Part shown: positions 1-64,000 of the stretch, in pieces
How the letters are laid out: each line of letters begins with the position of its first letter
How positions within the stretch are numbered: the first letter of the stretch is position 1
Assembly (NCBI RefSeq): GCF_014171475.1
Contig: NZ_CP048817.1
Location: 124,001 to 188,000, forward strand
Origin: Sphingomonas sp. So64.6b
Lineage (GTDB): Bacteria; Pseudomonadota; Alphaproteobacteria; Sphingomonadales; Sphingomonadaceae
DNA: 64,000 nucleotides
Direction of reading: 5' to 3'
Translations under genes and position numbers: made by a program
The notes under the pieces: generated by a model
Told to the model about the DNA's origin: nothing
The model's database searches: none
Seen by the model: only the letters and a program-made list of their open reading frames with translations

Positions 1-620
1 GCGAATATGGCTTTGCCGGCCGCGCCTTTGCCGCGCAGGGTTTCATCGCGGTGCTTCCCGATTACCGGCTGGTGCCCGGCGTGCGCTTCCCCGTGTTCGT
101 CCAGGACAGCGCGCTTGCGGTCAAATGGGTGCGCGACACTATCGCGCGCTATGGCGGCGATCCGAAACGGATCACTTTGTCCGGCCATTCGGCGGGCGCC
201 TATAATGCCGCGATGCTCGCGCTCGACCGGCACTGGCTGACCGATATCGGTGTCGATCCCGGCATCGTCCGCGCCGCCGCGCTGCTTGCCGGACCGTATG
301 ACTTCTACCCGTTCGAAAAGAAGCGCAGCATCGATGCGATGAGCCACTGGCCACGCCTGCTCGAAACGCAGCCGATCCAGTTCGCGCGCAAGGATGCGCC
401 GCCTTTATGGCTCGCCGCCGGCACCGCCGATGATGTCGTACGGCCCTATAATGCCGAACATCTCGCGAAACGGCTGAAAGAACTGGGCGCGCCGGTGACA
501 CTCCGGCTCTACCCCGGACAGAGTCACAATGATCTGGTAATGGGCCTGTCGAAACCGTTTCGGAGCCGCTCACCCACGCTCAAGGAAAGCAGCGATTTCC
601 TGAAAGCGAATTCGCACTGA
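1..620 (+). CDS. Alpha/beta-hydrolase (esterase-like), 5' end outside window
   Basis: The frame is open from base 3, so the N-terminus lies before the window; about 205 residues are visible. GHSAGAYNA near base 180 is a nucleophile elbow (Ser in GxSxG). An Asp in AGTADDVV near base 425 and a His in GQSHNDLV near base 525 complete the Ser-Asp-His order of the fold. The LPDYRLVP stretch ahead of the elbow is typical of carboxylesterases of the HSL/BD-FAE type. Substrate cannot be told; ester hydrolysis is inferred from the family. It converges with the next gene, 12 bases away. Confidence 0.85.
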   Translation, partial: EYGFAGRAFAAQGFIAVLPDYRLVPGVRFPVFVQDSALAVKWVRDTIARYGGDPKRITLSGHSAGAYNAAMLALDRHWLTDIGVDPGIVRAAALLAGPYDFYPFEKKRSIDAMSHWPRLLETQPIQFARKDAPPLWLAAGTADDVVRPYNAEHLAKRLKELGAPVTLRLYPGQSHNDLVMGLSKPFRSRSPTLKESSDFLKANSH

Positions 621-632
621 CGACTGGAGCGA

Positions 633-1826
633 TCAGGGCGCCAACGCAGCGAGCTTGCTCGCGTCAACCGCCGCGACCGCCTGTTTCAGCGTGGCGATAT
701 CGGTGACATTGCCCTCGGCGCTGACGAGGAAGCGGCTCGCGGCCATCGTCTCATATTTGCCGCGCTTCTCGGCGCTGTCCCATTTCTCGGTGACCATCGC
801 GCCGCCGACCATCTCGGTCTTTTCGTAACCGGTCGAGGTCTGCTTGTTCGACTGGACGTTCAGCGCACCGCCAAGCGTGGCAAGCGCGCCCAGCGCGGAC
901 ATATCGGCCACCGACAGGGTGAAATGCTGGTCGCCTGCACTATACTTGCCCTGCGCAGTGCTGGCGCCGATGCCGCTGGCGCCGCCGCTGGTCGATTCGG
1001 TATCGCCGCGCGCGAAACCGGCGATCGACGCGGGCAGCATCGCCTGCAACGCCGCCGCCGGCACCGCATCGGTCTTGCCGCTCGCCGCATTGGCCTGCAT
1101 CCGCGCGGTTGCAGCCTCCATCTTCTTGCCCGCCTCCTCGATCTTGCCGAGGTCGACACTGCCCATGCCCGGCACGTTGACCGTGCCACTTGTCGTCCCG
1201 GTGCTTGCGCTGATCAACGGCCGCGCGATCTGTGCCGACACTGCGCCGGCGATCGTGCCGACCACGATGAACACGACCACCGCCACGACCATGGTGATAA
1301 GAACATAGGGCACGGCCTTGTCGGCGGGGGCCTTCATCAGCTTCGGCAGGCCGATCCACAGTAGATAAAGGCTGTACAGGCCGAGCAGGCCGAGGATCAT
1401 GAGCGCCGGCAGGATCTGGAAGATACCGGCCAGCCAGCCCGCAGTGGCGCTGAACGCTGCGACCTTCATCGCGGACACCGGGTTCTTGGTCGCGCCGAAG
1501 CTCGGCGCGAGCGCATCGATGATCAGCGCCAGCACATAGGTGCTGCCCAGCGCCAATGCATATCCGATCACCGCCGTGGTCAGTGCGCTGGTGATCGACG
1601 GGCGATAGGTGATGCCATAGGCGCCATAGCCGAACACGAGTGATCCGATCAGCGCCGCCACCGGGCCGATCGCCGCGAGCGGCACCACCCAGCCGGTGAA
1701 GATGCCCTTGACCGTCATCGGTTCGCTGTCGATCCGGTCCCATTCGGCGGCGGGTGTCATCAACAGTCGCTTGATCCGGTCCACCATTCCCGTCGAACCA
1801 TTATCTTCTGGAAGCTGCGTCGCCAT
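633..1826 (-). CDS. Yip1-family membrane protein
   Basis: Product of 397 residues. It starts MATQLPEDNG; the frame stays open further upstream, but this ATG has an AGGGGA ribosome site and avoids running into hslV. Residues 20-190 hold several hydrophobic segments (GWVVPLAAIGPVAALIG, LILGLLGLYSLYLLWIGLP and others) in the layout of the Yip1/DUF1282 membrane domain, preceded by the amphipathic RIKRLLMTPAAEWDRID motif commonly seen before it. The C-terminal half is Ala/Gly-rich and soluble-looking. Role unknown; Yip1 proteins sit in the inner membrane. It is divergent from hslV with a 145-base spacer. Confidence 0.8.
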   Translation of the reverse strand: MATQLPEDNGSTGMVDRIKRLLMTPAAEWDRIDSEPMTVKGIFTGWVVPLAAIGPVAALIGSLVFGYGAYGITYRPSITSALTTAVIGYALALGSTYVLALIIDALAPSFGATKNPVSAMKVAAFSATAGWLAGIFQILPALMILGLLGLYSLYLLWIGLPKLMKAPADKAVPYVLITMVVAVVVFIVVGTIAGAVSAQIARPLISASTGTTSGTVNVPGMGSVDLGKIEEAGKKMEAATARMQANAASGKTDAVPAAALQAMLPASIAGFARGDTESTSGGASGIGASTAQGKYSAGDQHFTLSVADMSALGALATLGGALNVQSNKQTSTGYEKTEMVGGAMVTEKWDSAEKRGKYETMAASRFLVSAEGNVTDIATLKQAVAAVDASKLAALAP

Positions 1827-1971
1827 GGTCAATTCCCCTGTCGCATATGCGGATTTTCCCCATGCGGATGCTATCGGCATTTCCGCCGAAAGATAGGACC
1901 AAGGCGACATGCGCGCGTTCATTGCGTGTAGCCGATTGCGCGAAGGCCGCGTCCATCCCATATCCGCCGCC

Positions 1972-2520
1972 ATGAGCGATACCATGACGTGGCACGGCAC
2001 GACAATTCTCTCCGTGCGCCGAAACGGCAAAGTCGTCGTCGCGGGCGATGGCCAGGTCTCGATGGGTCAGACCGTGATGAAACCCAATGCGAAGAAGGTC
2101 CGCCGTCTCGGCGATGGATCAGTGATCGGCGGCTTTGCCGGCGCGACCGCCGATGCCTTCACCTTGTTCGAACGCCTCGAACGCAAACTCGAACAGCACC
2201 ACGGGCAATTGCTCCGTGCCGCGGTCGAGCTGGCCAAGGACTGGCGCACTGACAAATATCTGCGCAACCTGGAGGCGATGATGATCGTCGCCGACAAGGA
2301 AGTGACGCTGATCCTGACCGGCAATGGCGATGTGCTGGAGCCGGAGGCCGGGGTCGCGGCGATCGGGTCGGGCGGCAATTACGCCCTCGCCGCCGCTCGC
2401 GCGCTGGTCGATTACGAACAGGATGCCGAGACGATCTGCCGCAAGGCGATGGCGATTGCGGCTGAGGTCTGCGTTTACACTAATGACCGGCTGACGATTG
2501 AGACGTTGGAAACGGCCTGA
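1972..2520 (+). CDS. hslV: ATP-dependent protease subunit HslV
   Basis: Peptidase subunit of the HslUV (ClpYQ) cytoplasmic protease, 182 residues, the usual length. [17 protein letters not shown] gives a short propeptide before the catalytic Thr at residue 10, exposed after processing. [13 protein letters not shown] and the [14 protein letters not shown] segment are family hallmarks. An ATG 63 bases upstream is in frame but would add a non-family N-terminus, so the start at MSDTM is chosen; alphaproteobacterial HslV proteins begin this way. hslU follows after a 149-base gap occupied by an inverted repeat. Confidence 0.96.
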
Positions 2521-2525
2521 CTTTT

Positions 2526-2663
2526 CTCCCCTCCCTGAAAGGGAGGGGCCGGGGGTGGGTTGCGAGCAAAGCGAGCGTCCGCCCTAGTCCGAAGCGATAG
2601 CGGGGCATCGAGCCCCGCCATCGCTCACCCACCCCTTACCCCTCCCTTCCAGGGAGGGGGGAG
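2526..2663. repeat. Nested inverted repeat between hslV and hslU
   Basis: The arms CTCCCCTCCCTGAAAGGGAG (from 2526) and its imperfect complement ending at 2663 enclose GGGTGGGT/ACCCACCC and an inner GCGGGGCatcgaGCCCCGC stem near 2609-2626. Each arm is itself a small palindrome (CCCTCCCTgaaaGGGAGGGG). I recognise the type as a dispersed intergenic repeat common in sphingomonads. In an RNA it would form a long branched hairpin inside the hslVU transcript. Confidence 0.75.
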
Positions 2664-2669
2664 TTTAGA

Positions 2670-3965
2670 ATGAACGACGCACTCACCCCCAAAGCCATTG
2701 TCGCCGCACTCGACGAGCACATCATCGGCCAGCGCGACGCCAAGCGCGCGGTTGCGGTCGCGCTGCGCAATCGCTGGCGCCGTCAGCGCCTCGGCGCCGA
2801 TCTGCGCGATGAGGTATCCCCGAAGAACATTCTGATGATCGGCCCGACCGGCTGCGGCAAGACCGAGATCAGCCGCCGTCTCGCCAAGCTTGCCGACGCG
2901 CCGTTCATCAAGGTCGAGGCGACCAAGTTCACCGAGGTCGGCTATGTCGGCCGCGACGTCGAGCAGATCGCGCGCGACCTGGTCGAGGAAGCGGTGCGCC
3001 TGGAAAAGGAACGTCGCCGTGTCGCGGTCAAGGACAAGGCCGAAGAAGCGGCGATGATCCGCCTGCTCGACGCGCTGACCGGCAAAGGCGCGAGCGAGGC
3101 GACGCGCGAGGCGTTTCGCCAGCGCATGGCCGACGGGCATCTCGACAATACCGAGATCGAGATCGAACTCGAAGCGCAAACGCAGATGCCGTTCGAAGTG
3201 CCCGGCCAGATGGGCATGATCAATTTGAGCGAGATGATGGGCAAGGCGTTGGGCGGCAATCAGCTCAAGCGCCGCAAGCTTACCGTGCCCAATGCATGGG
3301 AGAAACTGGTCGAGGAAGAGGCCGACAAAAGGCTCGACCAGGAGGAGGTCAGCCGCACCGCGCTGGCCGATGCCGAGGCGAACGGCATCGTCTTCCTCGA
3401 TGAGATCGACAAGATCGCGGTCAGCGAACAACGCGGCGGGGCGAGCGTCAGCCGCGAGGGCGTACAGCGCGACCTGTTGCCGCTGATCGAGGGCACGACC
3501 GTCGCGACCAAATATGGGCCGATGAAGACCGACCATATCCTGTTCATCGCCAGCGGCGCTTTTCATGTCGCCAAGCCGAGCGACCTGCTGCCCGAACTGC
3601 AGGGCCGTTTGCCGATCCGGGTCGAACTGAAAGCGTTGACCGAGGCGGATTTCGTCGCGATCCTGAGCGACACCAAGGCGTCGCTGCCGCAGCAATATAA
3701 GGCGCTGATCGCGACCGAGGGCGTGACCGTCAACTTCACCGAAGACGGCATCGCCGCCGTCGCCAAGATCGCGGCGGAAGTGAATGGCGAGATCGAGAAT
3801 ATCGGTGCGCGCCGGCTGCAGACGGTGATGGAGAAATTGCTTGAGGAAGTGAGCTTCACCGCCGAGGACCGCAGCGGCGAGACGGTGGTGGTCAATGCCG
3901 CTTATGTCGAAAGCCAGTTGGCGAGCATTGCGCGCAATACGGATCTGTCGCGGTTCGTGCTGTAG
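2670..3965 (+). CDS. hslU: ATP-dependent protease ATPase subunit HslU
   Basis: AAA+ unfoldase of HslUV, 431 residues. It unfolds substrates and feeds them to HslV. Walker A GPTGCGKT lies at residues 58-65, Walker B IVFLDEID near residue 240, followed by the I-domain-flanking region and the Arg-finger segment [12 protein letters not shown]. The C-terminus ends DLSRFVL, matching the conserved tail that inserts into HslV pockets. The start ATG follows GGGGGGAG within the repeat arm, so the repeat itself supplies the ribosome site. Confidence 0.97.
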
Positions 3966-4007
3966 CAGCGAGCCAATTTGACGTCGCCGTTTTCCGCGCT
4001 GACCCCA

Positions 4008-4100
4008 CCCCGTTCGCGCTGAGCCTGTCGAAGGGCCGTTCTTCTTTCTCCCGGCGGGCAAGAAAAGAACGGTGCTTCGACAAGCTCAGCACGAACGGGG
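4008..4100. repeat. Long hairpin repeat after hslU
   Basis: Two arms of about 40 bases, CCCCGTTCGCGCTGAGCC... and its near-complement ending GCTCAGCACGAACGGGG, face each other around a short CCGGCGGGC loop. The motif with CTGAGC-TGTCGAAG is a repeat family I associate with sphingomonad intergenic regions. It sits just past the hslU stop and ahead of the oligopeptidase gene, so it may act as a transcription boundary. Confidence 0.75.
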
Positions 4101-4183
4101 AGGGGATAGTTCCTGGGAAGTCACCCTTCCGCTTTCCCGATCCCCGCGCTAGCCTCCCGCCAAATCCGTATCGGGAGTCGTTC

Positions 4184-6316
4184 GTGAAGCATCCATTCGT
4201 CGCGCTGAGCCTGGCAGTTGCCCTCACGTCTCCCGCCGTCGCGCAGGATGCACCCAAGCCCCCGATTGCCGCGAAAAAGCCCCATGAGATCAAGGCCCCG
4301 TTCGGCGCGACCCGCCAGGACGACTATTATTGGCTGCGCGACGACACGCGCAAGAATCCCGATATGCTGGCCTATCTTGCGGCCGAGAACAGCTATGCCG
4401 ACACGGTCCTCGCGCCCACCAAAAAGCTGCAGGACACGCTCTACAATGAGGTCGTCGGGCGCATCAAACAGGATGACAGTACGGTCCCCTATCTGAAGAA
4501 CGGCTATTATTATTACACGCGCTTCGAAACCGGCGCGGATTATCCGGTCGTCGCGCGGCGCAAGGGCAGTATGCAGGCGCCGGAGGAAATGCTGCTCGAC
4601 CAGCCCAAACTCGCCGCCGGCAAAGGGTTTTTCCAGGCCGCGTCGCAGACCGTCAGCCCAGACAACAAATTGCTCGCCTGGGCCGAGGATACCGTCGGCC
4701 GGCGTCAATATGTGCTCAAGGTGAAGGATATCGCAACTGGCGCGATGCATGCCGATCTCGTGCCCAATGTCGAACCCAATCTGGTCTGGGGCGACGACAA
4801 CAGGACGATCTACTATGTCGAAAAGGACCCGGTCACCCTGCTCAGCAAGCGGGTCAAGGCACATGTGCTGGGTACGCCCGCGTCGGCCGATACGCTGGTC
4901 TATGAGGAGAAGGATGACAGCTTCTATATGGGGCTAAGCCGTACCAGCGACGACAAATATATCTGTATCCAGTTGCAAAGCACGGTCAGCAATGAACAGC
5001 GTTGCACGCCAGCCAATACAATGGGTGCCAAAACGCCCGGTGAATTCGGCATTGTCGCGCCACGCGAGCGCGAGTTCCGCTACGATGCCGACCATATCGG
5101 CACGCGCTGGATCGTCAGGACCGACTGGAACGCCCCCAATTACAAGCTGATGGTTGCGGACGATTCGAAAGCGAAGCTGGGCCGTGCCGGCTGGACCGAT
5201 CTGGTGCCGGTCGACGCCGATGTCTTCATCGAGAATTTCAAGCCGTTCGACGGCTTCATCGCGATTGAGGAGCGTTCGGGCGGCAATAAAAGGCTTCGCC
5301 TGTTACCCGCCAAGGGCAAGAGCAGCTTCGTCCAGTCCGACGAGCCGGCCTATGTCATGTCGATCGGAGTCAATGAGGAGCCCGCATCCCCCTGGCTGCG
5401 CTATAGCTATGGCTCGCTGACCACGCCGGGCACGACCTATGAGGTCAATGCCGCGACTGGCGAACGCCGCGTGCTCAAGGTTCAGCCGGTGCCCGGATAC
5501 GACGCCAGCCAATATGTCACCGAACGTGTCTGGGCGCCGGCGCGTGACGGCACGAAGATCCCTGTCTCGCTGGTCTACAAAAAGGGCTTCAAGAAGGACG
5601 GCAAGGGCGCGCTGCTGCAATATGCCTATGGCAGTTATGGCGCATCGTCGGATCCCTCTTTCTCAGCCTCCTGGCCGAGCCTGCTCGATCGCGGCATGGT
5701 CTATGCCATCGCGCATATCCGCGGCGGTCAGGAAATGGGCCGCAAATGGTATGACGACGGCCATTTGATGAACAAGAAGAACAGCTTCACCGACTTTGTC
5801 GACGTGACGCGCTATCTCGTCGCCAATGGTTATGCGGCGAAAGACCGGGTCGCGGCGCTTGGTGGTAGCGCGGGCGGCCTGCTGATGGGCGGGATCGCCA
5901 ATATCGCGCCGCAGGATTACCGCGTGATCATCGCGCAAGTGCCGTTCGTCGATGTCGTGACGACGATGCTCGACGCCACCATCCCGCTGACCACCAACGA
6001 ATATGACGAATGGGGCAACCCGGCGGGCAAACCGGCCTATGATTATATGCTGAGCTATTCGCCCTATGATCAGGTCAGCGCGCAGGCCTATCCCGCATTG
6101 TTCGTCAGCACCGGCCTGTGGGATTCGCAGGTGCAATATTACGAGCCGGCGAAATGGGTCGCCAAGTTGCGCGCGACATCGACCGGCACATCGCCATTGG
6201 TGTTCCGCATCAACATGGAAGCCGGCCATGGCGGCAAATCGGGTCGCTTCCAGCGCTTCCACCAGTCAGCCGAATATACCGCGTTCATGCTCACCGAATT
6301 GGGCGTGGCGCCTTAA
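4184..6316 (+). CDS. ptrB: Oligopeptidase B-type S9 peptidase, secreted
   Basis: 710-residue serine peptidase. A signal peptide (MKHPFVALSLAVALTSPAVA) points to the periplasm, unlike the cytosolic enterobacterial enzyme. Residues 30-420 form the N-terminal beta-propeller (HEIKAPFGATRQDDYYWLRD start). The catalytic domain has GGSAGGLLMG (Ser about 562), LWDSQVQYYEPAKW (Asp about 646) and EAGHGGKSGRF (His about 681), all oligopeptidase B hallmarks; the family cleaves oligopeptides after basic residues. The start is GTG at 4184, preceded by GGGAG. A repeat hairpin lies upstream. Confidence 0.9.
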   Translation: MKHPFVALSLAVALTSPAVAQDAPKPPIAAKKPHEIKAPFGATRQDDYYWLRDDTRKNPDMLAYLAAENSYADTVLAPTKKLQDTLYNEVVGRIKQDDSTVPYLKNGYYYYTRFETGADYPVVARRKGSMQAPEEMLLDQPKLAAGKGFFQAASQTVSPDNKLLAWAEDTVGRRQYVLKVKDIATGAMHADLVPNVEPNLVWGDDNRTIYYVEKDPVTLLSKRVKAHVLGTPASADTLVYEEKDDSFYMGLSRTSDDKYICIQLQSTVSNEQRCTPANTMGAKTPGEFGIVAPREREFRYDADHIGTRWIVRTDWNAPNYKLMVADDSKAKLGRAGWTDLVPVDADVFIENFKPFDGFIAIEERSGGNKRLRLLPAKGKSSFVQSDEPAYVMSIGVNEEPASPWLRYSYGSLTTPGTTYEVNAATGERRVLKVQPVPGYDASQYVTERVWAPARDGTKIPVSLVYKKGFKKDGKGALLQYAYGSYGASSDPSFSASWPSLLDRGMVYAIAHIRGGQEMGRKWYDDGHLMNKKNSFTDFVDVTRYLVANGYAAKDRVAALGGSAGGLLMGGIANIAPQDYRVIIAQVPFVDVVTTMLDATIPLTTNEYDEWGNPAGKPAYDYMLSYSPYDQVSAQAYPALFVSTGLWDSQVQYYEPAKWVAKLRATSTGTSPLVFRINMEAGHGGKSGRFQRFHQSAEYTAFMLTELGVAP

Positions 6317-6330
6317 GCAGTCTTGAAGGC

Positions 6331-6720
6331 CTAGCTCTTCGGCTTCTCGTAAGGCACGAAATCACCCAGCCGGCATGATCCACCGCGAAAGCCGGCGCTG
6401 CGGTCGATCGTCTCGAAAATGTCGCCCTTGCAGACTTGGCTGCCATAGATTTTGAACACCGGAATGCGGTCCGAACTCAGCCCGGGGCAGGCCTCGGGCA
6501 AGGTATTGACCCAGATCCGCCGGCCGGATTCGCGATAGAGCAACGTCCGGTCGCCGATGATCTGCGGATTGGTCCGCCGGAAATCGTCGAGGCAGCGTTG
6601 TGGTGGCCCGGCGACACGGCCCTCCAGCGCGCGCGCCAGTTCGGCATCGCTCGCGGCGGTGCTGTCGGCAGTGGTGGCGCAGGCGACCAGCGCCAGCGGG
6701 GCGAGCAACATAATACGCAC
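6331..6720 (-). CDS. Small lipoprotein, DUF6491-like
   Basis: 129 residues from a GTG start at 6720 (GGAG eight bases upstream); an ATG three codons in is the alternative. The N-terminus MRIMLLAPLALVACATT carries a lipobox (LVAC), so it should be a lipid-anchored periplasmic protein. Four further Cys (RCLDD, EACPGL, SQVCKG, GSCRLG) could form two disulfides. The pattern CL-D...LLYRESGRRIWVN...CPGL...CRLGDF resembles DUF6491. Function unknown. It converges with the peptidase gene and lies downstream of gloB. Confidence 0.75.
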   Translation of the reverse strand: MRIMLLAPLALVACATTADSTAASDAELARALEGRVAGPPQRCLDDFRRTNPQIIGDRTLLYRESGRRIWVNTLPEACPGLSSDRIPVFKIYGSQVCKGDIFETIDRSAGFRGGSCRLGDFVPYEKPKS

Positions 6721-6766
6721 AAGCGTTCTCCGTGATCCATGCCCCCCGCTCAGGCTTGTAGCAGGA

Positions 6767-7501
6767 TCAGCCGCGGAACGCATCCTTGGCCGCGCGCCGC
6801 TCGGCCAGTTCCGCTGCGGATGAAGCGCGCAAGAACGGGTTGGTCGCCAGTTCCAGGGCGATCGTCGTCGGCACGGTTGGTTCGCTCGCGCCGCGCGCCG
6901 CATCGACCGTCGCCATGCGGTCGACGATCGCCGCATTGCCGGGTTCGGCAACGCGCGCATAGCGGCCGTTCGCCTGGGTATATTCGTGCGCGCAATAGAC
7001 GATCGTTTCGGGCGGCAGCTTGGCGAGGCGCTGCATATTGGCGAACATCTGTCCCGCATCGCCCTCGAATAACCGGCCGCAGCCCATTGCGAACAAGGTG
7101 TCGCCGGTGAAGACGAGGTCGTCTTCGGGCAGATGGAAGGTGATGTGTCCGGCGGTATGTCCGGGCGTCTCCATCACCGTCGCGACATGCGCGCCGAGCG
7201 CGACCGTATCGCCTTCACCGACCGCGACATCCAGCGTGGGGATCCGTGCCGCCTCGGCCGCTGGGCCGGTCACCACCGCGCCATGCGCTTCCTTGATCGC
7301 AGCGTTGCCGCCGGTATGATCGGGGTGCCAGTGCGTGTTCCAGATCTGCCCGATCCGCCACCCGCGCTTGTCCGCCTCGGCCAGCACCGGTGCGGCATCG
7401 GCCGGATCGACCACCATCGTCTCGCCCGATGTCTGATCATGGACCAGCCAGATATAATTGTCGCTCAGCGCCGGGATGCGCACGATCTCAAGGTCAGTCA
7501 T
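6767..7501 (-). CDS. gloB: Hydroxyacylglutathione hydrolase (glyoxalase II)
   Basis: 244-residue metallo-beta-lactamase-fold enzyme that hydrolyses S-lactoylglutathione to lactate and glutathione, the second step of methylglyoxal detoxification. The metal motif THWHPDHTGGN lies at residues 56-66. Further ligand regions are ETPGHTAGH, FTGDTLFAMGCGRLFEG and YCAHEYT, in family order. Its ATG overlaps the stop of the preceding oxidoreductase gene (ATGA), so translation is probably coupled. It forms a three-gene leftward cluster with gloA. Confidence 0.95.
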   Translation of the reverse strand: MTDLEIVRIPALSDNYIWLVHDQTSGETMVVDPADAAPVLAEADKRGWRIGQIWNTHWHPDHTGGNAAIKEAHGAVVTGPAAEAARIPTLDVAVGEGDTVALGAHVATVMETPGHTAGHITFHLPEDDLVFTGDTLFAMGCGRLFEGDAGQMFANMQRLAKLPPETIVYCAHEYTQANGRYARVAEPGNAAIVDRMATVDAARGASEPTVPTTIALELATNPFLRASSAAELAERRAAKDAFRG

Positions 7502-8553
7502 GACTCACTCCGAAAGTTAAGTGCCGCATTGCCGAGGCGGGTTGTGACATCGGCGGCGGGTTCGGCGCGTGCCCGCGCCACGCCACCGCCTGCCCAAAGC
7601 GGCGAGAAATCGCCGCGCCCCTCGCGCTCCGCTTTGGCGCGAAGCGGCGCGAGTGCGGCGCTGGCATAGGGGAAAGGCGGCGCGGCCGGGTTGATCGGGC
7701 CAAGCGCGTCGATCAGCCGGTTGCGCAGGCCCCGCGCAATGCCGCCAGTGAACAAATTGGTCGCGACCAGATCGTCCGCGCTGCCAGTCCCCAGCCGCCG
7801 CCGATGCACTGCGCTGGTCCATGTCTCGGGCGTGAGCAGATAGGCGGTGCCGGCCTGCACCGCCGCCGCGCCATGAGCCATTGCCGCCGACACGCTCGCC
7901 GCGTCGGCGATTCCGCCTGCGGCGATCACCCGCACATCAATCGCCGAAACGACCTGCGGCAGAAGCTCGTCGAGCGGCACGGAGCGATAGTCATCGAGGA
8001 AATGGCCGGCATGGCCACCCGCTTCTACACCTTGCACGATCACGGCATCGCAACCGTGTCCGGCCAAATGGCGCGCTTCGGCCAAGGTCGTCGCATTGCC
8101 GAAGATCAGTGCGCCCGTCGCGCGAACGCGTGCGAGCAGATCCTGGTCGGGCAGCCCGAAGTGGAAACTGACGATCTCCGGCCGCGCCCAGTCAAGCGCC
8201 TCCGCCATGGCCAGGTCGAACGGCCGGCGCAGCGGCGGCGAGCCGGTCGGCGGATCGACGCCCTCTTCGGCATAAAAGGGAACGAGCGCGCTGCGCCAGG
8301 CCGTTTCGTCCGGCTGGGCCCCAAGCGTGTGACAGAAGAAATTGAGGTTGAGCGGCCCGGCAACCGCGGCGCGGATCGCGGTCACCTCGGCGACCATCGC
8401 CGTGGCATCGAGCACCGCGCAGGCCAGCGACCCGACACCGCCCGAACCGATCGTCGCGATAGCCAACTCGCGTCCCGCGAAATTGGCCATCGGCGCCTGG
8501 ACGATGGGCAGCCGCGCGCCGGTCAGTTTTAGGAAACCGGCGGCGGCCATCAT
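7498..8553 (-). CDS. Nitronate monooxygenase-like flavoprotein
   Basis: 351-residue TIM-barrel FMN oxidoreductase. LPIVQAPMANFAGRELAIA at the N-terminus, SFHFGLPDQDLLARV, VQGVEAGGHAGHF and VIAAGGIADAASVSAAMAHGAAAVQAGTAYL are the standard motifs of the nitronate monooxygenase / 2-nitropropane dioxygenase family, including the His of AGGHAGH. Two adjacent ATGs (8553, 8550) exist; AGGA spacing slightly favours the second. It lies four bases after gloA and overlaps gloB, suggesting a shared transcript. The physiological substrate is unknown; NAD(P)H:quinone reductase relatives share the motifs. Confidence 0.87.
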   Translation of the reverse strand: MMAAAGFLKLTGARLPIVQAPMANFAGRELAIATIGSGGVGSLACAVLDATAMVAEVTAIRAAVAGPLNLNFFCHTLGAQPDETAWRSALVPFYAEEGVDPPTGSPPLRRPFDLAMAEALDWARPEIVSFHFGLPDQDLLARVRATGALIFGNATTLAEARHLAGHGCDAVIVQGVEAGGHAGHFLDDYRSVPLDELLPQVVSAIDVRVIAAGGIADAASVSAAMAHGAAAVQAGTAYLLTPETWTSAVHRRRLGTGSADDLVATNLFTGGIARGLRNRLIDALGPINPAAPPFPYASAALAPLRAKAEREGRGDFSPLWAGGGVARARAEPAADVTTRLGNAALNFRSES

Positions 8554-8557
8554 GATC

Positions 8558-8971
8558 CTACCACTCGCCCGTATTGGGCATCGATGCCCAGGGTTCGGCC
8601 GGCGGCAATACGCCATCCTGCAACAGCTCGACCGAGATATTGTCGGGGCTGCGCACGAACGCCATATGCCCGTCGCGCGGCGGGCGATTGATCGTCACCC
8701 CGGCGTCTTTCAGTCGCTGGCACGTTTCGTAGATATTGTCGACGCGATAGGCGAGGTGGCCGAAATTGCGTCCGCCGGAATATTCTTCCGGATCCCAGTT
8801 ATGCGTCAGTTCGACCTGCGCATCCTCGTCGCCGGGTGCGGCGAGGAAAATCAGCGTGAAGCGGCCCTTCTCGCTGTCCATCCGCCGCACTTCCTTCAGC
8901 CCGATCAACTCGAAGAATTTTATCGTCGCGTCTGGATCGGTCACGCGGATCATCGTGTGGAGATATTTCAT
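8558..8971 (-). CDS. gloA: Lactoylglutathione lyase (glyoxalase I)
   Basis: 137-residue VOC-fold metalloenzyme that converts the methylglyoxal-glutathione hemithioacetal to S-lactoylglutathione. His5 (LHTMIRV), Glu54 (QVELTHNW), His72 (FGHLAYRV) and Glu115 (ISVELLQ) match the four metal ligands of GloA in order and spacing. It is the first gene of the gloA / flavin oxidoreductase / gloB cluster, so both glyoxalase steps are encoded together with an oxidoreductase between them. The next gene upstream ends past 9047 on the same strand. Confidence 0.94.
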
Positions 8972-9046
8972 CGCAGGACCTCTTGCTGGCGTCGCGCCTC
9001 AGATAGGGGTTCGTGTCACGTCTCGCCAGCACCCAGGCTTCGAAAA

Positions 9047-9802
9047 TCAGGGCTTGGCTGGTGTCGCGAACTGCGCCAGCGCGGCCTTTGCGGCGATACC
9101 AGACTCGCTCTCGGGCGCGATCTTGCTTGCTTGACCCCATGCTGCCTTGGCACCCGCCTCATCACCGCCAAGCGCGGCGATATTGCCTGCCTCGAGCTGT
9201 ACCGAGGCGTCGTCGCCGGACCGCTTCAGCGCCTCCGCGATGTCCTTCCTGGCGCGCGGCAGGTCATCCATGCGCCGTGCGAGTGTCGCCGACAGCAACC
9301 AGGCGAGCGGATCGGCCGCGGCGTCGACCAGCGCCTGGTCGAGATCCTCGCGCGCGCCGGCCAGATCATTGCTCGCGACTTGCGCCCGCCCCCGATCGAG
9401 CAAGGCTTCGCCGCGTTGCAACCCGGTCAGGGATCCCGCCGCCAGCGCCGCATCGAGCGCCGCGCGCGCCTTGCCCGGCTCCTTCGCGGCGAGCCAGGCG
9501 TTGCCGCCCTGCGCCCAGAACAAGGCGGCACGCTTGTCCTTCGCCAGTTCCGCCGCCCGCGCCGCGCCCTCGAACTCGGCCGCGGCGGCGTTCCAATTCC
9601 CGCTATTGGCATAAGCCACGCCGAGGCATTGCCGCGCGAGAAATCCGCCGCCCGACAATTGCCAGCGTCCCGCCTCGTCCGCGCCCGTCGCCGGATCGTT
9701 GGTCGCGAGGTCAAGGCAGTGGGTATAGCGGTCCTGGGCGGGGGCGGGCGGCCCCGCCTGAACGGGGGCAGCGGCGGCGAGCAGCAACAGGGGAAGGATC
9801 AT
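9047..9802 (-). CDS. Secreted TPR-repeat protein
   Basis: 251 residues from the ATG at 9802, which overlaps the stop of the preceding hydrolase (ATGA), indicating coupling. An N-terminal signal peptide (MILPLLLLAAAAPVQA) implies export to the periplasm. The rest is Ala-rich helical repeats of about 34 residues (AFWAQGGNAWLAAKEPGKA, GEALLDRGRAQVASNDLAGA, PLAWLLSATLARRMDDLPRA), typical of tetratricopeptide repeats used for protein binding. No catalytic motif seen. Longer upstream frames are shadows of the hydrolase. Confidence 0.8.
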   Translation of the reverse strand: MILPLLLLAAAAPVQAGPPAPAQDRYTHCLDLATNDPATGADEAGRWQLSGGGFLARQCLGVAYANSGNWNAAAAEFEGAARAAELAKDKRAALFWAQGGNAWLAAKEPGKARAALDAALAAGSLTGLQRGEALLDRGRAQVASNDLAGAREDLDQALVDAAADPLAWLLSATLARRMDDLPRARKDIAEALKRSGDDASVQLEAGNIAALGGDEAGAKAAWGQASKIAPESESGIAAKAALAQFATPAKP

Positions 9803-10527
9803 AGGCGCGATATCACATCCTCGACCGCTTTGATCAGCAGCGCGATATCGGCATCGCGCGACAGGCGGTGATCGCCATCCTTGACCAGCACCGTCTGCAC
9901 ATCGGCTGAACGGATCATCTCGGCGAGCCGGGCGGTGCGCGTCCATGGCACGTCGCGATCGAGTTGCCCCTGAATCAGCCGCACCGGGCAATCGACGGGA
10001 ATCGCGCCGAACATCAACCGGCTCGCCTCGCCCGAATTCCAGAACGCGGCGGTGGTGATCGTCGGCTGGTCCGAATAAGGCGAGGCGCGCGATACCTTGC
10101 CGCCCGACAGGATCGCCAGCTTCTCATCGGTGGTGAAGCCCCAGTCGGTGAAATCGGGCGCCGGCGCTACCCCGACCAACCCGGCGACCAGCTCCGGCCG
10201 GTCGCGCGCGATCAGCAGCATGATCCAGCCGCCCATCGACGAACCGACCAGCACCGCCGGGCCGTTCGCCAGTTGCTCGATCATCGACAGGGCGTCGTCA
10301 CGCCAGCCGGTCAGCGTCTGGTCCTCGAACGCGCCCTCGCTCTGTCCGCATCCGCCATAATCGAACCGCAGGAACGCGCGGCCCTCAGCCTTGGCCCATG
10401 CCTCCAGCGCGAGCGCCTTGGCCCCTGTCATGTCGGAGGCATAGCCGGGCAGGAACACGATGGTCGGGCCCGTGCCTTCGGTCAGGTAATAGGCGAGCGC
10501 TGGGCGGGGCGGGGCTGGGTCGGTCAT
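9799..10527 (-). CDS. Alpha/beta-hydrolase (ABHD10-like)
   Basis: 242-residue soluble hydrolase without a signal peptide. TIVFLPGYASDMTG gives the oxyanion region, VGSSMGGWIML the nucleophile elbow (Ser about 97), GQLDRDVPW the acid and DGDHRLS the His. The GYASDMTGAKA and RFDYGGCGQS segments resemble the ABHD10 / palmitoyl-thioesterase group. Substrate unknown. It is the first gene of a coupled pair with the TPR protein; upstream lies a 567-base noncoding stretch. Confidence 0.85.
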   Translation of the reverse strand: MTDPAPPRPALAYYLTEGTGPTIVFLPGYASDMTGAKALALEAWAKAEGRAFLRFDYGGCGQSEGAFEDQTLTGWRDDALSMIEQLANGPAVLVGSSMGGWIMLLIARDRPELVAGLVGVAPAPDFTDWGFTTDEKLAILSGGKVSRASPYSDQPTITTAAFWNSGEASRLMFGAIPVDCPVRLIQGQLDRDVPWTRTARLAEMIRSADVQTVLVKDGDHRLSRDADIALLIKAVEDVISRL

Positions 10528-10733
10528 GTGGCGGGCCTTAAGGGATGTGGTGGCGGAATTGTATCCCTGTTGAAGCAGGGCGTCACGCGGCGGCGCGGCG
10601 TTGTGTTGTTCGTCATGTCAAAGAGCCGGACGGCGCCGTGAGGTGCCGTTGAAGGCGGCCTTAAAGGTGGCACGGGCGGGGTTGAATCGGTGGCCATCCG
10701 ATGGCGCGCATATGCGGTACGCCGCTGCCGATT

Positions 10734-10865
10734 TTCCCGCAGCTGCGGGAAGTTTTTCGGGGAAATGCTTTTTCGAGCGCTTTACGGGAATCCACGGGAA
10801 AAACTGCGGGAAAATCGGCGCGACGCAACGGGAATTTCGCGCGCGCTTTACGGGAATATCGGGAA
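10734..10865. repeat. CGGGAA repeat cluster headed by palindrome
   Basis: TTCCCGCAGCTGCGGGAA (10734-10751) is a perfect palindrome. CGGGAA recurs at 10746, 10785, 10795, 10807, 10829, 10851 and 10860, with a CGGGGAA variant at 10758. Start-to-start spacings are 39, 10, 12, 22, 22 and 9 bases, close to whole turns of B-DNA. TTTACGGGAA occurs twice (10781, 10847). The layout looks like multiple binding sites on one helix face, but no binding protein is identified. Confidence 0.6.
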
Positions 10866-11011
10866 AGGGCGGGGGCGGAAATCATCGGTCTGCTCGGCTC
10901 CATATCTGCCTGATTCAACCGGCCGGTCGGGCTTGTGCCCGTGATCCGGTGGCGGAGAGCGAGCATGACGCCGCTGTAAAGCGATCTGAATCGGGCGGCG
11001 GAAAAAACCAT

Positions 11012-11042
11012 GTCGGCAGAAGGACAATGTCCCTCTGCCGAC
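11012..11042. terminator. Near-perfect 31-base hairpin after hydrolase gene
   Basis: GTCGGCAGAAGGACA and its complement TGTCCCTCTGCCGAC flank a single central A, with one mismatch in 15 pairs. It lies 52 bases beyond the stop of the leftward hydrolase gene, so it is well placed as its terminator, although no clear U-tract follows on that strand. A protein-binding palindrome is the alternative. Confidence 0.45.
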
Positions 11043-11094
11043 AATGCCGCAAACAATATCCGCACCTGCCTTATCCTGGGCAGGGGCGAGAAAA

Positions 11095-12030
11095 TCACTT
11101 GTCCACAAACCCGTTCAGCGCGGTCATGAACGCATCGGGCTGATCGAGCATCACGAAGTGGGCGGTGTCGCCGATCGGGACATAGTCGACATGTGGCGCG
11201 GCCTTGAAGTTGCCCTGGAACATCGCGTCGGCGCGCCCCTTGGGCAGGGTCGCCGACCAGGCATAGACCACCGTCAATGGCGTGGTGATCGACGCGAGAT
11301 CGGGGCGCAGATCGGTGATCAGGTCCTCATACAGCGCTTCGGCGCTGACCCGCGGATCGGCCGCCATCACCCATGCCTTCACCTTGGCGCGCGATTCCGG
11401 CTTCAACGCCAGGCCGTTGGCGGTCTGCTCAGCAAAGGCGGCGTTGGCCGGCTTGCCATATCCCGCCGCCATCTGGTCGCGGATCATCTTCGCTTGCGGC
11501 TCCATCGTCGCGACCGTCGCGCCCGGATTGAAGATCAGTCCGACATAAGGCAGCGAATCGACGATCATCGCGCGCGACACATGGTCGGGATGCGCCTTGG
11601 CCATCATCAATGCGACCAGTCCGCCCATCGAATGACCGACCAATGCCGCATCCTTGATCTTCTCGCTGACGATATAACCGTCGAGCTCGGCGACCATGCC
11701 GTCGAGCAGGCCGGGTTTCAGATTGCCGCGCGGTTCGTCGCCGGCAAAGCCGTTGACCTGGACCAGATAGACGCGGTGCGTTTTTGCCAGCTCGGACACC
11801 ACGCCGTCCCATACCGCACGAGGCGAGGACAGACCGGGGATCAGGAAGATCGCCGGACCCTTGCTGCCGACGACCTGGATCGAGATGTGATCGAGCTGCG
11901 TGGTCGCGGCATCGGCCTTGGCGGCGGGCGCGGGAGCAATGGCGGTCTGGGCATGGGCGGGGTTGCTGTTGAGGATGACCAGCATGGTGATGGCGCTGGC
12001 GAGAATGCGGGCTTTGAAATGGGCGATCAT
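11095..12030 (-). CDS. Secreted alpha/beta-hydrolase
   Basis: 311 residues. A signal peptide (MIAHFKARILASAITMLVIL, ending PAHA) directs it to the periplasm. GPAIFLIPGLSSPRAVWDG is the oxyanion strand, VGHSMGGLVALMMA the nucleophile elbow and GDTAHFVMLDQP the His. Substrate unknown. Its ATG overlaps the stop of the Xre regulator gene (ATGA), making it the last gene of a three-gene leftward operon with the membrane protein and regulator. The start is chosen at MIAHF because longer frames run through the regulator gene out of frame. Confidence 0.85.
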   Translation of the reverse strand: MIAHFKARILASAITMLVILNSNPAHAQTAIAPAPAAKADAATTQLDHISIQVVGSKGPAIFLIPGLSSPRAVWDGVVSELAKTHRVYLVQVNGFAGDEPRGNLKPGLLDGMVAELDGYIVSEKIKDAALVGHSMGGLVALMMAKAHPDHVSRAMIVDSLPYVGLIFNPGATVATMEPQAKMIRDQMAAGYGKPANAAFAEQTANGLALKPESRAKVKAWVMAADPRVSAEALYEDLITDLRPDLASITTPLTVVYAWSATLPKGRADAMFQGNFKAAPHVDYVPIGDTAHFVMLDQPDAFMTALNGFVDK

Positions 12031-12236
12031 ATTGCGGATTCCCTGGTTGGGCTGGTGAAGATGTCTTCGATGGTCAGGTCGAACAGTTCGGCGATCTTGA
12101 AGGCGAGCGGCAGCGAAGGATCGTAACGGCCGGTCTCGATCGCGTTGACGCTCTGGCGGGAGACTTCGAGCCGGTCGGCGAGATCGCCCTGGCTCCAGTC
12201 GCGTTCGGCGCGAAGCACCTTGAGGCGGTTCTTCAT
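12027..12236 (-). CDS. Xre-family HTH regulator, small
   Basis: 69-residue single-domain regulator. LKVLRAERDWSQGDLADRLEVSRQSVNAIETGRYDPSLPLAFKIAELF is a textbook Xre/Cro helix-turn-helix with the recognition helix at VSRQSVNAIE, followed by the FDLTIEDIF tail typical of small repressors such as those paired with DUF-type membrane proteins. Its ATG overlaps the stop of the upstream membrane protein gene. A perfect inverted repeat lies at the head of this operon and is the likely operator. Confidence 0.9.
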   Translation of the reverse strand: MKNRLKVLRAERDWSQGDLADRLEVSRQSVNAIETGRYDPSLPLAFKIAELFDLTIEDIFTSPTRESAI

Positions 12237-12649
12237 GCCTCCACCTCCGCATCGCCGCGCAGCATCAGCTTGTTCATGCAAGCGCCGAGGCCAAGGCCGC
12301 CAAACCACAGCACCGCAACATAATAGGCGTCGATATGGCCGACGAGGTCGAAGCTTTCGAGAAAACCCCAGATCGTCGCGAGGCTGAGCGCGAAACCGCT
12401 CGCCCATAATGTCTGCCGCACCATCAGCATGCGGACATATTCGTCGGTTTCCTCGATCAGGTAGCGGCCGATCGCAATGAAGATGCCGATGATCGGCGGC
12501 GCCGGCAGGACAGCGGCGACATAAGCGGCCGGACCGGCGAGCAGCTTGTGGTTGAAGCCATAGACCGCGCCACACAGGAACAAGGCGTAAAGCAGGCTGA
12601 GAATGATGACGGTTCGGTTGTAGCGCCGGAGCGCTGTGGATTTCGACAT
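12233..12649 (-). CDS. Four-helix membrane protein of Xre operon
   Basis: 138 residues with about four hydrophobic helices (VIILSLLYALFLCGAVYGF, LAGPAAYVAAVLPAPPIIGI, TLWASGFALSLATIWGFL, YVAVLWFGGLGLGACMNKLM) and a charged segment RYLIEETDEYVR between helices 2 and 3. No family name is certain, but membrane proteins of this kind are often found paired with small Xre regulators in proteobacteria. It is the first gene of the operon and has an AGGAG ribosome site before the ATG. The half-site TGTAAAGC overlaps the start codon. Confidence 0.82.
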   Translation of the reverse strand: MSKSTALRRYNRTVIILSLLYALFLCGAVYGFNHKLLAGPAAYVAAVLPAPPIIGIFIAIGRYLIEETDEYVRMLMVRQTLWASGFALSLATIWGFLESFDLVGHIDAYYVAVLWFGGLGLGACMNKLMLRGDAEVEA

Positions 12650-12667
12650 GTAAAGCTCCTTTCGAAT

Positions 12668-12687
12668 CTGTAAATGAAGCTTTACAG
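12668..12687. promoter_or_regulatory. Likely Xre operator, CTGTAAA-N6-TTTACAG
   Basis: A perfect 7-base inverted repeat with a six-base spacer lies 19 bases upstream of the membrane protein ATG. Extra half-sites TGTAAAGC (12649-12656) and CTGTAAC (12702-12708) flank it, so three dyad or half elements cluster in 60 bases. Position and symmetry fit autorepression by the small Xre protein encoded in the operon. Binding is inferred. Confidence 0.65.
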
Positions 12688-13270
12688 TCAAGGGCGCTTG
12701 TCTGTAACTACACTTTCCATATTGAGTGGGAAGCTTGTCGCAAATGACCACGGAAAGATTGTTGTCCGGCGTCCGCTTCGAAGACCAGAATTTTCGGAAA
12801 TTCAGCGGCTTACTAGAAGCCAACACCGTGAACCATGCAGCAAACGGCACGCCCCGAAAATCGGACGCTCGCTACCTTTGGTCGCGGGCGCCATCATGAT
12901 TGCTCCCGCAATTAGATTGGGAGAGGCTGTCGAGGGCGTGCGGCAAGAAGCTCAAGTTCAAGGGCGGAACTATGGAAACCTCGAGATAATCGCCATGAAG
13001 CGCGGAAATCGGCGTTCGGCGTAAATTTTGCTCATTCCGTATTTGTTCTCTTGCCTTTGCGCGGGCGAGCCTTTGACCGCGAGTCGCGAACATACGGGAA
13101 ACATTCGGCGCTATGAACCGACTCAAAATAGCGACGAACCGAGTCCCTAATTTGTCATTTACCGTCTTGCGGAGTCGTTGCGGTTGCGCCCAATGTATTG
13201 GGGTTGAGTTCGGGGGCGAACCCAAGAACTGGTAAATTCAGTTTTGAAGGCCAGCCCCTTCAACGCAACA

Positions 13271-13326
13271 ACGCCAGCTGGACGGCAATCCAGCTGGCGT
13301 CATCTAAACTAAGCTCTGGGCTTAGT
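13271..13326. terminator. Two adjacent hairpins before RhuM gene
   Basis: ACGCCAGCTGGA and TCCAGCTGGCGT (13271-13282, 13289-13300) form a perfect 12-base stem with loop CGGCAA. ACTAAGC and GCTTAGT (13308-13314, 13320-13326) form a second 7-base stem. No long U-tract follows either. They may insulate the RhuM gene from upstream transcription. Confidence 0.5.
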
Positions 13327-13389
13327 CCGCATTAGCAAAGCCGGTTAGACATTACGTTGACGGCGCGGTCAAGGGTTCGGGGTACATTT

Positions 13390-13401
13390 AAAGGTACCTT
13401 T
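13390..13401. promoter_or_regulatory. Palindrome AAAGGTACCTTT at RhuM start
   Basis: A perfect 12-base palindrome ends two bases before the ATG of the RhuM-family gene and includes the only ribosome-site-like AAGG. A protein bound here, or an RNA pairing, would block initiation. TTGACG at 13357-13362 is a possible -35 element. Role inferred from position only. Confidence 0.45.
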
Positions 13402-13403
13402 AT

Positions 13404-14420
13404 ATGACGCCTGACGAAATGAAGCGCTTTCTCGCCAAGGCCCGGAAGAGCCGTGAAGCCGCAAACGATATAGCCGCACAGATCGAGATGGAACTCATGC
13501 GGTTCGATGGTGAGAACGCGCCGATCGATTTCAATGTGGATTGGTCAGAGGAAACGGTCTGGGCGACGCAGAAACAGATGGCCGACCTTTTCGGTAAGGA
13601 TGTCCATACCATCAGCGAGCATCTCGCTACGCTTTACGACTCGGACGAGTTTGAGCGAAAGGCAACAGTCCGCAACTTCCGGATAGTTCGGCTAGAAGGC
13701 GCCCGGCAGGTTGCCCGTGAGATCGAGCACTACAATCTCGATGTTGTGCTGGTTATCGGTTACCGGGTCAACGGCACCAAAGCGGCCGAGTTTCGCAAGT
13801 GGGCTAACCAGATACTCAAAGCCTACATCACTGACGGCTACGCTCTAAACAAGGAGCGCCTCCGCTCGGAACCATCAGCGTTACGCGACCTTGCGGCGAA
13901 GGTGCGAGCACTTCGCTCGGAAGAAAGTAATATTTACAGCGCCGTGCGAGACTGTTTTAAAGAGTGTGCTCTCGATTACGACAAGGCGTCGTCTGCTGCA
14001 CGCTCGTTCTACGCCCGCATCCAGGATCGTTTCATGTATGCGGCAACCGGCAAGGTAGCGGCCCAGATCGTCTTGGAGCGTGCCGATGGCACCAAGCCTA
14101 ATATGGGCATGACCGTCGTTGAAGGTCGCTTCCCGAAAAAAGCTGACTGCTTGGTGGGCAAGAATTATCTGTTCTCCGATGAGCTTTACGTTCTGCACAT
14201 CATGTGTGAGCAGTTCTTACTCTTCGCAGAAAGCAAGGCCCTGCGGGGGCAACCCACTACAATGGCCGACCTTTCGCTCAAGCTAGATCAGCTTTTTGCA
14301 ATAAATGAATATCCGATATTCCCCGGCTATCAGGATTATCTCCGAGAAAAGGCCAAGGAGCATGCTCAGGTGGAATGGAACCTAATGGCCAAGCGCCTCG
14401 GCAAAGGCGAAGCGGCTTGA
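13404..14420 (+). CDS. RhuM-family protein
   Basis: 338 residues, the usual family length. VWATQKQMADLFGKDVHTIS is the N-terminal DNA-binding-like segment. ATVRNFRIVRLEGARQVARE, IEHYNLDVVLVIGYRVN and EFRKWANQILKAYITDGYAL are highly characteristic of RhuM (first described from a Salmonella pathogenicity island). The C-terminal half has DRFMYAATGKVAAQIV, PNMGM and KNYLFSDELYVLHIM. Biochemical function is not established for the family; members are frequent on genomic islands. The surrounding DNA is AT-richer than the core and an HEPN-like gene follows. Confidence 0.88.
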   Translation: MTPDEMKRFLAKARKSREAANDIAAQIEMELMRFDGENAPIDFNVDWSEETVWATQKQMADLFGKDVHTISEHLATLYDSDEFERKATVRNFRIVRLEGARQVAREIEHYNLDVVLVIGYRVNGTKAAEFRKWANQILKAYITDGYALNKERLRSEPSALRDLAAKVRALRSEESNIYSAVRDCFKECALDYDKASSAARSFYARIQDRFMYAATGKVAAQIVLERADGTKPNMGMTVVEGRFPKKADCLVGKNYLFSDELYVLHIMCEQFLLFAESKALRGQPTTMADLSLKLDQLFAINEYPIFPGYQDYLREKAKEHAQVEWNLMAKRLGKGEAA

Positions 14421-14604
14421 TAGATCGGCAGAGAGTACGGCTCGCCTATTCAGCCGTTTTGGCTCACCCGTCAAATTACCACTTAGCGCCTTCCACGTCC
14501 GCCCGTAACTCCGTTGACCATTTAGGCTTGTCGTGTGAGCCAGGGGGGTGTGTTCAGTATTCCCTTTAGACACTCATCTTCGACTTTTACATGAAGTACC
14601 TGAC

Positions 14605-15213
14605 ATGAACGATGAACCAGATATAGGCTTCTTTCCCGACTATCACGAACACGAAGATTTTCAGCCTGCAATGCTGGCTCTCAGCCACTTGGTAGTTCAA
14701 TGGAATTGGGCCGAGCACAATTTCAATGTGCTTCTTTGGCAATACGTTGGCGATTTCAACACGGGGTCGATGTATACAGCAGGGCTTGGCAATCAATCCC
14801 GCGCTGATGCTCTACTCGCTCTCGCCAGGTTGCATGAAAAAGACGGAGAAATAGTGGATAGAATTCTATTCTCCATTAAGGCTTTTGGGAGGATAAAAGA
14901 TAATAGGAATGCGCTAGTGCATGCTCATAGCGTGACATATCATTATAGCGAAGAACCTAAGCCGCGCTGGGTGAGGGGATCTAAAAACCCCAAGAATATT
15001 CATGTTTACTGCTTTGCAGATATATCTGATATTGTGAGCAATCTTGATGCTGCCTGTCAGTTGGCGATGTTCTTAGGAGAGATCATGGTCTACTACGCAT
15101 CTCCGTTGCGACCAAAGCCATCGCTCGCAAAATTTCCTCTACCAGATTCTCTTGTGCCGCACCCGGTCCCTCGGACAGAACGAGAAGCCTCGCCTCAATC
15201 ACGCCCTGAGTAG
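14605..15213 (+). CDS. Uncharacterised protein with HEPN-like RX4H motif
   Basis: 202 residues; the start at MNDEPDIGFF is chosen although the frame is open 19 codons earlier. The N-terminal half looks all-helical (ALSHLVVQWNWAEHNFNVLL, SRADALLALARLHEKDGEIV). Residues 105-118 contain KDNRNALVHAHS, an Arg-X4-His arrangement like the catalytic RX4-6H of HEPN RNases. The C-terminal part is Pro-rich and probably disordered. Codon use (AAT AGG AAT, CAT TAT AGC) is much AT-richer than neighbours, suggesting acquisition. No partner nucleotidyltransferase or antitoxin is adjacent, so an RNase role is only a hypothesis. Confidence 0.65.
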   Translation: MNDEPDIGFFPDYHEHEDFQPAMLALSHLVVQWNWAEHNFNVLLWQYVGDFNTGSMYTAGLGNQSRADALLALARLHEKDGEIVDRILFSIKAFGRIKDNRNALVHAHSVTYHYSEEPKPRWVRGSKNPKNIHVYCFADISDIVSNLDAACQLAMFLGEIMVYYASPLRPKPSLAKFPLPDSLVPHPVPRTEREASPQSRPE

Positions 15214-15367
15214 CCTCATATTAATTTCGAACATCGCCAAGCCGTTGGCCGTTGTCGTGTCGCTGCCAGCGTAAATCGGTCCTAGGGCGAAACGTGAAAA
15301 TCCCTGAAACCATATCCGACGAAGATAACGAACCTGCGCAACGCATGCAGATCGGGGCGGTGTCCCG

Positions 15368-16711
15368 TCACCCGTCGCGCCCATAAATATCCCGGCGAAA
15401 GGCAACGCCGCGCTCGGTCGCGGTGGCGGTGAGATAGGTCAGATAGACCGGCACCTGGACGGGCAGCGGCACCGCCTGTTCCGGCCTGGTCGAGCCGGCG
15501 CGGATCGGCTTTTGCAGCAGCCAGCGGCCCAGCTCGGCGGCATTTTCGAGCCGGATGCAGCCATTGCTGAAATGACGATCATCCTTTTCCAGCAAGTCGC
15601 GATTGGGCGTGTCGTGGAGATATATTCCTTCCTTGTTGGGGAAGAGGAATTTGACCCGGCCCATCGAATTGGCCCCGCCGGGCAGCTCGCGCAGGCGGAT
15701 TTCGCGCTTGCCCGATGCGACCGCGGCCCAGTCGATCGACGCGGCGGACAGGGGGCGCGCGGACGCGCTCCAGTCCGACAGCGCCTCGATCCGCTGCGAC
15801 GCCAGCGAGTGCCCCGACAAGACCTTGGGTGCGATGCTCTGGCGCGCGAGATAGGTCGGCACGTTCCAGTACGGGTTGAGGATCGCCCATTGCAGATTGC
15901 CGACCAGCATCGGCGTCTGCGTCTCCTCTGCGCCGACCACGACGCGCATCGTGCCGACCTGTTCCCCGCCCTGATAATACCAGAGCCGCCCGGATGAGGC
16001 ATCGACCACCACATGCCGGGTCCATGGCCCCGGCAGCAGCCGCGCGCGATCGAGATTGAGTTCCAGGCGCTTCATCGTCTCCTTCGATGTCCCGGCCTTT
16101 TCGGCGCGCGCCATCAACTGGCGGAGGCGGACATAGTGCGGACTCATCCAGCCCATGCCGGTCACATAATCGTCGAGCGATTTGGGAAAGGCGGCGGCGC
16201 GTAGCACGGTCTCCGGCTTTGGCGGCTTCGGCTTCAATGCGCGATCGGCATAGATCATGCGCACGCCGCTGCCGCGCTGGTCGCGGACGTAGCGGGCAAA
16301 GGTGGCGGACAGCGCGAGCTCGGCGCGGGCGACAGCGCGCGGGTCGCCGCCACGCGCCGCAGCGATCGTCTCGCGCAGGTCGTCGATGTCGTAGGAAGAG
16401 GGTTTCAGCCTATCGAGCCCGGCGGATCTGAGGAAGCCGATCAACGTGTCGGCCGGGCGGCCGATCTTGCCGCCGGATGCCCAGAGCGGGCGAAAGCGGC
16501 GTTCGGCATAGAAACGCTTGAGCGAACCGCCGACCTTATCCTGGATGGCCAGGGCAATGGCATCGCCACGCGCCGCCGGTCCACTTCGCGCGATCGACTT
16601 GTTGTCGCGCGCGGGCGCTGCGGCGGCAGGGCTCCAGCCGGCGCCGGCGACGGCCAGCGCGATCATCAAATAATGCGGCACGAAGCCGTGGGGAATGCGG
16701 CGCGGCCGCAT
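15368..16711 (-). CDS. L,D-transpeptidase, YcbB-like
   Basis: 447 residues with an N-terminal signal region (hydrophobic MIALAVAGAGWSPAAAA; a second Met at residue 16 is an alternative start). RFYAERRFRPLW and FLRSAGLDRLKPSSYDID form the substrate/peptidoglycan-binding-like N-domain; the YkuD catalytic domain starts near residue 235 (RHVVVDASSGRLWYY). The active-site block has IYLHDTP and FSNGCIRLEN with Cys about 385. It cross-links peptidoglycan stem peptides (3-3 links) or attaches proteins, in the periplasm. The motif reads SNGC where SHGC or SSGC is usual. A Pro-rich lipoprotein gene lies upstream. Confidence 0.9.
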   Translation of the reverse strand: MRPRRIPHGFVPHYLMIALAVAGAGWSPAAAAPARDNKSIARSGPAARGDAIALAIQDKVGGSLKRFYAERRFRPLWASGGKIGRPADTLIGFLRSAGLDRLKPSSYDIDDLRETIAAARGGDPRAVARAELALSATFARYVRDQRGSGVRMIYADRALKPKPPKPETVLRAAAFPKSLDDYVTGMGWMSPHYVRLRQLMARAEKAGTSKETMKRLELNLDRARLLPGPWTRHVVVDASSGRLWYYQGGEQVGTMRVVVGAEETQTPMLVGNLQWAILNPYWNVPTYLARQSIAPKVLSGHSLASQRIEALSDWSASARPLSAASIDWAAVASGKREIRLRELPGGANSMGRVKFLFPNKEGIYLHDTPNRDLLEKDDRHFSNGCIRLENAAELGRWLLQKPIRAGSTRPEQAVPLPVQVPVYLTYLTATATERGVAFRRDIYGRDG

Positions 16712-16728
16712 TCCCCAAATCGAAGCGG

Positions 16729-16977
16729 TCAGCCCCTTTCCCCCAACCGGGTCGGGGCCGGCGGCGCGGAGGGCATCGGCGGCAAGGCATTGGGATGATA
16801 GATGCCGTCGGCGGTGTAATAACCGTCAATGATGCCGTCGCCGTCACGGTCGGCGGCGGTGCTGCCGGGCACGGCGCCGGGCGGTGGCGGCGGGGCGCTG
16901 GCGACATGTTCCTGCTTGTTGCACGCCGCGAGCGTCAGCGCGCCAAGGCCCGCCAGCATGATGGGTCGAATACGCAT
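16729..16977 (-). CDS. Small lipoprotein with EF-hand-like loop
   Basis: 82 residues. MRIRPIMLAGLGALTLAACNK contains a lipobox (LAAC). A Pro-rich linker leads to ADRDGDGIIDGYYT, a DxDxDG calcium-binding loop of the EF-hand/dockerin type, then another Pro-rich tail. Probably lipid-anchored in the periplasm and able to bind calcium; function unknown. It is 17 bases upstream of the L,D-transpeptidase gene on the same strand, so the two are likely co-transcribed. Confidence 0.75.
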   Translation of the reverse strand: MRIRPIMLAGLGALTLAACNKQEHVASAPPPPPGAVPGSTAADRDGDGIIDGYYTADGIYHPNALPPMPSAPPAPTRLGERG

Positions 16978-17163
16978 ACTTACCTCCCTTTAGAGGAACG
17001 TGCGGAACGTGCCGCACGCCATTGGTCCCCCCCGGGGCAATCATCTGAACCCGCCGCGATGCGCGGGTCATCCGTCCAGCGACGGACGGTGCGGCGCGCG
17101 GGATGGTTAACCGGACCGAGCAGAGTTTCAGGCGTGGACGTTCGCGATTGGCGAACAAGAGGT

Positions 17164-17481
17164 TCAGGCGCGATCGGTCGGCGGGCTATATCGCAGTTCG
17201 CCTCCAGTCTCGGACTGCAAGAAAGATGCGGCTTTCCTAGCCAGTTCTTCGTGTTCCGAGCGTACGACCAAAACCAAAGGTTGAAGCTCGTCTAAAGGAT
17301 GAATATCGACCCGTTGTTCGTACTCGGGCCGGAGCGTGACGGTAAGCTCGGTCCAGCCATCTGCGGGCGGTTGATCGTCGTTGCCATCAGAATCGAAATC
17401 GCTGTCTCGGCCCCAGAGATGCTCAGCGACATCGCCGAAAAACGGTCTCGGACCCGGCGCCACGAGATAGACGGCATGCAT
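17164..17481 (-). CDS. Small acidic hypothetical protein
   Basis: 105 residues, acidic in the first half (GRDSDFDSDGNDDQPPADGW) and with a mixed alpha/beta second half (TELTVTLRPEYEQRV, LQPLVLVVRSEHEELARKA). No signal peptide or membrane segment. A purine-rich AAGGGAGG sits about 14 bases before the ATG. No family recognised. Supported by an intact frame in the expected strand and spacing, but nothing more. Confidence 0.6.
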   Translation of the reverse strand: MHAVYLVAPGPRPFFGDVAEHLWGRDSDFDSDGNDDQPPADGWTELTVTLRPEYEQRVDIHPLDELQPLVLVVRSEHEELARKAASFLQSETGGELRYSPPTDRA

Positions 17482-17523
17482 CAGGGAGCCTCCCTTTAAG
17501 ATCGGAAGAAAACCCGCCCGCGA

Positions 17524-17778
17524 TCAGATCACATATTCGACTGTCGTCATTTGGGTCTGCGCCGCACGAATCGCGCCGCGCTTGGCGACGAGCTGTTCGT
17601 GCAATTCCTTCACTGCATCGCTGCCCGCGGTCTTGAACGCGAAGGGCAGCCAGGCGTGGAGCATGCAGCCAAGCCCGCCGCGCACCATGCGGAAACCGAA
17701 GCGCGATGCGACCCCGAAATGCTCGCCAAAACTCTCACCGACCGACTCCGGATGATCGAGAAACAGGCGGCGAAACAT
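17524..17778 (-). CDS. DUF6356-type small membrane protein
   Basis: 84 residues from MFRRLFLDHPESVGESF, with GAGGAT ahead of the ATG; the frame is open 17 codons further but those residues do not match the family. The opening, with HP-SVGE---EH, then GLGCMLHAWLPFAF as one membrane segment, fits the short DUF6356 proteins found in sphingomonads. Function unknown. Confidence 0.8.
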   Translation of the reverse strand: MFRRLFLDHPESVGESFGEHFGVASRFGFRMVRGGLGCMLHAWLPFAFKTAGSDAVKELHEQLVAKRGAIRAAQTQMTTVEYVI

Positions 17779-17844
17779 GGGCGATCCTCTTCGTTGCAGG
17801 CCAGCGGCCCTATCATAGGCCCCTATCATGGGCGCCGCCGCTTG

Positions 17845-19245
17845 TCAGCCTCTGGCGGCAATTCGCGCCAGCATTTCGGCCGCCAGCTGGCTCAGCGTGT
17901 CGTCGCGTGCGCCCATCACGACGATGCGGTCGCCGGGTCGCGCCTGATCGGTCAGCGCCGCGGCGGCATCGGCGCGATCGGCGATGTGCAGTGCATTTCC
18001 TCCGGCGGCCACGACATCGGCGATGATGTCCGCGCTGGTCACCTCGCGCGAAACCGTACCGCCCTGATAGACCGGGTCGGGCAGCACGAGCAGGTCGTCC
18101 GCGCGGAGTTTTGCCGCAAGCATCGCGACCAGTTCCGACCGCATCACCTTGAGTGGGCCATAGCCGTGCGGCTGGAACAGAATCAGCAATCGCCCGGGAA
18201 AAGCGTGCAGCGTGTCAAGCGTCGCGGCGATCTTGTCCGGGTTATGGCCGAAATCGTCGATGACGCTGACACCGCCCGCTTCGCCGACCAGCTCGAAGCG
18301 GCGTTTGAGACCGGTGAAACCCTCGATCGCGGCGATCGTCTCAGCCAAAGACACGCCGGCGGCTACCGCCGCACCGATCGCCGCCAGCGCGTTCGAGACG
18401 TTATGGCGGCCGGGCACCGACAGCCGCACCTGATGGCGCTCACCGCCGGTGACCAGGTCGAAGCCGATCGCGAACGGCTCGGGCGTGAGCGCCTCGGCGG
18501 TCAATTCGGCGGGCGCCTCGACCGCGAAGGTGGTGATCCGGCCGCGATCCAGTGCGGCGGCAAGCAATGCCGTTTCGGTATCGCCGATATTGACCAAAAC
18601 CGCCCGCGCCTTGCCCGCGAAATCGCCGAACAGCTGGCGCAACTCGTCGAGCGACTTGTGATCGAGCGTGACATTGTTGAGCACCGCGATGTGCGGATGA
18701 TAGAGCGCGATCGATCCGTCGCTTTCGTCGACTTCGCTGACGAACGCCTCCCCGGCGCCAACCAATGCGCTGGCAAAGGGAGCATCGGGGCCGGCGAAAT
18801 TCTTCATCACCGCGCCGTTCATCACCGTCGGGTCGCGGCCGCACGCGTGGAGGATCCAGCCGATCATGCCGGTCACGGTCGATTTGCCGCTGGTTCCCGC
18901 GACGCCGATCGACAGGTCGCTGGCGTTGAACAGGCTGGCGAGCAATTCCGCGCGGCTCATCCGCGTCGCGCCGACGCGGTCGGCCGCGACGATATCGGCG
19001 ACGGTCGATTCAACCGCGGCGGAGGCGACGACGATCTGGTCGGTGCTGGTGATGCCGCTGCCATCCTGTGGGAACAGCGCGACGCCGCGCGCGCGCAAGT
19101 CGGCGAACTTGGTCGGCAAGCGCGCCTGGTCGAGCGTGCGGTCCGATCCGGCGACGCGCGCGCCGCGTCCGGCCAGGATCATCGCCAGCGGCATCATGCC
19201 GCTGCCGCCGATCCCGACGAAGAAGTAGGATTTGCCGTCAGCCAT
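17845..19245 (-). CDS. Mur ligase (MurC/Mpl type)
   Basis: 466-residue ATP-dependent ligase. GIGGSGM (residues 11-17) is the UDP-binding N-domain loop, GTSGKST (117-123) the P-loop, EVDESDGS and [10 protein letters not shown] the Mg/ATP and carbamyl-Lys region, RRFELVG and [10 protein letters not shown] the C-terminal amino-acid domain. MurC adds L-Ala to UDP-MurNAc; Mpl adds a recycled tripeptide. Divergence from an LD-carboxypeptidase gene, whose product makes the tripeptide, favours Mpl-type recycling, but this is inference. The two genes share a 104-base promoter region containing a tandem repeat. Confidence 0.85.
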
Positions 19246-19295
19246 GAGCGCGCGCTATCGCGGCATTTCGGAGCAGGGGCAAGTCGCCCGTTCCT

Positions 19296-19334
19296 CCGGC
19301 TTTGGATTGTACGGGCCGGCTTTGGATTGTACGG
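19296..19334. repeat. Tandem 19-base repeat in divergent promoter
   Basis: CCGGCTTTGGATTGTACGG occurs at 19296-19314 and again, identically, at 19316-19334, period 20. It lies between the Mur ligase and LD-carboxypeptidase genes and ends 15 bases before the carboxypeptidase ATG. A period of about two helical turns fits two regulator sites or a recent slippage duplication. Confidence 0.75.
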
Positions 19335-19349
19335 AAAGGCGTCGAACGA

Positions 19350-20183
19350 ATGCGCATCGGAGTAGTGAGCCCGGCACGGTCGATCGACATCCTGGTCGAG
19401 AACCGCGTCAAGGCGCTGATCGCGCTGACCTTTCCGGAGGTCGATATCGTCTTCCATCCGCAATGTTTCATGGTCGAGGGTCATTTCGCCGGCTCCGATG
19501 CGGTGCGCGCCGCCGCCTTCCTCGAATTCGCCAACGATGCCGGGATCGACGCGATCTGGTTCGCGCGCGGCGGTTATGGATCGAACCGGATCCTCGAGAC
19601 GATCCTGCCGCAGCTCAACGCGGCGGCGAAGCGCAAGACCTATCTCGGTTATTCCGACATGGGTTTCATGCTCGGCGCGCTTTATGCGCGGCGCATCGGC
19701 CGTCCCGCGCACGGCCCGATGCCGAGCGAGGTGGGACGCAAGAACGATGCGGCGCATTGTGTTTCACGGGCGCTCGCCTGGCTGGTCAATGGCGACCGCA
19801 AGTCACTGGAACCGACGATCGACAGCCCGGCGGGGAGCAGGCGTCCGCACGCCGCGTTCAACCTGTCGATCCTGACCTCGCTGATCGGTTCGAAATATCT
19901 GCCCGACCTGACCGATCATGTGCTGATGATCGAGGAAGTGAGCGAACCGCTTTACCGCGTCGATCGCATGCTTTTCACCATGGCGCATGCGACGCAGTTG
20001 AAGGGCATCGCCGGCGTCCGCCTCGGCCAGGTCAACGACGTGATCGACAATGACGTGACCTTCAACGAAACGCCCGAACAGATGATCGTGCGCTGGTGCG
20101 CGGAAATGGGCGTGCCCTATCTCGGCCGCGCGCAGATCGGCCATTATGCCGACAATTGCGTGGTGCCGTTCGGGGTGGCGTGA
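19350..20183 (+). CDS. ldcA: Muramoyltetrapeptide (LD-)carboxypeptidase, S66
   Basis: 277 residues from MRIGVVSPARSID; a start 16 codons earlier would lie inside the tandem repeat. The family motifs IWFARGGYGSNR and GYSDMGFM (nucleophile Ser102), then LMIEEVSEPLYR (Glu) and QIGHYADN (His), give the S66 Ser-Glu-His triad. It removes the terminal D-Ala from murein tetrapeptides in the cytoplasm, supplying tripeptide for re-ligation to UDP-MurNAc, which links it to the divergent Mur ligase. Confidence 0.92.
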   Translation: MRIGVVSPARSIDILVENRVKALIALTFPEVDIVFHPQCFMVEGHFAGSDAVRAAAFLEFANDAGIDAIWFARGGYGSNRILETILPQLNAAAKRKTYLGYSDMGFMLGALYARRIGRPAHGPMPSEVGRKNDAAHCVSRALAWLVNGDRKSLEPTIDSPAGSRRPHAAFNLSILTSLIGSKYLPDLTDHVLMIEEVSEPLYRVDRMLFTMAHATQLKGIAGVRLGQVNDVIDNDVTFNETPEQMIVRWCAEMGVPYLGRAQIGHYADNCVVPFGVA

Positions 20184-20278
20184 GGTTGCGCGTCATCGGA
20201 TAATGCGGGTATCTCGTAACCCGGGATCTGACTGCTGGGGACTGGGCGATAGCGCTGATAATTCTTGCGATCGCAACG

Positions 20279-20581
20279 ATGCAATGCATTGTGGCTGCCC
20301 TGGTGACGGCCCTGCTCCGGCACCTTTTGCCTCGCCATTGGCTGGCGCTGACAATCATATGTTCCGGTCTCCTCACGCCCGCGATCATCATTGCCATCGC
20401 CACCCTGCCGTCATTCTTCTGCGATACCGTCGAGCAGGCTGCCAGCTATGGCTTCATGTTGGCGATGATCGGGCTCATTGCCCTGTATACCGCGCCGCTT
20501 GCATTCCTTGTGAGTTTTGCCCTCATTTTCAGAAGGTTGAAGGCGCGCTCCTCGACCAGTGGAGTCCGGCCTTGGGTATGA
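20279..20581 (+). CDS. Small multi-helix membrane protein, start uncertain
   Basis: About 100 residues from the first ATG, with three hydrophobic segments (TIICSGLLTPAIIIAIATL, GFMLAMIGLIALYTAPLAFL and an N-terminal one). The frame continues upstream without a stop to about 20210, and the codons just before the ATG spell WAIALIILAIAT, which would complete the first membrane helix. No ATG, GTG or TTG is available there, so either a rare start is used or the gene's true 5' end is lost. No family recognised. Confidence 0.45.
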   Translation: MQCIVAALVTALLRHLLPRHWLALTIICSGLLTPAIIIAIATLPSFFCDTVEQAASYGFMLAMIGLIALYTAPLAFLVSFALIFRRLKARSSTSGVRPWV

Positions 20582-20717
20582 CTGGGCGCTCTGATCATCT
20601 GCGCGCGCCATTGCGTTTCGGGCGACAGGCTCGAGTTGACGATCGCCCATGCCAGTCCGACATGAGCCCGATATCCAACGTCGCGCGATCGTCCGCGCAT
20701 TCACATGAGGCATCGAC

Positions 20718-20969
20718 ATGACTCCCGACACCGAGAACCAGTTGGCTACGCTTATCGACTTGACGGGAACGGTGCCGTTGATCGCTCCGCTGCGCGAATG
20801 CGTCAGGCATTTCACCGCATTGAAGATCGAGCATCGCGCCGATGCCCGGATATTGCTCACCCAGCCGGTGGCGCGTGCCGGCCAGAAGACACGGACCTGG
20901 CTGCTCGAGCCGGCCGAGATCGCGGCACTGGCGGCGCGCTTTGCCGATGAAGAGAGCCTTGCCGGATAG
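20718..20969 (+). CDS. Small hypothetical protein
   Basis: 83 residues, MTPDTENQLATLIDLTGT start with GAGG twelve bases upstream. Predominantly charged/helical (LRECVRHFTALKIEHRADAR, EPAEIAALAARFADEES), no signal or membrane segment, no family recognised. Codon use is that of the GC-rich core. It is isolated between a membrane protein and the leftward MocR regulator gene. Confidence 0.6.
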   Translation: MTPDTENQLATLIDLTGTVPLIAPLRECVRHFTALKIEHRADARILLTQPVARAGQKTRTWLLEPAEIAALAARFADEESLAG

Positions 20970-21025
20970 GTATCCACAGGCTTGCCGCGATGTCCGCGGC
21001 CGCAGGTAGCCTTTCACGGGGCGGG

Positions 21026-22498
21026 TTAAAGGACGCGTTCCGCTTCCAGTTCCCACGTCGCCGGATCGGGCAGCCGCGGATGGCGCATGCGCAATTGCGC
21101 GGCGGCCAGCGCCAGACGATCGACCGCACGGTCGAGATCGACTTCCGGTAGCGTGAAGGGCAGGCGGACAAAGCGTTCGAACGCACCATTGACGCCGAAA
21201 CGCGGCCCGGGCGTGATGCGCAGCGAAAGGCTTTGCGCCATGGCCGCCAGCGCCGATGCCTCGGGGCGCGGCATTTCCGCCCACAGCATGAAGCCACCCG
21301 ATGGCACCTGCACATTCCAGTTCGGCAGCACGTCGGCGAGCCGCGCGACCAGATGGTTGCGGCGCGCGCGAATGTCAGCGGTTGTGTCATTTCCCCCGAT
21401 GCTGCCGTCAAGCAGCGCGGCGACCGCGAGCTGGTCCATGATCGGGGTCGCCATGTCGAGCGTCGCGCGGAGGCGACCCAGCGCGACGACCGTCTGCGCA
21501 TCGGCTCGCACCCAGCCGATCCTCAAGCCCCCCCAAAAGCGCTTGCTGACCGATCCGATGCTGATCACCGTGTGGCCGTCCGCGTCATATGCTGCCACGG
21601 GCGACGGGGCCGCCGCGTCGAGCGCGACCGCCGCCATCGTCTCGTCGATCACCAGTGGCGTGTGCGTCGCGTGTGCCGCCCGCACCAACGCGGCGCGCGC
21701 GTCGTTGTCCATGAGGCGGCCGGTGGGATTGTGGAAATCGGCGATGATATAGGCGAAGCGCGGCCCGGTCTGGCGAAAGGCGGCATGGATCGCGTCGATA
21801 TCCCAGCCGGTGGCGGGAAGCCCGACCGGCACCGGGACGCAGTTATGCTGGAGGATCGCGGCGATCGCGTTGTGATAGGTCGGATGGTCGATCACGACGC
21901 GGTCGCCCGGCCCGGCTAACAGATGCAGCAGCAAGGTGAGGGCGTGCTGCGCGCCACTGGTGACGAGGATCTGATCCGGCGTCGTCGGGCAGCCGCGCGC
22001 GACATAGTCCGCCGCGATCGCCAGTCTCAGACGCTCAACGCCGAGCACCTCATAACCAAAGCCCGACAGGAAGGCCGGCATCTGACCCAGTGCCTGTTCG
22101 TAAGCGTGCCAGACGGCCTGCGGAGCGGGCAGCACGGCTTTCGTCCAATCGATGACGTCCGGTCCCGCTTCAGTGAGTATTTCCGCCGGATCGCGTGTCG
22201 CGCCATGTGCTACGATACCCGGCAGGCGTGTGACACTGCCCGATCCCTGTCGGCTCAGCAAAAATCCCTCATCGCGCAACAACTCGAAAGCGGCCGTGAC
22301 GGTGGTGCGGCTCACACCCAATGCCCGCGCCAGATCGCGCTCGCCGCCGATCCGGACGCCAAGACCGATCCGGCCGTCGAGAATCAGCAAACGCAATGCG
22401 CTGGCAAGCTGGCGATAGGCTGGGCCGCCGCCCGCGCTGCCGCGCCATGCGCCAAGCATGCGTACGAGCGAGGCCGGGCTCAGGGTGCTGACGTTCAT
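21026..22498 (-). CDS. MocR-type regulator (GntR HTH + aminotransferase)
   Basis: 490 residues. Residues 25-95 are a GntR winged helix (YRQLASALRLLILDGRIGLG, LARALGVSRTTVTAAFELLR, GSGSVTRLPG); the rest is a fold-type I aminotransferase domain with DHPTYHNAIAA, DFHNPTGRLM and the PLP-Lys motif SVSKRFWGGLRIGW. Such proteins are PLP-sensing regulators rather than enzymes. The start MNVSTLSP is chosen; the frame is open 14 codons earlier but those overlap the promoter. Divergence from a YczE-type gene, 63 bases away, matches the YczR-YczE arrangement, so it probably controls that gene and itself. Confidence 0.9.
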   Translation of the reverse strand: MNVSTLSPASLVRMLGAWRGSAGGGPAYRQLASALRLLILDGRIGLGVRIGGERDLARALGVSRTTVTAAFELLRDEGFLLSRQGSGSVTRLPGIVAHGATRDPAEILTEAGPDVIDWTKAVLPAPQAVWHAYEQALGQMPAFLSGFGYEVLGVERLRLAIAADYVARGCPTTPDQILVTSGAQHALTLLLHLLAGPGDRVVIDHPTYHNAIAAILQHNCVPVPVGLPATGWDIDAIHAAFRQTGPRFAYIIADFHNPTGRLMDNDARAALVRAAHATHTPLVIDETMAAVALDAAAPSPVAAYDADGHTVISIGSVSKRFWGGLRIGWVRADAQTVVALGRLRATLDMATPIMDQLAVAALLDGSIGGNDTTADIRARRNHLVARLADVLPNWNVQVPSGGFMLWAEMPRPEASALAAMAQSLSLRITPGPRFGVNGAFERFVRLPFTLPEVDLDRAVDRLALAAAQLRMRHPRLPDPATWELEAERVL

Positions 22499-22535
22499 GA
22501 GGGCCAATATCTTCGGAATGGACCTTAAAAACAAT

Positions 22536-22554
22536 GCCAATTAATATTATTGGC
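22536..22554. promoter_or_regulatory. Inverted repeat GCCAAT-N7-ATTGGC, MocR operator candidate
   Basis: A 19-base dyad in an AT-rich block lies between the divergent MocR-type gene and the YczE-type gene, ending eight bases before the latter's ATG. The central bases TAATATT include promoter-like sequence, so binding there would affect initiation of the membrane protein gene. Regulator assignment is by position. Confidence 0.55.
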
Positions 22555-22561
22555 TTTTAAT

Positions 22562-23179
22562 ATGATCAGACAACGCCTTGTTCAGCTCTTTTGGGGCCTT
22601 TCGCTTTATGGCTTCTCCATGGCACTCATGCTGCGTGCAAATCTGGGGCTCGATCCTTGGGACGTGCTGCATCAGGGACTGGCGCCGCGCATCGGGCTCA
22701 GCTTCGGCATGACGGTCAATCTACTCGGTCTGATCGTGTTGCTACTGTGGATTCCATTGCGACAGCGCCCCGGCATCGGCACCATCCTCAATATCATCAT
22801 CATCGGCACGGTGGTCGATTTGTCGCTCCCGATCCTGCCCGCGCCGGATGGATACCCCTTGCGCTTCGCCTTTCTGATCGCGGGGATCGCGCTGAACGGT
22901 ATCGCGGGGGGCGCCTATATCGGCGCGGGCCTTGGCGCCGGACCGCGCGACGGCCTGATGACCGGTATAGCGGGCCGGACCGGCTGGCCGATCAAACTCG
23001 TGCGTACGGCGATCGAGCTGAGTGTTCTGGCCGCGGGCTGGGCGATGGGCGGCACCGTTGGCGTGGGCACGATTCTTTACGCGCTGACCATCGGCTGGGT
23101 GGTGCATTACTCGATCCCATTCTTCACTTTGGGCCGTAAGGACCCTGTTCCCGAACGAGCCGTTCCCGCAAATCTGTAG
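22562..23179 (+). CDS. YczE-type inner-membrane protein
   Basis: 205 residues starting MIRQRLVQLFWGLSLYGFSM; an upstream in-frame TTG is possible, but neither start has a strong ribosome site. Five or six membrane segments with LRANLGLDPWDVLHQGLA and GAGLGAGPRDGLMTGIA, the duplicated NLGLDPWDV / GAGPRDGL signature of the YczE/YyaS/YitT group. Transport substrate unknown. Divergent from a MocR-type regulator, the usual partner. Confidence 0.88.
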   Translation: MIRQRLVQLFWGLSLYGFSMALMLRANLGLDPWDVLHQGLAPRIGLSFGMTVNLLGLIVLLLWIPLRQRPGIGTILNIIIIGTVVDLSLPILPAPDGYPLRFAFLIAGIALNGIAGGAYIGAGLGAGPRDGLMTGIAGRTGWPIKLVRTAIELSVLAAGWAMGGTVGVGTILYALTIGWVVHYSIPFFTLGRKDPVPERAVPANL

Positions 23180-23321
23180 CGCGGGCGACAGCGGCCGACG
23201 TCGTCGCCCGGAGGCGTGCCGCTTCGTGCCGCGCCGCGCGGTGGACTTGCCGGAATAATCGCGCCTCGACCTGTCTTCGCGCATGCGCCATATTTGGCGC
23301 CGCACGGGGTAGGGGACGGAC

Positions 23322-26186
23322 ATGATTTTCACGGTGGCGATCATCGGAGCCATCGCGGGATGGATCTTTGCCGAACTGGAAACCTATGGCCTGGTGATCG
23401 GTGGCATGATCGGGGCGCTGGCCGGTCTCGCCATGCGTTTCGCGGTGCGCCACGAAATCGCCAAGGCCACAGCCGGCCTCCATATGCAGATCGATGTGCT
23501 GCGCGCCGCTGTGAAAGACGCGTCCGCGCCGAATGTTCGTCCTGACCCGACAGCGGCGGCCGAGCCCGTCGCCACGCCCAGCCAGCGTCCCGTGGCCGCA
23601 GCCACCGCGGCACCTCCGGCGGTTCGCGCCCGGTCACAGGTCACGTCGCCCGCTTATTCGCCGCCGCCGCGCGTGCAAACTCCGGCGGCGCCTGATCCGG
23701 TCAGCGAGATGGCGGGCAAGGTCGTTGCGGCGATCCGCAACTGGCTGTTCGGCGGCAACACGATCGTGCGCGTCGGGCTGGTAATCCTGTTCGTCGGGCT
23801 GTCGTTCCTGGCCAGTTACGCCGCGTCGGTCGGGCTGTTCCCGATCGAACTGCGCCTCGCGCTCATCGCCATCGCGGGCATGGCCTTGCTGGTGGTCGGT
23901 TTCCAGACGCGCGTGAAGCGCCCCGAATTCGGCCTCACGCTGCAGGGCGGTGGTGTCGCGACGCTCTATCTCACGCTGTTCGCCGCGGCGCGGCTGTTCG
24001 ATGTCGTGCCGGCGATCGCCGCGTTCGTGCTGATGATTCTGGTCTGTGCGCTCGGCTGCGCGCTGGCGTTGCTGCAACGGTCGCAGCCGATGGCGATGAC
24101 TTCCTTCGCCGGCGGCTTTGCGGTTCCGCTGCTACTGAGCACCGGCGGCGGCAACATCGCGGCGGTGTTCGCTTATTATACCGTGCTCAACCTCGCCATC
24201 CTGTTCATCGCGCAGCGCCAGTCATGGCGCGGGTTGAACCTGATCGGATTCTTCGCGACCTTTGGCATCACCTCGGTCTGGATGGCGATGAGCTATCAGC
24301 CGACCGACTATCCCGCGGCGCAGGCGTTCGTCATCGTGTCGGTGCTGATCTACCTCGCGACGGCGGTGCTTTACACACGCGGCACGCCGGGGCGGCTGGG
24401 CAATATGGTCGATACGACCTTGCTGTTCGGGCCGGCTCTGGCCGGTTTCGGGCTGCAGGTCGCATTGGTCCATGATCGCCCGTTCGGCAGCGCCTTTGCC
24501 GCGCTTGGCTTCGCCCTGATGTATCTCGGTGTCGCGGCGTTCACCTTGCGCTATCGCCGCGAAAGCTTCCGCGTGATGAACGAGGCGATGCTGGCGATCG
24601 GCATCGGTTTCGTCACGCTTGCCGTGCCGCTTGCGCTTGGCGCGACCTGGACCTCGGCGGTGTGGGCGCTGGAGGGCGCGGGCGCGTTCTGGGTCGGCAT
24701 GCGCCAGGCGCGGTGGATGCCGCGGCTGTTCGGTCTGTTGCTGCAATTGGCGGCGGCTTTCGCTTATGTGATCGGCAGCGGCGAGAATATCTCGGCGCTG
24801 CCGATCGCCAATCCGGCGGTTGTCGGGGCGATGCTGATCGCGCTGTCGGCGCTGGTCACCGCCTGGTGGCTGCGCAAACCGCTGGCGCATAGCGGGTCCT
24901 GGTTCGCCGAGCGCTATGCACCGGCCGAGGCGGCACTTGGCGTACCGGTATTCCTGTTCGGTTTCGCTTTCTGGTGGGCAGCGTGGATCTTCGAAATCAC
25001 ACGCGCGCTGCCGCCGGTTGTACGCAGCGGGCTGCCGCCGGAGCATGTCTTCGACCTTGCGATACGTTTTCTGCTGGTCATGCTGGCCTATGTGCTCAGC
25101 GCGTTCGGAGCGCAGGCGGTCGCGCGGCGCACCGGCTGGTCGGTCGCCGCATGGCCGTCGCGCGCCAGCCTGATCGTGCTGGCGCTGGCCTTTTTCGCAC
25201 AGGTCGGATCGGGCGGGCACGTTCTCGACACACCGGGCTGGGCGATCTGGATCGTGGCAGCGGCGATCCATCTGCGCATGCTGTATCTGAACGATGCGAC
25301 CGATGCGACTGAAGCCCCTGGGCTTCGGTCATTGCTGGGCGCGACGCATGTCGGCGGCGTGTGGCTGGCGACACTGATGCTTGCCGATTGCCTGTGGCTC
25401 GGTGTTGACCATGCCGATTTGTGGGACACGTCCTGGGCCGGCCTCACTTTCCAGGCGAGCGTGCTGGCGGTGCTGGTCCTGCTCACAGCATGGGCGGGGC
25501 GGAGCCTGAAGGCACAAGCCAAGCGCTGGCCGCTCGACCGGCACGCCGTCGCATATGCCTGGTATGCGGCATTGCCGATCGCGGCACTGGCCTTTTTCGG
25601 TGCGCTCGCCACCGCGACGATCGCGTCGGGCCGGACCGATCCCTTGCCCTATCTGCCACTGCTCAACCCGGTCGATTTGACGCTCGCTTTGTCGCTCGCC
25701 GCGCTGGAGCTGTGGCGTCGCGCGATCGTGGCGGCAAACCCGGCCGTGCCGGGTTCGACCGCGCTCGGCGAAACGCCGGCGCTGGCGGCACTGGCGGGGC
25801 TCGCCTTCATCATGGTCAATACGGTGTGGATGCGCGCCGCGCATCACCTGCTCGGCATCGAGTGGAATCCGGAAGCACTGCTCGCCAGCGTCGTCGTGCA
25901 AACCGGCATCGCCATATTGTGGACGGTGCTTGCGCTCGGATTGATGATCGCGGCGCATCGGCGCGGGCAGCGCAAGATGTGGCTGGTCGGTGCCGGGCTG
26001 CTCGGGCTGACCGTGGTCAAATTGCTGCTGGTCGATCTCAACGCGGCGGGTGGCGGCGCGCGTATCATCGCCTTTATCGTCGTCGGCGTGTTGATGCTGG
26101 TGGTCGGTTATATGGCACCATTGCCGCCAAGGGCGTCCGAGGCGCCAGCCCCCGGCGATGCCCAACAAGCGGGAGCAGCGACATGA
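23322..26186 (+). CDS. DUF2339 multi-spanning membrane protein
   Basis: 954 residues with an N-terminal membrane segment (MIFTVAIIGAIAGWIFAEL), a short soluble Pro/Ala-rich linker (residues 65-130), then more than twenty hydrophobic helices to the C-terminus. The segment GGNTIVRVGLVILFVGLSFL after the linker is the start of the DUF2339 domain. Function unknown; an envelope role is likely from topology. GGGGACGG precedes the ATG. The stop overlaps the ATG of the DUF3999 gene (ATGA), a pairing seen widely for these two families. Confidence 0.92.
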   Translation: MIFTVAIIGAIAGWIFAELETYGLVIGGMIGALAGLAMRFAVRHEIAKATAGLHMQIDVLRAAVKDASAPNVRPDPTAAAEPVATPSQRPVAAATAAPPAVRARSQVTSPAYSPPPRVQTPAAPDPVSEMAGKVVAAIRNWLFGGNTIVRVGLVILFVGLSFLASYAASVGLFPIELRLALIAIAGMALLVVGFQTRVKRPEFGLTLQGGGVATLYLTLFAAARLFDVVPAIAAFVLMILVCALGCALALLQRSQPMAMTSFAGGFAVPLLLSTGGGNIAAVFAYYTVLNLAILFIAQRQSWRGLNLIGFFATFGITSVWMAMSYQPTDYPAAQAFVIVSVLIYLATAVLYTRGTPGRLGNMVDTTLLFGPALAGFGLQVALVHDRPFGSAFAALGFALMYLGVAAFTLRYRRESFRVMNEAMLAIGIGFVTLAVPLALGATWTSAVWALEGAGAFWVGMRQARWMPRLFGLLLQLAAAFAYVIGSGENISALPIANPAVVGAMLIALSALVTAWWLRKPLAHSGSWFAERYAPAEAALGVPVFLFGFAFWWAAWIFEITRALPPVVRSGLPPEHVFDLAIRFLLVMLAYVLSAFGAQAVARRTGWSVAAWPSRASLIVLALAFFAQVGSGGHVLDTPGWAIWIVAAAIHLRMLYLNDATDATEAPGLRSLLGATHVGGVWLATLMLADCLWLGVDHADLWDTSWAGLTFQASVLAVLVLLTAWAGRSLKAQAKRWPLDRHAVAYAWYAALPIAALAFFGALATATIASGRTDPLPYLPLLNPVDLTLALSLAALELWRRAIVAANPAVPGSTALGETPALAALAGLAFIMVNTVWMRAAHHLLGIEWNPEALLASVVVQTGIAILWTVLALGLMIAAHRRGQRKMWLVGAGLLGLTVVKLLLVDLNAAGGGARIIAFIVVGVLMLVVGYMAPLPPRASEAPAPGDAQQAGAAT

Positions 26187-27547
26187 TCGGGCGTCGGACC
26201 CTGGCGAGCGTCATGCTCGCTTCGCTTTCGCTGATCGCCGCGGCGCCGGCCGGTTCGGACAAGGATCCGGCCGCCTATCGCGTCCGCCTTGCCGTCACAC
26301 CGGCCGCCGATGCGCCGGCGCAGCGGCTGACTCTTCCGGCTGGGGTTCTGGCAGTCCTGCAGACCGCCGATGCGAGCGATGTGCGCCTGTTCGATGCGAC
26401 CGGCCGGATGCTGCCGATCGCCCGCGCCGAAGCCGATGCGCCGGCGGAGCGCCGCGACGAGTTGAAGGCGTTGCCGATCCTCGGCGCGCCCGATGCGCTG
26501 AAGGTCAGCGGTATCGCGCTCAGCCTCGACCGCGACGGTCGCGCGCGCGTCGTCCGGCTCGACGATGCGGCGGACGATCGCACAACCGGGGCGGTCGTGC
26601 TTGGCGCGCTGCTCGATGCTCGCACCATCGCCGGCAACACGAAAAGCCTGACGCTCGAGGCCGATCTACCCGCCGGTCAGCCGATCACCTTCACCGTTGC
26701 GGCAAGCGGTGACCTGAAGGCATGGCGCCAGATCGGTGAACAGGTGATCTACCGCACGCCGAATGCGGCCTTTGCCGGCACGGAACTGACTTTGTCGGAT
26801 GCGACGCTGGAGCGCGATTATCTCCGCGTCACCTGGCGCGCCGACTCGCGGCTCCTGTCGCCGGTCAGGGTGCGTGGCGCGACGTTGCGCACGCGCTCCG
26901 GCCTGGCCGATGCCGGCGCGACGATCGATGCCACCACGCCGCCGATCAGCGATGCGCATGTCATCGACGTCGCGCTGCCGTTCGCGACGCCGCTTTCCGC
27001 CATCGCCATAGTGCCGGCGGGCGACGATCTTGTCGTGCCCGTGCGCATTCTCGGCCGCAACGACCGCGAACAACCCTGGACCCCGCTCGGTGAGGGCGTG
27101 GCGTCGAAGGCCGCGCCCGGCGCCATTGCGCTCAATGGCCCGGCATTCCGCACGCTGCGGATCGAAGCGGATAGCAAGACCGCCGGCTTCACTGCCTCGC
27201 CGACGCTCCGTCTTGCCTTCGCCTCCCATGCGCTGGTCTTCCTCGCGGCGGGCAAGCCACCCTTCACGCTGGCGGCGGGCCGCGCCGGCACGACTGATCC
27301 CTATCTGGCGCTGGAAAGCTTGACGCCAAAGCCTTCCGACACGCTCCCGACCGCGACCGTCGCGGCATCGTCCGGCCCGGCGCTGGCGCTCGCAGCGGTC
27401 GACGACAGCGGCGAGCGCGGACGGCAGACTATGCTCTGGGCGATCCTGATCGGCGCGACCGCGTTGCTCGCCGCGATGGCATGGTTATTGTGGAAACGGA
27501 GCGCCGATCCGAAAAGAGTTCCGGCGCCAACCGACAAACCGGAATGA
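26183..27547 (+). CDS. DUF3999 secreted, C-terminally anchored protein
   Basis: 454 residues: signal peptide (RRTLASVMLASLSLIAAAPA), a large beta-rich periplasmic region (TLPAGVLAVLQTADASDVRL, YLRVTWRADSRLLSPVRVRG) and a single C-terminal membrane helix (LWAILIGATALLAAMAWLLW) followed by a short basic tail. This order fits DUF3999. Its ATG overlaps the DUF2339 stop, so the two are translationally coupled and probably form a complex at the inner membrane. The exact role is not known. Confidence 0.9.
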   Translation: MIGRRTLASVMLASLSLIAAAPAGSDKDPAAYRVRLAVTPAADAPAQRLTLPAGVLAVLQTADASDVRLFDATGRMLPIARAEADAPAERRDELKALPILGAPDALKVSGIALSLDRDGRARVVRLDDAADDRTTGAVVLGALLDARTIAGNTKSLTLEADLPAGQPITFTVAASGDLKAWRQIGEQVIYRTPNAAFAGTELTLSDATLERDYLRVTWRADSRLLSPVRVRGATLRTRSGLADAGATIDATTPPISDAHVIDVALPFATPLSAIAIVPAGDDLVVPVRILGRNDREQPWTPLGEGVASKAAPGAIALNGPAFRTLRIEADSKTAGFTASPTLRLAFASHALVFLAAGKPPFTLAAGRAGTTDPYLALESLTPKPSDTLPTATVAASSGPALALAAVDDSGERGRQTMLWAILIGATALLAAMAWLLWKRSADPKRVPAPTDKPE

Positions 27548-27559
27548 CGGGATCGAAGC

Positions 27560-27922
27560 ATGCGGAAGTATCTCGCTGTATTAATTGCGATGCTCCTGGC
27601 GGTAACTCCGGCGCACGCATGTCGAGTTGCGAAATATCCCATCGACCCGGGACTGACTCATTCGGATATCATCCTGGTGGGGCGGGTGTTCGACGTCAGC
27701 CTGGACGGCACAATTCGGGGAAAGTGGTTTAGCGTCAGGGTTGAGGCCGTCGTTTCAGGGGCATTCCCGGAGCCAACATACCGAACGGGCTGGGTCACCG
27801 GGCCGGGCGCTTGTGGGCCGACGGGACCGGACGTTGCCGAAGGTGATCAGGTCGCGGTCTATTTCCGCTATGTTGACGGAAAGCGTGTCGAACAGGGCTG
27901 GACGAAAATTCCTTCGAAATAA
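27560..27922 (+). CDS. Small secreted Cys-containing protein
   Basis: 120 residues. Signal peptide MRKYLAVLIAMLLAVTPAHA, then a mature protein starting at Cys21 (CRVAKYPID) with one more Cys in GPGACGPTGP. The beta-rich middle (DIILVGRVFDVSL, WFSVRVEAVVSG, DQVAVYFRYVDG) resembles small periplasmic OB/NTR-like proteins, but I cannot name a family. It follows the DUF3999 gene by 12 bases on the same strand and may belong to that operon. Confidence 0.7.
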   Translation: MRKYLAVLIAMLLAVTPAHACRVAKYPIDPGLTHSDIILVGRVFDVSLDGTIRGKWFSVRVEAVVSGAFPEPTYRTGWVTGPGACGPTGPDVAEGDQVAVYFRYVDGKRVEQGWTKIPSK

Positions 27923-28014
27923 GCTGTCGAGATCGGGGCGACCGGTGCAAAACCTGCGAACTCATGCCCGTATTCACCGCTCGTTCAAGTCTAGCTTCCT
28001 TAACCCCACCCGCC

Positions 28015-28026
28015 TATATCCCTCTC
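28015..28026 (+). promoter_or_regulatory. Possible -10 of thrS leader transcript
   Basis: TATATC at 28015-28020 lies seven bases before the leader ATG. If used as a -10 box, transcription would begin at or near the A of that ATG, giving a leaderless leader peptide as known for trpL of Sinorhizobium meliloti. The -35 region is weak (TAGCTT at 27992). No ribosome site precedes the leader ATG, consistent with this reading. Confidence 0.4.
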
Positions 28027-28107
28027 ATGAACCGCGCGAACGCCTTTCACATGACTACCACCACCCCGGTTTTCCGGGGGGATCTCGGCCTGCGCGTCAC
28101 TCGCTGA
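28027..28107 (+). CDS. thrS leader peptide with four Thr codons
   Basis: 26-codon frame, MNRANAFHMTTTTPVFRG then DLGLRVTR. Codons 10-13 are ACT ACC ACC ACC, threonine four times in a row, and a fifth Thr codon is near the end. It lies 147 bases before threonyl-tRNA synthetase and is followed by competing hairpins, the layout of a ribosome-mediated attenuator. When charged tRNA-Thr is scarce the ribosome would stall on these codons. An internal ATG at 28051 could also initiate it. Confidence 0.75.
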   Translation: MNRANAFHMTTTTPVFRGDLGLRVTR

Positions 28108-28163
28108 CGTCGCCTGTGCCGAGAGCCTCATCCGGGAACGGGTGAGGCGGCGTCTCTCTTCCG
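28064..28163 (+). promoter_or_regulatory. thrS transcription attenuator
   Basis: Three structures follow the Thr codons. CCCCGG-TTTT-CCGGGG (28064-28079) overlaps the last Thr codon. TCTCGGC (28083-28089) can pair GCCGAGA (28118-28124) as an antiterminator. GCCTCATCC (28125-28133) pairs GGGTGAGGC (28140-28148) around GGGAAC as the terminator, followed by pyrimidine-rich GTCTCTCTTCCGTTCC. GCC 28118-28120 can instead extend the terminator with GGC 28149-28151, making terminator and antiterminator mutually exclusive. Pairings are by eye, without energies. Confidence 0.7.
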
Positions 28164-28254
28164 TTCCTGAAAACCATCCATGACGCTTTCCCCAAGGCTT
28201 TTCCAAAGCGCCGCGGGTGTGCATAAGCCCGCCAAATCCACAGGAACGAATTCG

Positions 28255-30261
28255 ATGAACGACATGCTTTCGATCACGCTGCCCGATGGTTCGGTCCGTG
28301 CGGTCCCGCTCGGCACCACGCCGGCGGATATCGCCGCGGCGATCGGGCCTGGCCTGGCCAAAGCGGCGATCGCGGCGCGCGTCGATGGCGAGCTGCGCGA
28401 CATAATGCGCCCGTTCGAGGGCGATGCGCAGCTTGCGCTGGTCACGTCGCGTGACGAGGCCGATGCGCTCGAACTCGCGCGCCACGACTTTGCCCATGTG
28501 CTGGCCGAGGCGGTGCAGGCGCTCTTTCCGGGCACGCAGATCACGTTCGGCCCGTCGACGGACGATGGCTTCTATTATGATTTCGCGCCGAAGGATCGGC
28601 CGTTCACGGACGAGGACCTGCCCGCGATCGAGGCGGAGATGCGCAAGGTCATCGCGCGCGACGAACCGCTAATCCGCGAAGTGTGGAGCCGCGCCGACTT
28701 GATCGACCGCTGGCAGAAACAGGGCGAGAGCTTCAAGGCGGAATGGGCGGCCGAACTGCCCGAGGGCGAGGAACTGACGGTGTATCGCGCGGGCAAGGGC
28801 GCGGACGCCTGGCTCGACATGTGCCGCGGCCCGCATCTCGCCTCGACGGGGAAACTTGATCCGCAAGCGTTCAAGCTGACGCGCGTATCGGGTGCCTATT
28901 GGCGCGGTGACCAGAAGAACGCGATGCTGTCGCGCATCTACGGTACCGGCTGGCTCAACAAGAAGCAGCTCGACGCGCATCTCGTGCGGCTCGAGGAAGC
29001 GGCCAAGCGCGACCATCGCAAGATTGCGGCGGAGATGGACTTGTTCCACCTCCAGTCGGAAGCGCAGGGCTCGGTCTTCTGGCACCCCAAGGGCTGGACG
29101 ATGTGGCGGGCGCTCGAGGCTTATATGCGCCGCAAGCTCGATGCCGCCGGTTATAACGAGATCAAGACGCCGCAGCTGATGGATGCCAAGCTGTGGGAGG
29201 CATCGGGCCATTGGGGCAAGTTCCGCGAAAACATGTTCGTCGTGCCCGACGAGGTGCCGGGGACGGATCCCGACAAACCGGTGCTGACGGGCGCGGGCGA
29301 CCTGATGGCGTTGAAGCCGATGAACTGCCCGGCGCATGTCCAGGTCTTTCGCCAGGGGATCAAGTCGTACCGCGACTTGCCGCTGCGTCTCGCCGAGTTT
29401 GGCTGCTGCCACCGCAACGAGGCGCATGGCGCGCTGCACGGCATCATGCGCGTGCGGCAATTCACGCAGGACGATGCGCATATCTTCTGCACCGAGGATC
29501 AGATCATTTCGGAGACGCGGGCGTTCTGCGACCTGCTCGATGCGATCTACCGCGATCTCGGGTTCGAATCGTACATGATCAAGCTCGCGCTGCGCCCCGA
29601 CAACCGCGCCGGCGAGGACGCCCTGTGGGACCGTGCCGAGGGAGATCTGCGCACGGCGCTCGAACAGGCCGGGCGGCTCAACGACACCTACAGCTATGAG
29701 GAACTGCCGGGCGAGGGTGCGTTTTACGGCCCCAAGCTCGAATTCCACCTGACCGATGCGATCGGCCGGACCTGGCAGTGCGGTACGCTGCAGCTCGATT
29801 ATGTCATGCCCGAACGGCTCGACGCGTCCTATGTCGGGGCGGACGGCGAACGGCATCGCCCGGTCATGCTGCACCGCGCGATCCTCGGCACGTTCGAGCG
29901 TTTTCTCGGCATCCTGATCGAACATCATGCCGGGCGCTTCCCGCTCTGGCTCGCGCCGGTGCAGGCGGTGGTCGCGACGATCGTGTCGGACGCCGACGAT
30001 TATGCGCATGAGGTCGTCGCGAAGCTGGCGGCGGCGGGCTTGCGGGTCGAAAGCGACCTGCGCAACGAGAAGATCAACTACAAGGTGCGTGAGCACAGCC
30101 TGGCCAAGGTCCCCAACCTGCTCGTGCTCGGCAAGCGCGAAGCGGAGGAGGGCACCGTCGCGCTGCGGCAGCTGGGCAGTGAGCGGCAGCAGGTCATGCC
30201 GCTCGACGCGATGATCGCGATGCTCGTGGCGCAGGCCAGTCCGCCGGATCTGATTTCTTGA
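28255..30261 (+). CDS. thrS: Threonyl-tRNA synthetase
   Basis: 668 residues. It charges tRNA-Thr. The N-terminal TGS domain ([21 protein letters not shown]) is followed by the editing domain with HDFAH (HxxxH) and CRGPH, then the class II core with [11 protein letters not shown] (zinc Cys), motif 2 [18 protein letters not shown], a [12 protein letters not shown] segment, motif 3 around [18 protein letters not shown], and the anticodon-binding domain ending [15 protein letters not shown]. The start [12 protein letters not shown] has AGGA upstream; the frame is open 25 codons earlier through the attenuator and is rejected. Expression is probably controlled by the upstream leader. Confidence 0.97.
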
Positions 30262-30266
30262 TCCTG

Positions 30267-30286
30267 CCGTCTGAGCGACGGTTATT
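30267..30286 (+). terminator. Weak hairpin after thrS
   Basis: CCGTC and GACGG (30267-30271, 30277-30281) with loop TGAGC, followed by TTATT, lie five bases past the thrS stop and between convergent genes. A short stem and a weak U-run make it a plausible but unproven terminator. Confidence 0.35.
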
Positions 30287-30292
30287 GGCAGC

Positions 30293-31822
30293 CTAATCGC
30301 GTCGTAACAAGCACATCGCGGTGATCAGCGGCGGACCGAGGAACAGACCGCTGCGCCGTATCGTCGCGATGACCGCCGGGTCATGGCGCCGGAAGGTTGC
30401 GGCGCGCTCTGCGTGCCAGCCTTGCAGACCGACGCTATCGGCTGCCTGGCGGCAATCATCCTGTCCGATCAGCAAGATCCGGTCGGCCGCAACGCCCGTT
30501 GCATAGCGCGGCAGCGCGTCAATCCCGGGCACCAGCGTCAGGAAGCGGCCGGTGCGCGGGTCAACCGCGACATTGCCCTGTGCCGCAGCGACCCAGGCCG
30601 GGGCAATCATCGCTTCGGCGCGCAGATCGGCGCGATCATAGGCCACGCCCAGTGCCTTGCCGACGAGCAGCAGCGCCGCGACTGACACGAGCAACGCGCG
30701 GGCCGGTAAGCTGCGTGCGGCGAACACGCCGAAATAGACGCAGAACAGCGCGATGATCGCCAGATACATGCGCGGCCGGGGCGCGATGGCGAAGCCATAG
30801 GTCAACCCGCCGAACAGCAAGGCCGCGCCGATTGCCAGCGCCAGCAGCAATTTGCCCTCGCGTCCCCCGATCAGTGCGCGCCAGTTCAGCGCGGCGAACA
30901 ATGCGCCGCACGCCAGGGTCAGCGCGATCGACGGATCGACCAACAGATTGAGCAGTCCATCGACCGTCCAATGCACCGAAATGCCGTTGGCCTGTTTCCA
31001 TCCGCCGATCAGGCTCGGGTTGAACAATGGGCTCCGGCTGGTGTCGACGCCCGGCAGCAAGTCCGATGACGGCATATGGCTATGCGCCAGCGACAGCCGC
31101 CATGGCAGCAACGCATCCCCGGTATTTAGCCAGTACAGGATCGCTTCGCCCAGATTGGGAATCAGCACGCCGGCGATCAGCGGCAGCGTCCATCTGCGCC
31201 ACTGCTTCATCGCGACCAGGCCGATCATAAAGATCGGCACCATGACCAGCGATGTCGGCCGCGCCTGGATCGCGAGGCCAAGCATCACGCCGGCCAGCAC
31301 CACCAACCACCGCTTGCCGCTCGCGCTGGCCGATTGCAGGCACAGCAAGGCCGCCAGTACGAAGGTGAGTTCGGGGATGTCGATATTCACCTCGGGGAGG
31401 CGCATCGCGAATGCCGGCGTGCAGGCAAGCGCAAGCCCCGCGAGCAATGCCTCGACGCGGCCGAACTGGCGCTGCACCAGGGTCACGAACAGCGCAAGCG
31501 CGCTCAGGCTATAGGCGAGTGGCGCAATCGCCAGTGATGCCTGGCTTTCGCCGAACAACGCCAGGCTGACCCCGGTCGGGAAGACGATCGGATAGCGCCG
31601 CCACCAATGATCGACCGGCAAGCAGAAACCATGATCGGCCACGCACCGTGCCGCGAGCAGATAATGATAATCGTCGCCATCGCCGCCAAGATAGGCGACC
31701 GGCACGATCGCCAGCAACAGGAGCGCGAAAAGAATGACCGTCGCGACCGGCGACGCGAGGAACGGCGCGCGCCAATCGACCGGCCGTCGGCTTGGAAAGG
31801 GGGGTGAAATCGGGCGCGTCAT
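30293..31822 (-). CDS. GT-C-like polytopic membrane protein
   Basis: 509 residues with about eleven membrane helices. The first periplasmic loop has YLGGDGDDYHYLLAARCVAD, an Asp cluster placed as in GT-C glycosyltransferases (ArnT/PMT, GT39-like), and HWWRRYPIVFPTG follows. The C-terminal 110 residues form a soluble domain (DPRTGRFLTLVPGIDALPRY) with two Cys. It would transfer a sugar from a polyprenyl donor, but the acceptor is unknown. It sits on the opposite strand between thrS and infC, separating genes that are adjacent in many bacteria. Confidence 0.75.
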   Translation of the reverse strand: MTRPISPPFPSRRPVDWRAPFLASPVATVILFALLLLAIVPVAYLGGDGDDYHYLLAARCVADHGFCLPVDHWWRRYPIVFPTGVSLALFGESQASLAIAPLAYSLSALALFVTLVQRQFGRVEALLAGLALACTPAFAMRLPEVNIDIPELTFVLAALLCLQSASASGKRWLVVLAGVMLGLAIQARPTSLVMVPIFMIGLVAMKQWRRWTLPLIAGVLIPNLGEAILYWLNTGDALLPWRLSLAHSHMPSSDLLPGVDTSRSPLFNPSLIGGWKQANGISVHWTVDGLLNLLVDPSIALTLACGALFAALNWRALIGGREGKLLLALAIGAALLFGGLTYGFAIAPRPRMYLAIIALFCVYFGVFAARSLPARALLVSVAALLLVGKALGVAYDRADLRAEAMIAPAWVAAAQGNVAVDPRTGRFLTLVPGIDALPRYATGVAADRILLIGQDDCRQAADSVGLQGWHAERAATFRRHDPAVIATIRRSGLFLGPPLITAMCLLRRD

Positions 31823-31954
31823 GCTCGCTACCGCTTAGCCTTGGGCGGCTAAGATTGGTTTAATCCGCATGCACCATGCGAAAAGTGCATGTTGTGTGCG
31901 GCGTGCCTTTCAATCCGCGCGCGAAAGCTCTACATGGGCCGCTCTATTTTCGTC

Positions 31955-31959
31955 AGGAG
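31955..31959 (+). promoter_or_regulatory. AGGAG ribosome site that selects ATA start of infC
   Basis: AGGAG lies eight bases before an in-frame ATA (31968) and twenty bases before the first ATG (31980). Only the ATA is at a productive distance, so this site decides the start of infC. Confidence 0.7.
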
Positions 31960-31967
31960 CAACACCT

Positions 31968-32504
31968 ATACGTCCCCCCATGAACCGGCAGGCGCCACCG
32001 ATGAACGGCCCCCGCTTTAACGAATTCATCCAATCGCCCAAGGTCCGCGTGATCGATCAGGACGGCGAGAATCTCGGCGTAATGTATACCCGGGAAGCAA
32101 TGGAACAGGCGCAGAGCGTCGGGCTCGACCTTGTCGAAGTGTCGCCCAACGCGGATCCGCCCGTCGCCAAGTTCCTCGATGTCGGCAAGTTCAAGTACGA
32201 GGCGCAGAAAAAGGCCAACCTCGCACGCAAGTCGCAAAAGACGCAGGAGATCAAAGAGATCAAGATGCGTCCGAACATCGACGACCATGATTATGACACC
32301 AAGATGAAGAAGGTCGCCGAGTTCATCGGCGAGGGCGACAAGGTGAAGATCACCTTGCGCTTCCGTGGCCGTGAGCTGAGCCATGGCCAGCTCGGTATGG
32401 CGCTGCTCCAGCGCGTCCAGGCCGATGTCGTCGAGACCGCCAAGGTCGAAGCCTATCCGCGCATGGAAGGCCGGCAGATGCTGATGGTACTCGCGCCGAA
32501 GTGA
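31968..32504 (+). CDS. infC: Translation initiation factor IF-3, ATA start
   Basis: 178 residues if started at ATA (N-terminus [22 protein letters not shown]), 174 from the next ATG. The N-domain motif is [14 protein letters not shown]; the linker is lysine-rich; the C-domain carries [31 protein letters not shown] and the terminal [15 protein letters not shown]3 binds the 30S subunit and rejects non-canonical starts. An ATA initiator behind a well-spaced AGGAG fits the known autoregulation in which IF3 represses its own unusual start (AUU in E. coli). A GC hairpin follows at 32533-32560. Confidence 0.93.
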
Positions 32505-32532
32505 TCTGATGCTCGCCTGCTAGTATTGCGAT

Positions 32533-32560
32533 GCCGCCGGGTCGATCATGTCCCGGCGGC
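32533..32560 (+). terminator. GC-rich hairpin after infC
   Basis: GCCGCCGGG (32533-32541) and CCCGGCGGC (32552-32560) form a perfect 9-base stem around a ten-base loop, 28 bases past the infC stop. There is no U-tract, so termination would be Rho-assisted or weak. Confidence 0.5.
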
Positions 32561-32667
32561 GCGCACTGGCCGCGCCGTTTCTCACGACGAAGGTGTGAAC
32601 TCGTCGCTGCGCAAATGTTTGTTAACGACCAGTTGCAGACGTTCCGCTCTGGCGTAGAACGCATACA

Positions 32668-33070
32668 TGAAAAGCTATTTTCTTGAAGGCTTGAGCAACA
32701 ACGACGAAGCACGTGTCGCTCTATCAAACCGCCTTCCGCACTGGGTTGAGCCGTGGCGTCTCAATGACGACGCGGGCGACGCCCTCGCTTTTCTCTCCTT
32801 GAGCAAGACGATGACGGCACAGTCTCAATACAGGCTGATCTGAGCGGCCGTCATTACGAAGAGGCGGAAAAGGTCATCGACTTGCTTCATCATCTGCAAC
32901 ACCTTGGGTGGTCAGGTGACGGACGACGACGACAACGTCCTGTGAGGGCCAACGGCTATCTACCACCAGCGGTCGTTCACGGGGAAAAAGCGGACCCTGA
33001 AAGCAGACTGACCAGATGCGGACATTGGCGTCCACGGGTTTACCTCGTGCTAAGGCCGTCGACAATATGA
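32668..33070 (+). pseudogene. Probable frameshifted small gene remnant
   Basis: A 58-codon frame starts MKSYFLEGLSNNDEARVALS and runs to 32844. Its reading changes character near TTTTCTCTCC (about 32790): after a shift the frame LLEQDDDGTVSIQADLSGRH followed by YEEAEKVIDLLHHLQHLGW continues convincingly and stays open to 33070. Together they look like one protein broken by a frameshift, with further decay past 32915. No family recognised. AT-richer than the core. Confidence 0.35.
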
Positions 33071-33097
33071 GTAGGTGCTATCCGGAGGTTGACGGCT

Positions 33098-33532
33098 ATG
33101 ATCCTGCTATTCTCGCTCATACTAATCGGCCAATCGGTTTCGGTTTCTCCACCACCTTCGCCTGCCTGGGGACGGGCTGAACAAATCGCGGATCGCTTTA
33201 GGCAGGCCTGCATGTCGGAGGCCGGCGTCGCGATTGCCATAAAAGCTTGGTTGGAAGGCCAAGAGGCCGCCAAGGCGCAGACGGCAGAGAATGACAAGAT
33301 CGAGCGAGAGTTAGGCGAAGCAGCTTACACCGCACCGATCGACATTGATCGGCTCGATCGCGCTGCCCAAGCACGGAATGCCAATCAAGCTGAGCGGCTG
33401 GCCGAGATGGTCCGGCGAAATATTGTCACAATGCGTCGGCTAGCTCCCAAGGACCGCACAATCTTCGCGCGGGACTTCGCAATCTACCGCCCGGACCGGC
33501 CAATTCACACTTGCCCCCCGAACGTCCGGTAA
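33098..33532 (+). CDS. Small secreted helical protein
   Basis: 144 residues from the ATG nine bases after GGAGG. N-terminal signal-like segment MILLFSLILIGQSVSVS, then a mostly helical charged region (ADRFRQACMSEAGVAIAIKA, ERLAEMVRRNIVTMRRLAPK) ending CPPNVR. The helix pattern with MRRLAPKDRTIFARDF recalls periplasmic Spy/CpxP or heavy-metal-sensor-type proteins, but the similarity is weak. Composition is less GC-rich than neighbouring purC, suggesting acquired DNA together with the remnant upstream. Confidence 0.6.
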   Translation: MILLFSLILIGQSVSVSPPPSPAWGRAEQIADRFRQACMSEAGVAIAIKAWLEGQEAAKAQTAENDKIERELGEAAYTAPIDIDRLDRAAQARNANQAERLAEMVRRNIVTMRRLAPKDRTIFARDFAIYRPDRPIHTCPPNVR

Positions 33533-33636
33533 CCACCAATCGCCGACATTTGGGCAGTTGCTCTGCAGGCGCTTTGAGGTCGCCTATCCAAGAGTGCTCC
33601 CCGGGGGTGGATTAAGAAAACCCGGCCGACGACCGA

Positions 33637-34614
33637 TCAGGCAGCAAAGAAGGGTCGCAACCGATCGCGAATGCGATCGAGTACCGTCGCGCCTTCGAGA
33701 TCGGGCTCGAAGGACAGGCCGGTGATGGTTTCGAAGGCCTCGGCATAGACCGCGGACGTTCCCAGCACGAGGTCCTGGGGGATTTCGGGGATGGCATCCC
33801 GATAGGGATCGCAGCGTTCGGCGACCCAGGACCGGACGAAATCCTTGTCGAAGCTGTCGGGCCGCTCGCCGCTCGCGAAACGCTGCTCATAGCTCGACTG
33901 CTTCCAATAGCGGCTGCTGTCGGGGGTATGGATTTCGTCGGCAAGGACGATGTTGCCGTCCGGGTCGAGGCCGAATTCATATTTGGTATCCGCCAGGATC
34001 AGGCCCCGGTCCTGTGCCAGCGTCTGACCATGCGCGAATAGGGCGAGCGCGATGGCGCTCACCTCCTCCCATTGCGCCGAAGTGAGGAGCTTGCGCTCCA
34101 GTATCTCTGTCGGGCTCAATGGTTCGTCATGACCGCCATCGAATTCCTTGCTGGTCGGCGTAATGATCGGCTGCGGCAGGCGTTCATTGTCGCGCAATCC
34201 ATCCGGCAACGACATGCCGTACATCGTGCGCTGGCCATTCTTGTAGAGCGTCAGGATCGATGTGCCCGTCGTCCCCGCCAGATAGCCGCGCACGACGATC
34301 TCGACGGGCAGAATGTCGAGACGACGGCAGAGCAGGACGTTCGGGTCCGGATACTCCAGGACGTGGTTGCGGCAGATATGGGCCGTCTGTTCGAACCAGA
34401 AACGTGCCGTCTGGGTCAGCAGTTGGCCCTTGAACGGAACTGCGCACAGGATCTGATCGAAGGCGCTGAGCCGGTCGCTGGCGATGATGATGCGGCGACC
34501 ATCGGCAAGATCGTAATTGTCACGCACCTTGCCGCGATAATGTTGCGGCAGCTCGGCTATCGTGGCGTCTTCCAGCGTCCGGGTCGCATAAGCGGCGAAA
34601 TCGTGAAATGGCAT
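33637..34614 (-). CDS. purC: SAICAR synthetase, long form
   Basis: 325 residues, the longer class of phosphoribosylaminoimidazole-succinocarboxamide synthase. It joins CAIR and aspartate using ATP in purine synthesis. Motifs: [11 protein letters not shown] (nucleotide binding), [47 protein letters not shown] and [14 protein letters not shown]. It stands alone, leftward, with a 339-base spacer to the TonB receptor gene. Confidence 0.95.
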
Positions 34615-34953
34615 GCGGGCACCCTCTTATCGGATCGGCCAGCGGCTCCTAGCCCGACTTCTTCGCCCTGTCAGAGCTGAAATTTGCGAGAATTGAATTT
34701 GTCACGACCGAATTTTGCGGATTTCAATTACGCCTGCAAAGATTGCAGGCGTAAATCCGTGACTTGCAAGGCGATCTTGCCTTTACCGTAACGTAAACCA
34801 TCAATCACGCATGCAGTTTATGCATGTGCGAACGACGATTGCTCCCGTTGCGGCCATAAACGGCGGAAATCCGCCATTTTCGGGCTGGACGAAACGTCCA
34901 CAGCCCTTATGGACGCGCGTCCAACCATAATAGATAATCAGGAGAGTATCCCG
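34615..34953. other. Structured intergenic region, no gene
   Basis: Divergent promoter region between purC and the TonB receptor gene. It is AT-richer than its neighbours and holds a strong hairpin at 34728-34754 (listed separately), a weaker AAGGC/GCCTT stem near 34768-34784, and a run of near-repeated GCCATTTT/GGAAATCC words just before the receptor gene. No frame longer than 40 codons looks coding. Confidence 0.5.
34717..34763. other. Perfect 12-base hairpin with extended stem
   Basis: TTACGCCTGCAA and TTGCAGGCGTAA (34728-34739, 34743-34754) are perfectly complementary around AGA. The stem can be extended across a bulge (GGATT on the left, AATCC on the right) and further by GTCAC 34701 with GTGAC 34759. 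The structure is too symmetrical to be chance; it could be a bidirectional terminator, a small RNA or a binding site. Confidence 0.55.
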
Positions 34954-37707
34954 ATGCGCAAGTCCGCGTTGCTGTTGTCCGTCGCCACCATCGCCTTTGC
35001 CGCTCCCGCTTTTGCGCAGGATGCCGCCGCGACCACCCAGCAAGAGGCGCAGGCCGCATCGCAGGACACCGCTCCCGCAGCTGCTGACGACACTGCCGCC
35101 GATGAGGTTGGCCAGGGCGACATCGTCATCACCGCGACTCGCCGTAGCGAGCGCTTGTCCGACGTGCCAATCGCGGTGTCGGCGGTCAGCCAGGAAGCGC
35201 TGCAGAATTCCGGTGCCAACGACATCCGCCAGCTCAGCCAGCTCGCCCCGTCGCTGCTCGTCTCCTCGACCGGTAGCGAAGCCAATGCCTCCGCCCGTAT
35301 TCGCGGCATCGGCACGGTCGGCGACAATCCCGGCCTGGAAAGCTCGGTCGCGGTATTCATCGACGGCGTTTATCGCAGCCGCACCGGCTCGGGGCTCAAC
35401 GATCTCGGCGAAGTCGATCGCATCGAAATCCTGCGCGGGCCGCAAGGCACGCTGTCGGGCCGCAACGCATCGGCCGGCACGATCAACATCATCACCAAAT
35501 CGCCCGACATGAACAAGTTCGGCGGTTATGCCGAGGCGACCTACGGCAATTACAACAATATCCGTGTCGCCGGCGCCGTGACCGGCCCGATCACCGAGTC
35601 GCTCGGTTTCCGCATCGACGGCGTCTACAATCGTCGCGACGGCTTCTATTATGATACGGTCAACAACACCGATTATAACGACCGCAACCGCTATTTCGTG
35701 CGCGGCCAGCTGCTGTTCGAACCAAGCAGCGACCTGTCGATCCGGCTGATCGGCGATTACACGCGCCGTGACGAGAAATGCTGTGGCGCGGTCTATGTCG
35801 ACCTGCGTCAGAAGACCGATCCGACGCCGGGTGTCCCGGGTGACTATACCGCCTCGGCCAACAACCCGATCGTCGACATCATGCGCAGCATGGGCGCGGT
35901 CTTTCCCAGCGCTGGCGATCCCTATAATCGCCGTATCGCCAACACGCCGGGCCGCGCATATAGCAACATCACCAAGGACTATGGTGGCTCGGCGCAGATT
36001 GATTACAATCTCGGCGGCGCCGCGCTGACCTCGATCACCGCCTATCGCGAATATAAGTCGGGTGGCGCGTCGGACATCGATTACGGCAATCTCGACATCG
36101 GCTATCGTGCCGATGACGGCAATAATTACCGCCAGTTCCATACCTTCACTCAGGAAGTGCGCCTGAACGGCGAAGCGCTGGGCGGTAAGCTCGACTGGCT
36201 GGTCGGCGGTTATTATTCGCGTGAAGACCTGCAGGTCGTCGACAATCTGCAATTTGGTTCGCAATACGGCGCCTTCGCTGCCTGCCGCGCTGTCGCCAGC
36301 ATCAGCCCAGCCGCGGTGCTGCGTAACCCGACCGCACCAGGCTGCCTCAGCCCGGCCGGTATCGCGACCGTCAATGGCGCACTCGGCGCCGCCGCGCCGA
36401 TCGTGATCGGCGCGCTCAACCGCCTGAGCACGCTCAACAATCTGGGCAGCACGCGCGACGTGTATAACCAGAACAGCGAGAATTACGCGTTCTTCACGCA
36501 CAATATCTTCAAGATCACCGACAAGCTGAGCCTCACCGCCGGTCTGCGCTACACGCATGAGCGCAAGAAGTTCGACGCGACGTTCAACAACAACAACACG
36601 GTCTGCGCCGCGCAGCAGGCCGCGCTGGCGCCGTATCTGACCAATGCGCAGCTCGGCGGCACCGCCGCCGCCCTGTTGACGCTGAGCTGCACCGGCAATT
36701 CCAGCTCGACGCTCAACGGCAAGACGATCAATGATCGTCTGAGTGAAGGTGAGTTCACCGGCACGGCGGTCCTCTCGTACAAGCCGATCGACGCTCTGCT
36801 GGTCTATGCATCCTATTCGCGTGGCTACAAGGCGGGCGGATACAACCTCGATCGTTCGGATCTGGGCCTGGCTTATCTGCCCAGCACGACGGCGTCGCCG
36901 GATGCCGCGCGGCTGCGCTTCGACCCCGAAACGGTCAATGCGTTCGAGGCCGGCTTCAAATACAAGTCGCGCGAATTCACCCTGAACGTGGCCGGCTTCC
37001 GTCAGCAGTTCAGCAACTTCCAGCTCAACACGTTCAACGGCACCAACTATGTCGTGCAGAATATCGGGTCCTGCTCGACCAGCCTGAACGGGGCGGATAC
37101 CGATGCCAGCGCCGCCACCGGTGCCTGCACCAGCGGCGTGAAATATGGCGTGGTGTCGCAGGGTGTCGAGATCGAGGCGGGCATTTACCCGGCGCGCAAT
37201 TTCGCGGTGAATTTGGGCTATTCCTTCACCGATACCAAGTACCGCAAGAATCTGGTCGGCAGCGAAGCGGGTGAAGCGCTTGACCCGGCGCTGTTCCTGC
37301 TTTCGGGTCAGCAGATGTCGAACGCGCCGCGCAACGTGGTGACGGCATCGGCCAGCTGGACGCCGGACATTGGCTCGTCGGGGATGAGCGCGTTGTTCTA
37401 TGTCGATGGCCGCATGACGTCGGACTACAACACCGGCTCCGACCTGTTCCTCGAAAAGGATCAGGACGGCTTCTTCCTGCTCAACGCGCGGATCGGCCTG
37501 CGCGGCGCCGACAAGCGCTGGAGCGTGGAGGTGTGGGCGCAGAACCTGCTCGACACCAAATACACGCAGGTCGCGTTCAACGCGCCGTTCCAGGGTGCCG
37601 GTTCGGCCAGCCAGGTGCAGGCGTTCGGTGGCGTGGGCAACCAGGTCTTCTCGGCCTTCCTCGCCGAGCCGCGCACTTATGGCCTGACGCTGCGCACGCG
37701 CTTCTGA
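34954..37707 (+). CDS. TonB-dependent outer-membrane receptor
   Basis: 917 residues. Signal peptide MRKSALLLSVATIAFAAPAFA, an Ala/Gln-rich spacer, TonB box DIVITATRR (about residue 64), plug domain with DVPIAVSAVSQEALQNSGAN and VFIDGVYRSRTG, then a 22-strand-type barrel ending LRTRF (terminal Phe for BAM recognition). GNYNNIRVAGAVTGPI starts the barrel. The ligand is unknown; the long extracellular loops are Cys-containing (CCGAVYVDL, CRAVAS). GGAGAG precedes the ATG. Siderophore or oligosaccharide uptake are the usual roles. A terminator follows. Confidence 0.93.
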   Translation: MRKSALLLSVATIAFAAPAFAQDAAATTQQEAQAASQDTAPAAADDTAADEVGQGDIVITATRRSERLSDVPIAVSAVSQEALQNSGANDIRQLSQLAPSLLVSSTGSEANASARIRGIGTVGDNPGLESSVAVFIDGVYRSRTGSGLNDLGEVDRIEILRGPQGTLSGRNASAGTINIITKSPDMNKFGGYAEATYGNYNNIRVAGAVTGPITESLGFRIDGVYNRRDGFYYDTVNNTDYNDRNRYFVRGQLLFEPSSDLSIRLIGDYTRRDEKCCGAVYVDLRQKTDPTPGVPGDYTASANNPIVDIMRSMGAVFPSAGDPYNRRIANTPGRAYSNITKDYGGSAQIDYNLGGAALTSITAYREYKSGGASDIDYGNLDIGYRADDGNNYRQFHTFTQEVRLNGEALGGKLDWLVGGYYSREDLQVVDNLQFGSQYGAFAACRAVASISPAAVLRNPTAPGCLSPAGIATVNGALGAAAPIVIGALNRLSTLNNLGSTRDVYNQNSENYAFFTHNIFKITDKLSLTAGLRYTHERKKFDATFNNNNTVCAAQQAALAPYLTNAQLGGTAAALLTLSCTGNSSSTLNGKTINDRLSEGEFTGTAVLSYKPIDALLVYASYSRGYKAGGYNLDRSDLGLAYLPSTTASPDAARLRFDPETVNAFEAGFKYKSREFTLNVAGFRQQFSNFQLNTFNGTNYVVQNIGSCSTSLNGADTDASAATGACTSGVKYGVVSQGVEIEAGIYPARNFAVNLGYSFTDTKYRKNLVGSEAGEALDPALFLLSGQQMSNAPRNVVTASASWTPDIGSSGMSALFYVDGRMTSDYNTGSDLFLEKDQDGFFLLNARIGLRGADKRWSVEVWAQNLLDTKYTQVAFNAPFQGAGSASQVQAFGGVGNQVFSAFLAEPRTYGLTLRTRF

Positions 37708-37729
37708 TTGGCTGATTTTGTCACGCGGC

Positions 37730-37766
37730 GGCCCGCTCCCGACAAGGGAGCGGGCCGTTGTTGTTT
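37730..37766 (+). terminator. Rho-independent terminator of receptor gene
   Basis: GGCCCGCTCCC and GGGAGCGGGCC (37730-37740, 37746-37756) form a perfect 11-base stem with loop GACAA, followed by GTTGTTGTTT. It lies 23 bases past the receptor stop. Confidence 0.85.
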
Positions 37767-37865
37767 GGGGTGGAGCGGCGGGGAGCCGATTTGTCGTTTC
37801 GGGGATTGCGTCGTCGCACATAAACAGGAAGAAACGCAGCATTCTGAGAATGATGGGAATTCTTC

Positions 37866-39509
37866 GTGGTCTTTAGGCTCATTGCGCTTGCCCTTGCCGC
37901 CGGCGTCGTTCCCGCTTCAGCTGCACAGGATGCCCCCGGCCGCGACAAGGCGCCAACCGCATCCAATGCCGACAAGATGAAGAGCGAGGCGGAGGCCGCC
38001 TGGGCCAACGCGCCGGTCGCCGAAACCGAGACGACGCACCACGATGCGGTCACCATTGATGGCCGTCGTTATGGCTATACAGCCTCCGCCGGCACGCTGA
38101 CGATCCGCGACATCGAAGGGAAGCCGACCGCCTCGATGTTCTATACCGCGTACACGCTTGACGGCGTGAAGCCGGGGACGAAACGGCCGGTCACCTTCCT
38201 CTACAATGGTGGACCGGGCAGCCCGTCCTTCTGGCTGCGGATGGGATCGTTCGCGCCGATCCGGCTTCGTACGACCAGTCCCGAATTCATCCGGCCCGCA
38301 CCCTATGACGTCGCACCCAATCCGGATTCGTTGCTCGACAAGACCGACCTCGTTTTTCTTGATGCGATCGGCACCGGTTATTCGCGCCCGCTCGGCGATA
38401 TGAAGCCCGGGCAATTTTACGGCGTTGATGAGGATGTCGATGCCTTTGCCAAGGGCATCCTGCGCTACGTCACCAAATATGGCCGCTGGATGAGCCCGAA
38501 ATTCCTGCTCGGCGAAAGCTATGGGACGTTGCGATCGGGAGCGCTTGCCTATCAGTTGCAGGACCGCGGCATGGCGCTCAACGGCGTCGTACTGCTGTCG
38601 TCGATCATGAATTATGGCTATCGCCAGCCGGGGCTGGACCAGGTCTATTTGAATTATCTGCCCAGTTACGCCGCGACGGCCTGGTACCATAATCGGCTGC
38701 AGAACCGGCCGGCGGACGTTGCCAAGATCGTCGCGGAAGCGCGGGACTTCGCCCACGGGCCTTATATGTCCGCCCTCGCCAAAGGGCAGGCGATTTCGGA
38801 TGTGGAGCGCGATCAGGTCGCCAATCGGATGAGCCAGCTGATCGGCCTGTCGCCCGATTTCATCAAGCGCGCCAATTTGCGGATCGATCTGCCGCGGTTC
38901 CAGAAGGAATTGCTGCGCAGCGAGGCGCGCACCGTTGGCCGGTTCGATTCGCGTTATACCGGCATCGACACCGATGCGGCGGGCGAACGGCCGGAGACGG
39001 ATGCCTCGTCCGATGCGATCTCGGGCGCGTATATCGCCTCGTTCAACGATTATCTGTCGACCACGCTCGGCTATAAGACCGATCTGCCTTACCGGCTTTC
39101 CGCGCGGGACGCGGCGGGTTTCACCTGGAACTGGAAGCATGACGCGCTTGGGCGCGGCCAGGGCCAGAGCCAGAATAATCCCAACACCGCGATCGATCTG
39201 GCGGCCGCGATGCGCGCCAACCCGTATCTGAAGGTTCTGTCGATGAACGGCTATTACGACATGGCGACGCCGTTCTTCGGGACTGAAAACGATCTTGGCC
39301 ATATGATGCTGGAACGGTCGCAACAGGCCAATCTGCGGTTCACCTATTATCCAGCTGGACATATGACCTATCTGAATCCGGAGGCGTTGCGCCAGATGAA
39401 GGCTGATCTGGCACGTTGGTACGACGAAGCGCTCAGCGATGCGCGTTCCGCGACGCCGCCCGTTCCGCCGTCGAGCAGCGCACCGGCACTGGGCCAGACG
39501 CCGAACTGA
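37866..39509 (+). CDS. Secreted S10 serine carboxypeptidase-like protein
   Basis: 547 residues from a GTG start. Signal peptide (FRLIALALAAGVVPASA), then PVTFLYNGGPGSPSFWLRMG (oxyanion), LDAIGTGYSRPL, LLGESYGTLRSG (nucleophile Ser), MNGYYDMATPFFG (Asp) and YPAGHMTYLN (His), the complete S10 triad. It would release C-terminal residues from peptides in the periplasm. The last 30 residues are Pro/Ser-rich. It follows the TonB receptor gene but is separated by that gene's terminator, so it has its own promoter. Confidence 0.9.
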   Translation: MVFRLIALALAAGVVPASAAQDAPGRDKAPTASNADKMKSEAEAAWANAPVAETETTHHDAVTIDGRRYGYTASAGTLTIRDIEGKPTASMFYTAYTLDGVKPGTKRPVTFLYNGGPGSPSFWLRMGSFAPIRLRTTSPEFIRPAPYDVAPNPDSLLDKTDLVFLDAIGTGYSRPLGDMKPGQFYGVDEDVDAFAKGILRYVTKYGRWMSPKFLLGESYGTLRSGALAYQLQDRGMALNGVVLLSSIMNYGYRQPGLDQVYLNYLPSYAATAWYHNRLQNRPADVAKIVAEARDFAHGPYMSALAKGQAISDVERDQVANRMSQLIGLSPDFIKRANLRIDLPRFQKELLRSEARTVGRFDSRYTGIDTDAAGERPETDASSDAISGAYIASFNDYLSTTLGYKTDLPYRLSARDAAGFTWNWKHDALGRGQGQSQNNPNTAIDLAAAMRANPYLKVLSMNGYYDMATPFFGTENDLGHMMLERSQQANLRFTYYPAGHMTYLNPEALRQMKADLARWYDEALSDARSATPPVPPSSSAPALGQTPN

Positions 39510-39591
39510 ACGCGCTTCCGATTACCTGCGTCTTACGCGCCGGGTCCGCCTGCTCGAGGCGGCGGACCCGGAGTTCCTTGCGCTGCTACGC

Positions 39592-39951
39592 CTATGGGGC
39601 GGCGTGGCACACGAATTCGACCAGACGATTGTCCGGATCGCGAAGATAAGCGGCATAATAATTCGGGTGGATGTGCGGTGCGAGCATGGGCTCCCGATCA
39701 AGCACATGTCCGGCATCGCGACCGACCTGATAGATTTTCTCGACCGTCGCACGGTCGGGCGCGCCAAAGGCGAAATGAACGTTGAGGGACGGATCGCCTT
39801 CGATCAGGAAGACGTCGAGCGTCTTGCCGTCGCCAAACCCTTTGGCCGGACCATCGACCTCCAGCCGGTAGCCGAGCGGTGCGAGCAGGTCGCCATAGAA
39901 GCGCACGCTTGCGTCGAGGTGGTGAGTCTTCAATTCGAGATGATCGATCAT
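39592..39951 (-). CDS. Glyoxalase/VOC-fold protein
   Basis: 119 residues. IDHLELKTHHLDASVRFYGDLLAPLGYRLE opens the first VOC repeat and AAYLRDPDNRLVEFVCH closes the second; His4 or His10, His60 and Glu113 could be metal ligands. Short cytoplasmic protein; substrate unknown. It ends near the S10 gene on the opposite strand. Confidence 0.85.
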   Translation of the reverse strand: MIDHLELKTHHLDASVRFYGDLLAPLGYRLEVDGPAKGFGDGKTLDVFLIEGDPSLNVHFAFGAPDRATVEKIYQVGRDAGHVLDREPMLAPHIHPNYYAAYLRDPDNRLVEFVCHAAP

Positions 39952-39987
39952 CTTATGTCCTTCGGCCCTGAATGAATGAATTGGCCG

Positions 39988-40908
39988 TCAGTCGACATTG
40001 CCACCGCACAACGGCACCGCGACACGCCGGCCACGCCAGCGGTCCGGTTCGGCAATCAGAGCGGCTAGCCCGGCCGCGCCGGCGGGCTCGACGATCAGAC
40101 CGAGATGCTCGCGCAGGAGATCCATGGCGTGGCGGATCGCCTCATCCTCGACCAGCACGACATCATCGACGACGTCCCGGACGCAATCGACGGCGTAGGG
40201 GATTGGCACACGCACCGCGATGCCATCGGCAATCGTGCCGGCCATGGGCAGTCCGCCGGGCGGAAGGCCCAGCACCGCCCTGGCCATGGCCGGCGCCCCC
40301 GCAGCGGCGACCGCGACGATCCGGGTGTGCGGTGCTGCATGTTTCAGCCAGGTCCCGACCCCCGATGCGAGTGCGCCATTGCCCAGCGGCACGATCGCCA
40401 CATCGAAAGGACCGGCATCGCGGGTCATTTCCAGCGCCAGCGTGCCGGCGCCCTCGGCAATCAGGCGATCGGCACCGTCCTCGATATAGATCCGACCTTC
40501 CCGCGCCGCATAAGCCCTGGCTTCGTCCTTCGCCGCGTCGAAATCATTGCCGAAAAGCCGGACATCGGCAGCGAGCCCGCGCATCGCCGCGACCTTCGAC
40601 ACCACTGCGCTGGTCGCGGCAAAGACCGTCAGCGCGATTCCGCGCCGTCGTGCAGCCCAGGCCAGACCCTGGCCGAAATTCCCTGCCGACCCGCACACCA
40701 GGGCAGCGCCGCTTGCGAACTGTGCCGCGAAATTCTCGGTCCCGCGCCCTTTGAAGGAGCGGATCGGATTGGCCGTTTCGTCTTTGAGCAAAAGCGTCGC
40801 GCCGATTGCTGCGTCGAGCGTGGGCGATTGTCGCATCGGCGTTGCGAGGAAGACCGGATCGATGATTTGCAGCGCGGCCTGGATGCCGGCGGGAGCGGGA
40901 TGGTTCAT
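39988..40908 (-). CDS. PLP-dependent serine/threonine dehydratase-like
   Basis: 306-residue fold-type II enzyme. The PLP lysine is in PIRSFKGRGTE; CGSAGNFGQGLAWAARRRGI binds the substrate carboxylate; VPLGNGALASGVGTWLK is the phosphate-binding Gly loop (GNGALASG). Threonine/serine dehydratases deaminate to 2-oxobutyrate or pyruvate; racemases share the fold. Divergent from an Lrp-type regulator 94 bases away, a common arrangement for amino-acid catabolic genes, so it is probably controlled by it. Confidence 0.87.
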   Translation of the reverse strand: MNHPAPAGIQAALQIIDPVFLATPMRQSPTLDAAIGATLLLKDETANPIRSFKGRGTENFAAQFASGAALVCGSAGNFGQGLAWAARRRGIALTVFAATSAVVSKVAAMRGLAADVRLFGNDFDAAKDEARAYAAREGRIYIEDGADRLIAEGAGTLALEMTRDAGPFDVAIVPLGNGALASGVGTWLKHAAPHTRIVAVAAAGAPAMARAVLGLPPGGLPMAGTIADGIAVRVPIPYAVDCVRDVVDDVVLVEDEAIRHAMDLLREHLGLIVEPAGAAGLAALIAEPDRWRGRRVAVPLCGGNVD

Positions 40909-41002
40909 GCTCCTGAAGATAACGCCGCAATCCGCCGGGTATCGGCAAGTTGCACAGCTAAAATGCACGAAATCGGCGTTTCGAGGTGCTAATGTGCCGG
41001 CG

Positions 41003-41491
41003 ATGGCCCGCATCTCCCAACTCGATGGATTCGACCGCAAGCTGCTGTCGCTGGTTCAGCGTGATGCCGACATGACCGCCGATCGGCTCGGCGAGACGGT
41101 CGGGCTGTCCGCGTCGGCGGTGTTGCGGCGATTGAAGCGCCTGAAAGCGCAAGGTGTCATTGTGGCCAATGTGGCGGTGGTCGATCCCGTCCGGGTAGGC
41201 AAACCGACCTTTTTCGTGGTTGCGCTGGAGATTGAGCGCGAGCGGCCCGAGATGATCGCGCGCCTGCGCCAATGGCTCGGCGACGACGAGCATATCCAGC
41301 AGGTTTTTTATGTAACCGGGACTGCGGACTTCATCCTGATCGTCGCGGCGCCCGATGTGGAAGCATATGACGCGCTGATGAGTCGCCTGATCGCGGAAAA
41401 CCCTAATGTGCGGCGCTTCACCACCAATGTTGTGCTTGGCACGGGGAAACGCAGCTTGTCGGTACCGATCGAAGACAACGGCCTGAAGTGA
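41003..41491 (+). CDS. Lrp/AsnC-family regulator
   Basis: 162 residues. LDGFDRKLLSLVQRDADMTADRLGETVGLSASAVLRRLKRLKAQGVI is the N-terminal helix-turn-helix, and the C-terminal RAM/AsnC ligand domain includes VTGTADFILIVAAPDVEAYDAL. The Lrp-type GTGDF... motif is present as VTGTADFIL. An upstream frame is open but the ATG fits the family start. It probably senses an amino acid and regulates the divergent dehydratase. Confidence 0.93.
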   Translation: MARISQLDGFDRKLLSLVQRDADMTADRLGETVGLSASAVLRRLKRLKAQGVIVANVAVVDPVRVGKPTFFVVALEIERERPEMIARLRQWLGDDEHIQQVFYVTGTADFILIVAAPDVEAYDALMSRLIAENPNVRRFTTNVVLGTGKRSLSVPIEDNGLK

Positions 41492-41542
41492 GAAAAGTGA
41501 CCCGATAAGACTTCAATTTGGGGCCGTTTGGGACCTTTCTAG

Positions 41543-41552
41543 ACCGATCGGT
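41543..41552. promoter_or_regulatory. ACCGATCGGT operator-like palindrome before RND operon
   Basis: A 10-base palindrome in TAGACCGATCGGTATC precedes TATTATAG, a possible -10, and lies 130 bases before the pump gene. The pattern resembles TetR/AcrR-type efflux operators. No regulator gene adjoins the operon. Confidence 0.55.
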
Positions 41553-41682
41553 ATCTTTTTATTATAGGGAAGCCTTATTGACCCTTGCAATTATGTGTTG
41601 CGCTGCGACATGGGGGCCCGAGCAGGTCTGACGGTTCTGGGGGTCGCCGCCACTCGTGCAAGCGTTTGGTCGAGGTATTCCC

Positions 41683-44600
41683 GTGATCGGTATCGTCAGA
41701 GTCGCACTGTCGCGTCCACTCACCTTCATCGTGATGGCGATCCTGATCGCGATCGTCGGCGTGCTTTCGGCGATCCGAACGCCGGTCGACATCTTCCCCA
41801 ACATCCGCGTGCCGGTGATCGCCATCGCGTGGAACTATAGCGGCCTGTCGCCGGGCGATATGAGCGGGCGGATCATCACGCCGTTCGAACGCGTGCTCAC
41901 CACCACGGTCAACGACATCGATCATATCGAAAGCCAGTCGATGCCCGGCATCGGCGTGGTGAAGATCTATTTCCAGCCCGGCGCCGATATCCGCACCGCA
42001 ACCGCGCAGGTGACCAGCGTCTCTCAATCGGTGCTGCGCCAGTTGCCACCGGGGATCACGCCGCCGCTGATCCTCAACTACAACGCCTCGACCGTGCCGA
42101 TCCTGCAGCTCGCTTTGTCTGGCAAGGGCCTGTCCGAAGGCAAGATGTTCGATATCGCGCAAAATCAGGTTCGCCCCGGCCTGGTCACCGTGCCGGGCGC
42201 CGCGATCCCCTATCCGTCGGGCGGCCGGCAGCGCCAGGTGCAGATCGACCTCGACCCCCAGGCGCTGCAGTCAAAGGGGCTGTCGGCGCAGGATGTCGGC
42301 AATGCGATCGCTGCGCAGAACCAGATCAACCCGGCGGGCTTCGCCAAGATCGGCGGCTTCCAGTATAATATCCGTCTCAACAATGCGCCCGGCTCGATCG
42401 ACGAGCTCAATGCGCTGCCGGTCAAGGTGGTCAACGGCGCGACCATCTATATGCGCGACGTGGCGTATGTTCGCGACGGCAGCGCACCGCAGACCAATGT
42501 CGTCCATGTCGACGGCTCGCGCTCGGTGCTGATGACTATTCTCAAGAATGGCACGACCTCGACGCTGGCGATCGTGCAGGGGATCAAGGACGCCTTACCG
42601 GCGATCCAGGCGACCTTGCCGCCCGAACTCAAGATCGTGCCGATCGGCGATCAGTCGCTGTTCGTCGATGCGGCGGTGTCGGGCGTGGTCAAGGAAGGCG
42701 CGATCGCCGCGGCGCTGACGAGCTTGATGATCCTGTTGTTCCTCGGGTCATGGCGCTCGACCGTGATCATCGCGATCTCAATCCCGCTCGCGATCCTTGC
42801 CGCGATCATCGCCTTGTCCGCGACCGGTCAGACGCTGAACGTGATGACGCTCGGCGGGCTCAGCCTGGCGGTCGGCATTCTGGTCGACGATGCGACGGTG
42901 ACGATCGAGAACATCAACTGGCATCTCGAACAGGGCAAGGGCGTGCGCCAGGCGATCCTCGACGGCGCCGCGCAGATCGTCACCCCGGCATTCGTCTCCT
43001 TGCTGTGCATCTGTATCGTGTTCGTGCCGATGTTCTTCCTGCCGGGCGTTGCCGGGTTCCTGTTCGTGCCCCTGGCGCTGGCGGTGGTGTTCGCGATGAT
43101 CGCATCGTTCATCCTGTCGCGCACCCTGGTGCCGACCATGGCAATGTACCTGCTCCGCCCGCATGCCGGAGACCTGCACGCGGCGGGCACACCGACCTCG
43201 CGCAATCCGCTGGTCCGTTTCCAGCGCGGGTTCGAGGCGCGCTTCGAACGTATCCGGCTCGCTTATGGCCGGCTGCTCGAACGCGCGCTGGCGACCGGCC
43301 GGCCGTTTCTGCTCGGTTTCCTCGCGGTAGTCGCGCTCTCGTTCCTGCTGGTGCCGTTCCTGGGGCAGAATTTCTTCCCCAGCGTCGATGCCGGGCAGAT
43401 CACCTTGCACGTCCGCGCGCCGATCGGCAGCCGGATCGAGGATACGTCGGCCGCGTTCGACCGGATCGCCGGGCGCATCCGTCAGATCATCCCGGCCGAC
43501 GAGCTTGTCTCGGTGGTCGACAATATCGGCCTGCCGGTCAGCTCGATCAACACGACCTACAACAATTCCGGCACGATCGGGCCGCAGGATGGCGACATCC
43601 TGATTCAGCTGGCGGATGGCCACAAACCGACCGCCGATTATGTCCGCAAGATGCGAGAGACGCTGCCGGGCGCGTTCCCGGGAACGACCTTCTCGTTCCT
43701 GCCCGCCGACATCACCAGCCAGATCCTCAATTTCGGCGCACCCGCGCCGATCGACATCCAGATCGCGGGCAAGGATCAGGCGGGGAATTATGCCTATGCG
43801 CGGACCATCCTGCGCCGGATCGCGGCGATCCCCGGCGTGGCCGATGCGCGGATCCAACAATCGGCGCGCTACCCCGAATTGAGCGTGGATATCGACCGCA
43901 GCCGGATCGGCGGGCTTGGCCTGACCGAGCGCGACGTGACCAACAGCGTCGCCTCATCGCTCGCGGGAACGTCGCAGACATCGCCGGTCTTCTATCTCAA
44001 CCCGGAAAACGGCGTGTCCTATTCGGTCGTCGCGCAGACCCCCGAATATCGCGTCGGATCGATCAGCGACCTGTCCAATATCCCCGTCACCGGCGCTACC
44101 GCCGGCGGTATTGCGCAGGTGCTGGGTGGAATCGGGTCGATCAGCCGCTCGACCTCACCGGCGGTCGTCTCGCACTACAACATCCAGGGGGCGATCGACA
44201 TCTATGCGACCCCCAATGGCCGCGATCTCGGCGCGATCGCCGGCGACATCAAACATGTTCTGGCCGAGCTCAAGGCAAGCGCCCCCAAGGGCACGACGGT
44301 CGCGCTGCGCGGGCAATATGCGACGATGAACAGCGCCTTTTCCGGCCTGTTCTTCGGCCTGATCGGAGCGATCGTACTGATCTATCTGCTGATCGTTGTG
44401 AACTTCCAGAGCTGGCTCGACCCGTTCGTGATCATCACCGCGCTGCCCGGCGCGCTCGCCGGGATTATCTGGATATTGTTCCTGACCGGCACGACGCTGT
44501 CGGTGCCGGCGCTGACCGGCGCGATCATGTGCATGGGCGTGGCGACGGCGAACTCGATCCTGGTGGTCAGCTTCGCGCGTGAACGGCTCGCCGCGCTCGG

Positions 44601-44877
44601 TGACTCGACCAGGGCGGCGCTGGAGGCGGGCATGACCCGTTTTCGCCCGGTGCTGATGACCGCGCTGGCGATGGTCATCGGCATGCTGCCGATGGCGCTG
44701 GGCCTGGGCGAGGGCGGCGAACAAAACGCGCCACTCGGTCGCGCGGTGATCGGCGGGCTGATCGTCGCGACGATCGCGACGCTGATGTTCGTGCCGGTAA
44801 TTTTCAGCATCGTTCACCGCAAGCATGCCGAGACACGCGCTGCGAGTGCGGAAAATTTGGAGGAAGTCCATGTCTGA
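41683..44877 (+). CDS. RND efflux transporter (inner-membrane pump)
   Basis: 1064 residues from GTG at 41683, which has GAGG eight bases upstream; a GTG nine codons earlier lacks one. VRVALSRPLTFIVMAILIAIVG is helix 1 and DIFPNIRVPVIAIAWNYSGLSP the first porter segment. Helix 4 carries GGLSLAVGILVDDATVTIEN, with the two adjacent Asp of proton coupling. LGQNFFPSVDAGQITLHV starts the second half. The architecture is that of HAE1/MdtB-type drug pumps in the inner membrane. Its stop overlaps the adaptor gene by eight bases. Confidence 0.94.
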   Translation: MIGIVRVALSRPLTFIVMAILIAIVGVLSAIRTPVDIFPNIRVPVIAIAWNYSGLSPGDMSGRIITPFERVLTTTVNDIDHIESQSMPGIGVVKIYFQPGADIRTATAQVTSVSQSVLRQLPPGITPPLILNYNASTVPILQLALSGKGLSEGKMFDIAQNQVRPGLVTVPGAAIPYPSGGRQRQVQIDLDPQALQSKGLSAQDVGNAIAAQNQINPAGFAKIGGFQYNIRLNNAPGSIDELNALPVKVVNGATIYMRDVAYVRDGSAPQTNVVHVDGSRSVLMTILKNGTTSTLAIVQGIKDALPAIQATLPPELKIVPIGDQSLFVDAAVSGVVKEGAIAAALTSLMILLFLGSWRSTVIIAISIPLAILAAIIALSATGQTLNVMTLGGLSLAVGILVDDATVTIENINWHLEQGKGVRQAILDGAAQIVTPAFVSLLCICIVFVPMFFLPGVAGFLFVPLALAVVFAMIASFILSRTLVPTMAMYLLRPHAGDLHAAGTPTSRNPLVRFQRGFEARFERIRLAYGRLLERALATGRPFLLGFLAVVALSFLLVPFLGQNFFPSVDAGQITLHVRAPIGSRIEDTSAAFDRIAGRIRQIIPADELVSVVDNIGLPVSSINTTYNNSGTIGPQDGDILIQLADGHKPTADYVRKMRETLPGAFPGTTFSFLPADITSQILNFGAPAPIDIQIAGKDQAGNYAYARTILRRIAAIPGVADARIQQSARYPELSVDIDRSRIGGLGLTERDVTNSVASSLAGTSQTSPVFYLNPENGVSYSVVAQTPEYRVGSISDLSNIPVTGATAGGIAQVLGGIGSISRSTSPAVVSHYNIQGAIDIYATPNGRDLGAIAGDIKHVLAELKASAPKGTTVALRGQYATMNSAFSGLFFGLIGAIVLIYLLIVVNFQSWLDPFVIITALPGALAGIIWILFLTGTTLSVPALTGAIMCMGVATANSILVVSFARERLAALGDSTRAALEAGMTRFRPVLMTALAMVIGMLPMALGLGEGGEQNAPLGRAVIGGLIVATIATLMFVPVIFSIVHRKHAETRAASAENLEEVHV

Positions 44878-46042
44878 ACCCGCTTCCGGTTCCTTGAAGA
44901 AGATTGGGGTCGCCGCGGCGATCATCGCTGTCGCGCTCGCCGGCTTCGGTATCTTCGCGCGCAGCCATTCCGATGCACAACTCGCCAGCTGGACCACCGC
45001 GCATGCGACGCCGATCGTCACCGTGATCCAGGCCAAGGGTGCGGGCGCGAGCGATGCGCTGACCCTGCCGGGCAATGTCCAGGCGTTCAACAGCGCACCG
45101 ATCTACGCCCGGACCAACGGCTATGTCCGGCGCTGGTTCGTCGATATCGGCGATCCCGTCCGCGCCGGGCAGACGCTTGCCATCCTCGATGCGCCCGAGG
45201 TCGACCAGCAGGTCGAGGCGGCGCGCGCCGATCTGCAGACTGCGCGCGCCAACCGCGCGCTTGCCGCATCGACCGCGACGCGCTGGCGCGACCTGCTCGC
45301 CAAGGACGCCGTGTCGAAGCAGGAGACCGATGAAAAGTTCGGTGACCTTGCCGCCAAGTCGGCGATCGCCAGCGCGGCCTCGGCCAATGTCCGGCGGCTC
45401 GGCGCACTGCAGGGCTTCACCCGGCTCACCGCACCTTTCTCCGGCACGGTGACGAGCCGCTCGACTCAGATCGGCGCGCTGGTCGCGTCGGGAACGGCGG
45501 CGTCCACGCCGCTGTTCACCGTCGCCGATGTCAGCCGCATGCGCATCTATGTCCGCGTGCCTCAGGCCTTTTCGGGGCAGATCCGGCAGGGCATGCATGC
45601 CGGCCTGACGGTACCCGAATATCCCGGCCGCAATTTCGACGTGACGCTGACGCGCAGTGCCGGCGCGGTCGACCCGCAATCGGGCACCGTGCTGGTCGAG
45701 CTGCAGACCGCCAATGCCGATCGCGCGTTGAAGCCGGGTGCCTATGCGCAGGTCAAGTTCCCGGTCGGTGGCGGCAGCAGCGCCGGCTTGCGCCTGCCGT
45801 CGAGCGCGCTGGTGATTGGGTCGAAGGGCACGCAGGTCGCGGTGGTCGGCGCCGACGGCAAGGCGCAGTTGAAGACGATCACGATCGGCCGCGACGATGG
45901 CGACAGTGTCGAGATCAGCGCCGGTCTGACTGCCGCCGACCGGGTGATCGACAGCCCGCCGGATTCGCTCCAGAGCGGCGATCCGGTGCGGATCAGCACG
46001 ACCCCCAGGCCCGGTGCGGGAGCGACCCGTGCCTCGCGCTAG
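44870..46042 (+). CDS. RND periplasmic adaptor subunit
   Basis: 390 residues, overlapping the pump gene by eight bases. An N-terminal membrane anchor (KIGVAAAIIAVALAGFGIFA), lipoyl half (LPGNVQAFNSAPIYARTNGY), a helical hairpin (EVDQQVEAARADLQTARANR), second lipoyl half (FTRLTAPFSGTVTSRSTQIG) and beta-barrel domain in the MFP order. It bridges the inner-membrane pump and the outer-membrane channel. The start MSEPASGSLKK follows AGGAAG. Confidence 0.93.
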   Translation: MSEPASGSLKKIGVAAAIIAVALAGFGIFARSHSDAQLASWTTAHATPIVTVIQAKGAGASDALTLPGNVQAFNSAPIYARTNGYVRRWFVDIGDPVRAGQTLAILDAPEVDQQVEAARADLQTARANRALAASTATRWRDLLAKDAVSKQETDEKFGDLAAKSAIASAASANVRRLGALQGFTRLTAPFSGTVTSRSTQIGALVASGTAASTPLFTVADVSRMRIYVRVPQAFSGQIRQGMHAGLTVPEYPGRNFDVTLTRSAGAVDPQSGTVLVELQTANADRALKPGAYAQVKFPVGGGSSAGLRLPSSALVIGSKGTQVAVVGADGKAQLKTITIGRDDGDSVEISAGLTAADRVIDSPPDSLQSGDPVRISTTPRPGAGATRASR

Positions 46043-47426
46043 GACCGCGCTGACGGCGGTCGTGGCGGTCACGCTCGCGGGCTGCTCACTCGCGCCGCCT
46101 TATGGCGTGCCGCCGGCCCCGATCGCGCCGGTCTATAAGGAGCTGGGCAAGTGGCAGCCGGTGGAGGTCGGTGTTGCGCCCGGCCCGTGGTGGAGCGCGT
46201 TCGGCGATACGATGCTCGACGAGCTCGAGGCACGGATCGAAAGCGGCAATCCCGACCTCGCGGCGGCGGTCGCGCGCTATGATCAGGCGCGCGGTCAGCT
46301 GCGCGAAAGCCAGGCGGCGCAACTACCGAGCCTGGATGCCGGCGCCAGCGCGGAGCGTGCGCGGGTCTCGGCCGGGCGCCCGCTGAGCAGCAACGGTGCC
46401 GCGCGCTATACCGATCTGCGCCTCGGCGGGTCGCTTGCCTATGAGATCGACCTGTTCGGCCGGGTGCGCAATTCGGTCCGCGCCAATGCTGCCGATGCCC
46501 AGGCGAGCGAACAGGACGTCGCCGCCGTGCGGCTCGGGCTGCAGGCGACATTGGCCGATTATTATTTCCAGATGCGCGGGCTCGATGCGCGCGCCGTGCT
46601 GCTGCGCCAGACGGTCACGGCATTCGAGCGCGCGTTCGAACTGACCGACACGCGGCACAGCGGTGGAATTGCCTCCGGTATCGACGTCAGCCGCTCGGCC
46701 GCTTTGCTGTCGAGTGCGCGTGCCGAGCTGTCCGCGGTGGCGGGCGACCGTGCCGCGTTCGAACATGCCATTGCCGCACTGGTCGGGGAGTCGCCGTCGA
46801 GCTTCTCGATTCCCGTCGCCGAGACGCAACGCCAGCCGCCGGCTATTCCAGTCGGCGTGCCCTCGACGCTGTTGCAGCGCCGCCCCGATATCGTCGCCGC
46901 GGAACGTCGCGTTGCCGCCGCCAACGCGCGGATCGGCGTGGCGCGCGCGGCGCTGTTCCCATCCTTGACGCTCGGCGCAAGCGGCGGGTTCGAGGCGGGC
47001 AATCGCGACATCCTCAGCGCGCCGAACGGTTTCTGGGCGCTCGGGCCGCTGTCGGCGGCGTTGTCGATCTTCGATGGCGGCGCGCGCCGCGCGCGCGTGC
47101 GGATCAGCCGTGCGCAATATGACGAGGCAGTTGCCAGCTATCGCTCGACCGTGCTCGCCGCGTTTCGCGAGGTCGAGGACGACCTGGCGCGTGCGCACAG
47201 TCTCGCTGCGCAGGAACAGGATCAGCAGGCCGCGACCCGCGCCGCAGAGCGCACCCGCGACCTCGCGCTGATCCGCTACCGCGACGGCGCGTCGGACTAT
47301 CTCGAAGTCGTCACCGCACAGACCGCCGCGCTCGATGCGCAGCGGTCCTTACTCGAGGTGCAGAGCCGTCGGCTGCAGATCGCGGTCGATACGGTTCGCG
47401 CGGTCGGCGGCACGACGGCCGAATGA
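46029..47426 (+). CDS. Outer-membrane efflux lipoprotein (NodT/OprM type)
   Basis: 465 residues from GTG 46029, which has GGGAG seven bases upstream and overlaps the adaptor gene end; GTG 46014 is the alternative. ALTAVVAVTLAGCSLAPPYG is a lipoprotein signal with Cys anchor. Two outer-membrane-efflux repeats follow (ESGNPDLAAAVARYDQARGQ and RRPDIVAAERRVAAANARIG), each with the long helices of the TolC periplasmic barrel. It completes the tripartite pump. The stop is four bases from a convergent VOC gene. Confidence 0.93.
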   Translation: MPRARTALTAVVAVTLAGCSLAPPYGVPPAPIAPVYKELGKWQPVEVGVAPGPWWSAFGDTMLDELEARIESGNPDLAAAVARYDQARGQLRESQAAQLPSLDAGASAERARVSAGRPLSSNGAARYTDLRLGGSLAYEIDLFGRVRNSVRANAADAQASEQDVAAVRLGLQATLADYYFQMRGLDARAVLLRQTVTAFERAFELTDTRHSGGIASGIDVSRSAALLSSARAELSAVAGDRAAFEHAIAALVGESPSSFSIPVAETQRQPPAIPVGVPSTLLQRRPDIVAAERRVAAANARIGVARAALFPSLTLGASGGFEAGNRDILSAPNGFWALGPLSAALSIFDGGARRARVRISRAQYDEAVASYRSTVLAAFREVEDDLARAHSLAAQEQDQQAATRAAERTRDLALIRYRDGASDYLEVVTAQTAALDAQRSLLEVQSRRLQIAVDTVRAVGGTTAE

Positions 47427-47430
47427 TCGA

Positions 47431-47814
47431 TCAGGCAGGAATGCGGTGCATCGCGCACAGCTTGTTGCCCGCCGGATCACGCAGATAGGCGAGGTAGAGC
47501 TGGCCGAAACTGCCCTGGCGGATGCCGGGCGGATCCTCGCAGGTCGACCCGCCATTGGCGATACCGGCGGCGTGCCAGGCATCGACCAGCTCCGGAGTTT
47601 CCGCAGCGAAGCCGATCGTCGCCCCGTTCGCACATGATGCGGGCTTGCCGTCGATCGGCTTGCTGATCGCGAAGATGCCGGTCTGCGTCACGTAGAAAAC
47701 GCGGCCCTTATCGTCGATCCTGCCAGGCTTCACGCCCAACACATCGAGCGTGGAGTCGTAGAATGTCTTGGACACATCGATGCTGTCCGCACCGACCATG
47801 ATATGACTGAACAT
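47431..47814 (-). CDS. VOC-family protein
   Basis: 127 residues. MFSHIMVGADSIDVSKTFYDSTLDVLGVKPG opens the first half and LYLAYLRDPAGNKLCAMH closes it, the paired beta-alpha-beta modules of the vicinal oxygen chelate fold. His4 is placed as a metal ligand; two Cys (ASCANG, STCEDP) are unusual. Substrate unknown. Divergent from a DUF1579-like gene. Confidence 0.85.
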   Translation of the reverse strand: MFSHIMVGADSIDVSKTFYDSTLDVLGVKPGRIDDKGRVFYVTQTGIFAISKPIDGKPASCANGATIGFAAETPELVDAWHAAGIANGGSTCEDPPGIRQGSFGQLYLAYLRDPAGNKLCAMHRIPA

Positions 47815-47943
47815 CTTTTCTCTCCGCTGTAATGTCCCGTCGGTCGAATGCCGGAGATCATCCGCCCTGTCGACCGGCTACGCGTTGGCACGGCAAAGCG
47901 ACGGCGGTTGACGGCTGCCGATCGATTGCGCGATCGGTGGCTC

Positions 47944-48471
47944 ATGGACGATCTCATGCCCAAGCAACACTTTGCCGATGCGCTGATTAGCGCAGCGCCG
48001 AGCGGATCCATTCCGCCGGAGCAACGCATCTTCGCGCCCTTTATCGGATCGTGGAGTCTTGCGATCAACTGGATCGATCTAGAAGGAAGGGTCGAGCGCG
48101 AGGAGCGTGGAGAGTGGCATTTCTCCTGGGTGCTCGACGGGTGCGGGATACAGGATGTGTGGATCTGGCCGCCGCGTGCCGAGCGCGAGGCGCGACCCGG
48201 CGTGGGTGAATATGGCACGAGCCTCCGCTTCTACGACGCCGATCTCGGCGCCTGGCAGTCCATATGGGTCGGACCAGCGCACCGCTATGTGCGGCGCTTC
48301 ACCGCGAGTGGTGTGGCGGGCGAGGTGACGCTCCAGACGCAGCCGGATGAGAAACCGGCGATGCGCTGGACCTTCCACGACGTGCAGGCCGATTCGTTCA
48401 AGTGGCGCAACGAAGTGTATGAGGATGGCCGCTGGCGCGTGCAGCAGCGGTTCGTCGCGCGGCGAGTCTGA
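47944..48471 (+). CDS. DUF1579-like soluble protein
   Basis: 175 residues from MDDLMPKQHF; a frame 32 codons longer is open but begins with a basic stretch unlike the family. FAPFIGSWSLAINWIDLEGR, EWHFSWVLDGCGIQDVWIWP and YEDGRWRVQQRFVARR form the short beta-barrel-like repeats of DUF1579/'SRPBCC-like' proteins. Function unknown. It is convergent with the VOC gene at 48547. Confidence 0.7.
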   Translation: MDDLMPKQHFADALISAAPSGSIPPEQRIFAPFIGSWSLAINWIDLEGRVEREERGEWHFSWVLDGCGIQDVWIWPPRAEREARPGVGEYGTSLRFYDADLGAWQSIWVGPAHRYVRRFTASGVAGEVTLQTQPDEKPAMRWTFHDVQADSFKWRNEVYEDGRWRVQQRFVARRV

Positions 48472-48546
48472 TCACCGCCGTAGTAAGGGCCACGCACCAG
48501 CGATTTTCCCGTGCAATCCGCGTCGGCAGCGCGGGCTGCCGATCAG

Positions 48547-48930
48547 TCATTTGATCGGCGGTTCCCACAGTTCGATCGCATTGCCTTCGGGATCGTGGAT
48601 GCGGGCGAACTGGCCGATCGACGGGTCGTTCCATTCCGGCTTGGTGATGATGTCGATGCCCGAAGCGTTGAGCTGTTCGAGCAGCGAATCCAGATCGCGC
48701 ACGCGCAAATTGAGCATGAACTGCTTGTCGGCGGCGAAATAGTCGGTCTCGTGCTTGAACGGCGCGAACACCACCGGGCCACCCTCTGCCTGCCATGACC
48801 ATTCGTCCGGCGTCGCGCCCTCGGTCGTGACGCAGCCCGCGCCGATGCCGAGATGCTCACGGTACCAGGCGGACAATGCGTCCGGATCCTTCGCGCGAAA
48901 GAACAGGCCTCCAATTCCCAATACCGGCAT
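48547..48930 (-). CDS. VOC-family protein
   Basis: 127 residues. GGLFFRAKDPDALSAWYREHLGIG and the closing IHDPEGNAIELWEPP are the classic first and last modules of glyoxalase/bleomycin-resistance-fold proteins; Glu122 could bind metal. FKHETDYFAADKQFMLNLRV lies in the middle. Substrate unknown. Fourteen bases separate it from glnD upstream on the same strand, so co-transcription is likely. Confidence 0.87.
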   Translation of the reverse strand: MPVLGIGGLFFRAKDPDALSAWYREHLGIGAGCVTTEGATPDEWSWQAEGGPVVFAPFKHETDYFAADKQFMLNLRVRDLDSLLEQLNASGIDIITKPEWNDPSIGQFARIHDPEGNAIELWEPPIK

Positions 48931-48943
48931 CGTCCGTCTCCTT

Positions 48944-51703
48944 TTATTCGGTTTCGACCATATCCCGTCCCGCCGCCGCGTCGAGCAAGCGGCGTTCGAT
49001 CGTTTTCAACCGCGGTCCGCCGGCGATCTTGTCGCCGAGCAAATCGGTCAGATAAAAGGTATCGACCGCGCGCTCGCCATAAGTGGCGACGTGCGACGAG
49101 TGGATCGTCACCTTCGACTGGAAGAGCGTGTAGGCAAGCTGGTGCAGCAGCGCCGGGCGGTCGCGGGCATTGACCTCGACCACGGTGAAGCGGTTCGACG
49201 CCTTGTTGTCGATCAGCACATTGGGCGCGATCTCGAATGCTTCGGCGCGCGTGCGGGGCAGGGGCTTGGCCATCAGTCGGTCGAGCATCTTGCCGCGATT
49301 GGCGAGCGCGTCCTCGATCGCGGTCTGCAGCCGGTCGAGCTGCCCGGCATCGTCGAACGGGCGGCCGAACGGGTCCTGGACGAGGAAATTGTCGAGCGCC
49401 ATGCCGTCGCGCGTCGTGTGGATGCGCGCGTCGATGATGTTGCCGCCCGCGACATGGATCGCCCCGGCGATGCGGTAGAACAGGCCGGGATGGTCGGCGG
49501 CATAGACAGTGACCAGGGTCGCGCCGCGTTCGGGATAGACCTGCGCCGCGATCGATAGTTGCGCGCCATTCGGTCCCGGGCCGGCCGCCTCGATCAGCCG
49601 GGCATTGCGCGCCAGCACATCGTCGGGTTCGGCCACCCAATAGGGTTCGGGCAAGCGCTTGACCAAGCGAGCGAAGGTCGCCTCGTCCCAGCCGAGCGCC
49701 GCCTGCAACGCCTCTTGTTTGGCCGCGATGCGTTCGGTGCGGCCCTTCTGCTTGTGGCCAAGGCGCAGCACTTCTTCGGCGGATTCGTAGAGGTCGGACA
49801 GCAATTGGCGTTTCCAGCCGTTCCACACCCCCGGACCAACCGCGCGGATATCGACCACGGTCAGGGTGAGCAGCAAGCGCAGCCGTTCCGGGCTCTGCAC
49901 GGCTTCGGCGAAATCGAGGATCGTCTTGAAATCCGACAGGTCGCGCTTGAACGCGGTCGCCGACATCAACAGATGCGCGCGGACCAGCCAGGCGACCGTC
50001 TCGGTCTCCGCCGGAGAGAGGCCGAAGCGTGGGCAGAGCCGATGTGCGACCTCAGCGCCGAGCACCGAATGGTCGCCGCCGCGTCCCTTGGCGATGTCGT
50101 GCAGCAGCACCGCGACGTAAAGCACGCGGCGCGACACGATCTGCTTCATGATCGCGGTGGAGAGCGGGTGATCCTCGTTGAGCTCGCCATGTTCGATCTT
50201 CGACAACAGGCCGATCGCGCGGATCGTGTGCTCGTCGACCGTATAGTGATGATACATGTCGAACTGCATCTGCGCGACGACACGGCCGAAATCGGGCACG
50301 AAGCGTCCGAACACGCCCGCCTCATTCATCCAGCGCAGCACCGTTTCGGGATCACGCGGACTGGTCAGCACGTCGAGGAAGAAGGCGTTGGCCTCGGGAT
50401 CCTTGCGGATGTCGTCGGCAAGTTTCGCATCGCGCGCGGCGGCGCGCATCGCCAGCGGGTGGATTTCCAGCCCATGCTTGTCGGCGAGGGCGAACATCTC
50501 GATCAGTCGCACCGGTTTCTTCACCAGAAAATCGTCCGACGGCAGCGTAATCCGGCCGCGTTCGAGCCGGAAGCCGTTGAGCTTGCTCGGATGACGCCGA
50601 AGCGTCGGCAGGCCGAAGCGGCGCCCGCGCGCGGCGAACTTCTCGTCGAGATGCGCGAGGAAGACGCCAGTCAAATTGCCGACGGTCTTGGCCTGCAGGA
50701 AGTAATATTGCATGAAGCGCTCGACGCTCGATTTGCCCGGGCGATCGGCGAAGCGCAATCGCTCGGCGATCTCGCGCTGCAGGTCGAAAGTCAGCCGGTC
50801 CTCGGCGCGGCCGGCGATGCTGTGCAGCTGGCAGCGCACCGCCCAGAGGAAATTCTCTGCGCGGTGGAACTGGCGATATTCGTCGGCGGTCAACAGCCCG
50901 GCACCGACCAGCTCGGCCGAGCTTTGCACGTTATAGGCGTATTTGCCGATCCAGAAGAGCGTATGGAGATCGCGCAGGCCGCCCTTGCCTTCCTTCACAT
51001 TGGGTTCGACGACGTAGCGCGTGTCGCCCATCTTGCGGTGACGGATGTCGCGCTCGACCAGCTTGTCGGCGATGAAGGCGCGCGCGGTGTCGGTCTGTAT
51101 CTCCGCCTTGAAACGCCGCGCGGCTTCTTCATACAGTTCGGTATCGCCCCACACATAACGCGCCTCGAGCAGGGCGGTACGGATCGTGATGTCGCTCTTC
51201 GCCTGGCGCACCATCTCATCAAGCGAGCGGCTGCTATGGCCGACCTTCAGGCCAAGATCCCATAGCGCATAGAGCATGGTCTCGATCACCTGCTCGCTCC
51301 ACCCGGTCTGCTTCCAGGGGGTGAGGAAGCCGATGTCGATATCCGAATGCGGCGCCATCTCGCCGCGGCCATAACCGCCGACCGCGATCAGCGTGAGCCG
51401 TTCCGAGGCGGTCGCATTGTTGACCGGATAAAGCCGGGTGACGGTGAAATCGTAGAGCAGCCGCAGCAGCTGGTCGGTCAGGAACGCCTGGGCGGCAGCT
51501 GCCTCGAGTCCGCGCGAAGGGTGTTCGACCAGCCGGCGCGCGATCTCCGCACGCCCGGCGTCGAGCGCCGCCTTGAGCTGCATCGCGGCGGCGCGGCGCA
51601 GCGCGACCTTGTCGTCGCCCTTCAGCGCGGCGAGCGTGTCGGCAAGGGCGCGGCGATCGATGATCGCGCGGCGCTGGGGTAAGGAGTCGAAGCGGCCGGT
51701 CAT
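48944..51703 (-). CDS. glnD: Protein-PII uridylyltransferase (bifunctional)
   Basis: 919 residues. It adds and removes UMP on PII proteins in response to glutamine. The nucleotidyltransferase motif is GGYGRGEMAPHSDIDIGF (about residue 110). The HD hydrolase domain has HHYTVDEHT and LLHDIAKGRGGDHS. Two C-terminal ACT domains (YAADHPGLFYRIAGAIHVAG and NARDRPALLHQLAYTLFQSK) sense glutamine. Full length for the family, and every catalytic block is present. MutS lies further upstream on the same strand. Confidence 0.96.
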   Translation of the reverse strand: MTGRFDSLPQRRAIIDRRALADTLAALKGDDKVALRRAAAMQLKAALDAGRAEIARRLVEHPSRGLEAAAAQAFLTDQLLRLLYDFTVTRLYPVNNATASERLTLIAVGGYGRGEMAPHSDIDIGFLTPWKQTGWSEQVIETMLYALWDLGLKVGHSSRSLDEMVRQAKSDITIRTALLEARYVWGDTELYEEAARRFKAEIQTDTARAFIADKLVERDIRHRKMGDTRYVVEPNVKEGKGGLRDLHTLFWIGKYAYNVQSSAELVGAGLLTADEYRQFHRAENFLWAVRCQLHSIAGRAEDRLTFDLQREIAERLRFADRPGKSSVERFMQYYFLQAKTVGNLTGVFLAHLDEKFAARGRRFGLPTLRRHPSKLNGFRLERGRITLPSDDFLVKKPVRLIEMFALADKHGLEIHPLAMRAAARDAKLADDIRKDPEANAFFLDVLTSPRDPETVLRWMNEAGVFGRFVPDFGRVVAQMQFDMYHHYTVDEHTIRAIGLLSKIEHGELNEDHPLSTAIMKQIVSRRVLYVAVLLHDIAKGRGGDHSVLGAEVAHRLCPRFGLSPAETETVAWLVRAHLLMSATAFKRDLSDFKTILDFAEAVQSPERLRLLLTLTVVDIRAVGPGVWNGWKRQLLSDLYESAEEVLRLGHKQKGRTERIAAKQEALQAALGWDEATFARLVKRLPEPYWVAEPDDVLARNARLIEAAGPGPNGAQLSIAAQVYPERGATLVTVYAADHPGLFYRIAGAIHVAGGNIIDARIHTTRDGMALDNFLVQDPFGRPFDDAGQLDRLQTAIEDALANRGKMLDRLMAKPLPRTRAEAFEIAPNVLIDNKASNRFTVVEVNARDRPALLHQLAYTLFQSKVTIHSSHVATYGERAVDTFYLTDLLGDKIAGGPRLKTIERRLLDAAAGRDMVETE

Positions 51704-51801
51704 GCGGATCAGATAGTGGGTTCCGCGGCTTGCGTCACGAGCGATAGTTTGGGCACATGATACGGGGTGATCCCGCGCACCGATCGTGTTTGAAGGCAGC
51801 C

Positions 51802-52500
51802 ATGACGAACAATCTTCATCCGCTCGACCGGCCCGTCTGGAATTCGCTGACCACGCGCCAGGCGCATCTTGCGCTCGGCGATACGCGTGCGCTGCGTTAT
51901 GCGCCGGCGATCAACCTGTTCGGCGCCGCAGCCGATAACAGTCCGGCCAATCTGTTCGCGCTCGCCTGCCTGTTGCCGCCGGGCGGAACGCTTGGGCTGG
52001 TCGAGGCCGGCGACGTGGCGTTGCCGCCAGACAGCGCGATCCGGTCGCGCGCGACGATCAATCAGATGGTGCTGACCGAACTGAATGCGCCCGGATCGCA
52101 GATTGGGGGCGATCCGATCGACTTCGTCGCGCTGAGCGATGACGACGCACCGGAGATGCTCGCGCTGGCGACGCTGACCGCGCCGGGACCGTTCTTCGCC
52201 CAGACCAATCGGCTCGGTGATTTCATTGGCGTGAAGCAGGACGGGCGGCTCGTCGCGATGGCCGGCGAGCGGATGAAACCGACCGGCTTCACCGAGGTCA
52301 GCGCGGTATGCACCCATCCCGACCATCGCGGCCATGGCTACGCCCGCGTCCTGATGCAGATAGTGATCGAGCGCATTCTTGCGCGGAATGAAACGGCATT
52401 CCTGCACGTCTATCCTGGCAATGGTGCGATCCCGCTTTATGAAGCGCTGGGTTTCTCGTTGCGCGCGGCGATGACTTATACGGTGCTGGAGCGTAGCTGA
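51802..52500 (+). CDS. GNAT-family acetyltransferase
   Basis: 232 residues. The N-terminal 120 residues (RPVWNSLTTRQAHLALGDTR) form an inactive-looking region, and the C-terminal FR47-type GNAT domain has VSAVCTHPDHRGHGYARVLM, the acetyl-CoA pyrophosphate loop, and FLHVYPGNGAIPLYEALGFS. The start MTNNLHPL has AAGGCAGCC upstream. It would acetylate an amine; the acceptor is unknown. Divergent from glnD. Confidence 0.87.
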   Translation: MTNNLHPLDRPVWNSLTTRQAHLALGDTRALRYAPAINLFGAAADNSPANLFALACLLPPGGTLGLVEAGDVALPPDSAIRSRATINQMVLTELNAPGSQIGGDPIDFVALSDDDAPEMLALATLTAPGPFFAQTNRLGDFIGVKQDGRLVAMAGERMKPTGFTEVSAVCTHPDHRGHGYARVLMQIVIERILARNETAFLHVYPGNGAIPLYEALGFSLRAAMTYTVLERS

Positions 52501-52524
52501 ATCGGAACAGTCAGATCGCGGTAA

Positions 52525-52944
52525 TCAGGAATCGATCGCAACGATCCGCGCATCGCTTTCGAGTTGAAGCGCACGGTCGCGAACGATGACCGTCGCGCCG
52601 GCCGCCTGCATCGGCACATACATCGTGCCTTGCCGGGTCGCGAAGAGCGCGCCGCGCGCCTTGCTCTCGGCGTCGCGAAAGGCGAGCCACGCTTGCTGGG
52701 TCTGGCGCAGCGTCTGCGCCGCGGGCCGGGGCAGAGTACGCATCAATATCGCATAGGCGGCATTCATGCGGCGATCATAGGCGCGCGCCGCGTCCACTTC
52801 GCATTGGGTCTGGCCGGCGGTCGACGCGTTGGCGGCATCGTCGAGGCAGCGGGTCAGCGCGACAGCGGTCGCGTCCCCCTGAGGCGTCGCCGCCATGCCT
52901 GTCGATCCGATGCCGGCCAGCAGTATGATCGACGGCTTGATCAT
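52525..52944 (-). CDS. Secreted DUF1311 (LprI-like) protein
   Basis: 139 residues from MIKPSIILLAGIGSTGMAA, a signal peptide, with AGGA eight bases before the ATG; a GTG at 52962 overlapping the upstream stop (GTGA) and two intervening ATGs are alternatives. RCLDD...QTQCEVDAARAYDRRMNAAYAILM and QTQQAWLAFRDAE are the DUF1311 signature of the N-terminal lysozyme-inhibitor LprI domain, with its two Cys. Probably periplasmic. Translation may be coupled to the two-helix membrane protein upstream. Confidence 0.82.
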   Translation of the reverse strand: MIKPSIILLAGIGSTGMAATPQGDATAVALTRCLDDAANASTAGQTQCEVDAARAYDRRMNAAYAILMRTLPRPAAQTLRQTQQAWLAFRDAESKARGALFATRQGTMYVPMQAAGATVIVRDRALQLESDARIVAIDS

Positions 52945-52958
52945 GTTCGCCATCCTCA

Positions 52959-53327
52959 TCACCGGTCACGCTGGACCCGTGATTTCCGCACCGCGACAGC
53001 GCCACCGATCGTCACAGCCAGCCCGATCCCGATCAGGAACATCGCCAGCGTATTGCCGCCGATTTCACGACTATTGGCGGCGCTGATCGCCCGTGCCGCA
53101 CTGTCCGCATCCGTCGCGGTCATTGCGGCGGCGAAGGCGGTGTCGCGGCATTTCTCCAGCATCCCCGGCTCCTGATCCGCGCCGCGATCCCTGACCTGCT
53201 CCTGGCACTGTGTCACCATCGCGGAATCCGCCTGGGGCGGGCCGCCGGTCAGGCTCAGGATCGCGCCGGCGGCGAGCAGCACCAGGCCGAGGATGACCAG
53301 CAGCAGCGGATATTTCTTCAGCACCAT
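52959..53327 (-). CDS. Two-helix membrane protein
   Basis: 122 residues with an N-terminal membrane helix (YPLLLVILGLVLLAAGAIL), a periplasmic middle (MVTQCQEQVRDRGADQEPGM) with two Cys, and a C-terminal helix (TLAMFLIGIGLAVTIGGAVA) followed by a basic tail. No family recognised. Its stop overlaps a possible GTG start of the DUF1311 gene, suggesting a two-gene operon. Confidence 0.72.
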   Translation of the reverse strand: MVLKKYPLLLVILGLVLLAAGAILSLTGGPPQADSAMVTQCQEQVRDRGADQEPGMLEKCRDTAFAAAMTATDADSAARAISAANSREIGGNTLAMFLIGIGLAVTIGGAVAVRKSRVQRDR

Positions 53328-53440
53328 CGACTCCCGTCACACGACCGCTTTGTCGCCAGCAGCTTTAACGGGCGATCGATGGCCTTTGTTTCGCCGATCC
53401 GGAATAGAGCATGTCGTTCAGTGCGTAAGCGTCACCGCCC

Positions 53441-56035
53441 TCAACCATTTCCCTCGCGCGCCAGCGCCTTGAGCCGATACAACACCTCCAGCGCTTCGCG
53501 CGGGGTGAGAGCATCGACGTCGAGCGTTTCGACTTCGGCGCGGATCGCGTCGCTTTCCTCCTCCGCCGTCTCGACCATCGCGGCGAACAGGGGAAGGTCG
53601 TCGAGGCCGGCGGCAAGGCCACCGGTTTTCGCACGACCTGCCTCGAGTTTTGCGAGGACCGATTTCGCACGCGCGATGGTGATCGGCGGCAAGCCGGCGA
53701 GACGGGCGACGGCGAGGCCGTAGCTGCGGTCGGCAGGCCCTTCGGAAACCTCGTGCAGCAACACCAGCTCACCCTTCCATTCGCGGGCGCGGACATGGTG
53801 CAGGGTGAGTGCGTCGCAGCGTTCGGCGAGGCGGGTCAGTTCGTGATAATGCGTCGCGAACAGGCAGCGGCAGCGATTATCCTCATGGATCGCCTCGACC
53901 ACAGCCCAGGCGATAGCGAGGCCGTCATAAGTGCTGGTGCCGCGCCCGACTTCATCGAGGATGACGAAGCTGCGCGGGGTCGCCTGTGCCAGGATCGCGG
54001 CGGTTTCGACCATCTCGACCATGAAGGTCGAGCGGCCGCGGGCGAGATTGTCCGACGCGCCGACCCGGCTGAACAGCCGATCGACCAGGCCAAGTGTTGC
54101 GGAAGAAGCGGGCACATAGCTGCCGGCTTGCGCCAGCACCGCGATCAGTGCGTTCTGGCGCAGGAAGGTCGATTTGCCGCCCATGTTCGGGCCGGTGACG
54201 AGCCACAGGCGCGAGTCCTCGGACAAGCGGCAGTCATTGGCGACGAAGCGTTCGCCGCGCTTGGCCAGCGCGTCCTCGACCACCGGATGGCGGCCGCCTT
54301 CGATCTCAAAACAGGCATGGTCGACCAGAGCCGGGCGAGTCCAGCCGCCTTCGCTGGCGCGTTCGGCAAGGCCGGCGGCGACGTCCAGCCGGGCAAGCGC
54401 ATCGGCGGTTGCGGCGATTGGTTCGCGCCGGTCGAGTGCTGCTTGAGTCAGGTCTTCGAGATGCGCAGCCTCGGCGGCGAGCGCATGCGCACCCGCCTGA
54501 GTCACCTTGAGCGCGACCTCATGCAGTTCAGGCGCGTTGAAGCGCACCGCGCCGGCCATGGTCTGGCGGTGCGTGAAGCCGCTTTCGGGTTTCATCAAGG
54601 CGTCGGCGACACGCGCCGGCACTTCGATATGATAACCGAGCACGCCATTGTGGCGGATCTTCAATTGGGCGATGCCGGTACGCGAGCGATAATCGGCTTC
54701 CAGCGCGGCGATGGCGCGCCTGCCGCCGGCGCCGGCATCGCGCAGGTCGTCGAGCGCGGCGTCGTACCCCGGGGCGATATAACCGCCGTCCGAGGCATCG
54801 ATCGGGGGCGAGGGGGCCAGCGCGCGGGTCAGCAGGTCGATCAGCGCGCTATGCCCGCGAAGCTGCGGCGCGAGCATGGCGAGCAACGCGGGCGGCTCGT
54901 CAACGCGGTCGAGCCGCTCGCCCAATCGCCCACTGAGACTCTGGGCGCCATTGAGCCCGTCGCGGAGCTGACCAAGATCGCGCGGTGAGCCGCGTCCCGC
55001 CGCGAGCCGGCCGAGCGCGCGGCCGATATCGGGCAGACTGCGCAGGGTGGCGCGGAGCTGTTCGCGCAGGCCTGAATCATCGGCGAGCGACTGGACGAGG
55101 TTGAGCCGGTCCTCGATGCCCGTACGGTCCATCAGCGGTGCGCCGATATCGGCGGCGAGCAGGCGCGCGCCGGCGCCGGTGACGGTGCGGTCGATCGCGT
55201 CGAGCAGGCTGCCCTTGCGTTGCCCGGTTGCGGTCTGAGTCAGTTCGAGACTTTCGCGCGTCGCGGCATCGATCGCCATCTGGCGCGCCGCCTGATGCAG
55301 GCGCGGCGGGCGCAAAAAGGGTAGCGACCCGCGCGCGGTATGGTCGAGATAGGCGACCAGTCCGCCCGCCGCAGCGAGGGCGGCGCGGCTGAACTGGCCG
55401 AAACCGTCGAGCGTCGCGACGCCGAACAGCTCCTTCAACCGCGCTTCACCGCGCGCGCTGTCGAACTCGGTTTTCGGGCGCAGCATCGTCGCCGCCTCGC
55501 CGAATGCGGTTGCGTCCGACGCGATCGTCTCGGCCGGATTGAGCCGGGCGAGTTGCGCGCCGAGGCCGGCCGCATCGGCCTCGATCAATTCGAAACGGCC
55601 GGTCGAGACGTCGGCGGCGGCGATCGCCACTGAGCCTTGCGCTTCGCCGATCGCGACGCACCAATTGGCGGTGCGCGCGTCGAGCAGCGCCTCTTCGGTC
55701 AGCGTACCGGCGGTGACGACGCGGACGATGGCGCGGCCGACCAATGTCTTGCCGCCGCGCTTCTTGGCTTCGGCCGGGCTTTCGGTCTGTTCGGCCAGGG
55801 CGACGCGGTGGCCGGCCTTGATCAGGCGCGCGAGATATCCTTCAGCCGAATGCGCGGGTACGCCGCACATCGGGATCGGCACGCCGTCATGCTCGCCACG
55901 CGCGGTGAGCGCGATGTCGAGACAGGCGGCGGCGATCTTCGCGTCTTCGAAGAACATTTCGAAGAAATCGCCCATGCGATAGAAAAGAAGGCAATCATCG
56001 GCCTCCGCTTTCAGCGCGAGATATTGCGCCATCAT
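53441..56035 (-). CDS. mutS: DNA mismatch repair protein MutS
   Basis: 864 residues. Domain I mismatch-binding motif DDCLLFYRMGDFFEMFFEDA (Phe-x-Glu in FFEMF), clamp and lever helices in the middle, and the ATPase domain with Walker A GPNMGGKSTFLRQ, ARGRSTFMVEM and Walker B ILDEVGRGTSTYDGLA. The dimerising C-terminal helix includes SYGLAVARLAGLPPITIARA. It recognises mismatches and recruits MutL. The first Met pair (MMAQYLALKAEA) is used; no further in-frame start exists upstream and no clear ribosome site is seen. Confidence 0.97.
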   Translation of the reverse strand: MMAQYLALKAEADDCLLFYRMGDFFEMFFEDAKIAAACLDIALTARGEHDGVPIPMCGVPAHSAEGYLARLIKAGHRVALAEQTESPAEAKKRGGKTLVGRAIVRVVTAGTLTEEALLDARTANWCVAIGEAQGSVAIAAADVSTGRFELIEADAAGLGAQLARLNPAETIASDATAFGEAATMLRPKTEFDSARGEARLKELFGVATLDGFGQFSRAALAAAGGLVAYLDHTARGSLPFLRPPRLHQAARQMAIDAATRESLELTQTATGQRKGSLLDAIDRTVTGAGARLLAADIGAPLMDRTGIEDRLNLVQSLADDSGLREQLRATLRSLPDIGRALGRLAAGRGSPRDLGQLRDGLNGAQSLSGRLGERLDRVDEPPALLAMLAPQLRGHSALIDLLTRALAPSPPIDASDGGYIAPGYDAALDDLRDAGAGGRRAIAALEADYRSRTGIAQLKIRHNGVLGYHIEVPARVADALMKPESGFTHRQTMAGAVRFNAPELHEVALKVTQAGAHALAAEAAHLEDLTQAALDRREPIAATADALARLDVAAGLAERASEGGWTRPALVDHACFEIEGGRHPVVEDALAKRGERFVANDCRLSEDSRLWLVTGPNMGGKSTFLRQNALIAVLAQAGSYVPASSATLGLVDRLFSRVGASDNLARGRSTFMVEMVETAAILAQATPRSFVILDEVGRGTSTYDGLAIAWAVVEAIHEDNRCRCLFATHYHELTRLAERCDALTLHHVRAREWKGELVLLHEVSEGPADRSYGLAVARLAGLPPITIARAKSVLAKLEAGRAKTGGLAAGLDDLPLFAAMVETAEEESDAIRAEVETLDVDALTPREALEVLYRLKALAREGNG

Positions 56036-56613
56036 CGGAGTCGGGGCGGGGAGGTCTGGACGGGAATCTGGGTGGGGGCCATGGCCATTCGGTTAGCGGG
56101 AAATTCCCGGCTCGTCATGCCGGAGTTAGGCCCGCGCGACGCAATAAATAGAGCGTGGATTTTCATAGCAGGTGCGGACCGGCCTTATGCGCCCGCCGCC
56201 CGGCGGCAATCCTGTTTGCGACAATAAGAAAGAGCGCGCCGATATGGAGCCGGCAAGCGATGCCAGACCATATGCGGAGCCATGGTTGAATCATTGCACA
56301 TGGCCGACCCGGGACCTGGAATAGCGAGATATGGGACACCGGTAACGTGCCGTTTCTCAGGCTGTTGCTTCAGGCGAAATCGTTATAATATCTATAAATA
56401 TCAAATACTTAATCTTCAAACAGGCGAGATTGATGGTTGCCGGGATCTGACGAGATATAGGACATCGAGCGACCCTGAAATCGACCGGGCTTTCGCGCGC
56501 CAACGACATTTCGTGCGAGTTGCGATGTGGCTTTGGGGAGATGGTCAAGTCGCTGGCTGATCGACCGGCGCGCTGCTAAACGATCCGGCACAACATCCGG
56601 GACGCCCATCGCC
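56036..56613. other. AT-rich noncoding stretch
   Basis: No gene supported. Around 56380-56415 is a strongly AT-rich block (TTATAATATCTATAAATATC). A 16-base word, CGAGATATGGGACACC at 56325, recurs as CGAGATATAGGACATC at 56451, 14 of 16 identical. The region separates mutS from the VirB2-like gene and likely contains that gene's promoter. Confidence 0.5.
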
Positions 56614-57003
56614 ATGGCGAGCTTCGCCGTCTTTTCCTATTCGCTGGCCGATCCGATCGGGTCCGATCCGCTGGTCGCAGCGATGGCGTGGTTGCAAGGA
56701 AGCTTGCTCGGCACAGTAGCGACGACAATCGCGGTCGTCGCGGTCGCGGTGATCGGGCTGATGATGCTGAGCGGACGGATCAACTGGCGCTATGGCGCAA
56801 CGGTGATCACGGGGTGTTTCATCTTGTTCGGCGCAGGCACCATCGCCGCGGGAATCCGCTCAGCATCTGGCGGCGGCGGTAGCTATGAACCGGTCGTCGC
56901 AGCGCCTTATGTCGCTGCGCCGGTGCCGCCGCCGCCCGTCATTCGGGCGCCGCCACCAACCGCTTACGATCCTTATGCCGGGGCTGCACCGCGCAATATG
57001 TAG
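56614..57003 (+). CDS. TrbC/VirB2-like pilin, orphan
   Basis: 129 residues from MASFAVFSYSLADPIG. Two hydrophobic helices, WLQGSLLGTVATTIAVVAVAVIGLMML and TVITGCFILFGAGTIAAGI, with the short SGRINWRYGA loop between them, are the TrbC/VirB2 pilin signature; DPLVAAMAWLQGSLLG is typical of alphaproteobacterial members. A Pro-rich tail follows. In type IV secretion operons virB2 sits with virB3-B4, but none is present here, so this is an isolated copy, perhaps a remnant or a partner of genes elsewhere. Confidence 0.75.
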   Translation: MASFAVFSYSLADPIGSDPLVAAMAWLQGSLLGTVATTIAVVAVAVIGLMMLSGRINWRYGATVITGCFILFGAGTIAAGIRSASGGGGSYEPVVAAPYVAAPVPPPPVIRAPPPTAYDPYAGAAPRNM

Positions 57004-57061
57004 GTAAAGGAGCCGGGCTGGCCGAGAGGGTCGGGGCTATCGCGCCCGCCACCGTAATCGC

Positions 57062-57640
57062 TCACCACAGCCCCAGATCGACCATACTCGCATGGCCCGT
57101 GCTGCCGATGATCAGATGATCGATCACGGAGACCCCGACGGTCTTGGTCGCGGCGGCGACCGCGCGGGTCAGGTCGGTGTCGGAACGGCTTGGCGTGACA
57201 TCGCCGGAGGGATGGTTGTGCACCAGGATCAGCCCGTTTGCGTCGAGTTCCAGCGCGCGCTTGACGATCGTGCGGATATGGACCTGGCATTGGTCGACCG
57301 TCCCGGTCCACATTTCCTCGTCGCGGATCAGCCGATGGCGCACGTCGAGGAAGAGCACGCGAAAATGCTCATCGCCGGCATAGGCCAGTTCGGCACGGAG
57401 ATAATCGAGCACCGCCGTCATGTTAGGCATCAGCGGCCGTTGCCGCAGGTCGGTGCGCAGCGCGTGCCGCATCGCCTGGCGGAACGCGGCGATCAGGCTG
57501 ACCGCACGGGTGTCGCCACCTGTCGCGCGCATCTGCGCCCGGCGTGTCGCAGCAAGGACGCCGGGAAAGGAACCGAACTCCGCGATCAGCGCGGCAGCGG
57601 TAGCGGAGACGGCCGGGCCGGGGGGGGGATCCGCCGGCAA
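57062..57640 (-). pseudogene. RadC/JAB-domain protein, N-terminally truncated
   Basis: The JAMM domain is intact: DEHFRVLFLDVRHRLIRDEE, LVHNHPSGDVTPSRSDTDLT and VIDHLIIGS. Upstream only IAEFGSFPGVLAATRRAQM of the helix-hairpin-helix part remains; the family's usual first 40 or so residues (with a long LLE-L-A motif) are absent in all frames. The longest frame starts at a TTG, 9 codons before a run of nine G (57620-57628), which could shift frame. Either a decayed gene or one whose reading depends on the G-tract. Role of RadC is unsettled; it is not a proven repair protein. Confidence 0.6.
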
Positions 57641-58232
57641 TGACCCCTTCGAGGATACGTCGGCACCCAGCGGCGCCCGCCGATGCTGATGCCTTCAGGC
57701 TACGACGACGAGAAGTATTGCCGCCGGCCAGCTCCAAAACGACAGCATGATTTGAGACGCGGTTCGGATGACGTGCGGATCGAGCAGCTTCGTGATGTCC
57801 CCGCCGGCCGCTATTAATAAAAAGACGCTCATCCATATCGGCCACACCCCTGTTGGCTCGGAGCATCATAGCCAAGATGACGAGAAATAACAAGTCATTG
57901 ATGACGAGAATCGCGCCTCAATTTTTGAAGTAGTGCAGCTATTTGTATGCTCAGCTAACAATCATCGGTTCATCGGTGGCAAGACAGGCACAAGCAGTGA
58001 GGCGTGAGGTGCCCGGCTAATATCTGGCACCTTGAGCAAAGTGATGCGTAACAGCTCCAGGAAGGCAATGATTCATCCACTACGGCGATGTATATTGTAT
58101 ACGTAGCCAAGTTAATAATCCATCTGCATTACAACTCCAGACAGCGCTGATCGGCTGGAAAAGAATATCGCAGTCGAGCCAAGCCGCACAGACCGGCGTC
58201 GTCGTGCGTGCGGCAGGGCCGGCCGGACGAAG
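57641..58232. other. Noncoding stretch, mixed composition
   Basis: I see no gene, hairpin of note or repeat. The composition is AT-richer than core genes, especially 57890-58110, in keeping with accessory DNA between the RadC remnant and the HTH gene. Confidence 0.4.
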
Positions 58233-58520
58233 TCACGCCGCGCCTCGATCAAGCGGCTGGAAAGAAGGCTTCGTGATTGTCTCCATCGGGGTCCCGATCG
58301 CAGACTGGTTCGAAGGGGGCGGGTATGTAAGGACCAACTCCGCCGCGCTCGACCCGGTTGTCGCGCCGCGCAGCCTAGTCGTGTCTTCGGTTTCGCGACG
58401 GATGGTGTGATGCGACCCGCCGAGAAGACGAGCAATATCCTCGCTACGCTTGCCTTGGCCAACGAGGCGCAGGCACTCGATTTGCCTTGCCGGCAGCTGA
58501 TCAAGCCCGTCTTCGGTCAT
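58233..58520 (-). CDS. Short LuxR-type HTH protein
   Basis: 95 residues. LPARQIECLRLVGQGKRSEDIARLLGGSHHTIRRETEDTTRL is a LuxR/GerE-type helix-turn-helix, here at the N-terminus without a receiver domain; HTIRRETEDTTRLRG replaces the usual HTV--H---- recognition helix and may be weakened. The C-terminal 45 residues are unrelated low-complexity. A small orphan regulator or a decaying one; GGTGGGAA precedes the ATG but close to it. Confidence 0.5.
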   Translation of the reverse strand: MTEDGLDQLPARQIECLRLVGQGKRSEDIARLLGGSHHTIRRETEDTTRLRGATTGSSAAELVLTYPPPSNQSAIGTPMETITKPSFQPLDRGAA

Positions 58521-58685
58521 TTCCCACCGTCATCGAAACGATCTTAAGCTAAAGTGAAAGCGATGTCGCCATCAACAAAATTACAATTTTAACGCTCATT
58601 ACGGCTCGATCAGAACGCGAAGCCGCCGGCTGCTTTTCGTTTCGCTGGTCATCGTCAAGGCAAAAAAGGCGACGTGCCGGGCATA

Positions 58686-58701
58686 TTGACATTGATGTCA
58701 A
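58686..58701. promoter_or_regulatory. Operator-like TTGACAT-TG-ATGTCAA
   Basis: A perfect 7-base inverted repeat with a two-base spacer, whose left arm doubles as a consensus -35 (TTGACA). A second dyad, ATTGATGT/ACATCAAT (58691-58698, 58713-58720), overlaps it. It lies about 50 bases before the metal-hydrolase gene and would block its promoter if bound. The regulator is unknown; a TetR gene lies 1.5 kb away. Confidence 0.6.
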
Positions 58702-58751
58702 AATCTATATGAACATCAATCTCAATATAGTTTCCATAAAGCGAGGCCGTC

Positions 58752-59600
58752 ATGAACCAAACCCTCACGCCGCCCGACATCGCCATTCCGCTGCGCGATC
58801 TGCGGTTCAATCGCGACGCCGCTCAGCATCCGCGCTGGTGGCATGGCGGCGATCCCGTCGCGACCGCCTTTTTCAACGCGCTGTCCTGCACATTCCCAGC
58901 GGGCGAGAAATTCTTCATGGACAGCGTGCGGGCGTATCGGCGCTCGGTCGATCCAGTGCTGCAGAAGCAGATCGGAGGCTTCATCGCGCAGGAAGCGGTG
59001 CACAGCCGCGAGCATGCCGCGTTCAACAAACTGGCGGCGGATAGTGGTTATACCGTCGCGACGCTCGAGGCGCGGACCAAGCGCGTGCTCGATTTCGCGC
59101 GCACCCGGGCAAAGGAACATCAGCTTGCCGCAACCTGTGCGCTGGAGCATTTCACCGCGATCCTGGCGCATGAACTGCTCGCCACCAACGGCCGCGACAT
59201 GGACGCAGCACCCGAGGATGCGGCGCGGCTGTGGGGATGGCACGCGATCGAGGAGGTGGAGCACAAGGCCGTCGCCTTCGACACTTTTCTCGCGGTTACC
59301 GCCCATTGGTCGGGCTTGCGGCGCTATGCATTGCGAGTGCGGGCGATGATCCTCGCGACGATCATTCTGGTCGTTACGATGCGCGCCAATATGGCCGATC
59401 TGTACCGTGAGGATGGTCTGCGTGGCCCGCGCATCTGGTGGCGCACGCTCAAATTCCTGTTCGGCCGCCCCGGCATGCTGCGCCGCGTGACGCCCGCCTG
59501 GCTGACCTATTTTCGCCCCGGTTTCCATCCCTGGCAGCATGACGACCGGGCGGTGCTCGCGTCGGCGCAGAAGCGGCTGGGCATCGCGGCGGCCATATGA
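58752..59600 (+). CDS. Predicted metal-dependent hydrolase (ferritin-like)
   Basis: 282 residues. FIAQEAVHSREHAAFNK (E-x3-H), CALEHFTAILAHEL and WHAIEEVEHKAVAFD (E-x2-H) are repeated Glu/His motifs spaced as in four-helix di-iron proteins, matching the PF10118-type 'predicted metal-dependent hydrolase' family. A membrane-like segment (AMILATIILVVTMRANMADL) follows. The substrate is not known. GCGAGG precedes the ATG. A strong palindrome lies at its promoter. Confidence 0.85.
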   Translation: MNQTLTPPDIAIPLRDLRFNRDAAQHPRWWHGGDPVATAFFNALSCTFPAGEKFFMDSVRAYRRSVDPVLQKQIGGFIAQEAVHSREHAAFNKLAADSGYTVATLEARTKRVLDFARTRAKEHQLAATCALEHFTAILAHELLATNGRDMDAAPEDAARLWGWHAIEEVEHKAVAFDTFLAVTAHWSGLRRYALRVRAMILATIILVVTMRANMADLYREDGLRGPRIWWRTLKFLFGRPGMLRRVTPAWLTYFRPGFHPWQHDDRAVLASAQKRLGIAAAI

Positions 59601-59611
59601 TTAAGGGGGCT

Positions 59612-60064
59612 ATGACGAAAATGATCAGGATCGCGCCCGTCACCGCTATCGCCACGGCATTGCTGGCAACCTGCTGGACCGGATCTGCGCTGGCTGCGAA
59701 CGACGATGCCCTGATCGGGCGCTGGCGTACGCAGGAGCGCGGCGGGGTGGTCGAGATTCATCGATGCGGCGCGGCCTTGTGCGGGCGCGTCGTCGATGGC
59801 GCGCCGCTCCGTGCAAATCCCGATCAGCGCGATGTGAAGAATGGCGACAAGGCGCTACGCACGCGCAAGCTGATGGGCTTGCGCATTCTGGGCGGCTTCA
59901 CCGGCGGGCCGACCGAATGGAAGGGTGGGCCGCTCTACGATCCCAATAGCGGCGATGGCGCGGCGACCGGTTATCTGATGCTGGCCGGACCCGACACGCT
60001 CAAGGTGAAGGGGTGTCTGGCGCTGTTCCTGTGCCGGACACAGACCTGGCAGCGCGCACGCTAA
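59612..60064 (+). CDS. Secreted DUF2147 protein
   Basis: 150 residues. A signal peptide ends at ALAA after an 18-residue hydrophobic stretch (IATALLATCWTGSALA). The mature domain has LIGRWRTQERGGVVEIHRCG, CGRVVDGAP and GYLMLAGPDTLKVKGCLALFLC, the DUF2147 pattern with four Cys. An ATG 15 bases upstream overlaps the hydrolase stop, so initiation is ambiguous (59597, 59612 or 59621). Probably co-transcribed with the metal hydrolase. Function unknown. Confidence 0.8.
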   Translation: MTKMIRIAPVTAIATALLATCWTGSALAANDDALIGRWRTQERGGVVEIHRCGAALCGRVVDGAPLRANPDQRDVKNGDKALRTRKLMGLRILGGFTGGPTEWKGGPLYDPNSGDGAATGYLMLAGPDTLKVKGCLALFLCRTQTWQRAR

Positions 60065-60070
60065 ACGGCA

Positions 60071-60278
60071 GGAGGCTGTTTGAAAACTCGCGGTAGAGCG
60101 AGTTTTGAAGGCGGTTCCGCCCGCCGCAGCCTTTCCATCAATGCTTCGCATCGCCGAAACCTTGGGCTGCTCCGCCCGCCCGCCTCCCGACCACCCATTC
60201 AGGATATGCTGTGGGCGGTCGGGAGGGGGAGCGGGCCGGAACCGCCAAATGCGCCTCAGCGCATTTCCAAACAGATCC
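60071..60278. repeat. 208-base nested inverted-repeat element
   Basis: Outer pairs CTGTTTG (60076) / CAAACAG (60268), GGCGGTTCCG (60110) / CGGAACCGCC (60237) and CTCCCGACC / GGTCGGGAG (60186, 60219) nest around a central loop. Each arm also carries its own small hairpin, AAACTCGC-ggta-GAGCGAGTTT at about 60084 and AAATGCGC-ctca-GCGCATTT at about 60248. A mobile REP-like or MITE-like element, or a cruciform; I associate this type with sphingomonads. It separates DUF2147 and TetR genes. Confidence 0.65.
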
Positions 60279-60889
60279 TAAAGTCCCGACTGGATCAGGG
60301 CCGGCAGAATTTGCGCCATCACGCCACGCCCCGCATCGGGTTTCTGACCAAGCATCTCGCGCAGCTGCGGGCCGATCACCGCGTCGCCGAACGCGCAGAC
60401 CGCGATGAGCAGGACGATCGAGCGGATCTTCGCGTCCGATTCCGGGCCGATGGCGAGTTTCTCACCGATCGCGCCGACCAGGTCGAGCACCGCCTGACGG
60501 ATCGGCTCGAGATGGTCGAACTCGCGCGACAGCATCAGCCAGGCGGCCAGTTGCCCCGCGCCGCCGCCGTCGAACGCATCGAACACTTTCTCGACCAGGA
60601 TCGACGGTGCGCCGGCATCGGTTTTGAGATGCGCCACGGCATCGTCGAGCGCGTCGGCGAGGTCGCGGATCATCGATGCCATCAGCGCGCTCTGCATTTC
60701 GCCCGCCGAACCGAAATGATGGATCAGGTTGGTGTGCGACATGCCGATGCGATTGCCGACATTGGCCAGCGTGACTGCCGCCGGCCCACCCTCCAGCAAG
60801 AGTTCACGCGCCGCGACAAGGCCTTCCTCGCGCGCTTCCGCGGCGTTGCGCTTGCGCCGCTTCGCGCGAACCGGACCGGTGACCTCCAA
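60278..60889 (-). CDS. TetR-family regulator
   Basis: 203 residues from TTG 60889 (GGGGGG eight bases upstream); a TTG at 60964 is also possible and adds an N-terminus that looks unlike the family. AREEGLVAARELLLEGGPAAVTLANVGNRIGMSHTNLIHHFGSAGEM is the TetR helix-turn-helix, and the C-terminal helical domain follows. Ligand unknown. It may govern the metal-hydrolase or the divergent PD40 gene; neither assignment is shown by the sequence. Confidence 0.85.
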   Translation of the reverse strand: MEVTGPVRAKRRKRNAAEAREEGLVAARELLLEGGPAAVTLANVGNRIGMSHTNLIHHFGSAGEMQSALMASMIRDLADALDDAVAHLKTDAGAPSILVEKVFDAFDGGGAGQLAAWLMLSREFDHLEPIRQAVLDLVGAIGEKLAIGPESDAKIRSIVLLIAVCAFGDAVIGPQLREMLGQKPDAGRGVMAQILPALIQSGL

Positions 60890-61113
60890 GATAATTCCCC
60901 CCCCGGCCTTGCCGCTACGGAAAGGCCAGGGGGCACTATGACGCAGCGGGCGGGGTGGGATCAACAGTTAACGCGTTCGCGCGTCGTGCCGTATCCGTCA
61001 TGTGTGTCCGTCGGCCGCCCGAGCTGATCGTTTGGCAGCTAACCGCTTCGTATCGGCGTGCAGGGCGTTATAACTGGACTCACCACCGAAACCGGTTGAG
61101 GGTATAAATCCGC

Positions 61114-61965
61114 ATGTTGAAGAATATCATGCTTGCCGTGCTGTTCGTGTCGGCGCCGGGTGTCGCCGCCGAACATGCCGAGCGCCTGTCGATCTCGACC
61201 ATGGTGTCAGATGTGCGCCTCGCCGTCTCGCCTGACGAGACGCACCGGTTATGGGGACTGGTCAACCGCACGCCCGGCGCCGGGCTGGAGATCGTCGAAT
61301 CGCGGCTCGTCGAGGGTCAATGGAGCGCGCCGTTGCCGGTCTCGTTCAACGGGCCGGCGAATGACTTCGACCCGAGCTTCTCGCCCGATGGCCGGACGGT
61401 CTATTTCTTCTCCAACCGCCCCGGCGGCGCGGGGGGCGACGATCTCTATGCGGTATCCTATGATCCGGGGACACGCGTCTATGGCGAACCACGCAACCTT
61501 GGACCCAAGGTCAACACCGATGGCGACGAATGGGCGCCGACCGTCTCGCCCGATGGCCGCACGCTGATGTTCGCATCGAACCGACATGGCCTGTCCGGCG
61601 GGCAGAATCTGTTCGTCGCGCCGCTCAAAGGGGGCGAGATCGGCACGCCGGTCGCGCTCGACGCGGTGATCGATACCGCCGAGGACGAATATGATGCGAC
61701 CTTTGTCGGTGGCGCGGACCGTATCGTATTTGCACGCGGCGATGCCTATGGCGACAAGGGTGCGAAGCTCCATTCGGCGGTGAAGGATGGGAAGGGCTGG
61801 CGCGACGAAGGGCCGTTGCCGCCGACGATCAATTGCTCGGCCGAGCTCAATATCGGCCCCTCGGTGTCGCCCTCGGGAAAATTCTACTGGTCGGCGGCGT
61901 GCGGTCCGGGGGAGACGCGGCTCGACCTGTGGACCGGCGACTTGCCCTCCGTCACGCGCCGGTAA
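61114..61965 (+). CDS. Secreted PD40 / TolB-like beta-propeller protein
   Basis: 283 residues. Signal peptide MLKNIMLAVLFVSAPGVAA, then repeated PD40 blades with the signature FDPSFSPDGRTVYFFSNRPG, APTVSPDGRTLMFASNRHG and IGPSVSPSGKFYW. Beta-propellers of this kind mediate protein interactions in the periplasm. Function unknown. A close relative lies at 62448 on the other strand, and similar wording (EFDATF, ARAAD/ARGDA) shows they are paralogues. Confidence 0.85.
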   Translation: MLKNIMLAVLFVSAPGVAAEHAERLSISTMVSDVRLAVSPDETHRLWGLVNRTPGAGLEIVESRLVEGQWSAPLPVSFNGPANDFDPSFSPDGRTVYFFSNRPGGAGGDDLYAVSYDPGTRVYGEPRNLGPKVNTDGDEWAPTVSPDGRTLMFASNRHGLSGGQNLFVAPLKGGEIGTPVALDAVIDTAEDEYDATFVGGADRIVFARGDAYGDKGAKLHSAVKDGKGWRDEGPLPPTINCSAELNIGPSVSPSGKFYWSAACGPGETRLDLWTGDLPSVTRR

Positions 61966-62159
61966 GAAGCGCGGCGGTAGGGTGTTCCCACTGCGGGAAT
62001 TCAGTCGCTCGCTAAATCAGGTCCGATCATCTATAGCGGGCCAATCGCCGGCGCGACGCCGGGACATGCAGCGACCGGAAGCCGATCCGCTCCCCTTTTG
62101 CCGACGTCCTCGCCAACGTCCGGCCGCCTGACGATCCCGTCGGCGGTGAGGAGAAGACT

Positions 62160-62369
62160 ATGTCGAGAATTCCCGTTCGCCCATTCCTAATCGCCAAGGA
62201 CGAGGATGGCGTGTTTCGCCTGACCGTGCGCAGCACGCGCTACAATTCGCAGAATTACCCGATCGTCACCGCCGCGCTGCAGGACGAGACTTTCAAGACC
62301 GCCACCGCGGCGCGCGCCTTTGCGCGCGACAATTTCGGCGCCGAACCGGGGCAATACGCCTCCAAATAA
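62160..62369 (+). CDS. Small hypothetical protein
   Basis: 69 residues, MSRIPVRPFLIAKDEDGVFR with AGGAG eight bases before the ATG. It ends AFARDNFGAEPGQYAS. Predicted beta-rich then helical; no signal or membrane segment, no family recognised. Codon use matches the core genes. Confidence 0.65.
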   Translation: MSRIPVRPFLIAKDEDGVFRLTVRSTRYNSQNYPIVTAALQDETFKTATAARAFARDNFGAEPGQYASK

Positions 62370-62447
62370 CGACGTCCGCCGGCCTCCCGGGATTTTAGCC
62401 GGTTTTGATCCGGACGGTCCCGGAACGTGCCCGCCGCGTGCGGCGCA

Positions 62448-63332
62448 TCACCGTCGGTAGCGTATCAGATAAAGCTCCATTGACGTTGCCTCGGCCCGCT
62501 GCCCCGAAAAGGTCAGCCGGTCGGGTTGCGACCAGTCGAGCATTGCGCCGTAACTGTCCTTGTCAGACATGTTGACGCTCGCCGGCAGGACGGTGCCCGC
62601 GTGGTAGCGGCCGCCGGCGGGGCGCGTCTGGAACAGGTCGATGCGGTCGACACTGAAATCGGCGGCGCGCGCGAAGACGATCGCCGCACTGTCGGACAGG
62701 AAGGTCGCGTCGAACTCGTCGCCCGCCGTGTTGACCGCGCCGGGCAAGGGCCGCGCAGGCGCGAAGCGGACGCCTTGCCGGGTCGCGATATACAGGTCCT
62801 GGCGACCAGCGCCGCCGGGGCGGTCGCTCGAGAAGAGCAGGGTCTTGCCGTCGGGCGAGATCATCGGGGCGAACTCGTTGCCCGCGCTGTTGACGGCCGC
62901 GTCCAAGCGCTCGACCGGCCCGAAGCCGTCGCGCGTCACGGCCACGCGATAGACATCGTCGCCGCCCAGTCCGCCCGGCCGGTCGGAACAGAAATAGACC
63001 TGACGTCCGTCGGCCGAGAAAGCCGGGTCGAAGTCGCGCGTCGGCGAATTGAACGGTACCGGCTGCGCTTGCGCCCATCGTCCAGCCACCAGGCGCGATA
63101 TCCAGATGTCATAGCCCCCCGCGCCGCCGGGGCGGTTGCGGCTGAACCACAAGGCGGTACGGCCATCGGGGCTGATCGTCAGCCGCACCTCCGACGACGC
63201 GGTCGAGGCGATGCCCGGCGCGAAGAGCTCCGCGGATCCGACGATTTCGATACCCGGCCGGCGTGGAGCGGCCGCGCCGCCCAGCGCAGCGATCAAGCCG
63301 ATCGCGGCGGCGATGCGGTATGCGCGCCTCAT
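62448..63332 (-). CDS. Secreted PD40 / TolB-like protein, paralogue
   Basis: 294 residues. Signal peptide (IAAAIGLIAALGGAAA), then blades marked by LTISPDGRTALWFSRNRPGG, FDPAFSADGRQVYFCSDRPG and PMISPDGKTLLFSSDRPGG. It resembles the 61114 product throughout but has one more N-terminal blade. Its stop is close to the chromosome of small gene 62160 and its ATG overlaps the stop of the tandem-domain gene upstream (ATGA), so the two are coupled. Confidence 0.85.
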   Translation of the reverse strand: MRRAYRIAAAIGLIAALGGAAAPRRPGIEIVGSAELFAPGIASTASSEVRLTISPDGRTALWFSRNRPGGAGGYDIWISRLVAGRWAQAQPVPFNSPTRDFDPAFSADGRQVYFCSDRPGGLGGDDVYRVAVTRDGFGPVERLDAAVNSAGNEFAPMISPDGKTLLFSSDRPGGAGRQDLYIATRQGVRFAPARPLPGAVNTAGDEFDATFLSDSAAIVFARAADFSVDRIDLFQTRPAGGRYHAGTVLPASVNMSDKDSYGAMLDWSQPDRLTFSGQRAEATSMELYLIRYRR

Positions 63333-64000
63333 GCGACCCTCGTGAAGTCGCTGGTCCAGTTGACTTCCCAGGTCGCACCGCCATCGGCCGACAGCGCCTG
63401 TTCCCAGCGCGCCGTGGTGGCCGAGATGCGCGACCAGATGATCCGCGCCTTGACCGGCTTGCCTTCATGCTCATCGTCGCCGAGCAGCATGCGGGTGCCA
63501 TCGGCGAACTTGCCGCGGACCGGCGCGGCGATCGCGGCGGGCGTGCGGCCATCGAGCCACCAGCTGGTCCATTCGCCTGTATCTCCATCGAGCGCGCGCA
63601 AGCCGATGCCACGGTACGGCGCGCCGGGCACGTTCATCACATTGTCCCCGACATTGCCGCGCCCGCCAAGCACCGGCCAGTTGGTGAAGGTGCCATCGAA
63701 CTCGATCCAGTCATTGCTGCCGACCAGCCGCCGCGCGAGCTTGCGGTGCCGCACCGTCCAGTTGCCGGCCAGGAAATCCCAATCGCCCATACCCGGTGCG
63801 CTATCGGTCCGCGCCGGCAATGGTGCCGGTGTCGGCGAGGTGCGCGTAAAATAGTTGCGCCAGTTGATCTCCCAGTTCTTGCCGCCATCGGCCGACAGCG
63901 CCTGGTCCCAATGCGGCCGGACGCTATGGATCTCGTGCCAGCGAAACCGTGCGATGACCGGACGACCCTCGAACAGGTCCGGGCCGGAGAACTCGCCCTC
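63329..64000 (-). CDS. Tandem-domain soluble protein, 5' end outside window
   Basis: Frame open from base 64000 to the stop at 63329, about 223 residues visible. Two homologous domains are seen: FEGRPVIARFRWHEIHSVRP with WDQALSADGGKNWEINW, and EGKPVKARIIWSRISATTAR with WEQALSADGGATWEVNW. Both end with a FTR tail. The WDFLAGNWTVRHRKLARR segment between them begins the second copy, resembling DUF1579-type lipocalin-like proteins. Duplication within one gene is clear; function unknown. Coupled to the PD40 gene downstream. Confidence 0.75.
   Translation of the reverse strand, partial: EGEFSGPDLFEGRPVIARFRWHEIHSVRPHWDQALSADGGKNWEINWRNYFTRTSPTPAPLPARTDSAPGMGDWDFLAGNWTVRHRKLARRLVGSNDWIEFDGTFTNWPVLGGRGNVGDNVMNVPGAPYRGIGLRALDGDTGEWTSWWLDGRTPAAIAAPVRGKFADGTRMLLGDDEHEGKPVKARIIWSRISATTARWEQALSADGGATWEVNWTSDFTRVA

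Follow-up and report, generated by a model that had tools for sequence, protein, structure and literature searches.

The threonine codon run and the RNA switch that stand before thrS, the gene for threonine–tRNA ligase, in the window (the whole stretch of 64,000 nucleotides of Sphingomonas DNA that was analysed) are confirmed as real, and they recur in relatives. We favour a reading, and hold it with good confidence, where the two together form a ribosome-mediated attenuator of thrS that reads the supply of threonyl-tRNA, with a leaderless leader frame and one extra switching helix. The threonine leader peptide, the antiterminator/terminator logic and the leaderless start of the original prediction are each supported by comparison and modelling.

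The leader frame, on the forward strand at 28027–28107, has 26 codons from the ATG at 28027 to the TGA stop at 28105–28107 and would encode the peptide MNRANAFHMTTTTPVFRGDLGLRVTR, probably from a leaderless RNA. Four threonine codons in a row, ACT ACC ACC ACC, occupy 28054–28065; this frame had been predicted, with coordinates that hold to within a base or so. The frame ends about 150 nt upstream of thrS (28255–30261, forward strand), which has a Shine-Dalgarno-like CAGGA at 28241. The product of the downstream gene matches TIGR00418 at 632.5 bits (cut-off 383.65) and has the TGS, SAD, core and anticodon-binding domains of ThrS, so that the locus shows what is expected of an attenuator, a short frame before the matching gene in which codons for the regulating amino acid come in a run. 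An in-frame ATG at 28180 is disfavoured as the start of ThrS, as it overlaps helix b (see below) and relatives align from the MNDM/MSAMF position. Further along the same stretch, infC (IF-3) probably starts at the ATA at 31968–31970, eight bases after CAGGAG, and not at the ATG of the open reading frame (31869); by eye, reverse-strand loci of relatives have ATA (L012, L014) or ATC (L016) at this position, and L012 does not have the ATG that follows the infC ATA.

Upstream regions of thrS, up to 450 nt long, were scanned for frames of 8–45 codons with at least 4 Thr within 6 codons. Such a frame was found in 69 of 244 regions on the forward strand and in 0 of 244 on the reverse strand, counts that are not independent, as the regions and the tree described below include near-copies (L115/L317, L075/L186, L078/L195). 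The set also includes short regions (L031 with only 113 nt, L058 with only 101 nt), and our check failed to recognise the ThrS N-terminus in 7 of the 244. The same scan for Ala, Arg and Ser returned 33, 35 and 22 regions on the forward strand and 27, 36 and 17 on the reverse strand; on the reverse strand 52 regions had a Val frame, which probably mirrors the Thr run as its reverse complement. The original prediction was to be abandoned if relatives conserved neither the Thr run nor the stems, and it was not refuted by this comparison (69/244 vs 0/244).

The first search covered 61 genomes, 37 of them from the same genus including that of the window; the thrS start was obtained in 36 of these (G006 holds only a fragment). 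By eye, a Thr leader is present at 17 of the 36 and absent from 19, one of which (L031) is the region of only 113 nt, and as the threshold recovers 11 of the 36 it undercounts. In other families of the order, none of 14 upstream regions (fetched of 24) reached the threshold, and two of these loci (L040, L043) have frames with 3 of 6 Thr. Of 80 named loci, 17 reach at least 4 Thr in 6 codons; they belong to Sphingomonas, Blastomonas, Novosphingobium, Croceicoccus, Altererythrobacter, Allopontixanthobacter, Erythrobacter and Porphyrobacter, to less well named records, and in one case to the Rhodospirillaceae (L115). A family-wide draw, with thrS in 117 of 119 genomes and 114 upstream regions fetched, gave 41 regions at threshold, of which two without a -10 element (L165, L175) are probably chance matches. 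A class-wide draw of 86 genomes gave 3 of 68 regions from outside the family, one clear (L259), one possible (L267) and one weak (L257).

A quickly built ThrS tree has 110 rows, and 31 of them carry a leader (25 called by threshold and 6 by eye). The leader requires 13 changes on it vs 27.3 with shuffled labels (0 of 500 shuffles as low), and it is therefore clustered but was gained or lost several times; L002, whose ThrS is the nearest in this tree, is without a leader. As judged from these sequences, the leader extends beyond this species to many genera of the Sphingomonadaceae, yet it is absent from many members. Within the genome of the window, four family searches for other synthetases gave 17 partly overlapping candidate loci that do not cover all synthetases, and among these only thrS combined a -10 element of score at least 6 with at least 4 of 6 residues matching the enzyme, the other hits being scattered Ser, Pro, Leu or Asp runs.

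A leader promoter can be proposed at 27992–28020 (forward strand), composed of a weak -35 element (TAGCTT, 27992–27997), a 17 nt spacer and the -10 element TATATC at 28015–28020. The latter stands where it had been predicted, with a gap to the leader ATG of six bases rather than the seven first written; a simple consensus scan of 27800–28400 returned no sigma-70-like site. In 67 of the 69 leaders a loose -10 match (score at least 5) occurs 4–9 nt before an in-frame ATG or GTG, at 6–7 nt in 55, although some of the 67 are poor and the consensus was chosen after the leaders had been looked at. With the score raised to at least 6, 61 of 69 leaders have the element before an in-frame start; among groups of in-frame starts from regions that have no leader, a matched control that is fairer than one by single start codons (338 of 2870), it is 460 of 2629. 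This placement fits the leaderless start that had been proposed: transcription would begin at the leader AUG or within a very short distance of it, and a ribosome would initiate there without a Shine-Dalgarno site.

The RNA from 28019 to 28172 folds with -72.1 kcal/mol (z -5.28; none of 200 shuffles reached so low an energy), and several helices, all on the forward strand, can be placed in it and just beyond. Helix P1 (1:2; CCCCGG-TTTT-CCGGGG, 28064–28079) appears in the fold, the alignment and the ribosome-state models; a hairpin on the last Thr codons had been predicted, and it is present, its overlap being two bases of the last codon. Helix 2:3 (28078–28129), which joins GGGG at 28078–28081 to CCTC at 28126–28129, is found in the stalled-ribosome fold of the window and in relatives, and it encloses P2 (TCTCGGC 28083–28089 with GCCGAGA 28118–28124), found in the same window fold. 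Helix P3 (GCCTCATCCG-GGAA-CGGGTGAGGC, 28125–28148) is again common to fold, alignment and ribosome-state models. The 3':4 helix (28133–28169) pairs 28133–28142 with 28160–28169 and excludes both P3 and a:b, the latter being a terminator-like stem (28149–28193) of GGCGTC (28149–28154) and GACGCT (28182–28187) with a weak U stretch, TTTCCCC, at 28187–28193. The end of the element had been put at 28163, which is too early, the 3' arm of the last stem, GACGC(T), being at 28182–28187. Segment 3 is common to 2:3 and P3, segment 3' is common to P3 and 3':4, and segment a sits in the loop of 3':4, so that a stalled ribosome should give 2:3 with 3':4 and an unstalled one P3 with a:b. Rfam returned no match at gathering score for the window and nine leader loci, the families without a match including the Thr operon leader and the T-box; at E≤10, the region 27960–28260 matched only P35 and Yar_3, both at chance level.

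After removal of two near-copies and of the likely chance matches L165 and L175, 65 of the 69 leaders remained for alignment, and from these we selected by eye 39 that belong to one common type, a choice that favours shared structure. In these 39, helix 2:3 is paired in 93.3% of cells with 5 pairs changed on both sides, 3':4 in 90.3% with 22 such cells, and P1 in 80.3% with 8 (0 of 500 shuffles in each case); P3 is paired in 95.6%, its one pair changed on both sides being reached by 482 of 500 shuffles. Sliding the partner strand gave a smaller paired share for P1, 2:3, P3 and 3':4, although the covariation score of P1 (0.142) is not above that of its version slid by one column (0.146). The column alignment does not support a:b (51.0% of cells, vs 71.2% at slide -2), because b is misaligned in it. 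A comparison of own with foreign arms needs no exact columns, and there own arms outpair foreign arms for all five helices in the 39 leaders, the permutations as good out of 2000 being 1 for P1, 0 for 2:3, 1 for P3, 0 for 3':4 and 0 for a:b. Many leader peptides of this alignment (L220 among others) end in an RGRxVA-like tail, because the GGGGGCGGTCGG arm of an RNA helix lies there; it need not reflect a function of the peptide.

When the RNA was modelled to the end of segment 4, the position of the ribosome selected between these exclusive, conserved helices. A ribosome stalled on the Thr codons, which had been predicted to favour the antiterminator, does so in the model, with 2:3 formed and 3':4 preferred over P3 in 35 of 39 leaders; with the ribosome at the stop codon P3 is favoured in 34 of 39, and with no ribosome (segments that include the last 9 nt of the Thr run) 3':4 beats P3 in 31 of 39. 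The window itself gives P1 and P3 with no ribosome, 2:3 and 3':4 when stalled, and P3 at the stop. Seven sequences of the Sphingomonas type were also modelled (the window, L004, L007, L015, L024, L032 and L102): 3':4 forms in 5 of 7 when stalled, P3 in 6 of 7 at the stop and in 4 of 7 with no ribosome, the exceptions being L004 and L007, which keep P3 when stalled, and L015, which keeps 3':4 at the stop. When the RNA includes b, a stalled ribosome puts 3':4 ahead of a:b in 27 of 39 leaders; a:b is ahead of 3':4 in 34 of 39 with the ribosome at the stop and in 28 of 39 with none. In the window at this length, the lowest-energy folds are reversed (P3 and a:b when stalled, 3':4 at the stop), so that the model rests on the cotranscriptional order of synthesis and termination is proposed rather than modelled for it.

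In the mechanism that we propose, a shortage of charged Thr-tRNA would stall the ribosome on the Thr codons, where it masks the 5' arm of P1. Segment 2 would then pair with segment 3, P3 would be blocked and the freed 3' segment would pair with segment 4; with 3':4 formed, a:b would be prevented and RNA polymerase would continue into thrS. If Thr-tRNA is ample, the ribosome would reach the stop codon and mask segment 2, P3 and a:b would form, and transcription would mostly end near 28187–28193. The switch thus has, as comparison and modelling support, one helix beyond the classical scheme: 2:3 frees 3', and 3':4 excludes a:b.

A second form was met in another alphaproteobacterial order (that of G230), where 11 genomes were searched and thrS was obtained from 10. 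A Thr-rich frame is found at 8 of the 10 loci; L320 is cut by a contig end and L318 shows no Thr-rich frame. The start directly follows GATATT, itself after TTGACA, in 6 of the 8 frames, L315 being cut at its ATG and L319 having another -10 element. A CCCTCC..GGAGGG terminator with TTTTTT is present at 7 of the 8 leader loci (7 of 10 thrS loci), and its CCCTCC can alternatively pair with a GGAGGG (GGGGGG in L313) inside the leader frame. The loci L259, L313–L317 and L321 have the textbook layout of a Thr attenuator before thrS, complete with a TTTTTT terminator. By its sequence, this form is a classical design with the same sign as that proposed for the switch of the window.

How transcription would end in the window is less plain. 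A canonical terminator at P3 (near 28150) was rejected, there being no U-run after P3, and a consensus scan of 27800–28400 returned no terminator-like site, so that by that criterion the region is without a canonical U-run terminator. In the 39 aligned leaders, the 10 nt after b contain a mean of 2.85 T vs 1.61 in the surroundings, with three or more T in 25 of 39 and four or more in 8 of 39. Among 14 Sphingomonas-type a:b stems picked by eye, TTTT stands at or directly after b in 7 and L015 has GCCCCTTTATGC; the other six (L004, L024, L032, L034, L035, L147) have no U-tract after b, five of these six have a T run before b, and the a:b loops without a U-tract are 19–28 nt, long for an intrinsic terminator. 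The pairing logic that had been predicted is therefore supported by comparison and modelling, with the qualification that many loci have a poor U-tract, or none, at the last stem, and intrinsic termination is plain from the sequence only in a subset of members.

These features leave some room for Rho, and it is possible, but not likely, that the same leader and switch act on Rho-dependent termination, with the pyrimidine-rich a–b loop accessible in the state with P3 and a:b and sequestered in that with 3':4. Pyrimidine-rich loops of 19–28 nt, the weak or absent U-tract and the consensus scan all agree with this; however, a usual rut site is longer than these loops, 7 of 14 loci have a TTTT that lies at b or directly follows it, and the terminators of the second order are clean, with TTTTTT. 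Some members could terminate intrinsically and others with the help of Rho.

The apparent U-tract may, on the other hand, belong to an internal promoter. CTTTTC (28198) and CATAAG (28222) stand 24 nt apart on the forward strand (28198–28227), a spacing that resembles a -35/-10 pair with a 17-nt spacer. CTT lies 24 nt before the CATAAG/CATGGC-like motif in 48 of 63 leader loci and 23 nt before it in 7 more (L001 was mis-anchored in this count and its 24-nt spacing read separately), and at 24 or 25 nt in 36 of the other loci, which number 102 and include some weak leaders. We consider it rather doubtful that thrS is driven mainly by this promoter and that the leader tunes only a lesser transcript from upstream: CATAAG/CATGGC makes a poor -10 element, and the Thr run, the leader -10 element and the covarying helices would be left unexplained. 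A related and equally speculative idea is a two-step attenuator in which 2:3, formed on stalling, serves only to release 3', after which 3':4 dismantles a:b as a third stem, the adjoining base run serving also as the -35 of an internal thrS promoter; we found no description of such a two-step attenuator in the open-access literature searched, and if it were true, one short stretch would carry both an attenuated and a basal start of the essential gene thrS.

In E. coli, ThrS represses the translation of its own mRNA; the gene is the same, the protein binds an operator and there is no leader peptide. It is improbable that ThrS acts likewise here through a tRNA-like operator at the conserved element before the start codon: this element is conserved with or without the leader, but no tRNA-Thr-like loop was recognised by eye, and such an operator could in any case coexist with the leader. 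Finally, P1 can extend into the Thr codons in many leaders, so that codons and structure are not independent, yet it is very hard to believe that an ACC/GGT-rich hairpin sequence produced the Thr run as a side effect and that the frame is untranslated, as the Thr codons upstream of P1 vary in number and stay in frame, an in-frame start stands just after the -10 element, and the same arrangement recurs between other flanks in the second order.

The attenuator that we favour belongs to a familiar class. E. coli thrABC and pheST, the latter encoding a tRNA synthetase, have leader-peptide attenuators with a codon run; unlike the window, they are not leaderless and are without the extra 3':4 / a:b tier. 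Closest by gene is Streptomyces lividans TK24, for which the available part of an RNA-seq study describes a leaderless thrL before thrS (PMC8079986), like the window a short Thr-containing frame, although with two Thr in 18 residues and in another phylum; that part reports that no U-rich terminator was found and describes no conserved multi-helix switch. Within the Alphaproteobacteria, the trpL leader of trpE(G) in Sinorhizobium meliloti is leaderless, its RNA beginning with the leader AUG, and stalling gives the antiterminator, as far as the accessible text of two papers goes (PMC7298713, PMC10117765); it differs in its Trp codons and in preceding a biosynthesis gene. In Bacillota, according to the available part of PMC12452182, thrS is under T-box control and transcription responds to tRNA charging; there, unlike in the window, the RNA binds the tRNA directly and there is no leader peptide.

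S. lividans was the sole case of a thrS leader peptide met in searches of the open-access literature; the main text of PMC2965389 mentions thrS 0 times and threonyl once, on E. coli, and the accessible portions of PMC2330054, PMC12452182 and PMC7509114 hold no thrS leader peptide. The kind of attenuator is already known, and the variant appears to be new. It would add to the Alphaproteobacteria a leaderless, codon-reading attenuator of thrS in two forms, and it would offer a test bed for leaderless translation that is coupled to transcription within the first bases of an RNA. For the cell, a shortage of charged Thr-tRNA would probably turn thrS up.
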